A stretch of DNA of 64,000 nt, taken from contig FUZR01000002.1 of NCBI GenBank assembly GCA_900167895.1, positions 372,001 to 436,000 of the forward strand, written 5' to 3'. A program made the position numbers and the translations under genes. This stretch comes from Bacteroidales bacterium WCE2004 (GTDB lineage: Bacteria > Bacteroidota > Bacteroidia > Bacteroidales > UBA932). Below the pieces are notes generated by a model. The model made no database searches, had not been told where the DNA came from, and saw only the letters and a program-made list of their open reading frames with translations. Positions 1 to 64,000 of this stretch are shown piece after piece. The number at the start of each line of letters is the position of its first letter. The stretch's first letter is position 1.

Positions 1-999
1 GCCGGCGCGGATGTTGTCCGGCTGCTCGCCGTCGAACTTGAAGTCGGCCTTGAACTTGCCCTCGCGCACTTCCGGATAGACCTTGCGGATGGACGTGGAG
101 AAGGTCTCGCCCTGGCGCTCGAACGTGGCCTCCAGGCCCGCCACGACGCGGTCGATGTAGTGCTCGTCAATCTGCGCCTCCACCTTGTAGGTGCCCACGG
201 AGTTGATCTGGCCGATCTTTCGGCCGCTCTCGATGCTCTGGCCAAGGACCACGTCCAGCAGTCCGAGTTCGCCGTCAATCGGCGCCTTGACGACGAGGTT
301 GCTCTTACGCTTGCGGATCATCTGCATGTTGAGGAGCATGCTCTCGAGGCTCTCCTCCATGCGGGCGACCTGGGTGCTGCGATAGAGGCTGTCCTGGACG
401 GAACGCTCGCAGAGCAGCTCATATTTCTGCTGGGCCAGGCGGTAATCCTCCTCGGCCTTGAGGTATTCTTCCTTCGCGATGAGCTTGTCGGCATAGAGGG
501 CCTTCTGCTGCTCGTAGGCGCGGCGCAGGCGCTCCACCTGGATGCTGTATTCCAGCACGTTCTGGCGGACGTCCAGCTTCTGCTGCTCCATCGAGATCTG
601 CGTGTTGCGCTGGATGTTCTCCTTCTCGGCGAGGTCTGCCTCGGCGTTGAGGATCTGCATGTCGAGGTTGTCGTTGGTCAGCACCAGGATGGCGTCGCCG
701 GCCTTGACCGGGGAGCCTTCCTCGATGAGGATCTTCTCCACGATGCCGCCTTCCTGCGGGCTCAGCTGGATGGTCGTCATCGGCTGCACGCGGCCGCTGA
801 TGCGGATGTAGTCGTTGAACTCCCCTTTCACGGCGCTCGAGACGGTCAGGGATTCGCCGTCCACGCGGAGCGTCTTGTTGTTGGGCCGTGCAATCAGGTA
901 CACGACAAAAGCGAGGAGCAGGGCGCCCAGCCAATAAGGGAGAGCCTTTTTCGTGAAAGCGGCTTTCCAACCGGTTTTCTTTTCGATGATCTTGTCCAT
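1..999 (-). CDS. HlyD/RND-type periplasmic adaptor (membrane fusion protein), C-terminus cut by window edge
   Basis: The protein begins with MDKIIEKKTGWKAAF, then one N-terminal membrane segment (about residues 20-40, rich in L/A/V). A biotinyl-lipoyl-like half motif follows (GGIVEKILIEEGSPVKAGD), then a long Q/E/K-rich coiled-coil hairpin (about 110-200), then the second lipoyl half (VKAPIDGELG) and the start of the beta-barrel domain. This is the domain order of adaptors that link an inner-membrane ABC or RND pump to TolC. The reading frame is open to base 1, so the end lies outside the window. The start ATG at 999 is the first in frame after an AT-rich leader. A sigma-54-like promoter and palindromic sites lie just upstream, and similar sites precede the tolC gene at 2457-3806, so the two are probably one regulon. 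The pump itself must lie to the left. Family assignment is firm; substrate is unknown. Confidence 0.88.
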   Translation of the reverse strand, partial: MDKIIEKKTGWKAAFTKKALPYWLGALLLAFVVYLIARPNNKTLRVDGESLTVSSAVKGEFNDYIRISGRVQPMTTIQLSPQEGGIVEKILIEEGSPVKAGDAILVLTNDNLDMQILNAEADLAEKENIQRNTQISMEQQKLDVRQNVLEYSIQVERLRRAYEQQKALYADKLIAKEEYLKAEEDYRLAQQKYELLCERSVQDSLYRSTQVARMEESLESMLLNMQMIRKRKSNLVVKAPIDGELGLLDVVLGQSIESGRKIGQINSVGTYKVEAQIDEHYIDRVVAGLEATFERQGETFSTSIRKVYPEVREGKFKADFKFDGEQPDNIRAG

Positions 1000-1043
1000 A
1001 TTCTTATTTGTTTATTATTTTCATTTTTGTTTGACTCAGACCG

Positions 1044-1061
1044 AACACAGCCCGTGCCAAA
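1044..1061 (-). promoter_or_regulatory. Putative sigma-54 promoter of the adaptor gene
   Basis: Read on the minus strand this is TTTGGCACGGGCTGTGTT, 45 bp before the adaptor ATG. TTGGCACG is a perfect -24 element. The -12 part (GTGT) departs from the usual TTGC. The same 18-mer with one change occurs before tolC at 3847-3864, at almost the same distance from the ATG, and the local regulator is sigma-54 dependent. Confidence 0.6.
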
Positions 1062-1106
1062 ACACATAAAACGCTGATATGTAATTATTTATCATATTTT
1101 ACAAAA

Positions 1107-1152
1107 GTGTAAAGGGTGTAAAGACTTTACACTTGCTGTAAACCGCTTTACA
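1107..1152. promoter_or_regulatory. Palindromic upstream activator sites
   Basis: Contains a half site GTGTAAAG (1107-1114), a perfect 17-bp palindrome GTGTAAAGACTTTACAC (1116-1132) and TGTAAACCGCTTTACA (1137-1152). The same GTGTAAAG/CTTTACAC words recur before tolC (3907-3956). The position upstream of the sigma-54-like promoter fits enhancer sites for the NtrC-type regulator at 4843-6228. A further half site (CGCTTTACA) lies at 1204-1212. Confidence 0.6.
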
Positions 1153-1191
1153 TTATCTCCGAAATAGATTAGGACAATCGGAAAAACTTGC

Positions 1192-1199
1192 TATATTTG
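1192..1199 (+). promoter_or_regulatory. Bacteroidota -7 element for the thioredoxin lipoprotein gene
   Basis: TATATTTG matches the TAnnTTTG consensus and points toward the gene at 1332. No convincing -33 TTTG is seen 19-21 bp upstream. The predicted transcript would start near 1206, inside or next to a CTTTAC half site, so the regulator could also affect this gene. Confidence 0.5.
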
Positions 1200-1228
1200 T
1201 CAACGCTTTACAATACCCGAACATAAAA

Positions 1229-1321
1229 ATGACAGGAAAACTTTCCTTCTCCCTCTTGCTGCTTGCCCTTCACCCTGACCGTCGCGCAGGGCGCCTGGAA
1301 CATGCTTTTTTAATCACATAA
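1229..1321 (+). pseudogene. Possible 30-codon remnant of a signal peptide-bearing gene
   Basis: An ATG-started 30-codon frame reads MTGKLSFSLLLLAL and then runs into residues that look unlike an exported protein. A one-base shift after the hydrophobic stretch would restore TLTVAQGAWN, which resembles a signal-peptidase site. It sits just before the thioredoxin lipoprotein gene. It may be a decayed 5' end of an exported protein gene, a short leader peptide, or chance. Confidence 0.22.
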
Positions 1322-1331
1322 TCCATATTTT

Positions 1332-2453
1332 ATGAAAAAGTTATCCTTTATTTCCCTGGCTTTTGCCGCCATCGGGGCGGTCGCCTGCTCCGACGGCTCC
1401 GTGAAGTACAACGTATCCGGCTCCGGCGCTCCGGAGGACGGCAAGACCGTCTATCTGATCGACGGGATCAACTCGGAGCGCATCGACAGCGCCGTCGTCG
1501 CCGGCGGCGCCTTCCAGCTGAAAGGCAAGGCCCCCAAGGACGCCCTGCTGAACGTCAACATCGACGGTTCCAACTGGTTCTTCCTCCTCTTCAATGACGG
1601 CGAGCCCGTCACGCTCAACGCCGCGGACAACTCCCTGACGGGATCCGAACTCAACGACAAGGTGACGGAATGCGACCTCTGGATCTATGAACAGATGAGC
1701 CATCTGAGCGAACTGGGCAACAAGCTGACGGAACTCTCCGAGAAGGTTCCCCAGACCGATCCGGAATTCCAGACGCTCCTACAGCAATACCGTACCGACA
1801 ACCTCGCCTTCCGTAAAGGCCTCACCGACAAGCTGGAAGCCAATATGGACAACCTCCTTCCGGTCGCCTTCGCGCGCGAGGCTTTCTCGCTCATCGGCGT
1901 GGACAAGGTCCGCGAAATCGTCGCTGCGGCTGACACGCCTTTCGGCACCCACCCGGTCGTGACCGGCCTCCTGAAGCAGGTGGACGAAGAGGAAGCCCGG
2001 ATGAAGGAGATGCAGGAGCGCGCGCAGGCCATCATCGGCCAGAAGTTCCTGGACCTGGAAGAGCCCGATCCGGACGGCAACGTCCACAAGCTGAGCGAGT
2101 ATTTGGGCCAGGGCAACTGGGTCCTGGTCGATTTCTGGGCCTCCTGGTGCGGTCCGTGCAAGGCCGAGATGCCCAACGTGGTCGAGGTCTACAAGAAGTA
2201 CCACGCCAAGGGCTTCGAGATCGTGGGCCTGTCCTTCGACCGCCAGAAAGAGGCCTGGGTGCAGGCCATCAAGGACTGGGAGATGCCCTGGATCCATCTC
2301 TCCGACCTGAAGCAGTGGCAGACCGTCGCTTCCGACACCTATGCCGTCAAGGCCATCCCGGACAACATCCTGGTCGACCCTGAAGGCACGATCGTCGCCC
2401 GCGGACTCCGGGGCGACGACCTGAAGGCAAAGCTTGCCGAGATTTTCGTGTAG
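1332..2453 (+). CDS. TlpA/ResA-like thioredoxin-fold lipoprotein with N-terminal DUF4369-type domain
   Basis: 373 residues. The N-terminus has a lipoprotein signal (hydrophobic segment then GAVAC, lipid cysteine 19), so the protein should be tethered outside the inner membrane. Residues about 25-120 resemble the DUF4369 domain often found ahead of Bacteroidota thioredoxins (KTVYLIDGINSERIDSA pattern). A helical linker rich in E/K follows, and from about 240 a TlpA-type thioredoxin fold with the active site WASWCGPCK (Cys273 and Cys276) and a cis-proline region VKAIPDN. The likely role is thiol-disulfide reduction or oxidation of envelope proteins. It lies between the divergent adaptor gene and the convergent tolC gene, and its stop is 3 bp from the tolC stop, so expression links with the export system are possible but not shown. 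Confidence 0.88.
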   Translation: MKKLSFISLAFAAIGAVACSDGSVKYNVSGSGAPEDGKTVYLIDGINSERIDSAVVAGGAFQLKGKAPKDALLNVNIDGSNWFFLLFNDGEPVTLNAADNSLTGSELNDKVTECDLWIYEQMSHLSELGNKLTELSEKVPQTDPEFQTLLQQYRTDNLAFRKGLTDKLEANMDNLLPVAFAREAFSLIGVDKVREIVAAADTPFGTHPVVTGLLKQVDEEEARMKEMQERAQAIIGQKFLDLEEPDPDGNVHKLSEYLGQGNWVLVDFWASWCGPCKAEMPNVVEVYKKYHAKGFEIVGLSFDRQKEAWVQAIKDWEMPWIHLSDLKQWQTVASDTYAVKAIPDNILVDPEGTIVARGLRGDDLKAKLAEIFV

Positions 2454-2456
2454 GCG

Positions 2457-3806
2457 CTACTGGTTGAGATAATCAACCCCGTTGTAATACTTTACGACGG
2501 CCTGCTTGATCAGATACTTGAACTGCGAGCCCATCTCGTCGGCCTGCGCCTTGAGGTAATTGTTGTTCGCAGTCTGGAACTCCAGCGGGGAGATGAGTCC
2601 CTGCTCCAGCTTCTTGAGGTTGAGGTGATAGGCTTCGGTCTGCACCTCAGCCTTTCTTTGTGCCTGCAGCCAGGCGGCGGCGCTGCCGTCCCGGTCCTGG
2701 ATGGCCTTGCGGACTTCGGTCTCCACCTCGCGGCGCTTCTGGTCCAGCTCGGCCGTGGCCCGCTTGTAGGCGTTCCGCTTCGTGGCCACTTTCGTCTGCC
2801 GGCTCAGCCGGTCCCAGATGGGAATGCTGAGGGAAAGCTGGACATACTCGCCCAGGTTGGCGTTGAACATGCCCCAGAAAGGAGGCATCGTCGTATCCTG
2901 ACCGAGATAGGAGTAGTAGGTAGTGCTTATGCCGCCCGACAGACGGAGGCTCGGCAGCAGCTGCCCCTTGGCCGTATTGAACTCCAGCAGGGCGTTCTTC
3001 GCCTTCCAGTCGGCGATCTTCACGGCCGGGTTGTTCAGGAGGGCGAACTCGACGACGGATTCTTCGCTGTCGCCCAGCAGGGCCGGCCCCTCGTCAGAGC
3101 CGGCAGCGCCGAACTCCGCGAGCACCAGCTCCTCGTCCGCCGGCCAGAACATCAGGTCGGCGAGGGTGAGCTTCTGCTGCTCGTATTCGTTGAGGGTGTT
3201 GATCCGGTCATACTGCCGGTCGGCCAGTTCGGCCTCCATCTGGACCACGTCCGCGTGGCCTTTCTGGCCGATCTCTTCCTGCTTGCGGGCCTTGGCGAGC
3301 GCCTGCTCGGCGGCTGCCACCTGCTCCTCCTGGACTTCGGCCAGGCGCTTGTAGTACAGCACGTTATAATAGGCCTGCATCACCGCCAGGCAGATGTCCG
3401 CCTCCGTCTGCTTCTCCTGCGAGCCGGCGATCAGGACGCCCGTCCGGGAGATCCGATAGTTGTTGACCGCTTCGAAACCGTTGAAGAGGTAGATGTTGGC
3501 GTCCGCGCCGTAATTGTTGTAGAACGTCGTCGTACCCGTATAGGTATTGGTCTGCGGGTCGATGTTGCGGCCGAAGGAGTAATAGATGTTCGAGTTCGCG
3601 CTGATCTGCGGCGTGAGGAGTTCCAGGATCCGGGTGCGGCGCTCCAGGCGGGCGTCGCGGGAGTCCGCCTCCTGGATCCGCATCTTCGTCGAGTTCGAGA
3701 CCGCGTAGGTCATACAGTCGCGCAGGGACATCTGCCCCCGGCAATCCAACATGTTGGCGAAAAAGAGGACCGCCACGAAAACACTGGTAAAAATAATCCG
3801 TATCAT
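2457..3806 (-). CDS. TolC-family outer membrane efflux protein
   Basis: 449 residues with an N-terminal signal segment (MIRIIFTSVFVAVLFFANM). The rest shows the repeated long amphipathic helices and short strands of TolC proteins (for example NSTKMRIQEADSRDARLERR near the start, and KRREVETEVRKAIQDRDGSA in the second half). Length and repeat structure fit the family. It should form the trimeric outer membrane channel for the HlyD-type adaptor at the left edge. It is preceded by its own sigma-54-like promoter and palindromic sites, and then by the kinase/regulator genes on the same strand, so the module is probably self-regulated. Substrate cannot be inferred. Confidence 0.93.
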   Translation of the reverse strand: MIRIIFTSVFVAVLFFANMLDCRGQMSLRDCMTYAVSNSTKMRIQEADSRDARLERRTRILELLTPQISANSNIYYSFGRNIDPQTNTYTGTTTFYNNYGADANIYLFNGFEAVNNYRISRTGVLIAGSQEKQTEADICLAVMQAYYNVLYYKRLAEVQEEQVAAAEQALAKARKQEEIGQKGHADVVQMEAELADRQYDRINTLNEYEQQKLTLADLMFWPADEELVLAEFGAAGSDEGPALLGDSEESVVEFALLNNPAVKIADWKAKNALLEFNTAKGQLLPSLRLSGGISTTYYSYLGQDTTMPPFWGMFNANLGEYVQLSLSIPIWDRLSRQTKVATKRNAYKRATAELDQKRREVETEVRKAIQDRDGSAAAWLQAQRKAEVQTEAYHLNLKKLEQGLISPLEFQTANNNYLKAQADEMGSQFKYLIKQAVVKYYNGVDYLNQ

Positions 3807-3846
3807 CTTTTTGTATTTTTATTCAAACGTTGTCGCCCTCCCCTGC

Positions 3847-3864
3847 AACACGGCCCGTGCCAAA
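3847..3864 (-). promoter_or_regulatory. Putative sigma-54 promoter of tolC
   Basis: Minus-strand TTTGGCACGGGCCGTGTT lies 41 bp before the tolC ATG. It is identical at 17 of 18 positions to the sequence before the adaptor gene. The -24 element is canonical and the -12 element is atypical, but it is atypical in the same way in both copies. Confidence 0.6.
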
Positions 3865-3906
3865 CTCGCAATCCGCTGAATATCAGAATGATGCAAAAAG
3901 ACAAAA

Positions 3907-3956
3907 GGTGTAAAGCGCTGTAAAACGCTTTACACCTTTTACACATTGTCTTTACA
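3907..3956. promoter_or_regulatory. Palindromic upstream activator sites of tolC
   Basis: GGTGTAAAGCG (3907-3917) and CGCTTTACACC (3926-3936) form an 11-bp inverted repeat. TGTAAAACGCTTTACA (3919-3934) is nested inside it, and a further CTTTACA half site lies at 3950-3956. Word and layout match 1107-1152. These are predicted binding sites for the regulator encoded at 4843-6228. Confidence 0.6.
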
Positions 3957-3963
3957 TTCTCCC

Positions 3964-4839
3964 CTACCGGAAGCGGAGCTCGAAGACGGTCTGCGCGTCG
4001 TCGCTGCGCGTCAGCTCGATGCTGCCGTTGTGGTTGCGCATGATCTGGCGGGCCAGCGAGAGGCCGATGCCGGAACCTTCCTTCTTGGTGGTGAAGAACG
4101 GGATGAAGATCTGCTCCTGGCTGCTCACCGGGATGGGATCGCCGTCATTGGCAACGTCGATGACCACGTCGTCTTCCTTGCCCATCCGGGCGAAGACGTC
4201 GATCTTCTTCGCCCCAGCCTGCAGGGCGTTCTTGATCAGGTTGATCAGGATCTGGGAGATCTGGCCCTCGTCGGCATAGATCATCAGGTCGGGCTCCTGC
4301 GGACGATAGGCGCAGGAGGCGCCGCAGGAGGCCAGGAACTCGCTGTTGAGGCTGATGACGCCCTCCACCAGGTCCTGCAGCTCGAGCGCCTTGCGGACGG
4401 GCTTGGCCACGCCGCTGAGTTCGCGGTAGGTCTGCACGAAACCGATGAGGTTCTTGGACGAGTCGGAGATGGTCTCCAGGCCGGCCCTGATGTCCAGCTC
4501 GCTGTGCCCGTCCGCGTCCACGGACTTGGCCAGGGCGTCGCTGAGCGAGGCGATCGGCGAGACCGTGTTCATGATCTCGTGCGTGAGCACGCGGATGAGC
4601 TTGGTCCAGGAATCCTGCTCGTGCGCCTGCCGCTGCTTCTCGAAGATGGTGCGGATACGGTTGAGCGTGCGGTTGAAGCGGTCGCTCTCCTTGAATCGGA
4701 AGTTGAGCTCGCCGTCCTCGAGCGCGTCCATCATGTAGGCCACCTTCTTGATGTCCTTGTGGCGCGTGTAGTACATCGCCACCGCCGCCGCGGTAGCCGC
4801 GACGACGACGATGAGCAATATGGTCAGCCAGAGGGGCAT
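3964..4839 (-). CDS. Short membrane-anchored sensor histidine kinase
   Basis: 291 residues. One N-terminal membrane helix (about residues 4-24) is followed directly by a cytoplasmic linker (about 25-75), the phosphoacceptor box [12 protein letters not shown] (His87), the N box ([11 protein letters not shown]), and ATP-lid motifs [10 protein letters not shown] and GSGIGLSLA. Bacteroidota kinases next to NtrC regulators usually have two membrane helices around a periplasmic sensor. Here no such domain exists and the start is fixed by the upstream regulator gene 3 bp away. It should phosphorylate the regulator at 4843-6228. The signal may be read within the membrane or by a partner protein (inference). 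Confidence 0.92.
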
Positions 4840-4842
4840 GGG

Positions 4843-6228
4843 TTAAAGGCCGTATTTCTTCAGTTTGGCATAGAGCGTCGGGCGGCTCACGCCGAGGATC
4901 TTGGCGGCAGCGGAGATGTTGCCCATCGCGCGCTCCATCGCCTCGCGGACGAGGCGCTCTTCCTCGGCCGGGTTGCGGGAGAGCCCGGCGGGGGCGCCGT
5001 AGGCGGCTGCGCCGGCGGGGGCGGCCTCCGGCGCGGCGTGCGTGTCGATCGCCAGGTCCTTGACGGACAGTTCCCTGCCCTCCGACAGGATCACAGCCTT
5101 CTCGATGCAGTTCTGCAGCTCGCGGATGTTGCCGTTCCAGCGCTGCGCCTTCAGCAACTCCGCGGCCTCGTGCGAGATGCCGGTCAGCGGCCGGTGGTAT
5201 TTCTCCGCGAAGCGGAGCAGGAAGCGCTCCGCCAGCGGCACGATGTCGTCCCGGCGCTCGCGCAGCGACGGCAGCGCGATGTGGACGGTGTTGATGCGGT
5301 AGAAGAGGTCCTCGCGGAAACGGCCCTCGCGCACCAGCGCCGCCAGGTCCATGTTGGTGGCGCAGATAAGGCGGATGTTGACCGGGCGCGCTTCGGTGCC
5401 GCCCACGCGGACGATGCTGCGGTTCTGGATGGCGCGCAGTAGCTTGGCCTGCAGGTGCAGGGGGATATTGCCGATCTCGTCGAGGAAGAGCGTGCCGCCG
5501 TCGGCCTGCTCGAACTTGCCTTCGTGGTCGGTGTGCGCGTCGGTGAACGCGCCCTTGACGTGACCGAAGAGCTCGCTCTCGAAGAGCGTCTCCGTGATGG
5601 CGCCGGCGTCCACCGCCACCATCGCCTTGCCGTTGCGCAGGCTGCGGGCGTGGATCTCGCGCGCGAGGACATCCTTGCCCGTGCCGTTCTCGCCTGTGAT
5701 GAGCACCGTGGCGTCGGTCGGGGCGATCTTGTCGAGGGTCTTGCGGATGGCGGCCATCGCGGGGCTGTCGCCCCAGAACATGGCGCCGGCCTCCGCGGGC
5801 CGGGCCTCGGACGCCTTGGCGTCGCGGCCCATGGCCTTGCGGGCCTTGTCGCGCGCCGCCAGCAGCACCTCCACGAGCTTGTCGTTCTCCCACGGCTTCA
5901 CGACGAAGTCGAACGCGCCGCGCTTCATGCCCTCCACCGCCAGCTGGATGTCGGCGTAGGCCGTGAAGAGCACGACCTCCACGTCGGGGGCCATCTTCTT
6001 GATCTCCCCGGCCCAGTAGAGGCCTTCGTTGCCCGTGTTGATGCTGGTGTTGAAATTCATGTCAAGGAGGATCACGTCGGGGCGGAACTGCTCCAGCGTG
6101 GACACCAGCGTGGCGGGAGACGGGATGGTCTTGACCTCTGCGAAATGCATGGGAAGCAGGATCTCCAGCGCCTTCCGGATGCCGGCGTTGTCGTCGACGA
6201 CAAGTATCTTACCTTTCTTGGTTGCCAT
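4843..6228 (-). CDS. NtrC-family sigma-54-dependent response regulator
   Basis: 461 residues: receiver domain (acidic pocket VVDD, phosphoacceptor Asp56 in ILLDMNF, conserved Lys111), AAA+ sigma-54 activation domain (Walker A GENGTGKD at 179-186, DEIGNIP Walker B region) and a C-terminal Fis-type helix-turn-helix ([20 protein letters not shown]). The sigma-54-contacting loop reads GAFTDA (226-231) instead of GAFTGA. I recall this variant from other Bacteroidota regulators, so I do not call it defective. The kinase gene follows after 3 bp, making a two-component operon. The predicted targets are the two sigma-54-like promoters at 1044 and 3847, which both carry repeated GTGTAAAG palindromes. 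Confidence 0.95.
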
Positions 6229-6250
6229 AGGATTTGTTTTTCACAGAATG

Positions 6251-6258
6251 CAAATATA
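6251..6258 (-). promoter_or_regulatory. Housekeeping -7 element for the regulator/kinase operon
   Basis: TATATTTG on the minus strand, 22 nt before the regulator ATG, with a TTG about 18 bp upstream. It fits the Bacteroidota -7 consensus and suggests that the two-component genes themselves are transcribed by the primary sigma factor. Confidence 0.6.
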
Positions 6259-6281
6259 CTCTTTTTCCGCTGGATACAAGC

Positions 6282-6313
6282 GAAGGCGGCCGACTATCGC
6301 TTCGACCGCCTTC
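6282..6313 (-). terminator. Hairpin at the end of the PUL operon
   Basis: GAAGGCGG ... CCGCCTTC forms an interrupted stem of about 11 bp, 26 bp after the histidine phosphatase stop. The T run is poor, so it may be a weak terminator or mRNA-stabilising hairpin. Confidence 0.5.
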
Positions 6314-6338
6314 TGATTCCAACCACAAATCAAAAGGG

Positions 6339-7577
6339 CTACTGGTGTGCAGCCTTGAAGTCAGACCAACGGTAGTACGGCCATCCCTCCGCCGGAAGCG
6401 GGAGATGCGCCGGTTCGCCGTTGAGCAGGACCGTGAACAGGATTTCGTCGGAGCTGTCGCTCCGGAAAAAGACGAAATGCATGTTGGCCCCCATCGGGAT
6501 CTTGTAGCTCTGGAAGACCTCCTCCACCTCCGCAGGGCTCTGCGGGACCGTGGCGAAGCCGTCGAGGTCCAGGCACATCATCAGCGCCATGAAGGTGTAG
6601 TCGTGCGCGAAGCGCAGGTCCGCGCCCCCCTCGCCTGCGGCGATGTGTGCGTCCGCCCGCGCGATGATGTCGCGGATGATGGTCCGGTAGCCGTTGTGCT
6701 TCGGCCAGGCCTCGGTATAGAGCTGATAATTGTCGATGCGCCAGAGGGAGATGGCTTCCTCGGGCGTATACAGGTCCATGAAGTCCAGGTCGGTGTCGAG
6801 GCTGTTCATGCCCTCGGCGAAGAAGAACATGTGGGTCGCGAGCTCATAGAACTTCGCGCGCCTGACCGACTTGCGCGGCTGCTTGAAGATGCGCGAGAGC
6901 ACTTTCTCCGAATCGAAGAAACCGGCCGCGTACTGCTCGTCGGAGACCCGGAACGGCAGGGTCGCGCGCTCGTAGCCCTCGTAGAACGGGTTCTCGTCCT
7001 CGAGCGGCAGGGTCGCCGGCATGTTGGTGCGGGACACGTCCTCGGTCACGAAGAGCGTCGGGTTCTTGCCCTTGAGCGCCAGGCAGTAGGACGACATCGT
7101 CATCACGCTGCGCAGGCTCGGGGACGACACGGCGCGGACCTTCGCCCCGTCGGGGAACGCCTCCGGGAAACGCTCGAAAAGATGCGCGGCGATCGCCTGC
7201 TGCTGGTCCCAGCCCTTGCGGGAAAGCTCGCCGTAATGGTCCTTCACGTCGGGATACAGGCGGTCGAAGCGGGCCTTGTAGTCCTTGCCGTATTCCGTCA
7301 GGTTGTCCTTGCCCGCAGCGTCGTCCAGCGCCCGCTTGATCATGTCGTAGTTCTCCAGGCGCCAGGCGTAGCGCGCGCCGTGCCGGGCGTAATGGCTGAC
7401 ATAGCAGGGCCTGTAGCCCTCCGGGGCCGGGGCGAGCTGCAGGGGCTCCGTCGGCGCGACGTAGTCGGTGCCGGCGATGAGCTCCGGGCGCTGCAGCAGG
7501 ACCTCGCGGGTCGTCTGCGCGAAAAGAGTCCCGCCCGTGAAGGCGAGACTCAGAGCCAATATAACAATCCTTCTCAT
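6339..7577 (-). CDS. Secreted histidine-type (branch 2) phosphatase
   Basis: 412 residues with a cleavable signal peptide (MRRIVILALSLAFTGGTLFAQ). The catalytic RHG box is present (SHYARHGARY, about residue 66-75), and a C-terminal HD pair occurs in FAHDYTFMALM, as in histidine acid phosphatases, a family including phytase-like and MINPP enzymes. It should hydrolyse phosphomonoesters in the periplasm or at the surface. The ATG directly follows the TAG of the amidohydrolase gene, so it is the last gene of the PUL operon. A phosphatase here could remove phosphate from the glycan substrate or recover phosphate from phytate-like compounds. The substrate is not determinable from sequence. Confidence 0.82.
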   Translation of the reverse strand: MRRIVILALSLAFTGGTLFAQTTREVLLQRPELIAGTDYVAPTEPLQLAPAPEGYRPCYVSHYARHGARYAWRLENYDMIKRALDDAAGKDNLTEYGKDYKARFDRLYPDVKDHYGELSRKGWDQQQAIAAHLFERFPEAFPDGAKVRAVSSPSLRSVMTMSSYCLALKGKNPTLFVTEDVSRTNMPATLPLEDENPFYEGYERATLPFRVSDEQYAAGFFDSEKVLSRIFKQPRKSVRRAKFYELATHMFFFAEGMNSLDTDLDFMDLYTPEEAISLWRIDNYQLYTEAWPKHNGYRTIIRDIIARADAHIAAGEGGADLRFAHDYTFMALMMCLDLDGFATVPQSPAEVEEVFQSYKIPMGANMHFVFFRSDSSDEILFTVLLNGEPAHLPLPAEGWPYYRWSDFKAAHQ

Positions 7578-8711
7578 CTATTTTCTCTTGGCGGCGAGCT
7601 GCTCGTAGAGCTTTTCTGCGTTCTCGTAGTACAGCTTCTTCAGGACGTCGTCGCTCAGGCCGATGCCGTGGAGCGGCCAGTGGTAGGCGTGCTCGTAGTC
7701 GTAGAAGTGCTCGTCCTCCGTCTCGAGGATCCGCCACTGCAGGTCGTACATCTTCTGGGAGGGATGGTTGTCCGTGCCGAAGAAGATGCGGTCCTGGTAC
7801 TTCTCGTAGAAGGCCTTCGTGGCGCGCGGGGTGATTGCGGACTCGACGTGACGGGCGGAGTTGTCCAGCCAGAGGTTCGGGTGGCGGTCCATGATCTGGC
7901 CCAGGAGCTCGTAGTCGTGGGTCAGGTTCATGAAGTGGCAGGCGATGATCGTCGTGTTGGGGTGGCGGTCGCAGCACTCCTCCAGCGTCTTGCAGAGCTC
8001 GTAGAGGTCGAGGATGCCGGGCTGGTCGGGATCGATCTTCCAGTGTTCGGAGTTGACGTATCCGTCGTTGTGCTCGTCCATCGGCTCATACATCCAGATC
8101 GGGTCGCCGACGTGGATGATCAGCGGCATGCCCAGCTCGCCGCACTTCTCGAAGAGCGCGTCGAAACGCGGGTCGTTCATGTGCGCGGTCGGCGTCGGGA
8201 CGCCCGTGTCGAAGTTGGTGAAATAGGTGTCGCCGAAGCCCTTGTCGCCGACCTCGCCGACGCCGCGCGCGCCCTTCTCGAAGTCGCGCACGAGCGAGGC
8301 CACGGCCTTCTCTTCGAACTCGGGCGTGCCCCAGGCGCTCATGTCGAAGCCGCACCACATCTCGAAGACGTCGGAGACGCCTTTGTACATGTCATACAGC
8401 TCGTCGAACTTCTCGCCGGAGGCGTAGGTGTTGATGACCACCCGTTCGATGTTGTTCTCCTTGAGGCGGGCCGCCCACTCCTCGCACTCCTTGACGTTCG
8501 CGGCATAGGCATGGGAATGCATGTCGTACACCTTGAACTTGGCGCTGTGCGGATGGTGCTCCGGCAGGTTCATGCACGGGACCGGCTTGTAGTCCTTGAG
8601 CAGGAGCGTGTCGAGGTAGGAGGCCTCCTCCTTGGGGGCCTGCCCGCAGGAAGCTGCGAGGCAGGCGCCCAGGGTGAGGGCAAAGAATCTTGTCTTCATC
8701 TGGTTGTTCAT
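7578..8711 (-). CDS. Lipoprotein amidohydrolase-fold (TIM-barrel) metal-dependent hydrolase
   Basis: 377 residues. The start used gives MNNQMKTRFF; Met5 is an alternative. The signal ends with LAASC (lipid cysteine), so it is exported and membrane anchored. Metal-site motifs of the amidohydrolase superfamily are visible in order: DMHSHAY near the N-terminus, LIIHVGDP, a conserved His in IIACHFMN, and FFGTDNH near the C-terminus. It resembles amidohydrolase_2 type proteins rather than NagA/AgaA deacetylases. It sits 5 bp after the SusE-position lipoprotein and abuts the phosphatase gene. It may remove an acyl or carboxyl group from the imported glycan, but that is inference. Confidence 0.8.
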   Translation of the reverse strand: MNNQMKTRFFALTLGACLAASCGQAPKEEASYLDTLLLKDYKPVPCMNLPEHHPHSAKFKVYDMHSHAYAANVKECEEWAARLKENNIERVVINTYASGEKFDELYDMYKGVSDVFEMWCGFDMSAWGTPEFEEKAVASLVRDFEKGARGVGEVGDKGFGDTYFTNFDTGVPTPTAHMNDPRFDALFEKCGELGMPLIIHVGDPIWMYEPMDEHNDGYVNSEHWKIDPDQPGILDLYELCKTLEECCDRHPNTTIIACHFMNLTHDYELLGQIMDRHPNLWLDNSARHVESAITPRATKAFYEKYQDRIFFGTDNHPSQKMYDLQWRILETEDEHFYDYEHAYHWPLHGIGLSDDVLKKLYYENAEKLYEQLAAKRK

Positions 8712-8716
8712 ATCCG

Positions 8717-9616
8717 TTACTCAGTCTTGTCCAGGGCGAAATGGAAGGTCGTCTTCGACTTCTCAGTCCCTTCACCGAAGTTCATGTAGAAGGAATCGTC
8801 CGCCCAGTCCGTCTGGTAGAACTTGAAGAAGATACCCATCGAGGAGCCCTTGATGCCGTATTTCTTCCTGGACAGGGCAAATTCATAGTAGACCATGTCG
8901 CCTTCGTCCTTGTAGGTACCCATCTCGATGGGCATTTCCTCGGATGCGTACACGGTCTCGCCGGAGGAGCAGTCATACCAATCGGCCCAGGGCTCGTCCT
9001 CGTTCCAGAAGTTGCCTTCGAGATACCAGTCGCAGCCGAGGCCCTTGGTGGACATGCCGGTGCCGGTCAGGTCGTCGGTGTCGAGGCGCAGGTTCATGAT
9101 GGCGCCGTCGACGGGCGTGTTGTAGTTCGTGGTGCTCATGGCCACGAAGAAGAACACGTAATCCGCGTTGTAGTCGAACTTGCCCCAGGACTTGCCGTCG
9201 TCACCGACGAACTTGAAGTCCTCGTAGTTGACCTGGTCCCAGTCCTCGAACGAATCGTCGTCGAGCTTGACCACGGACGGTTTCGCGACCAGGATCTTGC
9301 CGGACACGACCTGCTCCTCGCCTTCGTAGACGCCGGACATCTTGATCCAGTACGTGTCAGGGATCGGGAAAGTATAGGTGTAGGTGTCGCCGGCGCCCGT
9401 GGCGAGCGTCTCGGCGGAGCCGCCCTTGGCCTTGATGATCTCCCACTTCACGTCGGTGGTGTTCTCGACTACCGAGTTGAAGGTGAGGGTCAGGCCGTCG
9501 CTGGTATAGTCAAACGCGATACCCGGAACCGGCGCGAGGTCGAGGTCGCCCATCCTCACGCAGGAGGAAAGGAGGGCCGTAGCGGCTATGCAGAAGATTG
9601 CAAATATCTTTTTCAT
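8717..9616 (-). CDS. SusE-position surface lipoprotein, probable glycan-binding
   Basis: 299 residues with a lipoprotein signal (TALLSSC, lipid Cys about 19). Residues about 30-115 look like an Ig/PKD-type beta sandwich (LTLTFNSVVENTTDVKWEI ... YTYTFPIPDTYWIKMSG). The C-terminal half is rich in Trp, Tyr, Asp and Gly and resembles a CBM9/DOMON-like binding module (FVFVAMST-type strands, DWYLEGNFWNEDEPWADWY). It lies 12 bp after susD, where SusE/F-type binding lipoproteins are usually encoded. Sequence similarity to SusE itself is not evident, so the role is inferred from position and composition. Confidence 0.7.
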   Translation of the reverse strand: MKKIFAIFCIAATALLSSCVRMGDLDLAPVPGIAFDYTSDGLTLTFNSVVENTTDVKWEIIKAKGGSAETLATGAGDTYTYTFPIPDTYWIKMSGVYEGEEQVVSGKILVAKPSVVKLDDDSFEDWDQVNYEDFKFVGDDGKSWGKFDYNADYVFFFVAMSTTNYNTPVDGAIMNLRLDTDDLTGTGMSTKGLGCDWYLEGNFWNEDEPWADWYDCSSGETVYASEEMPIEMGTYKDEGDMVYYEFALSRKKYGIKGSSMGIFFKFYQTDWADDSFYMNFGEGTEKSKTTFHFALDKTE

Positions 9617-9628
9617 GATCTTAGCGTA

Positions 9629-11155
9629 TTAATAACCAGGGTTTTGTTCGCAGTTCGGGTTGTTGTCGATCTCCTTCGAGGGGATCGGGAACACCAGACG
9701 GTTGTCATCGTGGCTGGTGAACACGCCGACGGCGTCCATGGCAGGCTTGCCAGCGGTGCTCTGACCGGCGGTGTAGTTGGTGTGGTAGCCCCAGAAGTCA
9801 CGGACGATGTCCTTGTCGTTGCGCATCAGGTCGAAGAAGCGGTGCGCCTCGAACGCGAACTCGACGCGCTTCTCCTTGAGGACGAAGTCCACGAGGTCGC
9901 CGGTGACGCTGTCCTCGGTGTAGAGGTGGTCGGCCACATTGGCGGTCATGCGGTGCTTGCGGATCTCGTTGACATCCTTGACGGCGTTGGCCTTGTCACC
10001 CTTGTGGGCGTAAGCCTCGGCGCGGTTGAGATACATCTCGGAGACGCGCAGGAAAGGCGGCGAGAAGAGCGTCGGCTTGCCGTCCTGCCAGGAGAGCTTG
10101 GAGCACGGGATGAGGTCGAGGCCGTTCTTGGTGTTGACTTCGCAGACGAAGCCCCAGCGGACGTCGTCGGTCTCCAGGGAGGTACCGCGGCCCATGTCCT
10201 CGAGCAGCGGCTCGGAATAGCCTTCCTCGCCCCAGCAGCCGTCGGCCTTCATGATCATGGAAGCCACGGAGCCGGAACCCTTGTCGTCCTGCGGGAGCAT
10301 CTTCAGGCACCAGATGGTCTCCTTGGAGGTCCAGGTGCTCTTGAAGTAATCCGCAAACTCGGCGGCGTCGGCGATCGCGTAGTTCTCGTCGTTGATCACC
10401 TTGGTGGCGTACTCGATGCTCTTGTCCCAGTTGCCCATATAGAGATAGACACGGGAGAGCAGGGCGCGCACGGCGCCGACGGAGGCGAAGCAGCGGCTCT
10501 GCGAGCGCTCCACGGACACGTCCATGAGCTTCTCGGCGTCGAGCAGGCAGTTCACGATATAGTCGTAGGTCTCCTTGAGGGAAGCGCGGCCCTTGGTCTC
10601 GGCGTCGGAACCGTTCTCTCGGATGATCAGGCCCGGCTCCTTGTCGGCAGTCGCCTCCTTGTAGGGCTTGGCGTAGAAGCGGACCAGGCTGTGCATCACA
10701 TAGGCCTTCAGGAAGAGGGCCTCGCCGTGCAGGGACTTGGTCTCGTCGCTCGGGTTCGCATCATTGGCGATGACGTCGATGGCGTTGTTGGCCGAATAGA
10801 TGATCTTGTAGGACTGGGACCAGAACGAAGCCACGTTGCTCAGGCCGGCGTGCCGCTCCTCGAACTTGAAGATCATATTGAGCTCATCGGTGGTGGCGTG
10901 GCCGTACACCACGTCGTCCGAAGAGAAGTCAGACATCTGGTAGAACTGACGGCCGTACCAGTTGTTGCTGTTGGAATTCTCCGGATGGTCCTTCATCACG
11001 GCGTAGCAACCGTTGAGGATGTCCACGATACCGGTCGGGGACTGGGTCATCTGCGGACCGGTCAGGGAGTTCTCCGGGGCGATATTGAGGTCACAGGAGA
11101 CCATCAGGCCAGCGCCTGCGACCAGGATGAGGAAGCTTTTGAATATCTTTTTCAT
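9629..11155 (-). CDS. SusD/RagB-family nutrient-binding outer membrane lipoprotein
   Basis: 508 residues. Lipobox LMVSC with lipid Cys about 21. The N-terminal signature LNIAPENSLTG is followed by the TPR-like helices of SusD (YIVNCLLDAEKLMD, VGAVRALLSRVYLYMGNWDKSIEYATKVI) and the C-terminal RVSEMYLNRAEAYAHKGD and VLKEKRVEFAFEAHRFFDLMR motifs typical of the family. It should act as the lid of the SusC transporter. The gene follows susC by 12 bp. Confidence 0.96.
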   Translation of the reverse strand: MKKIFKSFLILVAGAGLMVSCDLNIAPENSLTGPQMTQSPTGIVDILNGCYAVMKDHPENSNSNNWYGRQFYQMSDFSSDDVVYGHATTDELNMIFKFEERHAGLSNVASFWSQSYKIIYSANNAIDVIANDANPSDETKSLHGEALFLKAYVMHSLVRFYAKPYKEATADKEPGLIIRENGSDAETKGRASLKETYDYIVNCLLDAEKLMDVSVERSQSRCFASVGAVRALLSRVYLYMGNWDKSIEYATKVINDENYAIADAAEFADYFKSTWTSKETIWCLKMLPQDDKGSGSVASMIMKADGCWGEEGYSEPLLEDMGRGTSLETDDVRWGFVCEVNTKNGLDLIPCSKLSWQDGKPTLFSPPFLRVSEMYLNRAEAYAHKGDKANAVKDVNEIRKHRMTANVADHLYTEDSVTGDLVDFVLKEKRVEFAFEAHRFFDLMRNDKDIVRDFWGYHTNYTAGQSTAGKPAMDAVGVFTSHDDNRLVFPIPSKEIDNNPNCEQNPGY

Positions 11156-11167
11156 ATCCGCGAAATC

Positions 11168-14098
11168 TTAGAAGGTGAAGTTGACCTGGAGGTTGTACTG
11201 ACGCTTGTTGGGGTACCTGTTGTCCAGCGACTCGATCATGCCGGCGACGCCGGAATCGGCGGACATGGACACTTCAGGATCGGCGCCCCAGACGGTCGTT
11301 CCGGTGAAGACGTTGTCGCAGGAGAGTGCGATCGTGATGCCGGTGTTCTTGGTCAGGCTCTTGGGGAGCGTGTAGGAGAGCGTCACGTTGCGGAGCTTGA
11401 AGTAGTTGCCCTTCACGAGGTCGCCCGTGTGGTAGACGGAAGCGAGCGCATAGGCAGGCAGGCCGATGGTGGCCTGGTCGCCCGGCTGGCGCCAGATCTT
11501 GTCTTCGTTGGAAGGCATCAGGGAGTTGGACACGAACGTGGCGAGGCGGCTGGCGCGGCTGCGGCCGTAGAGGGTATTGCCCCACACGAAGCTGCCGTTG
11601 GCGCTGAGCTTGAAGTTCTTCCACGTCACCTGCGTGGAAATGCCGCCCTGCCAGGGAATGTTCGGCGTGCCGGCTTCCACGAAGCGGGCCGAAGCGTAGT
11701 CGAAGGTCAGCGAACCGTCCTCCGCCACAAACTGCTCGCGGCCGGTCTGCGGGTCGACGCCTGCATATTCGCGCAGGTACCAGGTGTACATCGGGACGCC
11801 GTCGCGGTAGATCTGCGAGAGGCTCCGGTAGTTGGACTGGGTGAGCTTCACGCCTTCACCGAAGTTGAAAAGCTTGTTGTAGTTGTAGGAGATGGAGAAA
11901 TCCACGTCCCAACGCAGCTCGCTGGTCTTGACGGGGGTCACGCTGACCGCAGCCTCGAAACCGGTGTTGAGCACGGAGCCCAGGTTCTGCCACTGGTTGG
12001 TGAAACCGCCGGTCGGCGGGAGGTCGCGGTAGACGAGCAGGTCGTCCGTCACGTTGCGGTAGTAGTTGAGGTCGAGGGACACGCGGTCGGTGATGCCGAG
12101 TTCGACGCCCACGTTGAACTGGCTGGTCTCTTCCCACTTGAGGTCGCGGTTGGCCATCTGGACAGGCACGGCGGCGGAGTTGGAGTCATACTGCGTGCTG
12201 TACTCGAAGCGCTCGAGATATTTGGAAGCGCCGATGTCCTTCATACCCGTCTTGCCCCAGCTGGCCTTCAGCTTGAGGTTGGTGATGACGTCGGAGTGGA
12301 AGAAAGGCTCGTTGCTGATGGCCCAGGCGCCGGAGACGCTCGGGAAGATGGCTCCACGGTGGCCGGGGGCGAAGGTGGAGGACTCATCGTAACGCAGCGA
12401 GGCGGTCAGGAAGTAACGCTGGTCATAGTTGTAGTTGACCTGCGAGATGATGGACTGCATGCCGCTGCGGTCGCGGTTGCCGTGGGCGTCCTTGTTGGCG
12501 GAAGCCACGTCGAGCACGGAGAGGCCGAAAGGCAGGCCCTGGCCATAACCCGTCAGGTCGTTGCTCCAGGTCATCTGGGCCTCGTAACCGACCAGGCCGG
12601 CCACGCTGTGCTTGCCGAAAGCCTTGTCGGCCTTGAACATGTTGGTGCTGATGCCGCCGTAGCTGTAGCTCATCGCATCTTCGATCTCATCGCCCGCCTT
12701 CATGTACTCGACATCGGCGAAGCGGTGGTTGTGGCTGTGCCAGAATCCGACGGAAGCGCGGGACTGGGACACGAACGAGAGCCAGGGGGTAATCTTGGCG
12801 GTGACCACGAAGTCGAGGTCGGTGCCGAAGCCCTTGCTGTTGCGCACGTCCTTGCCGCTCTCGAAGCCGATCATCGGGTTCACGTCGTAGCGGCCGTAGA
12901 GCTTGCTCTCCTTGAAGGAACGGTAGTTGCCGTCAGGACCGTACGGGGAGTCGAACGGGATGTTCTCGCCCACATAGTAGACGAGGTTGTCGTCGGGCTG
13001 GTTGCCCATGTTGCCGCTGACGTCGAGGTTGGCGGTGAGGGTCAGCCACTTGGTGAGGTTGATCGTGTTGTTGGAACGGACGTTCACCTGCGTATAGTCG
13101 GTGTTGCGGATGGTACCGTCCTCCTTGTAGTAGGAGAAGGACAGATAGCCGGAATACCAGTCGTTCTTGCCCATCACGGAGAAGTGATAGTTCTGCAGCA
13201 TGGCGTTCTGCATGATCAGGCTGCGCCAGTCCGTGTCGCTCTCCAGGATGGAAGCGGGAAGCGCGGTCTGGAAGGCGAGGTCGTCGACCAGATGCGTCTC
13301 GGGATCGCGGAAATACTCGCGGTAGTAGGTATAGAGCTGGCTCGTGTTCATCAGCTGCTGACGGGAGAAGTCAGGGGTGATGAGGCCGACATTGGCCTTG
13401 AAGTTGAACTGCAGCTTGTTGGTCTTCGCCTTCTTGGTGGTGACGACGATCACGCCGCCGTTGGCCTGTGCACCGTACATACCGGTGGCGCCGGCGTCCT
13501 TCAGGACGGTGACGGACTCCACGTCGTCCGGGTCATACGAACCGCCGATGATACCGTCGACCACGTAGAGGGGCTCCTGCGAAGCGTGCAGGGAGGAAGC
13601 GCCACGGATGCGGATGGAAGGCTCGGCGCCGGGACGGCCGCTGTCCTTCACCACGGTCACGCCGGCCACCTTGCCCTGGAGCATGTCGCCGATGTTGTTG
13701 CTGACCACGTCCTTGAGCTTGTCCGCGGACACGGTCGTCACGGCGCTGGTGATCTCGCCGCGGGTCTTGGAGGTGTAACCCATCACGACGATCTCGTCGA
13801 TGAGCTGGGAGTCGACCTCAAGCGTCAGGTTGATCACGCTTTTGCCGGCGACGGGGATCTCGGTGGTCTTGAAACCGATCGAGGAGTAGACCAGGACGGC
13901 CTTTTCGTCGCGGACGCTGAGCGAATAGTTGCCGTCAGGATCCGTGATCGTACCGTTCGTCGTCCCTTTCTCAAAGACACTTGCGCCCACCATCGGCAGG
14001 CCGTCGTCTCCAGCTGTGACGACGCCCTTGACCACCACCTGGGCGGACATGGCGAGCGTCGAGAACATCAAAAGACAAAGAAGTAAAACTTTCTTCAT
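11168..14098 (-). CDS. SusC/RagA-family TonB-dependent outer membrane transporter
   Basis: 976 residues. Signal peptide (MKKVLLLCLLMFSTLAMSAQ), a carboxypeptidase-regulatory-like domain (about 25-100, GVVTAGDDGLPMVGASV), TonB box region (IDEIVVMGY), plug domain (IRIRGASSL, PLYVVDG) and a long 22-strand beta-barrel ending in the aromatic NLQVNFTF. It imports oligosaccharides using TonB energy together with SusD. The gene is in the middle of the PUL operon, 48 bp after the glycosidase gene. The catabolic genes are transcribed before the import genes, the reverse of the common order. Confidence 0.97.
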   Translation of the reverse strand: MKKVLLLCLLMFSTLAMSAQVVVKGVVTAGDDGLPMVGASVFEKGTTNGTITDPDGNYSLSVRDEKAVLVYSSIGFKTTEIPVAGKSVINLTLEVDSQLIDEIVVMGYTSKTRGEITSAVTTVSADKLKDVVSNNIGDMLQGKVAGVTVVKDSGRPGAEPSIRIRGASSLHASQEPLYVVDGIIGGSYDPDDVESVTVLKDAGATGMYGAQANGGVIVVTTKKAKTNKLQFNFKANVGLITPDFSRQQLMNTSQLYTYYREYFRDPETHLVDDLAFQTALPASILESDTDWRSLIMQNAMLQNYHFSVMGKNDWYSGYLSFSYYKEDGTIRNTDYTQVNVRSNNTINLTKWLTLTANLDVSGNMGNQPDDNLVYYVGENIPFDSPYGPDGNYRSFKESKLYGRYDVNPMIGFESGKDVRNSKGFGTDLDFVVTAKITPWLSFVSQSRASVGFWHSHNHRFADVEYMKAGDEIEDAMSYSYGGISTNMFKADKAFGKHSVAGLVGYEAQMTWSNDLTGYGQGLPFGLSVLDVASANKDAHGNRDRSGMQSIISQVNYNYDQRYFLTASLRYDESSTFAPGHRGAIFPSVSGAWAISNEPFFHSDVITNLKLKASWGKTGMKDIGASKYLERFEYSTQYDSNSAAVPVQMANRDLKWEETSQFNVGVELGITDRVSLDLNYYRNVTDDLLVYRDLPPTGGFTNQWQNLGSVLNTGFEAAVSVTPVKTSELRWDVDFSISYNYNKLFNFGEGVKLTQSNYRSLSQIYRDGVPMYTWYLREYAGVDPQTGREQFVAEDGSLTFDYASARFVEAGTPNIPWQGGISTQVTWKNFKLSANGSFVWGNTLYGRSRASRLATFVSNSLMPSNEDKIWRQPGDQATIGLPAYALASVYHTGDLVKGNYFKLRNVTLSYTLPKSLTKNTGITIALSCDNVFTGTTVWGADPEVSMSADSGVAGMIESLDNRYPNKRQYNLQVNFTF

Positions 14099-14146
14099 GG
14101 ATTTTTGAGTAATTGGTTATTATTTTGGAACAATATTAAAAGATTA

Positions 14147-16195
14147 TCAGAGCTTTACCTCGCTCACCTCGATCAGCAGGCTGCCGTCGACCGGCGTCTC
14201 CAGCACGGTCTTGCCGGAAGCGGTCACGGTGCCGAGGTCACGATGGTTGTAGTAGTCCTCGACCCGGTAGGTCTTGCCCTCCTCGAGTCCGCGGAGCTCC
14301 ACGGAGCTGACCGGGGCGGCCGTGGCGTAGAAGGCATAGTAGAGCTTGCCGTTCTGCTTCAGGACGTGGGTCTCGGGATAGTCGAAGCCGATGTCGTACA
14401 GGCCGGGCACGTACTCCCCTCTCGACAGCTGCTTGTCCTCGTAGATGGCGAGGGCGTTCTTCAGGAGCGCCTCCTTCTCGGGGGTCAGCAGGTAGGAATG
14501 CTTGACATAAGGGTTGTCGGCGGGCCAGGTGAACTTGGTGCCGATCACGGCGCCGATGCCCAGCTGGGTCGGATAGTCGTTCTCGTTGTCGGACAGCTCG
14601 ATATGGTCGCCGTAGTACGCGAGCTGCGGGGCGAGCGCACGGAGCACGTAACCCTTGGTGCGGATCTGCCAGCTGCTCGTCGGGTCGGACGACACGGCCT
14701 TGTCGATGTACGGGAGATTGTAGACCGAGAAGCAGTCGCCGCAGGGGCAGTACTGGATCACGGAATGGGACTTGACGGCGCGGGCCGTATCGTGGATCAG
14801 CTTGTAGAAACCGGGCAGTTCGCGGAAATCCTTCTCCGGATCCTCCGGATGGTGCTTGGGATTGTAGTCCGGCGACACGCAGTTGAGGTGCTGGCCGTCG
14901 AGCTTGAGGCCGTCGAAGCCGTAGTCGGCGATGAATTTGTGGACCAGCGCGGACTGCTCGCGGCGGACGTCTTCGTCCAGCGGCGAGAGGAACCAGCTGT
15001 CCCACCATTCGATCTTGCGCGGCAGCCCGTCCTTGCCCAGGATGAGGGCGTCCGGGTATTTGCGGAGGAATTCCGTGCCGGGATCGGCGGCGAGCGGCGT
15101 CCACCAGAGCTCGGCCTTGAGACCGTGCTTGTGGAACTCGTCCACCATGTATTTCATGTCGGCGTCGCCGTTGGGGAAACGCTCAGGCGTGAGGTCCCAG
15201 TCGCCTTCTGCGATCTGGAAACCGTCGTCGAGCGTGGCCCACTTGAAGCCGAGCTCCTGCACCTTGGGCAGCGTGCCGACGATCTCGGAGATGGTGAACT
15301 TGCGCTCGTAACCCCATGCACACCAGGCCGTTTCGTAGGCCTCGGGCACGCTCACGGGCATCTTCACGCCCACCTTGTCCAGCAGCTGCGCATAGTTGCG
15401 GAGCGCGCCGAAACAGTCGCCGGAATAGACGCTGACGAAGCAGGTGTAGGTGTCCAGCGATGCGCCAGGCGCCAGGACGGCGGGCTCGTCGAATTCCTTG
15501 ACGACGGAGATTTCGGCGTAGTCGTTGCCGGGCTTCTTGTCGACCGGCAGGCTGACGATCTGCGGCGTCGGCTCGAGGTGGCCGATGATCACGCCGGCAT
15601 CGCGGCGCCACAGGCACACCACCGGGACGCCTCCGCCGTAGTCGACATGGTCGTCAGCGGGGTTCATCCCCATGAAGTTGCGCTGGTAGAAGGCGTCGTC
15701 AATCGGCTTGATCCAGTCCTCGCGGGCGCTCGTGGACTGCCCCTGGAAGGACCAGAAGCAGGGATCCGGGGCGCCGGCCTTGACCTGCAGGTCGCAGAGC
15801 GACCAGCCGTCCACGGCCACCGCCTCACCGGAGGCGTTGCGGTAGGACGCGCTCACGAGCATCGTCGAAGGGAACGCGTCGTAGAACGAGAGCCGGAGTT
15901 CGCGCGTCAGTGCGGGGCCGTCGACGGATTCGCCCTTGTAGACGAAGCAGATGCCGCGGCCGAACGCGTCGGCGACGCGCCTGCTCTCCGAGGAGACCGT
16001 CCGGAACGTGACCCGCTCCCCTGCCACCGAGACGGAGCCGAGGTCGGTCGCATCGCCGGTCAGCGGGGCGGCCGCCGCGGTGTCTTCGATGCGGAATGCA
16101 CCGTCTCCGGTCGGGACGACCGACAGGTCGCCCGAGACCGGAGCCTTTGCACATGCCGCCAGGAGCATACACGCTATGGCGATATAAGGTTTCAT
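14147..16195 (-). CDS. GH36-like alpha-galactosidase / alpha-N-acetylgalactosaminidase, lipoprotein
   Basis: 682 residues. Lipobox MLLAAC (lipid Cys about 15). The N-terminal half is a beta-sandwich supersandwich domain. The catalytic barrel follows with FKWATLDDGFQ, KHGLKAELWWTP and the nucleophile motif FDGLKLDGQ (Asp in KLD); a later SDNEND segment is in the position of the acid/base region. This layout fits GH36/melibiase enzymes. Linkage to AgaS, GatZ-like and PfkB genes on the same operon favours a galacto-configured substrate, possibly alpha-GalNAc, but the sequence does not separate galactose from GalNAc specificity. The stop is 48 bp before susC, and the start is 7 bp after the kinase stop. 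Confidence 0.85.
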   Translation of the reverse strand: MKPYIAIACMLLAACAKAPVSGDLSVVPTGDGAFRIEDTAAAAPLTGDATDLGSVSVAGERVTFRTVSSESRRVADAFGRGICFVYKGESVDGPALTRELRLSFYDAFPSTMLVSASYRNASGEAVAVDGWSLCDLQVKAGAPDPCFWSFQGQSTSAREDWIKPIDDAFYQRNFMGMNPADDHVDYGGGVPVVCLWRRDAGVIIGHLEPTPQIVSLPVDKKPGNDYAEISVVKEFDEPAVLAPGASLDTYTCFVSVYSGDCFGALRNYAQLLDKVGVKMPVSVPEAYETAWCAWGYERKFTISEIVGTLPKVQELGFKWATLDDGFQIAEGDWDLTPERFPNGDADMKYMVDEFHKHGLKAELWWTPLAADPGTEFLRKYPDALILGKDGLPRKIEWWDSWFLSPLDEDVRREQSALVHKFIADYGFDGLKLDGQHLNCVSPDYNPKHHPEDPEKDFRELPGFYKLIHDTARAVKSHSVIQYCPCGDCFSVYNLPYIDKAVSSDPTSSWQIRTKGYVLRALAPQLAYYGDHIELSDNENDYPTQLGIGAVIGTKFTWPADNPYVKHSYLLTPEKEALLKNALAIYEDKQLSRGEYVPGLYDIGFDYPETHVLKQNGKLYYAFYATAAPVSSVELRGLEEGKTYRVEDYYNHRDLGTVTASGKTVLETPVDGSLLIEVSEVKL

Positions 16196-16202
16196 ATATC
16201 CT

Positions 16203-17153
16203 TTAGAGTTTGATGGTCTGGTTGAAATGCTTCAGGGCCGCAGCCTCGATCGCCTGCTTCGAAGAGAAGGCGCCGGTGCCGCCCGCGGCCGTCGTATTGA
16301 TCGCGCCGGTCAGGTTGCCGAAATACTGGCAGTATTCCAGCTCCTTGCCCTGCACGAAGGCCGTGATGAAGCCCGCGTTGAAGCTGTCGCCCGCGCCGAT
16401 GGCGTCGACGACGTTGCGGTTGAGCATGGCCGGGAGGAACTTCTCGCCGTCTTTCGTGACCAGCATGGAGCCTTTGGAGCCCATCTTGACCACGAGGACG
16501 TTGATATACGGACGGACCGCCGCAACCGCCTCCTCGACGGAGGACTTGCCGGTCAGGGCCATCAGTTCCTGCTCGTTGGGCATAAAGATGTCCACGAGCG
16601 GCAGGATCTTCTTATAATCGAAATCCCATTTCTCCGCCGGGTCGAACTGCATGTCCATCGACAGGGTCGCGCCCTGCTCCTTCACGAGCTTGACGATCTC
16701 CAGGATGTCGCGGTGGAGGGCCTCCTGCATGAAGATCGAGGAGATGTGCACGTGCTTCGCCTCCGCGAGGGCCTCCGGGCGGATGTCCTTCACGCCCATG
16801 ATGCTCATCGCGCCCGGATAGGTCACGTTGGCACGGTCCTCGTCGTAGTTGAGGATGGCGGTCAGGCCCGTCGCGGCGGACGACACCTCGATCAGGTTCG
16901 AGGTGTCCACGCCACGCTCCTTCAGCGAGGTTTTGACAAAGGCGCCGAAATCGTCCTTCCCGACCATGCCGAGGAACGAAACCCGGGCACCGAGAGACGC
17001 CGCGTTGGCGGCGAAGATGGCGGTGGAACTGCCAAGGGTGAGGGTCATCTCCTTGGCGAAGATTTCCTTGCCCACTTCGGGGAAGCCGCAGATCCTGTTG
17101 AGCAGGAGATCTACGTTGAGCTCTCCCAGCGCGATGATGTCAAACTTCTTCAT
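16203..17153 (-). CDS. PfkB-family sugar kinase
   Basis: 316 residues. N-terminal GELNVDLLL and GSSTAIFAANAASLGA substrate region, and the C-terminal PfkB signature VVDAIGAGDSFNAGF with catalytic Asp in GAGD. It should phosphorylate a ketohexose, hexosamine or sugar phosphate in the cytoplasm using ATP. Its ATG abuts the stop of the GatZ-like gene, so the two are translationally close. In this context it may make galactosamine-6-phosphate, GalNAc-6-phosphate or tagatose-6-phosphate. A tagatose-6-phosphate kinase is also possible but would need an aldolase, which is not in the window. Confidence 0.85.
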   Translation of the reverse strand: MKKFDIIALGELNVDLLLNRICGFPEVGKEIFAKEMTLTLGSSTAIFAANAASLGARVSFLGMVGKDDFGAFVKTSLKERGVDTSNLIEVSSAATGLTAILNYDEDRANVTYPGAMSIMGVKDIRPEALAEAKHVHISSIFMQEALHRDILEIVKLVKEQGATLSMDMQFDPAEKWDFDYKKILPLVDIFMPNEQELMALTGKSSVEEAVAAVRPYINVLVVKMGSKGSMLVTKDGEKFLPAMLNRNVVDAIGAGDSFNAGFITAFVQGKELEYCQYFGNLTGAINTTAAGGTGAFSSKQAIEAAALKHFNQTIKL

Positions 17154-18383
17154 TTACAGCAAATCGTTAAGGTTTACCAGATTGAATGCTACATAATATT
17201 TGTCGATCGCCCTTTCGATCGTGGAGAGGACGATACCCTCAGCATCGATACCGTTGAGGCTGAGGTTGTTGTACAGGGTCTGGCGGGCAGCCACTGCCTC
17301 CGGCTTCTGCCAGATGTAGCGCGCGCCCGTCTGGATCAGCCAGCGCTGGCGGTCCGGCGTGATGGAAGCGAAGTCGTCCGGCGACTCGTTGCCGTGGACC
17401 CACTTCTTCCAGCGTCCGGAAGCGATGACCAGCTCCTTCAGGATGGCGGTCATGTTGGAATGCATCGCCACCCGGCCTGCTTCGTACAGCTCGTTCTCGA
17501 CCTGCTCGAGCTCCTCGAGCGCGTTGAACTCGCTCACGGTGAACTCGGGGCCGACATTGGCCGCACCCATCCGGCAGAGCGGATAATCCTGCGGATTCTC
17601 CACATCGTCGGTGTAGTGGCCCTTGATGAAACTGCCGTATTCGGCGACGATGGAGGTCAGGTCCTTCGCCACGGCCGGATCGAAGAAGGTCGTGTGCAGG
17701 TCCGTACCCACCTTGCCTACCACGAAGCACGGCCAGGCGTCGGCGCAGCCGTTCTTCTCGAGGCCTTCCTTCAGCAGGACGAGGAACTTGCGGAAGACCG
17801 TCTCGTCGGCCAGGCCGCCGTGGACTTCCTCGGTACCCACTTCGTAGGCGATGGGCGCGAGGCCCTTCGCCTTTCGGAAGTTCTCGATGTGCGTGATGAG
17901 TTCGATCGTCCTCTCCGCCACAACCTCAATCTTGATCGTCTCGCCCTTCGGAAGGAAGCGGTCGACGGTCGGATCGACGTGGATCAGTTCATAGCCGGCG
18001 AGCAGGGCTGCCTCGTAGGACTTCTTGACGCCGTCCATGGCCTTCTCGTAAGGCCACATCTCCAGCGTCTGGATGTCTTTGAGCCAGGGGCCGCCGTGGT
18101 CGATCGCTGCAATATACGGGCCAGTGTAGTTGTTGCGCCTGGCCTCGACCTTCATCACGCGGACGAAGTCTTTCTGGGTCATGCCCGTGTAGCCACCGTC
18201 GTTGTCCACCTGATTGAGGGTGGCGGCGAACATGATGGGCGCGTTGTTGCGCTTGGCGGCGCGGAACGCGGCCTTGATGACGGCCGGGGAGTTCGGACAC
18301 ACGGCGAGAAGCGTCATCGGCTTGTGTCCTTCGGCCGTCAGCGTCTGGACCCTGTCCAGAAGTTGTCTCAGTTTCGGTTTCAT
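17154..18383 (-). CDS. GatZ/KbaZ-family protein (PF08013), possible tagatose-6-phosphate 4-epimerase
   Basis: 409 residues. Recognised by TLLAVCPNSPAVIKAAFRA, NQVDNDGGYTGMTQKDF, AIDHGGPWLKD, HVDPTVDRF and IAYEVGTEEVHGGL, the typical conserved blocks of the GatZ/KbaZ family. In enterobacteria these are non-catalytic subunits that stabilise the GatY/KbaY tagatose-bisphosphate aldolase. No GatY/KbaY partner is encoded here. Some stand-alone family members have been reported as tagatose-6-phosphate (fructose-6-phosphate) 4-epimerases, which would fit a route from tagatose-6-P to fructose-6-P. Function here is inference; family is clear. It is 13 bp after the AgaS-like gene. Confidence 0.85.
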   Translation of the reverse strand: MKPKLRQLLDRVQTLTAEGHKPMTLLAVCPNSPAVIKAAFRAAKRNNAPIMFAATLNQVDNDGGYTGMTQKDFVRVMKVEARRNNYTGPYIAAIDHGGPWLKDIQTLEMWPYEKAMDGVKKSYEAALLAGYELIHVDPTVDRFLPKGETIKIEVVAERTIELITHIENFRKAKGLAPIAYEVGTEEVHGGLADETVFRKFLVLLKEGLEKNGCADAWPCFVVGKVGTDLHTTFFDPAVAKDLTSIVAEYGSFIKGHYTDDVENPQDYPLCRMGAANVGPEFTVSEFNALEELEQVENELYEAGRVAMHSNMTAILKELVIASGRWKKWVHGNESPDDFASITPDRQRWLIQTGARYIWQKPEAVAARQTLYNNLSLNGIDAEGIVLSTIERAIDKYYVAFNLVNLNDLL

Positions 18384-18396
18384 GATACCCTTTTTT

Positions 18397-19527
18397 TTAA
18401 TACTTATATATTTTTACTCCACTAACTACTCTTGAAATGGCGCCGCGCACGGACGGATTGTCCGGAGACAGACCGTGGGCGAGCGAGAAGAAATATCCCG
18501 CGAGCTGGCCCACCAGCACGAACGGGGCGCAGACATATTCGTTGTCCTTGAGCGCCTCCGGCTGGGGAGCGTTGATCTCGAAATCGAGGATGTCCTTCAC
18601 GCCGGACGGGGTGACGGACAGGACGACCTGGGCGGCCGGATGGTTGTCGTGCTCCACCTGGTCGATCAGGTCGAGCTCGTAGCGGCGCGTATACGGGTCC
18701 TCGGAGAGGAGGTAGACCACGAGGGTCTCTTCGTTGATCACGGCCTTGGGTCCGTGGCGCAGGCCCATGAAGGAGTCGAACGCGCACACGATGCCGCCGT
18801 CCGTCAGCTCCTGGAGCTTGAGGTGGCTCTCGCAGGCGATGCCCTTGAGCGGACCGGAACCGAGGAACACGGCGCGCTTGATCTTCTTCTCCGCGAGTTT
18901 CGCAATCTTGTCGGCGGCCTCGCCGGCAATGATGCTCTCGGCGAAGTCGGCGGCGGCCTGCAGCTTGGCGCGCTCGGCCGCCAGCGTCTTCACGTTCTTG
19001 CAGAGAAGGCTGGTCACGAGCATCGAAGTGAAGCTGCTGGTCATCGCGAGGCTGCGGTCGTTGGTCCCGTCAGGGAGGACGATGACCAGGTCCTTGCCCG
19101 GCTCGACCCGCTTGGCGAGTTCGCCGTCCGGGTTGCAGGTGATGATCAGGTGATGGGATCCGGGGCAGCACTTGTTGGCCACCTCATAGGCGGCGACGCT
19201 CTCGGGGCTGTTGCCGGAGCGGCCAAAGGAAATGAAAAGCTTCGGGGAAGGGCTGAGGAAATAGGAAGGAGCGGACACGATGTCCGTCGTGGCCACGGCC
19301 TTGGCGTGGACGAAACCGGCCTTCATGTACTCGCATACGGCCGTGTCCGCGATATAAGCGGAAGAGCCCGCGCCCGTAAGGATGATTTCCGTGTCCTTGT
19401 TGATCGAATTGGCAGACAGGAACTCCTCGATGTCCTGCTTGCGGTCCATAACAATGTCGTAAGTGTCCATCCACATCTTCGGCTGATGGGCTATCTCACG
19501 GATTGTGTGACAATTAAGGTTCAGCAT
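18397..19527 (-). CDS. agaS: AgaS-like SIS-domain sugar-phosphate deaminase/isomerase
   Basis: 376 residues with two SIS domains. The first has TGAGSSAYIADTA and the AgaS-type FGRSGNSPESVAAYE. The second has LGSGPLKGIACESHLKLQEL and AFDSFMGLRHGPKAVI. The C-terminal GLSPDNPSVRGAISRVV is also characteristic of AgaS, the enzyme converting galactosamine-6-phosphate to tagatose-6-phosphate and ammonia. It is the first gene of the nine-gene minus-strand PUL operon, with a good promoter (19568-19599) and TTTCG repeats between it and the divergent DeoR-type regulator. GlmS-like or GlmD-type aldose/ketose isomerases are alternatives, but the motifs favour AgaS. Confidence 0.87.
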   Translation of the reverse strand: MLNLNCHTIREIAHQPKMWMDTYDIVMDRKQDIEEFLSANSINKDTEIILTGAGSSAYIADTAVCEYMKAGFVHAKAVATTDIVSAPSYFLSPSPKLFISFGRSGNSPESVAAYEVANKCCPGSHHLIITCNPDGELAKRVEPGKDLVIVLPDGTNDRSLAMTSSFTSMLVTSLLCKNVKTLAAERAKLQAAADFAESIIAGEAADKIAKLAEKKIKRAVFLGSGPLKGIACESHLKLQELTDGGIVCAFDSFMGLRHGPKAVINEETLVVYLLSEDPYTRRYELDLIDQVEHDNHPAAQVVLSVTPSGVKDILDFEINAPQPEALKDNEYVCAPFVLVGQLAGYFFSLAHGLSPDNPSVRGAISRVVSGVKIYKY

Positions 19528-19567
19528 ATCGTATTTTAGATAGTATTATCGGAGTCAAAATCTGTTA

Positions 19568-19599
19568 CAAAACTAAAGAATGATTCTTAATTTTCAAAA
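19568..19599 (-). promoter_or_regulatory. Promoter of the PUL operon
   Basis: Minus-strand -33 element TTTTG (19595-19599) and -7 element TAGTTTTG (19568-19575), 19 bp apart, match the Bacteroidota consensus. The start of transcription would lie near 19561, about 33 nt before the agaS-like ATG. Confidence 0.75.
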
Positions 19600-19623
19600 C
19601 TTTTTAGCAAAAAACGTATAAAT

Positions 19624-19659
19624 TTTCGAAAACTTTCGCCGTTAATTTCGATTATTTCG
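19624..19659. promoter_or_regulatory. Direct TTTCG repeats, probable operator of the DeoR-type regulator
   Basis: TTTCG occurs at 19624, 19634, 19646 and 19655, that is at steps of 10, 12 and 9 bp (about one helical turn), between the divergent promoters. The E. coli AgaR regulator, also DeoR-type and controlling GalNAc/galactosamine genes, binds arrays of CTTTC-like repeats. The resemblance supports an operator for the product of 19737-20522. Confidence 0.55.
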
Positions 19660-19667
19660 TTTTATTA

Positions 19668-19698
19668 TTGCATTTTACAAAAATAAAGCGTACCTTTA
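19668..19698 (+). promoter_or_regulatory. Promoter of the DeoR-type regulator gene
   Basis: TTG (19668-19670) and TACCTTTA (19691-19698) are separated by 20 bp, close to the TTTG / TAnnTTTG pattern. Because this promoter lies inside the longest reading frame, it supports the ATG at 19737 as the true start. Confidence 0.6.
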
Positions 19699-19736
19699 CT
19701 TTCGAAACAATACAAACGCTTACCGCAAAAAGAGCC

Positions 19737-20522
19737 ATGAAAAGAAAATTCTCCGCCGAAGAGCGCAGGAGCCTCCTGCTCAACCAGCTGAAGGCCGACG
19801 GCAAGATCTACGTCACAGACCTGATGAAGCAGTTCGACGTATCGGAAGTATCCATCCGCAAGGACCTCGCCATCCTCGAGGAGAAGAAGTTGCTGCTCCG
19901 CGTCAAGGGCGGCGCCGTGGACATGCACCAGTCCGGTGACTACGACGACATGACGATCAGCCAGAAGCAGCACCTGCACTCCCGCGAGAAGCAGCTGCTC
20001 GGCAAGTTCGCCGCCGGGATGATCTCCAACGGTGAGACCATCATCCTCGATTCCGGCACCACCACGATGGAGATCGCCAAGAACCTCGAGGGTTTCAACG
20101 ACTTGACAGTCATCACGAACGCCCTCGACATCGCCATCACGCTCAACCACTACGACCGCTTCAGCGTCATCGCCCTGGGCGGCAAGATGCGCTCGGTCTC
20201 CTACTCCACCGTGGGCATGCTCGCCGAGTCGGCGCTCAAGAATTTCTATTGCGACAAGCTCTTCCTCGGCGTGGACTCGGTCAGCATCAAGGACGGCATC
20301 TCCACACCCAACCTCGAGGAGGCCAGCCTCAACCAGGCGATGATCAATTCCGCCAAGGAGGTGATCGCCATCTTCGACTCCAGCAAGCTCGGCCGCCGGA
20401 GTTTCGTCCACATCGCATCGCTCGACAAGATCGACACGATCGTCACGGACTCGGGCATCTCCCCCGATTTCAAGGACTACGTGGAGGCTTCCGGCATCAA
20501 GCTCCATATTGTAGAGGTATAA
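19737..20522 (+). CDS. DeoR-family (AgaR-like) transcriptional regulator
   Basis: 261 residues from MKRKFSAEERR. N-terminal winged helix-turn-helix with the family signature VTDLMKQFDVSEVSIRKDLAI followed by LLRVKGGAV. The C-terminal DeoR sensor domain has ILDSGTTTMEIA, VITNALDIA and the conserved FLGVDSVSIKDGIS and SKLGRRSF. These regulators usually repress sugar operons and respond to a sugar phosphate. It is divergent from the PUL and faces TTTCG repeats, so control of both the PUL and itself is likely. The next gene, a transporter, has its own promoter. An upstream TTG start at 19668 is possible but overlaps the promoter. Confidence 0.92.
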   Translation: MKRKFSAEERRSLLLNQLKADGKIYVTDLMKQFDVSEVSIRKDLAILEEKKLLLRVKGGAVDMHQSGDYDDMTISQKQHLHSREKQLLGKFAAGMISNGETIILDSGTTTMEIAKNLEGFNDLTVITNALDIAITLNHYDRFSVIALGGKMRSVSYSTVGMLAESALKNFYCDKLFLGVDSVSIKDGISTPNLEEASLNQAMINSAKEVIAIFDSSKLGRRSFVHIASLDKIDTIVTDSGISPDFKDYVEASGIKLHIVEV

Positions 20523-20540
20523 ACTTTCGCGATGTAATTT

Positions 20541-20571
20541 TTTGCAAATATTCTTTCTTTTCTTAACTTTG
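20541..20571 (+). promoter_or_regulatory. Promoter of the EamA transporter gene
   Basis: TTTG (20541-20544) and TAACTTTG (20564-20571), 19 bp apart, match the Bacteroidota consensus exactly. The predicted start is about 25 nt before the ATG at 20604. Confidence 0.8.
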
Positions 20572-20603
20572 TAGGCGACACTGAAGTTAATTAACGAAAG
20601 AAT

Positions 20604-21467
20604 ATGGCAAAGAAACACAACTGGCTTGTCTACGCCCTGATCACCATGGTGACATGGGGCATCTGGGGCGCCTTCTCTTCCACACCCGATTATCCTTCGA
20701 CCCTGACCTACGTCGTCTGGGCGGTCAGCATGGTTCCCTGCGCCCTCGTCGCGCTGGCCAATATCAAGTTCAAGCTGGACATGCGTCCGAAGTCCGTCAT
20801 CCTGAGCATGGGCGTCGGCCTGCTCGGCGCCGGCGGCCAGCTGGTCCTCTTCGAGGCCCTCAAGCACGGCCCGGCCTACCTGATCTTCCCGCTGATCTCC
20901 GTGGCACCGATCGTGACCGTGATCCTCTCCACCATTTTCCTCAAGGAGCGGGTCAGCAAAATGGGCATCCTCGGCATCGTGCTGGCCTTCGTCGCGCTCG
21001 TCTGCTTCTCGCTGTCCAGCAAATCCGACGAGATCGCCCAGGACAACCTCTGGATCCTGCTCGCCTCCCTGGTCTTCATCTGCTGGGGCACGCAGGCTTT
21101 CGTGATGAAGCTGGCCAACAACCACACCCCCGACGCCGAGAGCGTCTTCGTGTACATGGCCATCTCCGCCGTGCTGCTGATCCCGGTCGCCCTTGCGATG
21201 ACCGATTTCTCCCAGCCCGTCAACACCTCCTTCAACGGCCCGTACCTGACCTTCTGCATCCAGATCCTCAACGCCATCGGCGCCTTCGCCCTCGTCTACG
21301 CCAACCGCTACGGCAAGGCGATGATCATCGCGCCGCTCGCCGACGCCTGCGCCCCGGTCATCACCACGGCCATCTCGCTGGTGCTCTACGCCCACGTCCC
21401 GGGCGTCGCCCAGATCCTGGGCATCGTCTCCGCCATCACCTGCGTGCTGATCTTCAGCCGAGAATAA
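20604..21467 (+). CDS. EamA/DMT-superfamily transporter
   Basis: 287 residues with ten predicted membrane helices in two similar halves (first begins LVYALITMVTWGIWGAFSS; second begins LWILLASLVFICWGTQAF). The glutamate in IFLKERVSK after the fifth helix is typical of EamA halves. Inner membrane. Next to a DeoR-type regulator and a sugar PUL, it may import the released monosaccharide or export a metabolite. There is no other inner-membrane sugar transporter in the PUL, which strengthens the import idea, but the substrate is inferred only. Confidence 0.85.
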   Translation: MAKKHNWLVYALITMVTWGIWGAFSSTPDYPSTLTYVVWAVSMVPCALVALANIKFKLDMRPKSVILSMGVGLLGAGGQLVLFEALKHGPAYLIFPLISVAPIVTVILSTIFLKERVSKMGILGIVLAFVALVCFSLSSKSDEIAQDNLWILLASLVFICWGTQAFVMKLANNHTPDAESVFVYMAISAVLLIPVALAMTDFSQPVNTSFNGPYLTFCIQILNAIGAFALVYANRYGKAMIIAPLADACAPVITTAISLVLYAHVPGVAQILGIVSAITCVLIFSRE

Positions 21468-21510
21468 CGACTTTCACGCGGTTCGCCGCGACTATTTATC
21501 TAACGAGAAA

Positions 21511-21540
21511 GAAGGCGGCCGAGTTTCCTCAGCCGCCTTC
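21511..21540. terminator. Bidirectional terminator between transporter and esterase-GH43 genes
   Basis: GAAGGCGGC (21511-21519) and GCCGCCTTC (21532-21540) form a 9-bp stem. T-rich stretches lie on both sides in the respective directions. It is placed between two convergent genes. Confidence 0.75.
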
Positions 21541-21561
21541 CATTTTCTATGAAGGGTCCGC

Positions 21562-23763
21562 CTAGCGGAAGGAGACCCAGTCGATCTCGGCGGAGCCGGA
21601 GACCAGTTCGACGGTAACGTCCTGCATGCCGGTGACCTTCAGCTTGGCCTTGGCCTCCATGACGGTCCAGTCGGCGCAGGCCGGGACCGTGACCTTCTTG
21701 CTCCTGCCGCCGACGGTGACGTTGACGACGGCGCCCTTCTCGCTGCGGACGCGGGCGACGAACCTGGACGGGGCCTTGGCGCCGAAGTCCACGTCGTTGA
21801 AGCGCACGCGGTCATACTGCTGCGTGAAGAGGGTCTTCCAGCCGGCGAAGTAGTTGAACTCGTCGAGGTAGTCGACCTTCGCGCCGACACACTCGCTGTA
21901 GCGGTCGATGTTCAGCTCGTCGGAGGCCTTGAAATAACCCACGCCACGCCAGGTCGGGACGACCGGGACGATGGTGCCGTCCTCGCGGAAGGACACCTTG
22001 TCCACGCGCACGGAGCGGTTCTTGTCGAAGTCCGGGCTGAAATCGTTGTGGTGGTAGAAGAGGTACCACTCGCCGTTGAACTCCACGAAGGAATGGTGGT
22101 TGGTCCAGCAGCCGGTCGGAGACTCCTCCATGAACACGCCCTTGAACTCGTAGGGACCGAGCGGGCTGTCCGCCATGGCGTAGCAGAGCGTCTCGGTGCC
22201 GCCCTCGAGGCGCACCCACGGGTAGGTCAGATAGTATTTGCCATTGCGCTTGAACATGAACGGACCTTCGGTCTGGCCCTTCGGGAAAGTAGCGTCCAGA
22301 CGCACGGCCGGGCCCTCGATCTCCATCATGTCGGCAGATAGTTTGCCGCCGCGCATGCCCATGCCGGACCAGATCAGATAGACCGTGCCGTCGTCATCCT
22401 TGAAGGCGCAGGGGTCGATGCCGCCGGTGCCCTTGACCGTATTCTCCTGGATCGTGAAGGGGCCGGCAGGGTCGTCGGCGACCGCCACGCCGATACCGAA
22501 GCCGAAGCCGCGGCCGCGCTTGGGCGCATTCGGGAAATAGAAGTAGTATTTGCCGTCCTTCTCCACGCAGTCGGGCGCCCACATCGAATAGGCGGCCGGT
22601 TCACCCCAGGGGACGTCCTTCTGGTCCACGATGTTGCCGTGGTCGGTCCAGTGCGTCAGGTCGTCGGTGGAATAGACGTGGTAGTCGGACATGCAGAACC
22701 AGGGCTGCTCGCCCTGATACTTCACGGTCGGGATGTCGTGCGAAGGATAGAGGTAGAGGCGCCCGTTGAAGACGTGCGCGGACGGGTCGGCGGAGAAGGC
22801 GCCGGTGATCACCGGGTTGGTGCCGGTCACGAAGCTGCCGCCCTTCTCGGTGCGGACCTTGTCCAGGAAATTGGTCATCGAGCGGAGCGTGTACTCGGTG
22901 TACATGTTGAAGCCGTGGCCGCCGCCCTCGACCATATAGAGCTCGGTGCGGACGCCGGCCTTGTCCAGCAGCTCGTAGAAGTGCGGAGCCTGGCATGACG
23001 GGACCACGTTGTCGGCCGTGCCGTGGAAGATGACCACCGGCGCGTCGTCCGCGTCGATGTAGGTGGTGGCGTCCAGCGCCTTGAAGCGCTCCTCGTTGCC
23101 CGCGAAGGGGAAGCCCATCACGGCCTCCTCCGGGGCGTGGTTCCACGTGTCGGTGGTGCCGCCGCAGCTCATGTAATTGAGGTCGACGGGGCCGGACCAG
23201 TCGCAGGCGGCGTTGACGCTGCTGCTGAAACCGAGGTTGCCGCCCACTTCGCCTTCGAGCTCCTGCACGCCGCCGGTCGTCGCGGCCAGCGAGGCGAGGT
23301 GGCCGCCGGAAGAGAAGCCGGAAGCGGCCACGAAGGAGGCGTCGAAGCGGTATTTGTCAGCGTTGGCGCGCACCCAGCGGACGACGCCCTTGATGTCCTG
23401 GATCTGGGCCGGGAACCGGGCGTCCTGCGAAGAACGGTGGTTCGGGGTCACGACGGCATAGCCTGCATCCAGCAGGGCGTTGACGATGGTGCCGAGGTCG
23501 GCCATGCCCTTGGAGTTGTTGGAATACCAGGCGCTGCCGTAGATATGGACGACGACGGGATAGGAGGCTTTCTGCATGCGCGGCAGATAGACGTCGAGCT
23601 TGTGGTAGACCTGGCCGTCGCCGGCATAGTCAATGTCCGCGAACTTCTCGGAGCAATGGACGTCGATCTTGGGCATCTGGAAGCCGCCGAATCCGCCGGC
23701 GGGTTGCGCCTGGAGGGAGGCAGCAGCCGCCAGGCAAGCGATGATCATTAAGACTTTTCTCAT
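21562..23763 (-). CDS. Bifunctional esterase - GH43 - CBM6 fusion (xylan/arabinoxylan degradation)
   Basis: 733 residues from the ATG at 23763, chosen because it starts a clear signal peptide (MRKVLMIIACLAAAASLQAQ). Residues about 25-315 are an alpha/beta-hydrolase of the BD-FAE/acetyl-xylan esterase type (VVVHIYGSAW, nucleophile elbow SGFSSGGHLA, Asp in ADNVVP, His in GGGHGF). Residues about 318-600 are a GH43 five-bladed propeller (ADPSAHVFNGRLYLYPSHD with catalytic Asp, WAPDCVEKDGKYY, GGIDPCAFKDDDG, QTEGPFMFKRNGKYYLTY with the acid Glu). The C-terminal 125 residues look like CBM6. The enzyme should deacylate and remove side-chain arabinose or xylose from xylan. No frameshift is seen between modules. 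Confidence 0.9.
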   Translation of the reverse strand: MRKVLMIIACLAAAASLQAQPAGGFGGFQMPKIDVHCSEKFADIDYAGDGQVYHKLDVYLPRMQKASYPVVVHIYGSAWYSNNSKGMADLGTIVNALLDAGYAVVTPNHRSSQDARFPAQIQDIKGVVRWVRANADKYRFDASFVAASGFSSGGHLASLAATTGGVQELEGEVGGNLGFSSSVNAACDWSGPVDLNYMSCGGTTDTWNHAPEEAVMGFPFAGNEERFKALDATTYIDADDAPVVIFHGTADNVVPSCQAPHFYELLDKAGVRTELYMVEGGGHGFNMYTEYTLRSMTNFLDKVRTEKGGSFVTGTNPVITGAFSADPSAHVFNGRLYLYPSHDIPTVKYQGEQPWFCMSDYHVYSTDDLTHWTDHGNIVDQKDVPWGEPAAYSMWAPDCVEKDGKYYFYFPNAPKRGRGFGFGIGVAVADDPAGPFTIQENTVKGTGGIDPCAFKDDDGTVYLIWSGMGMRGGKLSADMMEIEGPAVRLDATFPKGQTEGPFMFKRNGKYYLTYPWVRLEGGTETLCYAMADSPLGPYEFKGVFMEESPTGCWTNHHSFVEFNGEWYLFYHHNDFSPDFDKNRSVRVDKVSFREDGTIVPVVPTWRGVGYFKASDELNIDRYSECVGAKVDYLDEFNYFAGWKTLFTQQYDRVRFNDVDFGAKAPSRFVARVRSEKGAVVNVTVGGRSKKVTVPACADWTVMEAKAKLKVTGMQDVTVELVSGSAEIDWVSFR

Positions 23764-23852
23764 TTGTCGGTTATAAGTTGTTGTTTCGTAAAATTCCTGC
23801 AGGGTCTCCGCCAGGCAGGTGCGGGGTTCATATGCGCGTTTTTTAGTAGAGC

Positions 23853-23860
23853 CAAATTTA
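23853..23860 (-). promoter_or_regulatory. Possible -7 element of the esterase-GH43 gene
   Basis: TAAATTTG on the minus strand, about 90 nt before the ATG. No clear -33 element is seen. Confidence 0.4.
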
Positions 23861-23948
23861 CGCTTTTTCGCGGTACGCACACATCCGCGCGCACCGGAAT
23901 TCTTGCATTAATCCTCCAATTTCTTGCAGAAATGTGCCACCAAAAATA

Positions 23949-23956
23949 TATCTTTG
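23949..23956 (+). promoter_or_regulatory. -7 element of recQ, leaderless type
   Basis: TATCTTTG ends 5 nt before the recQ ATG, so transcription is predicted to begin at or next to the start codon. Confidence 0.7.
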
Positions 23957-23961
23957 CGACA

Positions 23962-25830
23962 ATGGAAGCCTTGGAGGTTCTGAAGCAGTATTGGGGCCAT
24001 GACGCCTTCCGCCCGATGCAGGAGGAGATCATCTCCGCCGCAGCGGACGGGCGCGACGTGCTGGCCATCCTGCCCACCGGCGGCGGCAAGTCCGTGTGTT
24101 TCCAGGTCCCCGCGCTGATGCGCGAAGGCATCGCCCTCGTGGTCACGCCCCTGATCGCCCTGATGAAGGACCAGGTGCAGAACCTGGAGGCGCGCGGGAT
24201 CAAGGCGCTGGCCATCCACGCCGGGATGGAGCGCCGCGAGGTGGAGATCGCGCTGGGCAACGCCGCCTACGGCGACTTCAAGTTCCTCTATGTCTCGCCG
24301 GAGCGGCTCAACACCGCTCTCTTCCAGTCCTGGCTGCCCCTGCTGCCCATCAACTACATCGTCGTGGACGAGGCCCACTGTATCTCGCAGTGGGGCTATG
24401 ATTTCCGGCCGGACTATCTAGAAATCAACAATTTGCGCAAGAGCGTCGATGCGCCCGTGATCGCGCTGACCGCCACGGCCACGCCGCGCGTGGCGGAGGA
24501 CATCATGGACAAGCTCTCGTTCCGCGAGCCGCTGCTGCTCAAGAGCGGGTTCGAGCGGCCCAACCTCTCTTATATCGTGCGCAAGTGCGAGGACAAGAGC
24601 GGCCAGCTGCTGGACATCTGCCGCGGCGTGGAGGGCTCGGGCATCGTCTACATGCGCCACCGCCGCCGCTGCGAGGAGACGGCCGCGCTGCTCGCCGACC
24701 AGGGCGTCAGCGCGTCGTTCTACCACGCCGGGCTGGGCGGGGCCGTGCGCGCGGAGCGCCAGGAGGCCTGGCGGCGCGGCGAGATCCGCGTGATGGTGTG
24801 CACCAACGCCTTCGGCATGGGCATCGACAAGCCCGACGTCCGATTCGTCGTGCACACGGGCCTGCCCGAGAGCCCGGAATCCTATTTCCAGGAGGCGGGA
24901 CGCGCGGGACGCGACGGGCAGAAGGCCTACGCCGTCCTGCTCTGGAACGCCACGGACGTGCGCCGGCTGCGCCAGCTGCAGGCCGTCTCCTTCCCTTCCC
25001 TGGACTACATCGCCGACATCTACCAGAAGCTCCACATCTTCTTCCAGATTCCCTACGACACGGGCGTCGGAAGGCAGCTGAAATTCGACCTGGACGCGTT
25101 TGCCAAGCATTTCCGGCTGGAGCGCGCACCGGTCCACTACGCGCTCAAGTACCTCGAACGATCCGGCCACCTGACCTTCGCCGAAGACGTCGAGATCGCC
25201 ACGCAGGTGGGCATCCTCGCCGACCGCGGCGCGCTCTACGACATCGACCTGCCGGAGCCGGCGATGGTCACGCTCCTGGAGGTCCTGATGCGACGTTATT
25301 CCGGCATCTTCTCCTACCCCGTCCCAATCCGCGAGGAGCCGGTCGCGGCCGCCTGCGGCCTGTCCGTGCCCCAGCTCCGCCAGCTGCTCTACCGCACCTC
25401 CCTGGAGCACGTCATCAAGTACATCCCGGGCGACCGCTGCAGCGTCGTCTTCCTGCACCACGACCGCCTGGTGCCCGGCAACGTCGACCTCCAGAAGGAC
25501 AAATACAACTTCCTGCTGGACAACGCCCGCGCCCGCGCCGAGGCGATGGTCGAATACGCTTCGGAGAGCACGGAATGCCGCTCCCGCTGGCTTCTGCGCT
25601 ATTTCGGGCAGGAAGAATCCGCCGACTGCGGCGGCTGCGACGTCTGCCGTGCGGCGCGGCGCGGCGGTCCCGACGCGGCAGCCGCCGTCCGCCGCTGGTG
25701 GACCGCCCGGCCCGGCGCCACCCTGCAGGATTTCCGCGCCGCCTGCGCGGATCCCGCGTCCGGACTCCCCGCCGACGCGATGGCGCTCTGCCGTCGCCTC
25801 ATCAATAATGGGGATTTGACGGTCGAATAG
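23962..25830 (+). CDS. recQ: ATP-dependent DNA helicase RecQ
   Basis: 622 residues from the ATG at 23962, which gives the usual RecQ N-terminus (LKQYWGHDAFRPMQEEII). An upstream extension in frame contains the promoter and is rejected. Motifs: LPTGGGKSVCFQVPAL (Walker A), VDEAHCISQWGYDFRPDY (DEAH box), TATATPRV, FGMGIDKPDVRFVVH and the arginine-finger region QEAGRAGRDG. The C-terminal zinc site is seen as CRSRWLLRYFGQ and CGGCDVC. It is shorter at the C-terminus than E. coli RecQ and has no obvious HRDC domain. It unwinds recombination and repair intermediates. It is divergent from the esterase-GH43 gene. Confidence 0.96.
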   Translation: MEALEVLKQYWGHDAFRPMQEEIISAAADGRDVLAILPTGGGKSVCFQVPALMREGIALVVTPLIALMKDQVQNLEARGIKALAIHAGMERREVEIALGNAAYGDFKFLYVSPERLNTALFQSWLPLLPINYIVVDEAHCISQWGYDFRPDYLEINNLRKSVDAPVIALTATATPRVAEDIMDKLSFREPLLLKSGFERPNLSYIVRKCEDKSGQLLDICRGVEGSGIVYMRHRRRCEETAALLADQGVSASFYHAGLGGAVRAERQEAWRRGEIRVMVCTNAFGMGIDKPDVRFVVHTGLPESPESYFQEAGRAGRDGQKAYAVLLWNATDVRRLRQLQAVSFPSLDYIADIYQKLHIFFQIPYDTGVGRQLKFDLDAFAKHFRLERAPVHYALKYLERSGHLTFAEDVEIATQVGILADRGALYDIDLPEPAMVTLLEVLMRRYSGIFSYPVPIREEPVAAACGLSVPQLRQLLYRTSLEHVIKYIPGDRCSVVFLHHDRLVPGNVDLQKDKYNFLLDNARARAEAMVEYASESTECRSRWLLRYFGQEESADCGGCDVCRAARRGGPDAAAAVRRWWTARPGATLQDFRAACADPASGLPADAMALCRRLINNGDLTVE

Positions 25831-25839
25831 CGCCACCAC

Positions 25840-25870
25840 TTTGATAAGTGAAGAAAAATCGCTATATTTG
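25840..25870 (+). promoter_or_regulatory. Promoter of pckA
   Basis: TTTG (25840-25843) and TATATTTG (25863-25870) with a 19-bp spacer give a full Bacteroidota consensus. The leader to the ATG at 25932 is about 55 nt and AT-rich. Confidence 0.85.
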
Positions 25871-25931
25871 CCCGGTTTCAAGGTTAGTTAGCAAAAAGGT
25901 TTAATTATTATAAATTCTAAAATAACGCATT

Positions 25932-27536
<1,605 letters not shown>

Positions 27537-27555
27537 TCCTCGTACGGATAGCAAT

Positions 27556-27583
27556 AAAACCGCCCTTCACCGGGCGGTTTTTT
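27556..27583 (+). terminator. Rho-independent terminator of pckA
   Basis: AAAACCGCCC ... GGGCGGTTTTTT with a small loop, 20 bp after the stop, followed by more T. Confidence 0.9.
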
Positions 27584-27632
27584 GTTTTTTATTCGTACCT
27601 TTAACCCCCGTAACCATTAAACTACACGAACC

Positions 27633-28181
27633 ATGGGTATCATCATTACCATTGCAGTCATCGTCCTCATCGTTCTCTGGGTCATTTCCGTCCAGCGCAA
27701 GCTCGTCAACCAGGATGAGCTCTGCCAGAACGCCATGAGCACCATCGGGGTCCAGCAGGAGAGCCGCTGGGACGCCCTCACCGGTATGGTCGAACTGATC
27801 AAGTCCTACAACGAACACGAATACAACACCTTGCGCGACGTCATCGCGCAGCGCCGCCCGATCGACGCCCGGAGCTCCGCCCAGGATGTGGAGGCCCAGG
27901 AAGGCCTGATCGGCAAGGTCGCCTCCGGCATCGACGTCGTGGTCGAGAAGTATCCCGAGCTCAAGGCCAACGAGAACTACGGCAAGGCCATGGACGCCGT
28001 CGACAAATACACCAACATGGTGCGTACCAGCAAGATGGTGTACAACGACACGGCCACCAACTACAACAAGCTCATCCGTCAGATTCCGGATTCCATCGTG
28101 GCGGGCCTCTTCGGCTTCAAGGGCCGCGACTACCTCAAGACCGAGGACAAGAAGACGGAGATGCCTTCCCTCAAGATCTAA
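27633..28181 (+). CDS. lemA: LemA-family protein
   Basis: 182 residues. One N-terminal membrane helix (MGIIITIAVIVLIVLWVISV), then the LemA helical bundle with QRKLVNQDELCQNAMSTI, RWDALTGMVELIKSY and YPELKANENY blocks and the C-terminal IPDSIVAGLFGFKGRDY. The N-terminus is outside and the helical domain is probably exposed. The family is widespread and its role is not settled; it often pairs with TPM or DUF2207 membrane proteins, as here, where the next gene starts after 2 bp. A TACCTTTA element (27596-27603) may be its -7 box. Confidence 0.9.
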   Translation: MGIIITIAVIVLIVLWVISVQRKLVNQDELCQNAMSTIGVQQESRWDALTGMVELIKSYNEHEYNTLRDVIAQRRPIDARSSAQDVEAQEGLIGKVASGIDVVVEKYPELKANENYGKAMDAVDKYTNMVRTSKMVYNDTATNYNKLIRQIPDSIVAGLFGFKGRDYLKTEDKKTEMPSLKI

Positions 28182-28183
28182 GC

Positions 28184-29905
28184 ATGAGATTCTGGCTTAC
28201 CTTTTTAGCGGCATTGGTTTCGACCACTGCCGTTTTTGCCGATAACCAGCGCGTCCGCGACCTGGATATCACGGTCACGCTCCGCCCGAACGGCGAAGCC
28301 AGAATCCACGAAGTCTGGGATGTCGACACGGGCGACGAGATCACCGAGATCTACCTCGTCCGGGAGAACCTCGACGACATCAGCATCCGCGATTTCTCCG
28401 TCTACGACGAAGGATTCAACGGAGGACGGCCGTTCGACAACGTCGGCGAATGGGACGTCGACCTGTCCCGCCGGCGCAAGACCGGCCGCTGCGGCATCGT
28501 CCACAAGGGCGACGGTGTAGAGCTCTGCTGGGGCGTCGGCGAATACGGACACCACGTTTACCACGCATCCTACCTGATGACCGACGCCGTCAAGACGCTC
28601 AACGACTACGACATGCTCCACCTCCAGCTGGTCTCGCCCGGGCTTTCCGCCCCACCGCAGCACGTCACCGTGACCGTCCGGACGGACGAAGTCCTGGACA
28701 CGCCGCTGGACACCACAAACACCCGGGTCTGGGGCTTCGGCTTCAACGGCACGTCCTATTTCCAGGAGGACGGATCGGTGGAATTCGAGTCTGCAGAGCC
28801 GTTCCAGTACATGAGTTCGGTCATCGTTCTCCTGCGTTTCGACAAGGGGATCTTCCACTCCTCAAGCGTGAAGCCGGTCGATTTCCAGGAGCACCTGGAC
28901 CAGGCGATGGAAGGGGCCAGTTTCGAACCGGTATATGACGTGGAGGACGACGACGATGACGACGGCGGACTCCTGCAGCTCCTGGCCCAGATCTTCGTCA
29001 TCGTCGTCGCGCTGCTCGGTGGCGGCAAGACGGGTTATTCCCGGACCGGCCACGTCTCCCGCTGGGAGAAGAAGAAACTGCTCGGCGTCTCGCCGAAGGA
29101 AGTCAGCTGGTGGCGCGACATCCCGATGGACGGCGACCTGATCGCCGCCGACTACGCCCTGACGCGCCTCGGCGAGGACCGCAAGAACAACGCCCTCGCC
29201 TCGGCGGAGATCCTCCGCATGATCTACAACGGCTACCTCGACGTGCAGAAAGACGCCAACGGCAAGGTGGAGATCACCTTCGCGCCCAGCAAGCACGGCA
29301 AGGCCCCCATCGACCCGATCGCCAGCGACCTGTGGAGCATGATGCTGGAGGCCTCCGGCTCCGACCGCATCCTCCAGGACAAGGAGTTCTCCTCCTGGTC
29401 CGGCAAGAACAGGAAGCGGCTCTACAACTGGACCGAGAAGATGGGCAAGCTGGGTAAGGAAAAGTTCCGGGGACGCGGCTGGATGCAAAGCCGGGGCAGC
29501 AAATTCACCTCCGACGGGCAGCTCGAGACGCAGCACCTGCTGGGCTTCAAGAAATATCTCAACGACTTCACCCTGTCGAGCCAGCGCGAGACCGTCGAGG
29601 TCCACCTGTGGCAGGAATACCTGGTCTACGGCGCCCTGCTGGGCGTGGCGGAGAAGGTGGCGAAGCAGCTCAAGGACATCGACCCGGTGCTCTTCGAGCA
29701 GACGGTCGGCTACGACTACGGCACCTTCACGAACGTCCTCTACTCGACCAACATGCTTTCGCGCGCCATCACGAGCGCCAACCGCGCCTATGTTTCCTCC
29801 ACCTTCTCCGGTGGCGGCGGCAGTTTCGGCGGCTTCGGCGGAGGCACTTCCTTCGGCGGAGGCGGCGGCTTCAGCGGAGGCGGTTTCGGCGGAGGCGGAC
29901 GATAG
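28184..29905 (+). CDS. DUF2207-type membrane protein with Gly/Phe-rich tail
   Basis: 573 residues. Signal peptide (MRFWLTFLAALVSTTAVFA), then an extracytoplasmic beta-rich domain (about 20-235: VRDLDITVTLRPNGEARIHEVWDV), an acidic run of Asp/Glu and one membrane helix (LLQLLAQIFVIVVALLGGG). A helical cytoplasmic domain follows (about 290-540) and the tail is rich in GGGSFGGFGG repeats, as is usual for DUF2207 proteins. Function is unknown. Only 2 bp separate it from lemA, so the pair is probably co-expressed in the envelope. A terminator follows. Confidence 0.85.
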   Translation: MRFWLTFLAALVSTTAVFADNQRVRDLDITVTLRPNGEARIHEVWDVDTGDEITEIYLVRENLDDISIRDFSVYDEGFNGGRPFDNVGEWDVDLSRRRKTGRCGIVHKGDGVELCWGVGEYGHHVYHASYLMTDAVKTLNDYDMLHLQLVSPGLSAPPQHVTVTVRTDEVLDTPLDTTNTRVWGFGFNGTSYFQEDGSVEFESAEPFQYMSSVIVLLRFDKGIFHSSSVKPVDFQEHLDQAMEGASFEPVYDVEDDDDDDGGLLQLLAQIFVIVVALLGGGKTGYSRTGHVSRWEKKKLLGVSPKEVSWWRDIPMDGDLIAADYALTRLGEDRKNNALASAEILRMIYNGYLDVQKDANGKVEITFAPSKHGKAPIDPIASDLWSMMLEASGSDRILQDKEFSSWSGKNRKRLYNWTEKMGKLGKEKFRGRGWMQSRGSKFTSDGQLETQHLLGFKKYLNDFTLSSQRETVEVHLWQEYLVYGALLGVAEKVAKQLKDIDPVLFEQTVGYDYGTFTNVLYSTNMLSRAITSANRAYVSSTFSGGGGSFGGFGGGTSFGGGGGFSGGGFGGGGR

Positions 29906-29910
29906 ATTTG

Positions 29911-29934
29911 AAAAGCGGCACTTGCCGCTTTTTT
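29911..29934 (+). terminator. Terminator after the lemA-DUF2207 pair
   Basis: AAAAGCGGCACTTGCCGCTTTT hairpin with a T run, 5 bp after the stop. Confidence 0.85.
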
Positions 29935-29936
29935 CG

Positions 29937-29944
29937 TATATTTG
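29937..29944 (+). promoter_or_regulatory. -7 element of recG, leaderless type
   Basis: TATATTTG ends 6 nt before the recG ATG. It overlaps the end of the preceding terminator. Confidence 0.7.
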
Positions 29945-29950
29945 TGGAGT

Positions 29951-32227
29951 ATGGGAGAATTGACCACCAGCATCCAGTACCTCAGCGGAGTCGGTCCGAA
30001 AAGGGCCGAGCTGCTGCGGCGCGAGCTGGGGGTCGAGACGCTCTCCGACCTGATCCACCTCTATCCTTTCCGCTACATCGACCGCAGCGGCATCACGCCC
30101 ATCGCGCAGATCGCGCCGGACCTTGCGTCCGTGCAGCTGCAGGCCACGGTCGTGAGCCGCACGCTCTACGGGCCCAACAGCGCCGTGGTCTCGCAGGAGA
30201 CGGACCCCATCCACTGGGGCGCGGTCAAGCGCCTGTCGGTAATCGTGCAGGACGCCTCCGGGCAGATGGAGATGGTCTTTTTCAAGGGCATCCGCTGGAA
30301 TTTCCAGCGGCTCGTCCCGGGCGCCACGTTCCTCTTTTTCGGCAAGCCGCAGGCCTTCGGCACGCGCCTCAACATCGTGCACCCGGAGGTGGACGTGCCG
30401 CAGGAGGGCGCGCTCTCGCAGGGGGCGCTGACGGGCGTCTATCCGAGCACGGAGAAGCTCAAGACGGGCGGCATCACCGGCAAGGTGATGTGCCGCCTGC
30501 AGCAGGCCGCGCTCGCGCTCTGCCTGCCGGAGGTGGAGGAGACGCTGCCCGAATACGTGCTGCGCGACCGGGGGCTCGTCTCCCTGCAGTACGCGCTCAA
30601 GAACATCCATTTCCCGAAGGACAGCTATTCGCTGCAGAAGGCGACCTACCGCCTCAAGTTCGAGGAGCTCTTCTTCCTGCAGCTCTCGCTGCTGAAGCAG
30701 AAATATGTCCGTTCGCGCGGGGAGCGCGGCCTGCCGATGCCCAAGGTCGGGCCGGACTTCCACGCGTGCTACAACGCGCTCCCCTACGCCCTGACCGGGG
30801 CGCAGCAGCGGGTGATCAAGGAGATCCGCGCCGACCTGACGAGCGGGCACCAGATGAACCGCCTGCTGCAGGGCGACGTGGGTTCCGGCAAGACGATGGT
30901 GGCGGTGCTGAGCTGCCTGATGGCCATCGGCAACGGTTTCCAGACCTGCATCATGGCGCCCACCGAGGTGCTCGCGCAGCAGCACTACGCCAATATCCAG
31001 AAGTATCTCAAGCCCACCTCCGTGCAGTGTGCGCTGCTGACCGGCAGCACGCCGCAGAAGGAGCGGCGCGCCATCCACGCCGCCCTGGAGGACGGCAGCC
31101 TGGGCATCCTCGTCGGCACGCATGCGCTGCTGGAGGACAACGTCGTCTTCCGCAACCTCGGCCTCGCCGTCATCGACGAGCAACACCGCTTCGGCGTCGA
31201 CCAGCGTGCACGTCTCTGGGCCAAAGGACCTTCGCTGGTCGGCGGCGGAGACCTCCTGCAGAAAACCGTGGCCACCCATGGCCTCGTAAATGGGGGGGAC
31301 CCGCTGCGCAGCAGTGGGGGGGATGAGCGAAGCGAAGTTTTCAGCAGGAGCGTCTCCGCCGCCGACCGGATCCCGCCGCACATTCTCGTGATGACGGCGA
31401 CGCCGATCCCGCGGACGCTAGCGATGACGCTCTACGGCGACCTCGACGTGTCGGTCATCGACGAGATGCCGCCAGGCCGCAAGCCCGTGCAGACGATGTG
31501 CATCGGGCAGAACCGCCGGGCGGCGATGTACAAGTTCATGCGGGAGGAGATCTCCCGCGGGCGGCAGGTGTTCGTCGTCTACCCGCTCATCTTCGAGAGC
31601 GAGAAGATGGACCTGCAGAACCTCGAGCAGGGCTACGAAGAGATCGTCAAGGCCTTCCCGCTGCCGGACTACAAGGTCGCCATCGTCCACGGGCAGCAGA
31701 CCAACGACGAGAAGAATTTCAACATGTCGGCGTTCGTCGCCGGCCGCGCCAACATCCTCGTGTCCACCACCGTGATCGAGGTGGGCGTGGACGTCCCCAA
31801 CGCCTCCGTGATGGTCATCGAGAGCGCCCAGCGCTTCGGCCTGAGCCAGCTGCACCAGCTGCGCGGCCGGGTGGGGCGCGGCGCCGAGAAGTCCTACTGC
31901 ATCCTGGTCAAGGACGTCAAGACCTCCAGGGAGGCCCAGCAGCGCCTGGACCTGATGTGCGCCACCGAAGACGGCTTCGAGATTGCCGAGCAGGACATGA
32001 AGATGCGCGGCCCGGGCGACCTCGAGGGCACGCAGCAGAGCGGCCTGCCCATCAGTCTCAACATCGCCTCGCTGGCCAAGGACGGCCAGCTGCTGTCGGA
32101 GGCCCGCGCCTATGCCGCGAAGGTCCTGGATGCCGATCCGGAGCTCGCCGCCCCGCAGAACGCCCCGCTGGTCCGCGAGCTGCGCAAAGGCAAATACGAG
32201 ATCAAGGATTACAGCAAAATTTCTTGA
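29951..32227 (+). CDS. recG: ATP-dependent DNA helicase RecG carrying an in-frame palindromic insertion
   Basis: 758 residues from ATG 29951 (MGELTTSIQYLSGVGPKRAELL). N-terminal wedge/OB domain; then LLQGDVGSGKTMVA (Walker A), MAPTEVLAQQHY, VIDEQHRFGV (DExH), MTATPIPRTLAMT (motif III), VGVDVPNASVMVIE and QLRGRVGRG, all canonical. Between motifs II and III, after RARLWAKGPS, about 45 extra residues (roughly 429-473) interrupt a stretch that in other RecG proteins passes almost directly to PPHxLxMTATP. The extra DNA is the palindromic element at 31237-31367, which is shared with the uvrD/pcrA gene. The frame stays open, so the helicase may still be made with an added surface loop. It remodels stalled replication forks. 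Confidence 0.95.
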   Translation: MGELTTSIQYLSGVGPKRAELLRRELGVETLSDLIHLYPFRYIDRSGITPIAQIAPDLASVQLQATVVSRTLYGPNSAVVSQETDPIHWGAVKRLSVIVQDASGQMEMVFFKGIRWNFQRLVPGATFLFFGKPQAFGTRLNIVHPEVDVPQEGALSQGALTGVYPSTEKLKTGGITGKVMCRLQQAALALCLPEVEETLPEYVLRDRGLVSLQYALKNIHFPKDSYSLQKATYRLKFEELFFLQLSLLKQKYVRSRGERGLPMPKVGPDFHACYNALPYALTGAQQRVIKEIRADLTSGHQMNRLLQGDVGSGKTMVAVLSCLMAIGNGFQTCIMAPTEVLAQQHYANIQKYLKPTSVQCALLTGSTPQKERRAIHAALEDGSLGILVGTHALLEDNVVFRNLGLAVIDEQHRFGVDQRARLWAKGPSLVGGGDLLQKTVATHGLVNGGDPLRSSGGDERSEVFSRSVSAADRIPPHILVMTATPIPRTLAMTLYGDLDVSVIDEMPPGRKPVQTMCIGQNRRAAMYKFMREEISRGRQVFVVYPLIFESEKMDLQNLEQGYEEIVKAFPLPDYKVAIVHGQQTNDEKNFNMSAFVAGRANILVSTTVIEVGVDVPNASVMVIESAQRFGLSQLHQLRGRVGRGAEKSYCILVKDVKTSREAQQRLDLMCATEDGFEIAEQDMKMRGPGDLEGTQQSGLPISLNIASLAKDGQLLSEARAYAAKVLDADPELAAPQNAPLVRELRKGKYEIKDYSKIS
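31237..31367 (+). repeat. In-frame palindromic element, copy 1 (inside recG)
   Basis: 131 bp. The ends are near-perfect inverted repeats: GGTCGGCGGCGGAGAC (31237-31252) and GTCTCCGCCGCCGACC (31352-31367), continuing inward as CTCCTGC-n-GAAAAC and GTTTTC-n-GCAGGAG. The core (about 31268-31335) holds CCACCCATGGC, CGTAAATGGG, a small CTGCGCAG palindrome and GGGGATGAG. The same core order occurs at 37418-37486. The reading frame through it has no stop. Confidence 0.85.
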
Positions 32228-32276
32228 TCGCGCGGCTTTTTTCTGCAAATCTGCACGGAATTGCGCCCGATTTTTG

Positions 32277-32284
32277 TATATTTG
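32277..32284 (+). promoter_or_regulatory. -7 element of the GNAT gene
   Basis: TATATTTG ends 8 nt before the ATG at 32293, predicting an almost leaderless transcript. Confidence 0.65.
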
Positions 32285-32292
32285 AAAGAATC

Positions 32293-32829
32293 ATGGAAAC
32301 AGCAAGAATCCTGCTCCGCCCCTGGCGCGAAAGCGACTCCGGGGCTCTGTTCAAATATGCCAGCGACCCCGACGTGGGGCCGCGCGCCGGCTGGCCACCC
32401 CACAAGTCCGAAGCGGACAGCCTGGGAGTGATCCGCCGCTTCTTCCTCAACGACCACACCTGGGCCATCGAGCTCAAGGAGACCGGCGAGCCGGTCGGCT
32501 GCATCGGCTATTTCCCGAAGGGCGAAAGCAACATCGAGATCGGCGAGCAGGACGCCGAACTCGGCTACTGGATCGCCAAGCCCTACTGGAACCGCGGCAT
32601 CTGCACCGAGGCCCTGCGCCTGCTGATCGCCTATTGCCGCGAGCAGAAAGGCTTCCGGACGCTCTGGAGCGATTTCTTCGTGGACAACCCGGCCTCCGGG
32701 CGCGTGATGCAGAAATGCGGTTTCCGCGACACCGGCCGCATCAACTGGTGCAGCCACCTTTACCATGGCAACGACCGCCCGGTCAAGATCATGGTCCTGG
32801 AACAGGAATTATCCGCTAAAACGAAATAA
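32293..32829 (+). CDS. GNAT-family N-acetyltransferase (RimJ/RimL type)
   Basis: 178 residues from METARILLRPWRESD, the usual start of RimJ/RimL-like acetyltransferases. Acetyl-CoA binding region ELGYWIAKPYWNRGICTEAL matches motif A (Q/RxxGxG/A variant) and VMQKCGFRDTG the end of motif B. It should transfer an acetyl group to an N-terminal amine, a Ser/Thr side chain or a small molecule; the acceptor is unknown. Nine bp separate it from the peptidase gene, which probably shares its promoter. Confidence 0.88.
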   Translation: METARILLRPWRESDSGALFKYASDPDVGPRAGWPPHKSEADSLGVIRRFFLNDHTWAIELKETGEPVGCIGYFPKGESNIEIGEQDAELGYWIAKPYWNRGICTEALRLLIAYCREQKGFRTLWSDFFVDNPASGRVMQKCGFRDTGRINWCSHLYHGNDRPVKIMVLEQELSAKTK

Positions 32830-32838
32830 AACGATCAA

Positions 32839-35055
32839 ATGAAACGCACCCTTATCGCATTAACCTGTCTTGTTATGGCAATCAGTTGTGCCCAGAAAGA
32901 AGATAGCGGCTATGTCGGGCCGTCCGACATCCGCATCGCGGACGGCGTGATGACGCCCGAGTCGCTGCTCGCGCTCGGCCGCCTGTCCGATCCCCAGCTG
33001 TCCCCCGACAGCACCAGAATCCTGTACGGCGTATCCTATACCGATATCGCGGCCAACCGCAGCTGCCGCAACCTGTTCCTCTGCAACGCAGACGGCTCCG
33101 GCAAGGTCCAGCTCACCCGCTTCGCCAAGAGCGTCAGCGGCGCCCGCTGGTCCGCCGACGGCAAGAGCATCTTCTTCCTGCAGGGCGGCCAGCTCTGGAA
33201 GGCCCCGCTCAAGGGCAACAAGCTCGGCAAGCGCGTCCAGCTCAGCGACGTCCCCAACGGAATCAGCGACTTCAAGCTCTCCCCCGACCAGCAGCAGGTC
33301 ATCTACGTGAGCACCGTCAAGAACACGGCCCTGCAGACCCCCAAGGACAGCGATCCCGCGCTGGACAAGGCGCAGGCCTACGCCACCGAGGACCTGATGT
33401 ACCGCCACTGGGACCATTGGGTGACCGACGTGCCGCGCAGCTACGTCGCCGCGCTCGGCAACGGCAAGATCACCCCGGACAACTCCGTCGACATCCTCGG
33501 CACGGACGAGCTCTTCGAGCTGCCCACCGAGCCGTTCGGCGGCGTGGAGCAGCTGGACTGGGCGCCCGACAACCGCCACATCGTCTACTCCTGCCGCAAG
33601 AAGGTCGGTAAGCAGTATGCCTTCAGCACCAACACTTCCATCTACATCTACGACATCCTGACCGGCGCCACGATCGACGTCAAGACGGACGGCGGCTACG
33701 ACACGGATCCCGTGTGGAGCGCCGACGGCAAGCACATCGCCTGGATCTCAATGGCGCGCGACGGCTATGAAGCCGACCGCCAGCGCCTGTTCGTCGCCGA
33801 CGTGGAGCTGCTCCCCGCAGAGACCGACGGGCAGAACGTCGGCGTCCGCGTGCAGAGCGTCCGCGAGCTCCTGCCCGACTTCGACCACGACGTGGCCGGC
33901 CTGGTCTGGCACGAAGGCGAACTCTTCTTCAACGCCCTCGTGGGCGAAGGCGTCCAGGCGCTCTTCTGCGCCGACCTGACGGGCGACGTGCAACGCATCA
34001 CCGCCCCCGACTGGAACTTCGACTTCTTCTCCCCCTTCGCCATCCTGCCCCGTCAGGACGGCGTGGAGCTGCTGGCTTCCTATTATTGCCTCAAATTCCC
34101 GACGGAGCTCGTCTCCGTCAAGATCACGGCCGGCGGCGTGACCTTCTCCCAGCTCACCGACGAGAACCGGCACATCCTCGGCCAGCTCGACGACGTCAAG
34201 GACGAGCGCGTGTTCGTGGAGACGGTGGACCACCAGCAGATGCTCTGCTGGGTCCTCTACCCGCCGCAGTTCGACCGTTCCAAGCAGTATCCGGCCATCG
34301 AGATCGTGCTCGGAGGCCCGCAGGGCAGCAATTCCCAGGACTGGAGCTACCGCTGGTGCTACCGCCTGATGGCCCAGCAAGGCTACATCGTGATCCTGCC
34401 CAACCGCCGCGGCACCACCGCGTTCGGCCAGGCCTGGAAGGAGCAGATCTCCGGCGACTACCCGGGCCTCAACATGCAGGACTACCTGAGCGCCGGGCGC
34501 TACATCAAGAGCAAGGACTACGTGAGCAAGCTCGCCTGCGTGGGCGCCTCCTACGGCGGCTATTCAGCCTATATGCTCGAGGGCCTGCACGGCGACCTCT
34601 ATGACTGCTTCATCGCCCATGCGGGCATCTTCGACGAGAAACAGCTCTGGTTCACCACCGAGGAGATGTGGTTCGCCAACTGGGACAACGGCGGCCTGAC
34701 GGAATACGCCTACGAGCCCGGCAAGGTCGGCCCCGCCGGCGACGGCATCACCTTCGGCGGCATGCAGCAGGCCGGTGCGCCCTACGCCACCACGGCCAAG
34801 GCCCAGCGCCACTACGCCAATTCCCCTTCGTCGATGGTCACCAAGTGGCACACCCCGATCCTCTGCATCCACGGCATGATGGACTACCGCATCCCCTACG
34901 AGCAGGGCATGGCGGCCTTCAACGCCGCCCAGATGATGGGCGTCCCCTCCAAGCTCGTGGTCTTCCCCGAGGAGAACCACTGGATCCTCCAGCCGCAGAA
35001 CGCCCTCTACTGGCACCGCACATTCTTCGACTGGCTCGACCGCTGGATGAAATAA
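32839..35055 (+). CDS. S9-family serine peptidase lipoprotein (prolyl oligopeptidase / DPP type)
   Basis: 738 residues. Lipoprotein signal (LVMAISC). N-terminal beta-propeller repeats (WSADGKSIFFL, KLSPDQQQVIYVS, WAPDNRHIVYSC, WSADGKHIAWIS) and a C-terminal alpha/beta-hydrolase with GASYGGYSAYM (Ser571), Asp682 in GMMDYRIP and His714 in EENHW. It should cleave peptides released in the periplasm or at the surface; acylaminoacyl peptidase or dipeptidyl peptidase activities occur in the family. It follows the GNAT gene by 9 bp and ends at a strong terminator. Confidence 0.94.
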   Translation: MKRTLIALTCLVMAISCAQKEDSGYVGPSDIRIADGVMTPESLLALGRLSDPQLSPDSTRILYGVSYTDIAANRSCRNLFLCNADGSGKVQLTRFAKSVSGARWSADGKSIFFLQGGQLWKAPLKGNKLGKRVQLSDVPNGISDFKLSPDQQQVIYVSTVKNTALQTPKDSDPALDKAQAYATEDLMYRHWDHWVTDVPRSYVAALGNGKITPDNSVDILGTDELFELPTEPFGGVEQLDWAPDNRHIVYSCRKKVGKQYAFSTNTSIYIYDILTGATIDVKTDGGYDTDPVWSADGKHIAWISMARDGYEADRQRLFVADVELLPAETDGQNVGVRVQSVRELLPDFDHDVAGLVWHEGELFFNALVGEGVQALFCADLTGDVQRITAPDWNFDFFSPFAILPRQDGVELLASYYCLKFPTELVSVKITAGGVTFSQLTDENRHILGQLDDVKDERVFVETVDHQQMLCWVLYPPQFDRSKQYPAIEIVLGGPQGSNSQDWSYRWCYRLMAQQGYIVILPNRRGTTAFGQAWKEQISGDYPGLNMQDYLSAGRYIKSKDYVSKLACVGASYGGYSAYMLEGLHGDLYDCFIAHAGIFDEKQLWFTTEEMWFANWDNGGLTEYAYEPGKVGPAGDGITFGGMQQAGAPYATTAKAQRHYANSPSSMVTKWHTPILCIHGMMDYRIPYEQGMAAFNAAQMMGVPSKLVVFPEENHWILQPQNALYWHRTFFDWLDRWMK

Positions 35056-35071
35056 GCGCCCTTCCGCGCAC

Positions 35072-35106
35072 GAAAAACCCCGAGGATCCTTCCCCGGGGT
35101 TTTTCG
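35072..35106. terminator. Bidirectional terminator
   Basis: CGAAAAACCCCG and CGGGGTTTTTCG arms with a short loop between convergent peptidase and thioesterase genes; A and T runs serve both directions. Confidence 0.9.
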
Positions 35107-35122
35107 TATGGATACCGATCGA

Positions 35123-35869
35123 TCAGAAAACCAGCTTCTCGATGAAAACCTGGTGATCGCCCGCGCGCCCCTCGATGATGTGGGCGCCGTCGGCGTCGAG
35201 CGCGTGCCACAATTCGACGCTCTCGCCGGGCAGGGCCTCTCGGTTGAAGTTGATGGTCAGCTCCTTGAGCGGATGCTCATAGACCAGCTCCTCGGGCAGG
35301 GAATCCAGCGCCCAGGAGGTGTACCTGACGTTGTTGGCGTGCTGGTTGTAGTCCACGTCGGAGTAGTGGACGCGGTGCTCGCCGATCTTCGTGAGTTCGG
35401 CGCCACGCGGGAGGACGACCTTGGCGGCCTGTTCCTCGATGGCAAAGTCGGTGCTCTGCGGCGCCGTGTCCACGACGTCGGAGACGGTGTCGAAGCGGAC
35501 CAGGCGGCGCTCGGTGATGTTCATCACCACCCAGGAACTGGTGGAGCGGACCGACGGCTCGCCGTCGGCGTCGAGCATCATATAGTCACGCAGGAAGAAA
35601 AGTCCCTGGGCTCCCTTGTGCCAGGTCAGGACCTTGACCTGCTCTTTGTTGCTGACAGGCCGGTCGAAGCGGACGTATTGCCGCGCGAGCACCCAGGTGC
35701 TGTTGTAGGCAGCGAGCTCGTCGTCGCCGAATTTGAGATTGTCCGCCCCCTGGACCGCGATGTTCTGGGCGATGTCCAGGAAGGCGGTAGGCCTGAGCCG
35801 GGCGTGGCGGTCGGTCATATAGCAGGCGATCCGGAGGTCTTCCGTCGTCTTATCTTGCAGATTGATCAT
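35123..35869 (-). CDS. Acyl-ACP thioesterase
   Basis: 248 residues with two hotdog domains. The first contains LDIAQNIAVQGADNLKFG and YVRFDRPVSNKE; the second contains HYSDVDYNQHANNVRYTSW, the typical Asn/His catalytic region of FatA/FatB-like bacterial thioesterases. It should release free fatty acids from acyl-ACP. The start overlaps the end of the Nif3-like gene by 20 bp, and it is the last gene of a three-gene run transcribed leftwards. Confidence 0.9.
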   Translation of the reverse strand: MINLQDKTTEDLRIACYMTDRHARLRPTAFLDIAQNIAVQGADNLKFGDDELAAYNSTWVLARQYVRFDRPVSNKEQVKVLTWHKGAQGLFFLRDYMMLDADGEPSVRSTSSWVVMNITERRLVRFDTVSDVVDTAPQSTDFAIEEQAAKVVLPRGAELTKIGEHRVHYSDVDYNQHANNVRYTSWALDSLPEELVYEHPLKELTINFNREALPGESVELWHALDADGAHIIEGRAGDHQVFIEKLVF

Positions 35870-36638
35870 AGCAGATGGGATTGGTATTGATGGCGGTCTT
35901 GCGTACGCTCAGGCCCGGGCAGGTCTTGTGCAGGTACTCCAGCAGGAGGTCCTGCGTGAACTGCTCGCTCTGGTAGTGGCCCAGCTCGGCCAGGAGCACG
36001 CCCTGGTTTTCGAAGTAATCGTGGTAATGGAATTCGCCGCTGATGAAGCAGTCGGCGCCGGCGCACACGGCGTCGTGCAGCAGGAAGGCGCCGGCCCCGC
36101 CGCACAGTGCAACGCGGCGGACCTGCCGCCCGTCCAGGGCGGAATGCTGCAGGCACTCCACGCCGAAGGTCCGCTGCACGCGGGCCAGGAAGGCGGCGTC
36201 CGGCTCGGAGGCCGGGAGCTCGCCCACGAGGCCCGAGCCGGCGTCCTCGCCGTCGCGGGGCGACAGCCAGCGGAGTTTCTCCAGGCCCAGGAGAGCCGCG
36301 ATGCGGTGGTTCACGCCGCCCGGCGCGTTGTCCAGGCTCGTATGGGCGGAATAGATGGAGATGCCGGCGGCCAGGGCCTTGACCACGCAGCGCTGCTGGT
36401 AGGTGGCGTCGGAGACCTGACGCAGGGCCTTGAAGATCAGGGGATGGTGCGAGACGATCAGGTTGCATTTTGCAGCAATCGCCTCGTCGACAATCGCTTC
36501 CGTCACGTCCAGGCACACCAGGACCTGGTCAATTTCCGATTCGGGGAAACCGACCTGCAGGCCGGAGTTGTCCCACTCGTCCTGCAGCCGCAGCGGAGCA
36601 AGGTGCTCCAGCGCGGCGATCACCTCGCGCAGTTTCAT
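35850..36638 (-). CDS. Nif3-like dinuclear metal-binding protein
   Basis: 262 residues from MKLREVIAALEHLAP. Conserved Nif3/YqfO blocks: LQDEWDNSGLQVG, LIVSHHPLIFK (metal-binding His pair), YSAHTSLDNAPGGVNHRIA, and near the end GEFHYHDYFENQGVLLAELGH. Often described as a GTP cyclohydrolase 1 type 2 homologue, but the reaction is uncertain. Its length, about 260, fits the short E. coli YbgI form without the CutA-like insert. It overlaps the YqeY-like gene by 4 bp (ATGA), showing translational coupling. Confidence 0.92.
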   Translation of the reverse strand: MKLREVIAALEHLAPLRLQDEWDNSGLQVGFPESEIDQVLVCLDVTEAIVDEAIAAKCNLIVSHHPLIFKALRQVSDATYQQRCVVKALAAGISIYSAHTSLDNAPGGVNHRIAALLGLEKLRWLSPRDGEDAGSGLVGELPASEPDAAFLARVQRTFGVECLQHSALDGRQVRRVALCGGAGAFLLHDAVCAGADCFISGEFHYHDYFENQGVLLAELGHYQSEQFTQDLLLEYLHKTCPGLSVRKTAINTNPICYDQSAR

Positions 36639-37090
36639 CCCTGGGCGAGCAGCTGGCGGACGATCGTGGAAAGGGTGCGCCCGTCGGCCAGGCCGGCGAG
36701 CTGCTTGGAGGCGACGCCCATCACCTTGCCCATGTCGGCGGGCGAAGCGGCGCCGGTCTGCGCGATGATCTCGCGCACCCGCGCCTCGATCTCCTCCGGC
36801 GTGAGCTGCTTGGGGACATATTCTTCCAGCACCTTCGCCTCGGCGAGTTCGTTGTCGGCGAGCTCCTGGCGGCCGGCGGCCACGTACTGCTCGGCCGCCT
36901 CCTTGCGCTGCTTGAGGAGTTTCTGGATCAGCTTGATGATGTCGGCGTCTTCGAGTTCCTTCTTGCCGCCCTCCGCGGTCTTGGCGAGGAGGATGGCGGA
37001 CTTGATGGCGCGTACGGCGTTGGTCCGGACGTTGTCGTGGGCCTTCATCGCCGCCATGATGTCTTGTTGGATCTTCTGTTCGAGTGCCAT
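36635..37090 (-). CDS. GatB/YqeY domain protein
   Basis: 151 residues. Entirely helical, with RTNAVRAIKSAILLAKT, IIKLIQKLLKQRKEAAEQY, LEEYVPKQLTPEEIEARV and ASPADMGKVMGVASKQLAGLADG, which are the conserved blocks of YqeY. The domain resembles the tail of GatB and may bind tRNA or help aminoacylation; its free-standing role is not established. A TATCTTTA box (37113-37120, minus) lies 22 nt before the start. Confidence 0.92.
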   Translation of the reverse strand: MALEQKIQQDIMAAMKAHDNVRTNAVRAIKSAILLAKTAEGGKKELEDADIIKLIQKLLKQRKEAAEQYVAAGRQELADNELAEAKVLEEYVPKQLTPEEIEARVREIIAQTGAASPADMGKVMGVASKQLAGLADGRTLSTIVRQLLAQG

Positions 37091-37157
37091 GGTTGCATTC
37101 TTTAAAATCGTGTAAAGATAGCAATTATTTCGGACAGCCGGCCCGACTGCGAGCCGT

Positions 37158-39635
37158 TTACTCCGCCGGGCGCAGCTTGGCGTATTTGAGCAGCAGGAGC
37201 TTCTCGCCGTGTGCGTCGAAACGGATCCGGGCCTTCATCTCGGGGGCCCGGCCGGATAATTCGAGAATCGTGCCAAGGCCGAAGCGGTTGTGCTCGATGC
37301 GCTGTCCGGCACGCAGTTCCGTCATCGGCACGCCCACGAAATTGGCGTCCGCCAACGCCGAAGCGGCTGTGTTGGTGCTGCTGGAGCGATCCGGTGAGCC
37401 GGTTGCCCCCGACGAGCGTAGCCACCCATGGCTTCGTAAATGGGAGGGGCCCGCAGCCGCAGGCTGTGGGAGGGATGAGGACGCAGTCCGAACTCGATCG
37501 GGGGCAAGCCGGCTCCCGGACGCTCCACGCTTCTGATACTGGACGCCGGAGGACTGGCCGTAAGTGCCGCCGCCGACACCGAAACGGTCGAGGCGGCCGC
37601 CGGTGAAGCGGCTGCCGAAGCCACCCCACTCGTGCGTGACGCCGCTGTTGTCGAAATCGGCGTCCTCGAGCGGATTCTCGATATACTGCGGATCGATCTC
37701 CTTGATGAAGCGCGACGGGGCGTTGGACTCGTGCTTGCCGTTGCGCATGCGCGTGCCGGCGAAGGACAGGCGCACCGCCTTCTTGGCGCGCGTCACGGCC
37801 ACGTAGAAGAGCCGCCGCTCCTCCTCGATCTCGTTCTTCGAAGAGAGCATCGACAGGCTCGGGAAGAGGTTCTCCTCCATGCCCGCCACGAATACGTACG
37901 GGAATTCGAGGCCCTTGGACGAGTGGACCGTCATCAGGGCCACTTTATTGTTGGTGTCTTCGTCATCGGTCACGTCCACGTTGCTCAGCAGCGAGACGTT
38001 CTCCAGGAAGTCATCCAGCGTGAACACGCCCACTTCGCCGCCCTCGGCAGCATAATCCTCCGCCTCCTCCTTGCGCTCCTCCACGAACTGGGCGACGCTG
38101 TTGATCAATTCGTCCAGGTTGGCCACGCGGGACATGCCCTCGATGGAGGTGTCCAGCTTGTAGAACGCATACAGGCCGCTGTCGTCGGCAATCTTCTTCG
38201 CGAGCTCCCAGGCGTCCGTCGTCGGGACGAGCGCAGAAAGCCTGGCGATCATCTCGCAGAACGGCTGCACCTTCGGGACCTCGCGGGCCGCCTGGAAGAG
38301 CGGCCAGCCCTGCTGCCGGGCCACGGCTTCCACGGCCTCCAGGGCCTTGTCGCCGATGCCGCGCGCCGGCTTGTTGACCACCCGCCGGAACGATTCGTCG
38401 TCGCGCGGGTTGACCACCAGCTTGAAGTAGGCCATCATGTCCTTGACCTCCGCGCGGTCAAAGAAGGAATTGCCCGAATAAATCATATAAGGAATATTGC
38501 GTCGGCGGAGCTGCTCCTCCAGCGCGCGCGACTGCGCGTTGGTCCGGTAGAGGATCGCGAAATCCTGGTACTGCGCCTGCGCGCTGCGCATCCGGTCCAT
38601 GATCTCGGAGACGATCATCACCGCCTCCTCCGTCTCGGTGTAGGCCTTCAGCAGGCGGATGCGCTCGCCGTCCTCCCCCATCGCATAGCATTCCTTCGGG
38701 ATGCGGCCCTCGTTGTGCGCGATCAGTGAGTTGGCGGCGTCCACGATCACCTGCGTGGAGCGGTAGTTGCGCTCCAGGCGGAAGATCTTGCACTCCGGAT
38801 AATCCTTCTTGAAATTGAGGATGTTCTCGATGCGCGCGCCGCGGAAAGCATAGATGGACTGGCTGTCGTCGCCCACCACGCAGATGTTGCGGCGGAACTG
38901 CGCCAACTTCTTGAGGATCAAATACTGGGAGACGTTGGTGTCCTGGTACTCGTCCACCATGATATGCGAGAAACGACCGGCGATCGACTCGAGCGCCTCC
39001 TTGTTGTCCCGCAGCAGGTAGTTCATATTCAGCAGGATGTCGTCGAAATCCATCACCCCGCTCTGCTTGAGCTTCTCCTGGTAGCGCGCGTACACCTCGC
39101 CCAGGCGCGGCCGCTTGGTGTGGCTGTCCTGCGTCTGCAGCTCGGGGTTGCCCTGGTAGGCCGAGACCGTGATGAGGTTGTTCTTGGCCATCGAGATGCG
39201 GGCCAGCACGTCGCGCGGCTTGTAGATCTTGTCGTCCAGGCCCATCTCCTTGACGCAGGCCTTGACGGCGCTCTGCGAGTCGGACGTATCATAGATGGTG
39301 AAGTTCTGCGGGTAGCCCAGGAACTCCGCGTATTCGCGCAGGAAACGCACGAACACGGCGTGGAAGGTGCCCATCACGACCCTGCGGACGTTCCTGTCCC
39401 CCACCATCTGCGCGATACGCTCCTTCATCTCGCCTGCCGCCTTCTTCGTAAACGTCAAGGCAAGTATGCGGGAATCAGGCTGTTGCGCCAGAATATATGC
39501 CACTCTGCTCGTCAGTACGCGAGTTTTGCCGGAGCCGGCGCCCGCCACAATCAGCACAGGTCCTTCAACACATTCGACGGCTCTTCTCTGCTCGTCGTTC
39601 AAATCCTCCAGAATCGTTGTCACTTTATCCATCAT
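37158..39635 (-). CDS. pcrA: UvrD/PcrA-family superfamily 1 DNA helicase with in-frame palindromic insertion
   Basis: 825 residues (Met1 or Met2 as start). Motifs in order: LNDEQRRAVECVEGPVLIVA (Q motif), AGAGSGKTRVL (Walker A), FTKKAAGEMKERI, VDEYQDTN (DExx), GDDSQSIYAFRGA, RNYRSTQ, TVHSSKGLEFPYVF, AVTRAKK. The C-terminal 125 residues are a variable linker and a small Tudor-like end (LRAGQRIEHNRFGLGTILEL). Residues about 703-752 in this linker are encoded by the palindromic element at 37382-37527. The frame is open through it. The enzyme unwinds DNA in repair and replication-conflict resolution. Confidence 0.95.
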   Translation of the reverse strand: MMDKVTTILEDLNDEQRRAVECVEGPVLIVAGAGSGKTRVLTSRVAYILAQQPDSRILALTFTKKAAGEMKERIAQMVGDRNVRRVVMGTFHAVFVRFLREYAEFLGYPQNFTIYDTSDSQSAVKACVKEMGLDDKIYKPRDVLARISMAKNNLITVSAYQGNPELQTQDSHTKRPRLGEVYARYQEKLKQSGVMDFDDILLNMNYLLRDNKEALESIAGRFSHIMVDEYQDTNVSQYLILKKLAQFRRNICVVGDDSQSIYAFRGARIENILNFKKDYPECKIFRLERNYRSTQVIVDAANSLIAHNEGRIPKECYAMGEDGERIRLLKAYTETEEAVMIVSEIMDRMRSAQAQYQDFAILYRTNAQSRALEEQLRRRNIPYMIYSGNSFFDRAEVKDMMAYFKLVVNPRDDESFRRVVNKPARGIGDKALEAVEAVARQQGWPLFQAAREVPKVQPFCEMIARLSALVPTTDAWELAKKIADDSGLYAFYKLDTSIEGMSRVANLDELINSVAQFVEERKEEAEDYAAEGGEVGVFTLDDFLENVSLLSNVDVTDDEDTNNKVALMTVHSSKGLEFPYVFVAGMEENLFPSLSMLSSKNEIEEERRLFYVAVTRAKKAVRLSFAGTRMRNGKHESNAPSRFIKEIDPQYIENPLEDADFDNSGVTHEWGGFGSRFTGGRLDRFGVGGGTYGQSSGVQYQKRGASGSRLAPDRVRTASSSLPQPAAAGPSHLRSHGWLRSSGATGSPDRSSSTNTAASALADANFVGVPMTELRAGQRIEHNRFGLGTILELSGRAPEMKARIRFDAHGEKLLLLKYAKLRPAE
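37382..37527 (+). repeat. In-frame palindromic element, copy 2 (inside uvrD/pcrA)
   Basis: 146 bp. Ends: TGGAGCG-A-TCCGG-T-GAGCCGG and, at the right, CCGGCTC-CCGGA-CGCTCCA, then TTGCCCCCGA inward on the left and TCGGGGGCAA on the right, so arms of about 32 bp pair with small bulges. The core (37418-37486) has CCACCCATGGC, CGTAAATGGG, a CAGCC-GCA-GGCTG hairpin and GGGATGAG, matching the recG copy. The outer arms differ from those of copy 1 but pair with each other. Orientation is antisense to the host gene. Confidence 0.83.
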
Positions 39636-39642
39636 TGCGGCA

Positions 39643-39650
39643 CGAAATTA
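39643..39650 (-). promoter_or_regulatory. -7-like element of the uvrD/pcrA gene
   Basis: TAATTTCG on the minus strand, 7 nt before the first ATG; one change from TAnnTTTG. Predicts a short or absent leader. Confidence 0.45.
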
Positions 39651-39663
39651 CAAAAAAAAGTGG

Positions 39664-39671
39664 TATCTTCG
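39664..39671 (+). promoter_or_regulatory. -7-like element of the nqr operon
   Basis: TATCTTCG, 35 nt before the nqrA ATG. No clear -33 box at the expected distance. It faces the minus-strand -7 element of uvrD/pcrA only 13 bp away. Confidence 0.5.
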
Positions 39672-39706
39672 CGGCGCGATTTGAGAAATCTTATAACGTT
39701 ATATTC

Positions 39707-41065
39707 ATGTCACTAACTTTCGTTTTGAAAAAGGGCCTGAACATCCCCATCTCGGGAGAAGCAGAGCTCCGTGTCTCAAAGACGATAGCGCCGGGCATCG
39801 TTGCAGTCCAACCGACTGACTTCAAGGGTTTTCTCCCCAGACTTCTCGTCAAGGAAGGCGACCCCGTGCTCTGCGGCTCCCCCGTCATGGCAGACAAAAA
39901 GAACGCTGACATCCTCCTTTGCTCGCCGGTGAGCGGTACGGTCAAGGAGATCGTCAGAGGAGACAAGCGCAAACTGCTCGCCGTCCTCATCGAGTCGGAC
40001 GGCAAGCGTGAATCCGTCGACTTCGGCGTCAAGGACGCCTCCAAGCTGGACGCCGGGCAGGTCCGCCAGGCGCTTCTGCAGAGCGGCCTCTGGCCGTGGC
40101 TGGTCCAGCGTCCCTACGGCATCATCGCCGATCCGGAGACAACCCCGCGCGACATCTTCATTTCCACTTTCAACACCGCCCCGCTCGCCGCGGACAGCAA
40201 CTTCTGCTACGGCGACGCCCTGGCAGACGTCCAGGCCGGCATCTGCGCCCTTTCCAAACTGACTTCGGGCCAGGTCCGCGTGGGTCTCGACGGCAACAAG
40301 CCGTCCGCTTTCGCATCCCTGCAGCACTGTGAGCTGAATACCTTCAAGGGCAAGCACCCCGCCGGCAACGTGGGCGTGCAGATCAGCCACGTCGCGCCGA
40401 TCCGCAAGGAAGACATCGTCTGGACGGTGTCCCTGGCCGGCGTCGCAGCCATCGGCAAACTCTTCACCAAGGGCAGGCTCGACCTGCGCCGCAAGGTGGC
40501 CGTGACCGGCCCGATGGCGCTCGAGTGCGCCTATGTCGAAGCGCTTCCTGGCACCCCGATGAAGGCCCTCATGCCGTTCTGGGGCAACACCCCGGAGGAA
40601 ATGCTGCGCGTCGTCAGCGGCGACGCCCTCAGCGGCAAGACCGTCGGCACCGCCGGCTACATCGGCTTCTTCGACACCCAGGTCACGCTCCTGCGCGAAG
40701 GTACGGACAAGGAACTCCTCGGCTGGATCAACCCGATCCGCGCCAACCAGTTCAGCGCCGACCGCAGCTACTTCTCCTGGCTCATGCCCAAGAAGAAATA
40801 CGACATGACCACCAACCTGCACGGCGGTCCCCGCGCGTTCCTGATGAACGACGGCTACTACGGCCGCGTGCTGCCGATGGACATCTACCCGGTGTTCCTC
40901 GCCAAGGCCTGCCTGGCCGGCGACATCGAGAAGATGGAGAAGTTCGGCATCTACGAAGTGCTCCCCGAGGACCTCGCCACCTGCGAGTTCGTCGACCCGA
41001 GCAAGAACAATATCCAGGCAATGATCGAACAGGGCATCGACCTGATGCTCAAGGAAATGGCTTAA
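39707..41065 (+). CDS. nqrA: Na+-translocating NADH:quinone reductase subunit A
   Basis: 452 residues from MSLTFVLKKGLNIPISGEA, the usual NqrA beginning. Conserved KTIAPGIVAVQPTDFKGFLPRLLVKEGDPV and the C-terminal YEVLPEDLATCEFVDPSKN are seen. NqrA is the peripheral cytoplasmic subunit near the quinone site. First of six genes in the order A-F with gaps of 1-12 bp, so one operon. The complex pumps sodium while passing electrons from NADH to quinone; in fermentative Bacteroidales it works together with fumarate reductase. Confidence 0.97.
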   Translation: MSLTFVLKKGLNIPISGEAELRVSKTIAPGIVAVQPTDFKGFLPRLLVKEGDPVLCGSPVMADKKNADILLCSPVSGTVKEIVRGDKRKLLAVLIESDGKRESVDFGVKDASKLDAGQVRQALLQSGLWPWLVQRPYGIIADPETTPRDIFISTFNTAPLAADSNFCYGDALADVQAGICALSKLTSGQVRVGLDGNKPSAFASLQHCELNTFKGKHPAGNVGVQISHVAPIRKEDIVWTVSLAGVAAIGKLFTKGRLDLRRKVAVTGPMALECAYVEALPGTPMKALMPFWGNTPEEMLRVVSGDALSGKTVGTAGYIGFFDTQVTLLREGTDKELLGWINPIRANQFSADRSYFSWLMPKKKYDMTTNLHGGPRAFLMNDGYYGRVLPMDIYPVFLAKACLAGDIEKMEKFGIYEVLPEDLATCEFVDPSKNNIQAMIEQGIDLMLKEMA

Positions 41066-41069
41066 AAGT

Positions 41070-42185
41070 ATGAACAAGATTTTCGAAAAAGGCGGCAAAT
41101 TATTCTGGCTGCACTCTACGGTCGACGCTTTTGAGACTTTCCTGCACGTGCCCGGGACCGTCACCAAGAAGGGTTCCCACGTCCGTGACGCCATCGATCT
41201 CAAGCGCCTCCTCATCCTGGTGGTGATCGCCGCCGTCCCCGCTGCCCTGTTCGGCATGTGGAACGTCGGCTATCAGCACGGTCTCGCCATCGGCGACACC
41301 TCCCTCAACATCCTCGGCAACTGGTGGTACGGATTCCTCAAGGTCCTGCCCCTATTCCTGGTCTCCTACATCGTCGGTCTCGGCATCGAGTTCGCCTCGA
41401 GCCAGATCCGCGGCGAGGAAGTGAGCGAAGGCTACCTCGTGTCCGGCTTCTTCATTCCCCTCATCGTCCCGGTGGACATTCCCCTCTGGATGCTCGCGGT
41501 CGCCGTCGCGTTCGCGGTCATCTTCGGCAAGGAAGTCTTCGGCGGCACGGGCATGAACATCGTCAACCCGGCGATCCTGACGCGCGCCTTCCTCTTCTTC
41601 TCCTATCCGAGCTATATGTCCGGCTCCAACTGCTGGATCTCCCTCAAGCAGGGCGAGCAGGTCGTGGACGGCTTCACCGGCGCCACCCCGCTCGCGCTGG
41701 ACGGCGCTTCCGCCCAGTACGGCACCGGCTTCTGGGACCTCTTCATCGGTACGGTCCCCGGCTCCGTCGGTGAGACTTCCGTGATCGCCATCCTCCTCGG
41801 CGCCGCCATCCTCATCTGGACGGGCATCGCCAGCTGGAAGATCATGCTCAGCGGCGTGCTCGGCGTCCTGTTCGTCGGCGGCATCGCCGACCTCGCCGGC
41901 ATCTCCACCATCCCTGCCTACATGCAGCTCCTCTACGGCGGCTTCGCCTTCGGTATCGTCTTCATGGCGACCGACCCCGTGACCTCCGCCCAGACCGAGT
42001 GCGGCAAGTGGATCTACGGTTTCCTGATCGGCGCCCTGTGCGTCACGGTGCGTCTGTTCACCCCGGGCTACGCCGAGGGCATGATGCTCGCCATCCTGCT
42101 CTGCAACATTTTCGCCCCGCTGATCGACCACTGCGTCACCAGCGCCCATATCTCCCGCAAGGCCAAGAAACTCAAAACCGCCTAG
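41070..42185 (+). CDS. nqrB: Na+-NQR subunit B
   Basis: 371 residues with about ten membrane helices. The FMN-attachment motif is VDGFTGATPLAL (around residue 200-207), where a Thr carries covalent FMN. LFGMWNVGYQHG, GTGMNIVNPAILTRAFLFFSYP and MATDPVTSAQTE are typical. Inner membrane; contains riboflavin and one FMN. Starts 4 bp after nqrA. Confidence 0.97.
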   Translation: MNKIFEKGGKLFWLHSTVDAFETFLHVPGTVTKKGSHVRDAIDLKRLLILVVIAAVPAALFGMWNVGYQHGLAIGDTSLNILGNWWYGFLKVLPLFLVSYIVGLGIEFASSQIRGEEVSEGYLVSGFFIPLIVPVDIPLWMLAVAVAFAVIFGKEVFGGTGMNIVNPAILTRAFLFFSYPSYMSGSNCWISLKQGEQVVDGFTGATPLALDGASAQYGTGFWDLFIGTVPGSVGETSVIAILLGAAILIWTGIASWKIMLSGVLGVLFVGGIADLAGISTIPAYMQLLYGGFAFGIVFMATDPVTSAQTECGKWIYGFLIGALCVTVRLFTPGYAEGMMLAILLCNIFAPLIDHCVTSAHISRKAKKLKTA

Positions 42186-42189
42186 CCTT

Positions 42190-42984
42190 ATGAATACCAA
42201 CAGCAACGCATATACTGTCATCTACACCACCCTCGTGGTCGTAGTCGTGGCTGCGGTCCTCGCCTTCACGGCGATGAAGCTGAAGCCTTCGCAGGAGGCC
42301 AACGCCAAGGCGGAGACCCTCCGCCAGATGATGTCCGCCGCGCAGATCAAGCCCACGGACGAACTCTATGCCACCAACAACGCCGGTGTCCTCCAGCTGT
42401 ACGCTGACAACATCGACGAAGCCTATACCATCGGCCTGGACGGCCAGAAGAACGGCACGCTCTCCATCGAGAAGGCCAGCATCGAGCTGGTGGACAACCT
42501 CAAACCGCAGAACAAGGCCATCAAGGCCGGCGGCGAGGCCACCCTCCCGGTCTATGTCTTCAAGAACGGCTACACCGTGATTCCGGTCTACGGCGCAGGC
42601 CTCTGGGGCCCCGTGTGGGGCTACATCGCCTTCCAGCCGGACTGCCGGACCATCGCCGGCGCCTACTTCGACCATGAGTCCGAGACCCCGGGCCTCGGTG
42701 CCAAGATCAAGGACGAAGCCTGGTTCCGCGAGAAGTTCGTCGGCAAGGCCGTCGCCTTCGGCCAGGAGATGCTCTTCAACCTCGACAAGAACGCCGAAGA
42801 GTCCGGCGCCGCCAACGCGGTGGACGCCATCACCGGCGCCACCATGACTTCCAGGGGTCTGAACGAGGCCCTCAACGTCTGGTTCAAGGCCTACGAAAGC
42901 CACCTCGCCAACGCCGCCGACTGCTGCCAGAACGGCGAGAAAGATTGCGAGCACTGCGAAAACCATAAAGCAGAGGAGGAATAA
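42190..42984 (+). CDS. nqrC: Na+-NQR subunit C
   Basis: 264 residues. One N-terminal membrane helix (YTVIYTTLVVVVVAAVLAF) and a periplasmic FMN domain with GAGLWGPVWGYIAF, DHESETPGLGAKI and the flavinylation motif AITGATMTSRG (about 214-222). The C-terminus has an extra Cys/His-rich tail (DCCQNGEKDCEHCENH), an addition that could bind metal; its role is unknown. Starts 4 bp after nqrB. Confidence 0.96.
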   Translation: MNTNSNAYTVIYTTLVVVVVAAVLAFTAMKLKPSQEANAKAETLRQMMSAAQIKPTDELYATNNAGVLQLYADNIDEAYTIGLDGQKNGTLSIEKASIELVDNLKPQNKAIKAGGEATLPVYVFKNGYTVIPVYGAGLWGPVWGYIAFQPDCRTIAGAYFDHESETPGLGAKIKDEAWFREKFVGKAVAFGQEMLFNLDKNAEESGAANAVDAITGATMTSRGLNEALNVWFKAYESHLANAADCCQNGEKDCEHCENHKAEEE

Positions 42985-42986
42985 TC

Positions 42987-43598
42987 ATGGATAAGAAACT
43001 CAAAGAAACGATCCTCAACCCGATCCTGAAAGGTAACCCGATTACCGTTCTCATCCTGGGTATCTGCTCCTCGCTGGCCGTTACGGTCCAGCTGAAGGGC
43101 GCCCTGGTGATGGCCCTCTCCGTGATCGTCGTCACGGGCCTCTCCAGCCTCGTCTGCTCGCTGCTCCGCAACACCATCCCGATGCGTGTGCGTATCATCG
43201 TGCAGCTCGTCGTCGTGGCCATGATGGTAATCCTCGTCGACCAGATCCTCAAGGCCGGCGAAGGCACCTACGCCATCGACAAGCAGCTCTCCGTCTACAT
43301 CGGCCTGATCATCACCAACTGTATCGTGATGGGCCGCATCGAGGCTTTCGCCCTCGGAAACAAGCCCATCCCTTCCCTGCTGGACGGTCTGGCCAACGGC
43401 CTGGGCTACGGCCTCATCCTGGTCATCGTCGCCTTCTTCCGCGAGCTTCTCGGAAGCGGCACCCTGTTCGGCCTGCAGGTCCTGCCTGCCAGCTATGTTC
43501 CCAACAACCTCGTGATCCTGCCGCCGTTCGCGCTGATCCTGCTCGGATGCATCATCTGGGTACACCGCGCCTGCGACAAGGACCTTCAGGAGAAATAA
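42987..43598 (+). CDS. nqrD: Na+-NQR subunit D
   Basis: 203 residues, six membrane helices. Conserved NPITVLILGICSSLAVT near the start, YIGLIITNCIVMGRIEAFA and NGLGYGLILVIVAFFRELLGSG. Pairs with NqrE as an antiparallel membrane couple holding an iron centre. Starts 2 bp after nqrC. Confidence 0.97.
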   Translation: MDKKLKETILNPILKGNPITVLILGICSSLAVTVQLKGALVMALSVIVVTGLSSLVCSLLRNTIPMRVRIIVQLVVVAMMVILVDQILKAGEGTYAIDKQLSVYIGLIITNCIVMGRIEAFALGNKPIPSLLDGLANGLGYGLILVIVAFFRELLGSGTLFGLQVLPASYVPNNLVILPPFALILLGCIIWVHRACDKDLQEK

Positions 43599-43610
43599 TC
43601 GCGTCGCCCT

Positions 43611-44225
43611 ATGGAATACGTAAGCTTATTCGTCAAGTCAATCTTCGTTGACAATATGATCTTCGCATACTTCCTGGGTATGTGCTCATACCTGGCGGTA
43701 TCGAAGAACGTGAAGACAGCCAATGGCCTGGGCCTCGCTGTGATCTTCGTCCTCTTCTTCACCCTGCCCATCAACTGGGCCCTCAACAAGTTCGTGCTCC
43801 AGCCCGGCGCACTGAGCTGGCTGGGCCCCCAGTTCGCAACGGTGGACCTGAGCTTCCTGAGCTTCATCCTCTTCATCGCCGTGATCGCCGCCTTCGTGCA
43901 GCTGGTCGAGATGTTCGTGGAGAAGTTCCTTCCTTCGCTGTACTCCTCGCTCGGTATCTTCCTGCCGCTGATCGCCGTGAACTGCGCCATCCTGGGCGGT
44001 TCCCTCTTCATGCAGCAGCGCGACTTCGCGAGCTTCGGCGAGCCGCTCGTCTATGGCCTCGGTTCCGGTCTCGGCTGGTACCTCGCCATCGTGAGCCTCG
44101 CCGCCATCCGGGAGAAGCTGTCCTACAGCAACGTCCCCGCCCCGCTCAAGGGCGTCGGCATCACCTTCATCACGGTGGGCCTGATGGGTATGGCATTCAT
44201 GATCTTTATGGGTATCCAGCTTTAG
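43611..44225 (+). CDS. nqrE: Na+-NQR subunit E
   Basis: 204 residues, six membrane helices. [40 protein letters not shown] and [20 protein letters not shown] are family blocks. The conserved Cys residues of the membrane iron centre are present (MCSYL, NCAIL). Partner of NqrD. Confidence 0.97.
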
Positions 44226-44237
44226 GAGGAGCACGCA

Positions 44238-45512
44238 ATGACACCTACAATAATCGCTTCTATCGCAGTCATCGTCATCCTGACCTTGCTGCTGGTGGTC
44301 TTGCTGCTCTATGTCAAGGCCAAGATCACCCCGACCGGTACGGTCGACATCGATATCAACAACGGTAAGAAAACCCTCAAGGTCAATCCCGGCAACTCGC
44401 TGATGAACACGCTTGCCGAGCAGAAGATCTTCCTCCCCTCCGCCTGCGGCGGCAAGGCCAACTGCGGCCAGTGCAAGGTCCAGGTGCTCGAGGGCGGCGG
44501 CGAGATCCTCCCGACCGAGACCGGCTTCTTCAACCGCAAGCAGATCAAGGACGGCTGGCGCCTGGGCTGCCAGGTCAAGGTCAAGGACAACCTCAAGATC
44601 CAGGTGGCCGAATCCGCCCTGTCCGTCAAGAAACTCGAGTGCGAGGTGATCTCCAACGAGAACGTCGCTACGTTCATCAAGGAATTCACCGTCAAGCTCC
44701 CCGAGGGCGAAGAGCTCGAGTTCAAGAGCGGCGAGTACATCCAGATCGACATCCCCGCCTACGAGGCCGACTTCTCCGACATGGGCGTGGCCGACATCTA
44801 CAAGGGCGACTGGGACAAGTTCGGCATCACCCCGCTCAAGTTCAAGAACGAGGTTCCGACCATCCGCGCCTACTCCATGGCTTCCTACCCGGGCGAGAAG
44901 GGCATCATCAAGCTCAACGTGCGTATCGCGACCCCGCCGTTCGACCGCACGCAGCCGAAGGGCGTCTTCAAGTTCGTGCCGGGCGTGCCTCCGGGAATCG
45001 CCTCCACCTACGTCTTCTCCCGCAAGCCGGGCGACAAGGTGATGATCAGCGGTCCTTACGGTGAGTTCCTCCTGCCGAAGAACGATCCGGACAACGTGGA
45101 ATACATCTTCGTCGGCGGCGGCGCCGGCATGGCCCCGCTCCGCAGCCACATCATGGAGCTCTTCCGCACGCTCAAGACCGGCCGCAAGGTCAGCTTCTTC
45201 TACGGCGCCCGCGCCCTCGTGGAGGCCTTCTACCTGGAGGACTTCGCCGAGATCGAGAAGGAGTTCCCGAACTTCAAGTTCCACCTGGCCCTCGACCGTC
45301 CGGATCCCGCAGCGGATGCCGCAGGCGTCAAGTACACCGCCGGCTTCGTCCACAACGTGATGTACGAGACCTACCTCAAGGACCACGAGACCCCCGAGGA
45401 TATCAAGTACTTCATGTGCGGTCCTCCCATGATGACCAAGTGCGTGAACGAACTGCTCGATTCGCTCGGCGTCCCGCCGGAGAACATCCTCTACGACAAC
45501 TTCGGAGGTTAA
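44238..45512 (+). CDS. nqrF: Na+-NQR subunit F (NADH-oxidising)
   Basis: 424 residues. One membrane helix (IIASIAVIVILTLLLVVLLLY is split across about 4-25), then a 2Fe-2S ferredoxin domain with ACGGKANCGQCKV and the later LGCQVKV cysteine. An FAD-binding barrel follows with RAYSMASYPGE, then the NADH domain with FVGGGAGMAPLRSH and CGPPMMTKCVNELL. It accepts hydride from NADH. Last gene of the operon, with hairpins just after the stop. Confidence 0.97.
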   Translation: MTPTIIASIAVIVILTLLLVVLLLYVKAKITPTGTVDIDINNGKKTLKVNPGNSLMNTLAEQKIFLPSACGGKANCGQCKVQVLEGGGEILPTETGFFNRKQIKDGWRLGCQVKVKDNLKIQVAESALSVKKLECEVISNENVATFIKEFTVKLPEGEELEFKSGEYIQIDIPAYEADFSDMGVADIYKGDWDKFGITPLKFKNEVPTIRAYSMASYPGEKGIIKLNVRIATPPFDRTQPKGVFKFVPGVPPGIASTYVFSRKPGDKVMISGPYGEFLLPKNDPDNVEYIFVGGGAGMAPLRSHIMELFRTLKTGRKVSFFYGARALVEAFYLEDFAEIEKEFPNFKFHLALDRPDPAADAAGVKYTAGFVHNVMYETYLKDHETPEDIKYFMCGPPMMTKCVNELLDSLGVPPENILYDNFGG

Positions 45513-45524
45513 TGATACAGGAAA

Positions 45525-45569
45525 GGCCCGCAGGAATGCGGGTCTATTCGTTTGGCAGAACGCCAAACG
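45525..45569 (+). terminator. Tandem hairpins ending the nqr operon
   Basis: CCCGCA-ggaa-TGCGGG then TCTATT, followed by the perfect stem CGTTTGGC-agaac-GCCAAACG (45549-45569). The first is the more likely terminator. Confidence 0.6.
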
Positions 45570-45634
45570 GGAAAAATTTCACAATTACCCCCGTACGATT
45601 CTTACAGGTCCTTGGAGCATTGCCGGAGGCCGCA

Positions 45635-45642
45635 TACATTTG
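45635..45642 (+). promoter_or_regulatory. -7 element of the lipoprotein gene, leaderless type
   Basis: TACATTTG ends 7 nt before the ATG at 45650. Confidence 0.6.
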
Positions 45643-45649
45643 CGACCGT

Positions 45650-46591
45650 ATGAAAAACTCAAACAACCCCATGAGCCGGCAGTGGCCTGATCGCCCGTAT
45701 CATTCTCTTCGGCACCGCCGCCCTCTGCGCAGTGCAGGGAAACTTCTACTATGCTACTTTACTTACCTGTTTATGCTGCCGGCTCTGCTGGGTTCGTGCC
45801 GCAAGGAACCGGCCCCGGACCCCGGGCCGGGGCTTGTCGAAGAACCCGCCGTCGACTCCGTACTCACGCAGATCCGCCTGCAGGCGGACGGATTTGAAGT
45901 CCGCCGCCTGGAGGTCTTCATATACGGTTCGGAAGGCGTCCGCAGTCTGGAGAACCACGCCTCCCTGGACAGCCTGTGCCGGGAGATCCAGCTCCCCGCC
46001 CTGCCGGGCGACAAGCTGGTCGTCGCCATCGCCAACAGTCCGCACAAGCTCAACCTGAAGGCGCTCGCGCGCTACGACGCGATGGAGCAGCTGACGTTCT
46101 CCTTCGCGGACGACAATCCGCAGGCGCCCGTCCTGGGCGGCAGCTGCACGACGCACGGACAGGAAGGCACGGTCGTCCTGCAATCCCCGCTCTGCCGGGT
46201 CGTGCTGGCCAGCGTCAGCAACACGATGGACGGCTACGAGCTGCTGGAGGAGCCGCGCATCCGCCTGCGCGACCTGCCGGCCGGGACGGAAATCCTGCGG
46301 GACAAGGATTTCCGCCCCACGGAGCTGCTGGACGCAGGCTCCTGGGCGCCGCTCCCCTGCGACGTGGGATTCTTCACGCAGGAGCCCGGCGTGACGCTCT
46401 GGTGCTATCCCAACGACACGCCCGCAGACGTGCTCGGCGTGCCGCGCCCCACGCTGGAATTCGCCTGCGAGATCCGCGGCAGGACCTGCTCCTTCGACAT
46501 CCCGCTGCCGCCGCTGCCCCGCGGCTCGCGCGTCGAAGTGGACCTGACGGTGGGCGGCCCGGACGAACATAGCTACATATTCCGACAATAA
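45650..46591 (+). CDS. Predicted lipoprotein of unknown function, distant FimB/Mfa2-like features
   Basis: 313 residues. The start at 45650 follows a TACATTTG box; an open frame continues upstream into nqrF but is not needed. An unusually long basic N-terminus (about 30 residues) precedes the hydrophobic segment LLLCYFTYLFMLPALLGSC, whose Cys is a likely lipid site. Met9 is an alternative start. The rest is beta-rich (VFIYGSEGVRSLENH, KLVVAIANSPHKLN, VVLQSPLCRVVLASVS), a pattern seen in Bacteroidota fimbrial anchor lipoproteins of the FimB/Mfa2 type. That relation is weak. It is followed by the three GT14 genes. Confidence 0.65.
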   Translation: MKNSNNPMSRQWPDRPYHSLRHRRPLRSAGKLLLCYFTYLFMLPALLGSCRKEPAPDPGPGLVEEPAVDSVLTQIRLQADGFEVRRLEVFIYGSEGVRSLENHASLDSLCREIQLPALPGDKLVVAIANSPHKLNLKALARYDAMEQLTFSFADDNPQAPVLGGSCTTHGQEGTVVLQSPLCRVVLASVSNTMDGYELLEEPRIRLRDLPAGTEILRDKDFRPTELLDAGSWAPLPCDVGFFTQEPGVTLWCYPNDTPADVLGVPRPTLEFACEIRGRTCSFDIPLPPLPRGSRVEVDLTVGGPDEHSYIFRQ

Positions 46592-46595
46592 TGAT

Positions 46596-46603
46596 TATCT
46601 TTG
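46596..46603 (+). promoter_or_regulatory. -7 element of the first GT14 gene, leaderless type
   Basis: TATCTTTG ends 4 nt before the ATG at 46608. Confidence 0.65.
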
Positions 46604-46607
46604 GAAT

Positions 46608-47507
46608 ATGGACCATGGAAAACACGCCTGTCTGATCCTCGTGCACACCCAGCCCGCGCAGGTGCGCACCTTGCTTTCGCTGCTGGACGACCCCCGCAAC
46701 GACATCTACGTCCACATCGACCGCAAGGCGCCTTTCGGCGCGGAGGCCCTGGACGGCTGCTGCGTCCGTTCCACCGTCCATTTCATCGAGCCGCGCATCA
46801 GCATCCACTGGGGCGGCTCCAACATGATGCTCGCCACGCTGGCGCTGCTCAGGGCCGCCACGGCCACGCCCCACGCCTACTACCACCTCTTCAGCGGGCA
46901 GGACCTGCCGATCAAGGACCAGGACACGATCCACGCGTTTTTCGCGGCGCACGCCGGGCAGGAATTCCTCCAGTTCTGGCCGTCGGCCCCCTCCGAGACG
47001 CGCCGCGCCACCAACTTCTGCCTTTTTCCGGAAAGCGCCGGCGTGCTGCCGGCAAAGATCGCCAACAAGCTGGTCCGGGGCGTGATGAAGCCGTTCGGCG
47101 GGATCAACCGCGATCTCGACCTGCGCCTCTCCTCCTCGTGGTTCAGCATCACGGACGCCTGCGCCCGCTATGTCGTGTCCCGCGAAGCCTGGCTGAAGAA
47201 ACGCTTCGTCCACACCATGATGCCCGACGAGGTCTTCATCGGCACCGTGATCTGGGATTCCCCCTTCCGGGAGCGGATCTTCGACGACAGCATCCACCTC
47301 GAGCGGGAGGAAGACAAGCGGACGCTGCTGGCCAGCAACCTGCGCCTGATCGACTGGGCGCGCGGTTCCACCCGGCATCCCTGGGTATTCCGGGAGGAGG
47401 ACTGGGACCTGCTCGTCGGCTCCCCCTGCCTGTGGGCACGCAAATTCGACCGGAGGGTCGACGCCCGGATCATCGAAAGGCTCGAAAAGCAGCTGAAGGT
47501 GCGATGA
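46608..47507 (+). CDS. GT14-type glycosyltransferase (core-2/I-branching-like), paralog 1
   Basis: 299 residues from MDHGKHACLILVHTQPAQ. Family blocks: YVHIDRKAPFG, HWGGSNMMLATLALLRAA, YYHLFSGQDLPIKDQD, SSWFSITDACARYVVS, HTMMPDEVFIGTVIWDSPF and the C-terminal WARKFDRRVDARIIERL. These match the core-2/I-branching beta-1,6-N-acetylglucosaminyltransferase fold. No signal peptide, so cytoplasmic. It probably adds a sugar (GlcNAc or xylose in known members) to a surface glycan. The two genes that follow are close paralogs. Confidence 0.88.
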   Translation: MDHGKHACLILVHTQPAQVRTLLSLLDDPRNDIYVHIDRKAPFGAEALDGCCVRSTVHFIEPRISIHWGGSNMMLATLALLRAATATPHAYYHLFSGQDLPIKDQDTIHAFFAAHAGQEFLQFWPSAPSETRRATNFCLFPESAGVLPAKIANKLVRGVMKPFGGINRDLDLRLSSSWFSITDACARYVVSREAWLKKRFVHTMMPDEVFIGTVIWDSPFRERIFDDSIHLEREEDKRTLLASNLRLIDWARGSTRHPWVFREEDWDLLVGSPCLWARKFDRRVDARIIERLEKQLKVR

Positions 47508-47523
47508 ATCCGTCGATTTTGCG

Positions 47524-47531
47524 TATCTTTG
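47524..47531 (+). promoter_or_regulatory. -7 element of the second GT14 gene, leaderless type
   Basis: TATCTTTG ends 4 nt before the ATG at 47536, so the second paralog has its own promoter. Confidence 0.65.
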
Positions 47532-47535
47532 CAGC

Positions 47536-48441
47536 ATGGATTATGGAAAACACGCATATCTGATTCTGGCGCACACGCATCTCCGTCAATTGCGCACGCT
47601 GGTCTCCCTGCTGGACGATCCCCGCAACGACATCTATATCCACATCGACCGCAAGGCGCCCTTCCGGGCGAAAGATCTGGAGGGCTGCTGCACCCGTTCC
47701 ACCGTGTATTTCGTCGAGCCGCGCATCCGCGTCCACTGGGGCGGCCCCAGCATCATGCGCGCCGAGCTGGCGCTGCTCAAGGCCGCCACGGCCGCGCCGC
47801 ACGCCTACTACCACCTCCTCAGCGGCCTGGACCTCCCGCTCAAGACGCAGGACCAGATCCACGCGTTCTTCGATGCGCACCCCGGCATGGAATTCATCCA
47901 GTGCTGGCCGACGGAGAAGAAGGAAACGGCCCGCTTCACCTACTATATGCCCTTCCCGGACGGCAATGACATCCTCCCCGCCAAGCTTGCCAACAAGCTG
48001 GTCAAACGCGCCATGATGCGGGTCGGCGCCAAGATCAACCAGGGAATCGATTTCCACTTCTCTTCCCAGTGGTTCAGCATCACGGACGGCTTCGCCCGCT
48101 ACATCGTGTCCCGCGAGGACTGGCTGGAGCAGGTGTTCGGCCACACGGGCACGCCCGACGAAGTGTTCGTCGCCACGCTGCTCTGGAACTCCCCCTTCAA
48201 GGACCGGCTCTTCGACCCGACCATCCATCTGGAGCGGCAGGAAGACAAGCAGAAGGTCCTGTCCGGCAATCTGCGCCTGATCGACTGGACGCGCGGTTCC
48301 GCCCGGCATCCCTGGACTTTCCGCGGAGCGGACTGGGACCTGCTGACGGGCACCCCTTGCCTGTGGGCGCGCAAATTCGACCAGCGTATCGACGCCGAAG
48401 TCATCGAACGCCTCAAGAAGCATCTTGCCCCTGCCTTATGA
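47536..48441 (+). CDS. GT14-type glycosyltransferase, paralog 2
   Basis: 301 residues. Same architecture as its neighbours: AYLILAHTHLRQLRTLVSLL, YIHIDRKAPFRAKD, YYHLLSGLDLPLKTQD, SQWFSITDGFARYIVS, GTPDEVFVATLLWNSPF and GSARHPWTFRGADWDLL. Differences cluster in the middle (about 125-170), where acceptor recognition is expected. The stop overlaps the next ATG by 4 bp. Arisen by tandem duplication. Confidence 0.88.
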   Translation: MDYGKHAYLILAHTHLRQLRTLVSLLDDPRNDIYIHIDRKAPFRAKDLEGCCTRSTVYFVEPRIRVHWGGPSIMRAELALLKAATAAPHAYYHLLSGLDLPLKTQDQIHAFFDAHPGMEFIQCWPTEKKETARFTYYMPFPDGNDILPAKLANKLVKRAMMRVGAKINQGIDFHFSSQWFSITDGFARYIVSREDWLEQVFGHTGTPDEVFVATLLWNSPFKDRLFDPTIHLERQEDKQKVLSGNLRLIDWTRGSARHPWTFRGADWDLLTGTPCLWARKFDQRIDAEVIERLKKHLAPAL

Positions 48442-49334
48442 ACCCCGGAAAGCACGCATTCCTGATCCTGGCGCACTGCTGTCCCAGGCAGATCCGCATC
48501 CTCCTGTCCCTGCTGGACCACCCCCGCAACGACATCTACATCCATATCGACCGCAAGGCCCCTTTCGGCCCCGGGGAGCTGGAGGGCTGCTGCGTCCATT
48601 CCGCCGTCCATTTCGTCGAGCCGCGCATCAGCGTGCACTGGGGCGGCGTCAGCATCATGCGGGCCGAGCTGGCCCTGCTCAAAGCCGCCGTGCCCGGCCA
48701 CTACGCCTTCTATCATCTGCTGAGCGGGCAGGACCTGCCCATCAAGCCGCAGGAAGAGATGTTCGCCTTCTTCGACGCGCATCCTGACCGCGAATTCCTG
48801 AACTTTTGGGAATTCAAGTCGCACACGCTCAACCGCGTCCACTACTACACCGTGTTCCCGGAAGGCGCCGGCTCCTTCCTGCCCAACCTGGTCAACGTCA
48901 CCGTCAAGGGCATCCTGATGGCCCTGGGCCTCCGGATCAACGACAATGTCGACTTCCACATGGCCTCCCAGTGGTTCAGCATCACGCATCCGTGCGCCGA
49001 GTACGTGCTCTCGAAGGAATCCTGGCTGGAGAATGTTTTCCGGCACACCAACACGCCGGACGAGATCTTCCTGGCCACCGTCATCTGGAACTCCCCCTTC
49101 CGGGAGCGCCTGTACGACGCCACGAAGCACGTCCAGAACGTCGACATCCACAATTCGTCCAACATGCACTTCATCGACTGGACCCGCGGCGAAAGCGTCC
49201 GGCATCCCTGGACGTTCCGCTCGGGCGACGAAGAGCTGCTGGACTCCGTCCCGCAGTTCTGGGCACGGAAATTCGACGAACGCGTGGACGCAGCCATCAT
49301 CGACCACGTCCGCAAACGCGTGAAAGGAGAATAA
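48438..49334 (+). CDS. GT14-type glycosyltransferase, paralog 3
   Basis: 298 residues from MNPGKHAFLILAHCCPRQ, start chosen by the ATGA overlap with paralog 2 and by alignment with the paralogs. Contains YIHIDRKAPFGPGE, HWGGVSIMRAELALLKAA, FYHLLSGQDLPIKPQE, ASQWFSITHPCAEYVL and NTPDEIFLATVIWNSPF. The C-terminal third (VQNVDIHNSSNMHFIDW) departs from the other two, which share LEREEDKRTLLASNLRLIDW-type sequence. Predicted cytoplasmic. Different acceptors for the three enzymes are plausible. Confidence 0.88.
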   Translation: MNPGKHAFLILAHCCPRQIRILLSLLDHPRNDIYIHIDRKAPFGPGELEGCCVHSAVHFVEPRISVHWGGVSIMRAELALLKAAVPGHYAFYHLLSGQDLPIKPQEEMFAFFDAHPDREFLNFWEFKSHTLNRVHYYTVFPEGAGSFLPNLVNVTVKGILMALGLRINDNVDFHMASQWFSITHPCAEYVLSKESWLENVFRHTNTPDEIFLATVIWNSPFRERLYDATKHVQNVDIHNSSNMHFIDWTRGESVRHPWTFRSGDEELLDSVPQFWARKFDERVDAAIIDHVRKRVKGE

Positions 49335-49338
49335 TCCC

Positions 49339-50037
49339 TTATTTCCGGTATTCGACCGGATCCCGGAGCGTTTTCCACTCCTGCGAGACATAGGCCGGCA
49401 GGGTGGCGAGCCAGCGGTGCATCTGTTCCGCCGCAGTATCGCTGTTGTAGCCGGTCCCCTTGGGGTGGATCACCCGCACCCGGTCGTCTACGAGGACGAG
49501 CATCTTCTTGTAGAGCGCGATGTGGCTGAGGGCGATGTCGATGCCCCAGCCCAGCCGGTTGACGGACAGGTCCACCGGCATCACTTCTTCCAGCACCTCC
49601 CGGCAGACCAGGTGGAACCAGCCCTCCTGGAAGTTCACCTTGCGCATGCGCCAGGTGTAATGGCACAGGCTCTGCCCATGGCAGCGGCCGTGCCAGGACA
49701 GCGCGCAGCTGGGCTGATACAGGCCGACATTGACCGTCCGGGTGATTTTCTGCATCCGGGAAATCAGCCGGCGCGTGTTGGCGGCGTTGATCTCGAGGTC
49801 GCTGGTCACGACCATCAGCCAGCGGTAATCCTTCTCCAGCAGCAGTTCCCAGGCCTTGTTCATCAGGCCGGAATAATAGATGTTGTCCAGGACCAGCGCG
49901 CCTTCGTGGCGGCACGGCGGCTCGCTGCCGCTGTCCAGGATGACGGTATCGAAATAAGGCGAGAGACGCTCCCACCAAGCGATGGCGCCGGCGTTCTCGT
50001 TGTGATTGAAGACGCAACAGAGGATTTTGTCCTGCAT
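49339..50037 (-). CDS. Glycosyltransferase-like protein, GT2-type fold
   Basis: 232 residues. N-terminal nucleotide-sugar-like strand pattern ILCCVFNHNENAGAIAWWERL, then TVILDSGSEP and MVVTSDLEINAAN (SDLE in the place of the DxD metal motif). WGIDIALSHIALYKK resembles the acceptor-site region of GT-A enzymes. No membrane segment. It is the last gene of the minus-strand run and lies 3 bp after the next glycosyltransferase gene. The 3' end is 4 bp from the convergent GT14 paralog 3. Family placement is tentative. Confidence 0.65.
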   Translation of the reverse strand: MQDKILCCVFNHNENAGAIAWWERLSPYFDTVILDSGSEPPCRHEGALVLDNIYYSGLMNKAWELLLEKDYRWLMVVTSDLEINAANTRRLISRMQKITRTVNVGLYQPSCALSWHGRCHGQSLCHYTWRMRKVNFQEGWFHLVCREVLEEVMPVDLSVNRLGWGIDIALSHIALYKKMLVLVDDRVRVIHPKGTGYNSDTAAEQMHRWLATLPAYVSQEWKTLRDPVEYRK

Positions 50038-50040
50038 AAG

Positions 50041-50873
50041 TCAGATAAGGTTTTGGAAGCGGTCCGGAATCCGGACGACGATCTTGAGTTCAAACATGGC
50101 CGGCTTGTTGAGCGCGTAGGGCGGCCGGCAGAGCGTCTGGCAGACGCGCGCGAAACGCGTCCAGCGCTCAAAATCGCGTGCGGGGAGATCCGTGACATAG
50201 CGGATGGTCCGCGCGCGTTTGTGCATGTGGGCTTCCCAGCCCAGCTCCAGCCGGCCTGCATCCCGGAAGCGGTCCTGCAGGCGCTTCATGTCGAAGTAGC
50301 CGAAATGGAGCAAGTATAGATCTTTGCCAATGTGGAAGTTGTGTCCCTTTACGCGGTGGAAACCGGAACCCCAGTCGCACGGCCGCGCGAGGACGGACGC
50401 CTTGGTATAGCGCGTCCCGATCTGCGCATAATGGCGCTGCTGCAGGAAGGGTTCGGTGTCCGTGATGTCGCCCTCCTCGCCCAGTTTCTGGCCGAAGTCC
50501 AGGCCCAAGCCGGACAGCGTGACGCCGATTTTCTGCCGGGAGAGGTATTCGGACAGCGACAGGCCCGTCCGGGGATCCGCGACGAGAAACTCGTCCGCAT
50601 CCGTGCCGATGACCAGGTCATAGCCGGCAGCGAACAGCTCCGCCGCCTTGGCGCTCATCACGGCCACGCGTCCTTTGTCGTTGGACACGATGTCGCTGCC
50701 GATCCGGGGAAGCGCCTCCGCGTGCGTCCCGTCGCAGAAGGCCGGGATCCGCTGGTCGGTGCCGTCGAAAAAGATGTAGAGGTGTTCCCTGCCGAGCTGC
50801 GCGCCGTAGTATTCCACCCACTTGCGCAGGTAGAAGTCGTCGTTGCGGACCATCGTGAGGGCGGCTATCTTTT

Positions 50874-50877
<4 letters not shown>
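50041..50877 (-). CDS. Glycosyltransferase family 2 / GT92-like protein
   Basis: 278 residues. MKKIAALTMVRNDDFYLRKWVEYYGAQLG is the usual start of the Glyco_tranf_2_4 group. DxD-type motif in VIGTDADEFLV, and later GFHRVKGHNFHIGKDLYLLHFGYFD, as in related enzymes. Cytoplasmic. ATG overlaps the uvrA stop by 4 bp (ATGA), so translation is coupled to uvrA. It probably belongs to the surface polysaccharide pathway encoded by the same operon. Confidence 0.82.
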
Positions 50878-53662
<2,785 letters not shown>

Positions 53663-53663
<1 letters not shown>

Positions 53664-54787
53664 TACTGGTCCTCTTCCTCTTTTTTCTTGAGATTCGCGA
53701 CCAGGTCGCGCCCCCAGAGAACCCACACGGAAGCGGCCACGCCGGCCAGGAAGACGCACGCGAACAGGATCGTCACCTTGGACGGCTTGCTGCGCTTGAG
53801 CGGCACCTGCGGCGGGTTGATTACCGTGAAGACCGGCGTCTCGTGCTGCACCTTCGCCTGGGCGGCCTGCAGCTGCTGGGCGCAGGAATTATAGAGCTGG
53901 TAGCAGAGGTTCATCTCGTTCTGCAGGCGCTCCTGCTCGGTCCGGACGCGCTGGAGGACGACGCCCTGGTTGGAGTCGACATAGCGGGCGTAACGGGACT
54001 GGGCGGCATAGTAGTCCGCCTGGGCCTTGTCATAGAGCTGCTGATAGAAAGCGACATCCTGACGCGACTTCTGCGTCCGGTAATTGGTCACGTAGGTCTT
54101 CAGGCGCTCGATCACCTCCTCGGAGATCCGGGCGGCCACGTTCGGGTCCTGGGCCGTGACGGACAGCGAGATCACCGAAGTCTTCTTGTCCACGCCCAGC
54201 GAGACGCTCGAGCGGATGGCCTTGGCCACCCAGTCCTGCTCCTCGGTCAGCGCGGAAGGATCGATGGACGCATATCCCTCCACCTTCTCCTTCTTCTCAC
54301 GGAACAGGCCGATGAACCAGCCCAGCGCGCGCATCGGCGCACGGAAGGCGGCGCTCCACCAGGGGCTGCGGGTGTAGTCCTTCAGATACGTATAATAGTC
54401 GACCGTCTTCTTCTCCTTCCTGTCCATGAACTCCACCTGCACCGGGAACAGCTCCACCACGAAAGGCGTGGAGGTGACGATGTCCGGATACAGGTCGGGA
54501 TAGACAGCGTCGGACGTGCTCATCGTCGCGAGGTTGATGCCGGCCAGGCTCGCCAGCGAGCCGAGGCTGCTGCTGCTCTTGGCGACCGTCTCGGGCGCCA
54601 GCTTGGAAGAAACCGTATATTCCTTGGGAATGCTGAACCCGATCACCAGTCCCGCCACGGCGGCGATGCCGCACCATTTCAGGATCATCTTCCACTCCTT
54701 CAGGAGCTTGCGGAGCAGCTCCATGATGTCGATCTCGTCGTATTCCTCTTCCGCGAGCTGCGGTTCGACGTAATTCTTCTCTTCCAT
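53663..54787 (-). CDS. Wzz-type polysaccharide chain-length / copolymerase protein
   Basis: 374 residues. Two membrane helices: about 38-58 ([16 protein letters not shown]) and near 340-360 ([20 protein letters not shown]). The periplasmic part between them has long coiled-coil helices ([25 protein letters not shown]), and the proline-rich [17 protein letters not shown] precedes the second helix. There is no C-terminal kinase domain. It should set chain length and help export with the outer membrane protein encoded 9 bp upstream. Confidence 0.9.
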
Positions 54788-54796
54788 ACGGCGGCA

Positions 54797-57220
54797 CTAT
54801 TTACTGTTACGGGAAATCATGGAAACGAGCGTGACGACCATCGTGGCCAGGGAGGTGGCGGAAGTGGCGATCGACACGACCTCGCCGGTCGAGACTTCGC
54901 GCCGCTGCGGCTTCTCGCGGACGATGATCTCGCAACCCGGCTCGATCTTCGCGCCGAGGGTGGCGCGCTTGGAGGTGCCGTTCATATAGACGATCGTCGT
55001 CTTGTTGCGCGCGGCACGGAAACCGTAGCCACCGGCCGCTTCGATATAATAGGAAAGCGGCTTGCCGGGCACGTACATGACCGTATTGGGATAGACCACG
55101 TTGCCGCTGATGCGGACCGTGGAGAGCATCTCCGGGATGAACAGCCGGTCGCCCTCGCGCAGGATGACGTCATATTCGGAACCGGGATTGGCCAGCGCCC
55201 TGTCCAGTTCGATACCGACCGAATAGGTGTCGCTCAGGGTGACATCCTTCACGTCGATTTCGCCTTCCTGCTCATCGGCGTTCCGGGCGAGCTTTAGCGT
55301 GGCCTGCTGCACCTTGCGCTCCTCTTCGTTCATCTGGCGGGTCAGGGTCGCGCCGCGCAGATAAGCGAAGTCCGTCGGGCCGCCGGCGCGCTTGACCACC
55401 TCCGAAACACGCTCGCCGACCGTCAGCAGGACATAGGCGCCGGGGAAGGCGACCTCTCCGCTCACGTTCACGAACGCCTGCGGGCGGAAGCCGGGGCTGC
55501 GGCGGACGGAAACGATGTCATAAGGCTGCAGGAAAAACACGCTGTCAGTCAGTGCCAGGCCGTCCTGCAGTTCGAAGGAGAACATTTCGCCGATCACGTC
55601 GGTCGGCTGCAGGCTGCGCGGGTCGACGACCCGGCGGGCCACGTCGACACGTGCCAGGGAAGCGCCCTCCAGCAGACCGCCCGCCTCGAGAATCAGGTCC
55701 TCGACCGTCGTATTGTCGGAGAAGGGGAAGACGCCGGGACTGGCGACGAGGCCGTTGATGGTCAGCGTGCCGCGGTCCTTGATCTCGTGGATGCCGGAAA
55801 TGACCAGGATATCGTTCTTGCGGAGCAGGATGTCGTCGACTTGTCCGGCCAGCACGCCGGCCAGGTCGAGCGTCACCGTCTCGAGGCTGAGGTCGTCCTT
55901 CTCGCGCAGGATGAACGCGCGGCCCGTGAAGGCGTCTTCCTTCAGGCCGCCGGCGCCGGCAACCAGCTGGCGCACGGTAGCGATCTCCCTGCCGAGCTCG
56001 TACATGCCCGGACGGAACACGTAGCCGCGGACCTCCACCTTGTTGGAGAAGCGGTCCAGGCTGGCCCCGACCGAGACATTGTCGCCGTCGGCCAGCACGA
56101 AGTCGCGGGCGGCCGAGGCCTTGACGTTGTAGACCTCGCGCTCAGGGCCGGACTGGCGGACGACACGGAATTCGTCCCTATAGGAATCGTTGGTCAACCC
56201 GCCGGCATAGCCGATCAGGGTCTCCAGCGTCTCGTTGCCCAGGATCTCGTAGGACATCGGGCGCTTGACATTGCCGCTGATGGAGGCGAGGCCCACATAC
56301 GGAGGGACGATGATCACATCCCCTTCCCGCAGGGCGATGTCCGTCTCGGCCTTGCCGGCCATCAGGTATTCATAGATGTCGACGTTGGCGACATCCTTGC
56401 CGCCGCGGACGACACGGATCGCGCGGAGCGAACCGCGGGGCGTCACGCCGCCGGCACGGTACAGCGCGTGGAACACGCTCGAGAACGAAGACAGGCGGTA
56501 GGTGCCGGCCGTGCGGACCTCACCCATCACGTTCACCAGGATCGTACGGATCTGGCCGAGCGTCACGCTGACGGAAGTGTTCGGATTGCTGCCGCCCAGG
56601 CTGGAATATTTGGAAATCAACGCCTTGCGGATCTTCTCCGAAGCGGCGGCGATCGTCAGGCCGCCCACCTGGATGGGGCCGACCTGGCTGATGGTGATCC
56701 GGCCTTCGGGCGAGATGGTCCGGGTGTAGGAACCCTCGCTGTAGCCCCAGATCTCGATGACCAGCTGGTCTCCCGGGCCCAGACGGTAGTCCTGCGGGGT
56801 GGCGGCATTCTCATTCGGCTCGAACGTCAGGGTCGGGTTGCGGAAAATGTCGTGCCCGAAAATCTGGACCCCGTCCCCGTCCTCCGGCGAAGAGAACTGC
56901 GCAGTCAGGGCTTCTTCGAAGCCTTCGCCGTTGGAGATGGCCTCCTCGCGGGATTCGCGCTGGATGGAACCTTTGACAAGCGCCTGCTCGGTAACGGAAG
57001 TCTCCTGGCCCTGCGCGGCCTCATATTTCGCCTTGACGCGCTCCACCTGCTCCCGCGTGACGCCGCGGAGCAGCAGCTCCCGACCGATCTGGTCCTGGCT
57101 CTTCCCGGCGGCGACCGCCATCTTCACATAATTAACGACTTGATCGTCCGTCATCTGCGCCGAAGCGACAAAAGACAGGGAGAACAGCAGCAGCGCTGCT
57201 ATCAAGGAAATCCTCTTCAT
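54797..57220 (-). CDS. Wza-like polysaccharide export outer membrane protein with multiple SLBB domains
   Basis: 807 residues. Signal peptide (LIAALLLFSLSFVASA). A short N-terminal helical part (MTDDQVVNYVKMAVAAGKS) is followed by the poly_export domain (YRLGPGDQLVIEIWGYSEG) and repeated SLBB segments (ILVNVMGEVRTAGTYRL, ISGNVKRPMSYEI, VEVRGYVFRPGMYELG, LTINGLVASPGVFPF, VNVSGEVAFPGAYVL, VRISGNVVYPNTVMYVPGKP). A C-terminal hydrophobic stretch ends the protein. It should form the outer membrane exit channel of a capsule or exopolysaccharide. First gene of the minus-strand run 57220-49339. Confidence 0.93.
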   Translation of the reverse strand: MKRISLIAALLLFSLSFVASAQMTDDQVVNYVKMAVAAGKSQDQIGRELLLRGVTREQVERVKAKYEAAQGQETSVTEQALVKGSIQRESREEAISNGEGFEEALTAQFSSPEDGDGVQIFGHDIFRNPTLTFEPNENAATPQDYRLGPGDQLVIEIWGYSEGSYTRTISPEGRITISQVGPIQVGGLTIAAASEKIRKALISKYSSLGGSNPNTSVSVTLGQIRTILVNVMGEVRTAGTYRLSSFSSVFHALYRAGGVTPRGSLRAIRVVRGGKDVANVDIYEYLMAGKAETDIALREGDVIIVPPYVGLASISGNVKRPMSYEILGNETLETLIGYAGGLTNDSYRDEFRVVRQSGPEREVYNVKASAARDFVLADGDNVSVGASLDRFSNKVEVRGYVFRPGMYELGREIATVRQLVAGAGGLKEDAFTGRAFILREKDDLSLETVTLDLAGVLAGQVDDILLRKNDILVISGIHEIKDRGTLTINGLVASPGVFPFSDNTTVEDLILEAGGLLEGASLARVDVARRVVDPRSLQPTDVIGEMFSFELQDGLALTDSVFFLQPYDIVSVRRSPGFRPQAFVNVSGEVAFPGAYVLLTVGERVSEVVKRAGGPTDFAYLRGATLTRQMNEEERKVQQATLKLARNADEQEGEIDVKDVTLSDTYSVGIELDRALANPGSEYDVILREGDRLFIPEMLSTVRISGNVVYPNTVMYVPGKPLSYYIEAAGGYGFRAARNKTTIVYMNGTSKRATLGAKIEPGCEIIVREKPQRREVSTGEVVSIATSATSLATMVVTLVSMISRNSK

Positions 57221-57259
57221 ATTGATGATTATACTATTTCCAGTTTAATATATAGTGTA

Positions 57260-57291
57260 CAAATATAATGTAAAATCCGCTCTCCGCCAAA
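57260..57291 (-). promoter_or_regulatory. Promoter of the polysaccharide export/uvrA operon
   Basis: TTTG (57288-57291) and TATATTTG (57260-57267) on the minus strand with a 20-bp spacer. The leader to the ATG at 57220 is about 33 nt. Confidence 0.8.
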
Positions 57292-57347
57292 CAGGCGCCG
57301 TACACGCCCCCGATTTCGGGAAATAAAAATATTTTTTCGAAAGAGTG

Positions 57348-57377
57348 TTGCGGATTCCCAAATTATGTCTATCTTTG
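57348..57377 (+). promoter_or_regulatory. Promoter of tRNA-Asp
   Basis: TTG (57348-57350) and TATCTTTG (57370-57377) with a 19-bp spacer, 27 nt before the tRNA 5' end. Confidence 0.8.
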
Positions 57378-57404
57378 CATCCGCATTCGGAAACGAAACA
57401 ACCT

Positions 57405-57479
57405 GGTGTGGTAGTTCAGTTTGGTTAGAATGCCGGCCTGTCACGCCGGAGGTCGCGAGTTCGAGCCTCGTCCGCACCG
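57405..57479 (+). tRNA. tRNA-Asp (anticodon GTC)
   Basis: 75 nt. Acceptor stem GGTGTGG pairs with CCGCACC (one G-T pair) plus discriminator G. D-arm TAGTTCAGTTTGGTTAGAA; anticodon stem CCGGC/GCCGG around CTGTCAC with GTC at 57440-57442; T-arm GTTCGAGCC. CCA is not encoded. Confidence 0.95.
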
Positions 57480-57481
57480 CT

Positions 57482-57507
57482 AGGAGCCAGTCTTTTGACT
57501 GGCTCCT
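57482..57507 (+). terminator. Terminator of tRNA-Asp
   Basis: AGGAGCCAGTC-TTTT-GACTGGCTCCT, an 11-bp perfect stem, followed by TTCTATTT. Confidence 0.93.
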
Positions 57508-57699
57508 TTCTATTTATCCCCCCGGAACTCGCGACCTCACGCTCCCCTCCCGCCTTTTCCGGGCCAGTCACCCACGAGATTTCCCCTAGCCGGGCAGCTA
57601 CCGCTTTCTCCGGCAGCGAGCCCCGTAATGCGAGGCTGCGGTGCCAAGCCCTGCCCGGCCCCGACCGGGCATCTCAACGCAGTCGACCAGCCGCGAAAG

Positions 57700-57736
57700 T
57701 GCTCCTAGGGGTCCATCGCCTGGACCCCTAGGAGCA
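57700..57736. repeat. Perfect 16-bp inverted repeat
   Basis: TGCTCCTAGGGGTCCA and TGGACCCCTAGGAGCA around a 5-nt loop (TCGCC), then AAAAAA. The flanks are not right for a terminator on either strand (A rather than T follows on plus). A degenerate echo (TTTGCTCCT, TTTTTTGGACC) follows within 40 bp. Confidence 0.75.
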
Positions 57737-57790
57737 AAAAAGGCCGTATTTGCTCCTACCCTGCAATTTTTTGGACCACTAGGCGCACCC

Positions 57791-57871
57791 CACCTCGCCC
57801 ACCTCGCCCACCTCGCCCATCCACCCATCCACCCATCTCCCCATCCCACATCACCCCATCTCCCACCCTCC
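57791..57871. repeat. Low-complexity C-rich tandem repeats
   Basis: CACCTCGCC three times in tandem (57791-57817), then CATCCACC/CATCTCCC-like units. Strong strand bias, C-rich on plus. Confidence 0.8.
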
Positions 57872-58032
57872 CCATACCAAACACCCCTCTTCCCCTCATC
57901 CTCACCGGCCGCGCCCCGTTTTTGTATATTGCTGATTGTTAACCATTTCCAATTATTCTTAGGGGGAAATCCCCCAAAGCGAAATCATAATTGTTTCACT
58001 GATAAACACTTACAAAAACAGCCCCTCCAGAG

Positions 58033-58161
58033 ATGCCCGATCAGGTCGGGCATGACGGGCAAAGGTAGGTCGGGCAGGACCTGGCACCACCGCCGGACAT
58101 CGCGTCCGGCGGTTACGGGCGATGTCCGCCCCGAGCTCCGGATGGCTCGGGGCGGACGCCC
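58033..58161. repeat. Cluster of REP-like hairpins
   Basis: ATGCCCGA-tcagg-TCGGGCAT (58033-58053), CCGCCGGAC-atcgc-GTCCGGCGG (58090-58112), and a longer arm pair around CCGCCCCGAGC / GCTCGGGGCGG (58117-58136 with 58145-58161). No coding potential. Confidence 0.75.
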
Positions 58162-58210
58162 GTTGCCGACAAGTATGGTAGCTGCCCGGCAGGGGCTAAA
58201 GATGGGGATG

Positions 58211-58298
58211 CCGGGCACAAAAAGGGGGTCTGGTGTGCCCGGGGAGGAGAAAAAAGGGTTCCCGGGCACAAAAAGGGGCCCAAATGTGCCCGGGGAGG
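58211..58298. repeat. Two direct repeats, each an inverted repeat
   Basis: Copies at 58211-58247 and 58262-58298 (period 51 bp). Each starts CCGGGCACAAAAAGGGG and ends TGTGCCCGGGGAGG, so each can form a CCGGGCACA/TGTGCCCGG hairpin. Confidence 0.8.
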
Positions 58299-58411
58299 CA
58301 GGCAGCGGGGTTGTCGGAGCAGGCGACGGGGCTGTCGGAAAAGGCGTCGGAGAGAGAGGTCCGATCCGGCCGGAAAGGGCGCCGGACAGATTTCAAACAG
58401 ATTTCAATTAG

Positions 58412-60685
<2,274 letters not shown>

Positions 60686-60702
60686 ATAGGGCGACGACAC
60701 TG

Positions 60703-60732
60703 AAAAGACGGCTGTGCGCAGCCGTCTTTTTT
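60703..60732 (+). terminator. Terminator of the GH10-CE1 gene
   Basis: AAAAGACGGCTG-tgcg-CAGCCGTCTTTT followed by TT, 17 bp after the stop. Confidence 0.92.
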
Positions 60733-60733
60733 G

Positions 60734-60741
60734 TATCTTTG
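60734..60741 (+). promoter_or_regulatory. -7 element of the AspT-like transporter gene, leaderless type
   Basis: TATCTTTG ends 4 nt before the ATG at 60746 and directly follows the preceding terminator. Confidence 0.7.
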
Positions 60742-60745
60742 CACC

Positions 60746-62434
60746 ATGAAAGAGTTGTTCCTGGGATCGGGCATCGCCCACACCATCCTGCTGTTCGCCA
60801 TCGTCATCGCTTCCGGCCTCTGGCTCGGGAAGAAGAAGGTCAAGGGGATCTCGATCGGTTCCACCTGGATCCTCTTCCTGGGCATCCTGCTCAGCCATTT
60901 CGGCTTCCGCGCCGATCCGGCCGCGCTGGCCTTCATGAAGGATTTCGGACTCATCCTGTTCGTGTTCTCCATCGGCATGCAGGTCGGCCCCGGATTCTTC
61001 CAGTCCTTCAAGAAAGGCGGCGTGGGCCTGAACCTGCTGGCTGCCGGGATGATCCTGCTCGGCGTCCTCGTGACGCTGTCCATCCACTGGATCACCGGAG
61101 AGAGCCTGACCACGATGGTCGGCGTGCTGTCCGGGGCCGTGACCAACACGCCCGGTCTGGGCGCCGCCCAGCACACGATGCTCGACGCGCTGGTGGCCGA
61201 GGGCCAGACGGCACAGGCTGCCGAAGAGGCGACCGCCGCCCTCGCCTCCGCCTACGCGGTCTCCTACCCGCTCGGCGTGATCGGCGTCATTTTCGTGCTC
61301 ATCCTGCTCAAGAGCCTCTTCCGGATTGACCTGAAGAAAGAGCGCGCCGAGCTCGAGGAGCGCGACAAGGATGGCCAGGACACTGCCCGCCGCATGCATT
61401 GCGAGGTGGAGAATCCCGCCGTCTTCGGCAAGAAACTCTCCGAAGTCATGGTCGGCCACGCCGACCAGTTCCTCGTCTCCCGCCTGATGCGCGGCAGCGA
61501 GATCTTCAGTCCCGGTCCGGACACCGTCCTGCTGCAGGGCGACAAAGTCCTGATCGTCACCTCCCAGGCCAACGTGGACGCCGTGCGCGTCGTCTTCGGC
61601 GAAGAGGTGCCGATGCACCTCGAGGACTGGCTGGAGCAGGACGAGAACCTCGTGATCCGCCGCCTGTGCATATCCAGGTCCTCGCTGACCGGCAAGCAGC
61701 TGCGCGGCCTGCACATCCGCAGCACCTACGGCGTCACCGTCACGCGCGTGGCGCGCGCCGGCGTGGAACTGGTCGCCCGCCCCACCCTGCAGCTGCAGAT
61801 GGGCGACACCATCACCGTCGTCGGCACGGTCGAAGGCATCGACCAGGTGGCCAGGATCGTCGGTAACAAGCCCGAGACGCTGTCCCGGCCCAACCTCGTG
61901 CCCATCTTCTTCGGCATCGCCATCGGCGTGATCGTCGGCTCCGTTCCCATCGCCTTCCCGGGCATCCCGCAGCCGGTCAAGCTCGGCCTCGCGGGCGGCC
62001 CGCTGATCATCGCCATCCTGCTGGGCCATTTCGGCCCGAAATGGGGCATCACCACCTACACCACCATCAGCGCCAACATGATGCTCCGCGAAGTCGGCAT
62101 CAGCTTCTTCATGGCGGCCGTCGGCCTGGGTGCCGGCGAGAACTTCGTCAGCTCCGTGGTGAGCGGCGGCTACCGGTGGATCCTCTACGGCGCACTGATC
62201 ACCCTGATCCCGACCTTCCTGACCGGGCTGGTCGCCCGGCTCGTCTTCAAGTTCAACTTCTACCGGATCTGCGGCCTGATCTCCGGCGGCAGCACCAACC
62301 CGCCGACCCTTGCCTTCGCGCAGGGCGCCTACGGCACGGACTACACCTCCATCAACTACGCCACGGTCTACCCGCTGACGACGTTCCTGCGAGTGCTTTC
62401 CGCCCAGGTACTCATCCTTTTCGCTATCGCATAA
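60746..62434 (+). CDS. AspT/YidE-family (AAEx) transporter with two TrkA-C domains
   Basis: 562 residues. Membrane halves at about 1-165 and 375-562 contain the duplicated family motifs (FSIGMQVGPGFF, VLSGAVTNTPGLGAAQHTML; later LISGGSTNPPTLAFAQ). In between are two RCK_C/TrkA-C ligand-binding domains (VMVGHADQFLVSRLMRGSEI and LRGLHIRSTYGVTVTRVAR). The best-known member exchanges aspartate and alanine; many homologues have unknown substrates. Inner membrane. Single gene with a leaderless-type promoter; the next gene starts 10 bp later and may be co-transcribed. Confidence 0.9.
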   Translation: MKELFLGSGIAHTILLFAIVIASGLWLGKKKVKGISIGSTWILFLGILLSHFGFRADPAALAFMKDFGLILFVFSIGMQVGPGFFQSFKKGGVGLNLLAAGMILLGVLVTLSIHWITGESLTTMVGVLSGAVTNTPGLGAAQHTMLDALVAEGQTAQAAEEATAALASAYAVSYPLGVIGVIFVLILLKSLFRIDLKKERAELEERDKDGQDTARRMHCEVENPAVFGKKLSEVMVGHADQFLVSRLMRGSEIFSPGPDTVLLQGDKVLIVTSQANVDAVRVVFGEEVPMHLEDWLEQDENLVIRRLCISRSSLTGKQLRGLHIRSTYGVTVTRVARAGVELVARPTLQLQMGDTITVVGTVEGIDQVARIVGNKPETLSRPNLVPIFFGIAIGVIVGSVPIAFPGIPQPVKLGLAGGPLIIAILLGHFGPKWGITTYTTISANMMLREVGISFFMAAVGLGAGENFVSSVVSGGYRWILYGALITLIPTFLTGLVARLVFKFNFYRICGLISGGSTNPPTLAFAQGAYGTDYTSINYATVYPLTTFLRVLSAQVLILFAIA

Positions 62435-62444
62435 ATCATTGTAT

Positions 62445-63104
62445 ATGAATAAACTGCTGATTGCCGCCAGCTGCGCGCTGGCCCTGCTCGCAGGCTGCGC
62501 GCCCGCAGAAGAGAAGCTGCAGACCGGCGACCTCGTCTTCGTCGGCATCCCCGCCGACTACAGCCTCGACCACGACTCGATGGACAGCGCCATCACGGAA
62601 GCCACCGGCGGGCAGACCGGCCTCAACCGCATCCACACCGCCATCGTGGAAGTGGACGCCGAAGGCCAGGTCTGGATCATCGACGCCACCATCAAATACG
62701 GCGTGGACCGGCATCCGCTGGACACCTTCATCAAGCAGTTTACCCTCCGGGACGGCAGCCTGCCGGTCTTCGAGGTCAAGCGGCTCCGCGACGACGCGCG
62801 CGCCGCGGAATCCGTCCAGAATGCCAAGAAATACCTCGGCCAGCCCTACGACGTCACCTTCCTGCCGGACAACGGCGCCTGCTACTGCACGGAGCTGGTC
62901 TATGACAGCTATCTCGACGAAGCAGGCGCGCCCATCTTCCACAGCGCCCCGATGAATTTCAGGAACGCCGACGGCGAGATGCCCCGCTACTGGGAGCAGC
63001 TCTTCGCGCGGATCGGCCAGCCCGTCCCGCAGGGCGTCCCCGGCACCAATCCCCAGGCTATGTCCGAAGAGCCTGCGCTGCGGAGCGTAAACGCAGCGCT
63101 CTGA
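62445..63104 (+). CDS. YiiX/permuted papain-like (NlpC/P60-related) lipoprotein
   Basis: 219 residues from MNKLLIAASCALALLAGC (lipid Cys about 18). LQTGDLVFVGIP is the entry motif of YiiX-like enzymes, the catalytic His is in NRIHTAIVEV and the catalytic Cys in GACYCTELVYDSY; the permuted order (His before Cys) is typical. It may cleave amide bonds in cell-wall peptides or lipids; the substrate is unknown. The last 47 bp overlap the convergent trkH gene. Confidence 0.85.
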   Translation: MNKLLIAASCALALLAGCAPAEEKLQTGDLVFVGIPADYSLDHDSMDSAITEATGGQTGLNRIHTAIVEVDAEGQVWIIDATIKYGVDRHPLDTFIKQFTLRDGSLPVFEVKRLRDDARAAESVQNAKKYLGQPYDVTFLPDNGACYCTELVYDSYLDEAGAPIFHSAPMNFRNADGEMPRYWEQLFARIGQPVPQGVPGTNPQAMSEEPALRSVNAAL

Positions 63105-64000
63105 TAAAGTACAGGATCGGGAAGATCTCCAGACGGCCGACGAGCATCTCGAGCGCAGAAGAAAGCTTGAGGACGACCGGCACGGCTGCATAGTTGGCCA
63201 TCGATCCGACATCGCCGAATCCCGGCCCCACATTGCCGATACAAGCGACGGATGCCGTCAGGCCCGTCGTGAAATCCATTCCGAACGCCATGTTGAAGCC
63301 CGCCACCAGGGCCACGATGACCAGGTAGCAGAAGATGTAGCCCAGAGCGTCGTCGACCTGCCGTGCGTCCCGCGGGCGGCCGTCCACCCGGATCGCCCGG
63401 ACGGTGCCGGGCTCGGTAGACGCCCCCACGCGGTTATAGATCCCCTTGAAAGCCAGGATAATGCGGTCGATCTTGATGCCGCCCGAGGTCGATCCCGAAC
63501 AGCCGCAGACCAGCGAGCAGATCACCAGGACAGCCATCGAAAGTACCGGCCACGCGGTCGTGTCCTGCGTGGCGAATCCCGTCGTCGTGGCGATGGAGGC
63601 CACCTGGAAGGTCGCGTCGCGGAGCGCCGGCCCGAAAGCGTCGTAATCGCCGTGGACGAGCAGGTCGCCCGTGATCAGGAAGATGGAGCCGCCCACCATG
63701 AAAAGGAAAACCCGGAAAATCTCCGACTTGAACAGGTTGCGCCCGCTCCCCCGCACGAAACTCAGGAACAGGAGGCCGAAATTGGCGCCGGCGGCCAGCA
63801 TGGCCACGCTGAGCACCATCTCCGCGGCCGGATTGGCATAGAAGGCGATGCTCGCGTTGCGCGTACAGAAACCGCAGGTGCTGCACGCAGACATCGCATT
63901 GGTGACGGCGTCGAACCAGCCCATGCCCGTCAGCTTCAGCGAAAGTCCGGTCAGCACGGTGAGCACGACGTACGTGACGAGCAGCCGGTTGGCGAAAGGC
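63058..64000 (-). CDS. trkH: TrkH-family potassium uptake channel subunit, N-terminal part outside the window
   Basis: The frame is open to the right edge, giving 313 codons. Pore motifs of the later repeats are visible: SACSTCGFCTRN, SIATTTGFATQD, CGCSGSTSGGIK and CIGNVGPGFGDVG, with membrane helices between them. The first filter has STCGF where many members have STGGF. It should be the membrane pore of a Trk-type K+ transporter; the TrkA partner is not in the window. The end overlaps the YiiX-like gene tail to tail, with a GCGCTGCG/CGCAGCGC inverted repeat in the overlap. Confidence 0.92.
   Translation of the reverse strand, partial: PFANRLLVTYVVLTVLTGLSLKLTGMGWFDAVTNAMSACSTCGFCTRNASIAFYANPAAEMVLSVAMLAAGANFGLLFLSFVRGSGRNLFKSEIFRVFLFMVGGSIFLITGDLLVHGDYDAFGPALRDATFQVASIATTTGFATQDTTAWPVLSMAVLVICSLVCGCSGSTSGGIKIDRIILAFKGIYNRVGASTEPGTVRAIRVDGRPRDARQVDDALGYIFCYLVIVALVAGFNMAFGMDFTTGLTASVACIGNVGPGFGDVGSMANYAAVPVVLKLSSALEMLVGRLEIFPILYFIRALRLRSAAQALRT

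Follow-up and report, generated by a model that had tools for sequence, protein, structure and literature searches.

The recG gene of Bacteroidales bacterium WCE2004 contains an in-frame insertion, and our analysis supports its identification as a palindromic repeat that belongs to a dispersed family. Copies of this family possess a conserved core forming a covarying pseudoknot, the core is enclosed by arms that pair with each other but are little conserved between copies, and at shared sites the core occurs in both orientations. All coordinates refer to the window, i.e., the whole stretch of 64,000 nucleotides that was analyzed (Table 1).

Table 1. Positions of the recG element, its parts and the second copy in the window
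Feature	Position	Strand	Remarks
recG host gene	29951..32227	+	DEAD up to residue 423, Helicase_C from residue 535 (Pfam)
Whole in-frame element within recG	31235..31369	+	135 nt / 45 codons, compared with the empty G008 site KGPSVPPH
Left arm	31235..31266	+	copy-specific, pairs with right arm
Conserved core, 71 nt	31267..31337	+	R1 match 31254-31351 takes in inner arms
Pseudoknot stem 1	31267..31286	+	CGTGGCC (31267-31273) with GGCC (31280-31283) and CG (31285-31286); covariation, 105 distinct copies
Pseudoknot stem 2	31275..31294	+	CCCAT (31275-31279) with ATGGG (31290-31294)
Variable hairpin P4	31300..31318	+	G.T pair in 58/105 distinct copies
Small variable hairpin P5	31327..31333	+	helix 6, 96.3% of cells paired
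Right arm	31338..31369	+	pairs with left arm
Second window copy, in uvrD/pcrA	about 37382..37527	+ (gene on -)	inverted repeat I9; R1 87.5 bits at 37404-37507

The insertion in recG

The RecG protein of WCE2004 carries the peptide LVGGGDLLQKTVATHGLVNGGDPLRSSGGDERSEVFSRSVSAADR at residues 429-473, flanked by KGPS and IPPH and located after the DEQH motif and before MTATP. The empty recG allele of G008, a near species, reads KGPSVPPHILVMTATP. The recG DNA of G008 is 84-85% identical to that of WCE2004, query positions 935-1071 are absent from it, and the WCE2004 allele is longer by exactly 135 nt; the limits of the insert were therefore set as listed in Table 1. The first-pass annotation had proposed limits at 31237-31367, which are 2 nt short on each side, whereas its residues 429-473 and its claim of 45 residues added in frame agree with this comparison. 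It had also described near-perfect inverted ends with one bulge, and such ends were found: 16 of 16 nucleotides of the outer arms are paired (31237-31252 with 31352-31367, 100% complementarity), 14 nt of the inner arms show 93% complementarity (31253-31266 with 31337-31350), and base 31351 is unpaired in between.

Folding of the 131-mer of the recG element as RNA yielded -85.6 kcal/mol as compared to -54.3 (sd 4) for 200 dinucleotide shuffles, corresponding to a z of -7.8; the other strand gave a z of -7.7 and DNA parameters gave -7.8. The insert folds as one long stem which is more stable than 200 of 200 shuffles on both strands.

The RecG loop from DEQHRFG to MTATP was surveyed in 30 genomes fetched out of 37, namely that of WCE2004 and those of 29 congeners; one locus, L142, could not be read in one frame. 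This loop comprises 26-29 aa in 25 of the 30 loci read, in accordance with the earlier statement that this stretch is normally short; most relatives are without the insert, so the 45 residues are not a feature common to them. Long loops with related inserts were found in WCE2004 (72 aa) and G015 (71 aa), and loops with different inserts in G027 (63 aa) and G009 (47 aa). As judged from the motifs only, the insert is probably located in a surface or linker loop.

Distribution of the repeat family

A BLAST search of the WCE2004 genome with the recG element returned 17 rows at E ≤ 0.001, three of which correspond to the query or to its arms. A covariance model, R1, was built from 14 WCE2004 copies; it contains stem 1 of the core and is without stem 2. 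R1 gave 32 matches at E ≤ 1 in the WCE2004 genome, 28 of which were strong (E ≤ 1.3e-6). The core had been recognized a second time in uvrD/pcrA, and an R1 match was indeed obtained there (Table 1); the search showed further that the family is not limited to these two genes. Within a set of 61 genomes, 33 contained R1 matches, namely WCE2004 and 32 of 36 congeners, with 0 to 43 copies per congener, and none of the 24 genomes from other families matched. When 393 genomes drawn from the order were scored with stricter filters and few candidates per genome, five had matches: WCE2004, a second genus of the same family, and three genera that belong to other families. No match was obtained for two further congeners in this draw, G061 and G404.

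The exact core pattern was found in at least 120 stretches of GTDB genomes. The titles of the 80 stretches listed were all Bacteroidales, Bacteroidaceae, Bacteroidia or (Candidatus) Cryptobacteroides, and there were no Rickettsiales among these 80. The same pattern found 0 stretches in IMG/VR, and carriage by phages was rejected on this basis. A search of eight loci against Rfam at E ≤ 5 gave nothing at a gathering score; the sub-threshold rows that overlapped elements were mir-330 in L007 (23.6 vs. 60 bits) and Collinsella-1 in L006 (18.3 vs. 35). A ribozyme or riboswitch of Rfam was thus rejected for want of a match above threshold. Among the top-ranked results of literature searches on coding palindromes, Rickettsia elements, Cryptobacteroides and palindromic repeats of Bacteroidetes, no account of this family was found.

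Host genes in WCE2004

The copy in uvrD/pcrA occupies residues about 500-534 of the protein, with UvrD_C ending at 415 and a tudor domain starting at 567 (Pfam). A check of the reading frames, as suggested by the first-pass annotation, identified 17 in-frame copies (16 of the 28 strong matches and the weak match L044) in 16 WCE2004 genes with Pfam support; an open frame was the selection criterion for these coding copies, and disrupted genes would thus be missed. In 11 of the 16 genes, one domain spans the insert or domains are recognized on both sides. These genes encode RecG, an RsmF-type methyltransferase, KsgA, an rRNA SpoU methylase ("rlmB-like"), UvrD, a phage-integrase family recombinase, an FAD-dependent protein, two PmbA/TldD proteins, one of which holds two copies, RibF, and QueH, for which the two-sided support is based on two stretches, the second of them not displayed. 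In the remaining five (pseudouridine synthase, radical SAM protein, DnaX, DsbD and GcvP2) a domain is recognized on one side only, and the gene limits are therefore less certain. The coding assignment is uncertain for L022 and L045. The core has the same direction as the host gene in seven of the 17 coding copies and the opposite direction in 10. The copy within the phage-integrase family recombinase gene is L029 (C1:87454).

Structure of the core

An alignment of 107 copies, 105 of them distinct, was analyzed for a structure consisting of two pseudoknotted stems, two hairpins and the inner arm. In this structure, 93.2% of the cells were paired as compared to at most 55.9% when it was slid; 20 pairs showed double changes, and 398 double-change cells were counted vs. 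114.8 in shuffles. The core thus contains a covarying H-type pseudoknot followed by two variable hairpins. Stem 2 provides the cleaner test of covariation because the alignment was fitted to R1, which contains stem 1 but not stem 2. Among the 107 rows, the fourth pair of stem 2 is GC in 45, UA in 37, AU in 22 and UG in two, with one gap, and the fifth pair is UA in 61 and CG in 44, with two gaps. In most copies (55 of 92 cells), stem 1 lacks its third pair, and only 70.8% of the inner P4 pairs are paired.

G-U pairs are scarce in both pseudoknot stems. Together with the occurrence of cores in either direction relative to the genes, this argues against selection on the host transcript alone, and a purely RNA-level element was rejected. 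Of 118 copies, 35 have the tetranucleotide CGTC next to P5 on the other strand, and 20 have GTAG near the start of the core, where it falls within stem 1 rather than at its foot. At 31292-31322, P4 is flanked by two G-rich blocks, which read GGGRGGG in many copies.

Arms of the element

Arms were compared in 118 of 126 R1 matches; two window rows, four duplicates seen twice from neighboring loci (L041, L101, L054, L022) and two weak matches (L068, L104) were dropped. Anchored complementarity between the two arms of a copy reached a median length of 27 and a median score of 18.5, as compared to a mean score of 1.3 and a maximum of 14 for 2000 mispaired combinations. The arms extended over at least 18 aligned columns in 112 copies and were shorter in six. 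The presence of complementary arms in all but six of the 118 copies speaks against their DNA having been grossly misjoined.

Arms of different copies have little in common. In 25 same-genome pairs whose cores are at least 96% identical, arm identity averaged 0.57 (0.41-0.75), and arms of different genomes gave a background of 0.49 (sd 0.07); 19 of these pairs remained below the 95th percentile of the background and six reached it. In G244, three near-identical cores have only about 9 inner nucleotides of the arms in common (GGAATAACG in two copies, GGGATGACG in the third), whereas the outer ~15 nt are unique to each copy and yet paired. The arms are not random, since a weak consensus persists (G-rich near -18, CCTC near -10 and GAAAAC at the inner end). 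Furthermore, their variability is not universal because G214 has arms that are conserved between copies and near-fixed ends. Related arms were also found in the WCE2004 subfamily L031, L034, L036 and L037, with identities of up to 0.88 at cores of 94-96%, and the recG and rlmB-like copies of WCE2004 have a 12-nt arm block, GCGGAGACCTCC, in common.

Within the arms, 61 G.T pairs were counted vs. 22 A.C pairs. This excess points to selection on one folded strand rather than to copying at the DNA level alone. It is the core-sense strand whose folding appears to be important, a pattern consistent with a single-stranded intermediate. The rlmB-like site (L397, L398) has an insert common to G008 and G015 with arms identical at 32 of 36 and 34 of 36 positions; hence, arms do not always change fast. 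P4 accounts for all six differences between these two cores: four are at paired positions, with changes on both sides of the hairpin, and the other two are in the loop. This is predicted by hairpin copying as well as by selection for pairing.

Two sources of the arms were rejected for recG. Duplication of the target does not account for them, as the empty relatives are without either arm, and copying from elsewhere in the genome is not supported, as BLAST with the whole element gave no separate arm match outside the element. In G214, close opposite pairs of elements (L371/L386 and L375/L388) are located beside a small recurrent hairpin (TCTCCATAAGTGGAGA), an arrangement resembling paired REPs.

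Both orientations of the core at one site

Loop peptides of relatives were sorted with orientation patterns chosen by eye. Among the best 120 of 8000 RecG relatives, 16 loops contained forward cores, 12 inverted cores, 34 other long inserts, and 58 were short. The best 120 of 8000 KsgA relatives included 14 forward, 19 inverted, 38 other long and 45 short loops, and four were not parsed. For 120 RsmF-type relatives listed, looser patterns gave forward and inverted counts of 1 and 12 for the A-type and of 16 and 27 for the second type, with 14 not parsed. Outside the loop, 682 of 686 residues of RecG protein P0001 are identical to those of WCE2004; its loop bears the same outer arm peptides, SLVGGGD and VSAADR, with the core inverted between them. 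In ksgA, the core DNA of G000 matches that of G015 at 70 of 72 positions and runs in the opposite direction in the gene, whereas the arm regions match at 23 of 37 and 29 of 37 positions. Hence, the segment between the inverted repeats is found in both orientations at the same sites, as in invertons. Inverted cores at recG and ksgA of relatives keep an open frame, and 25 WCE2004 copies have on average 4.0 of six frames open vs. 2.97 in mononucleotide shuffles.

In some protein pairs (P0129/P0155 of the RsmF type; P0272/P0293 of KsgA), the two members differ only within the loop, which is a mosaic, and in a few adjacent native residues. Short-tract recombination or assembly chimeras may account for this. 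Claims at the strain level are based on metagenome assemblies, and no weight is placed on strain-level rates because the mosaic pairs fit both explanations alike.

Discussion

The explanation towards which we lean, with somewhat more confidence than doubt, is a non-autonomous mobile palindrome that works in a Rickettsia-like manner, its arms being kept complementary and its core being flipped by hairpin-templated strand switching. Such a palindrome, devoid of an open reading frame of its own, would insert at many places in putative Cryptobacteroides genomes and would be tolerated within genes where its length is a multiple of three and free of stop codons. An enzyme provided in trans would probably recognize its structured single strand, a pseudoknot core on a stem of ~30 bp. 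Once the element is in place, its long hairpin would induce strand switching during replication; through the copying of one arm onto the other, the arms would remain complementary in spite of sequence drift, and the core would be flipped between them. Template switching on the hairpin would thus explain paired arms and flips together. It was proposed to maintain the coding palindromes described for Nematomorpha mitochondria (PMC6649704), and its possible role in inverting the core is our own extension of that proposal. We infer mobility in trans, strand switching, the location in loops and the absence of a benefit to the host. Confidence in this explanation is tempered because six of the 25 core-matched pairs show arm similarity and five genes have one-sided domain support. 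Furthermore, no mobilizing enzyme was found for the element and no target-site duplication, such as a MITE would leave, could be defined. Both points count against it, as do the conserved arms of G214, the slow change of arms at the rlmB-like site and the excess of G.T pairs. Arms that are borne by the element and drift in concert are favored, without certainty, over arms made at insertion because the recG and rlmB-like arms have a block in common and shorter alleles may be deletion scars.

The near-identical cores with unrelated arms could also arise if the core together with the inner arm moved alone, one outer arm being provided by the target and the other being its inverted copy made by snap-back synthesis. 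The G244 copies, with their common inner nucleotides and unique paired outer arms, are in line with this. So are the ksgA loops P0248 and P0252, which differ by 33 aa comprising the core and one arm, the shorter one retaining the left arm peptide, and the empty rlmB-like allele of G036, which is 33 aa shorter than the filled G000 allele and resembles one of its arms (GGDAPSQ / CGDAPLQ). However, these shorter alleles may have originated by deletion, both recG arms are missing in empty relatives together with the core (135 nt), the block common to the recG and rlmB-like copies looks element-borne, and G214 arms are conserved between copies; movement of the core alone is therefore considered unlikely. 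The same holds for the proposal that a single-stranded pseudoknot moves, builds private arms by snap-back copying and has its core flipped routinely, with one locus encoding two alternative peptides in housekeeping enzymes, to which we likewise assign a low probability. Old insertions whose cores are homogenized by gene conversion between loci while the arms drift in concert would account for the location of the recG and ksgA inserts, which coincides between G000 and G015, and for ksgA cores that are much more alike than their arm regions. Empty sites exist, however, in near species (G008 and G036 for recG, G015 and G036 for the RsmF-type site), and the copy number varies widely between congeners; we regard this history as improbable, although it deserves some weight.

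REP elements mobilized by RAYT, or CGTC-type REPs, were considered since intragenic REPs are known and the ends of Rickettsia palindromic elements (RPEs) are said to bear CGTC (PMC3733652), a motif also seen beside P5. RAYT-type Y1_Tnp matches were obtained in 27 of 37 genomes, 26 of them above the cut-off. Nevertheless, none of 10 RAYT loci examined, a subset of the Y1_Tnp matches listed that does not include the two WCE2004 RAYT genes, carries the element, and RAYT was rejected as its partner. G013 (96% completeness) has 11 copies and no RAYT match, G010 (63% completeness) has three RAYT matches and no copy, the GTAG of 20 copies does not lie at the foot of the stem, and size and pseudoknot set the element apart from REPs. 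A REP origin thus appears quite unlikely. The open frames in both orientations at the same sites, and their excess over shuffles, would suit an inverton driven by a recombinase for phase variation of proteins; yet the arms vary from site to site, no common recombinase site was seen among most loci and the hosts are housekeeping genes, which makes phase variation very unlikely.

Intragenic invertons of gut Bacteroidales, in which coding DNA is flipped by way of inverted repeats, were reportedly described by Chanin et al. in Nature in 2024. The flipped piece described here differs from them in being itself a dispersed repeat with arms that vary from site to site. Wolbachia palindromic repeats are said to be protein-coding palindromes as well and are grouped with RPEs. 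RPEs are described as palindromes of 105-146 bp located in frame in conserved protein genes and also between genes, and the product of one host gene is reported to be translated and active (PMC2229807; PMC10969869). They are said to lose repeat identity with time (PMC6649704). The WCE2004 element, with 135 nt and a long stem, falls within this size range, and it is likewise inserted in frame in many unrelated conserved genes, the open frame of these copies having been a selection criterion. The parallel to RPEs drawn in the first-pass annotation is therefore apt as a way of working; as far as RPEs are described, the family differs by its occurrence in another phylum, its covarying pseudoknot core, its mostly copy-specific arms and the two orientations of the core at one site.

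Intragenic REPs are reported as small palindromes inside genes for replication, repair and RNA modification, and CGTC repeats are reported in Bacteroidetes too (PMC3733652). They have stems of 5-13 bp (GTAG) or 8-9 bp (CGTC) and a tag, whereas the element described here is ~130 nt long and combines a pseudoknot with a stem of ~30 bp. A CGTC, which CGTC-type REPs and some RPEs are reported to bear, is seen beside P5 in part of its copies, on the other strand. The perfect inverted repeats reported in coding sequence of Nematomorpha mitochondria (PMC6649704) apparently include no dispersed repeat with a conserved core, unlike the present family. Palindromic candidate structured RNAs that overlap cas genes and are listed with no assigned function, with a mean candidate length of 62 bases and with CRISPRCas_133 occurring mostly in Bacteroidetes (PMC9067536), resemble it by description as palindromes overlapping coding genes.

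Palindromes that code for protein were already known in Rickettsia and Wolbachia, and the present family behaves in the same way in a Bacteroidales genus of gut and rumen. The family offers much natural variation to work with. How palindromes originate and persist becomes a pointed question when each copy has private arms that nevertheless pair around a conserved core. The extent to which enzymes such as RecG or KsgA tolerate foreign peptide is put to the test by a core whose frame is open in both orientations within them. It also serves as a warning that protein loops from these genomes are not all native.

The RecG, RsmF-type and KsgA loops of metagenome proteins hold other recurrent insert peptides as well, namely GSGAWAPRAQRSAAIPLEGAQGVK, TPCTPSRGMAADRFARGAHAQ, RSEATQGVSGGTPPVPHRGCRG and SGPAGPGTFAQ.KSERGLRPQG. 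These are partly nested and perhaps represent further palindrome families.
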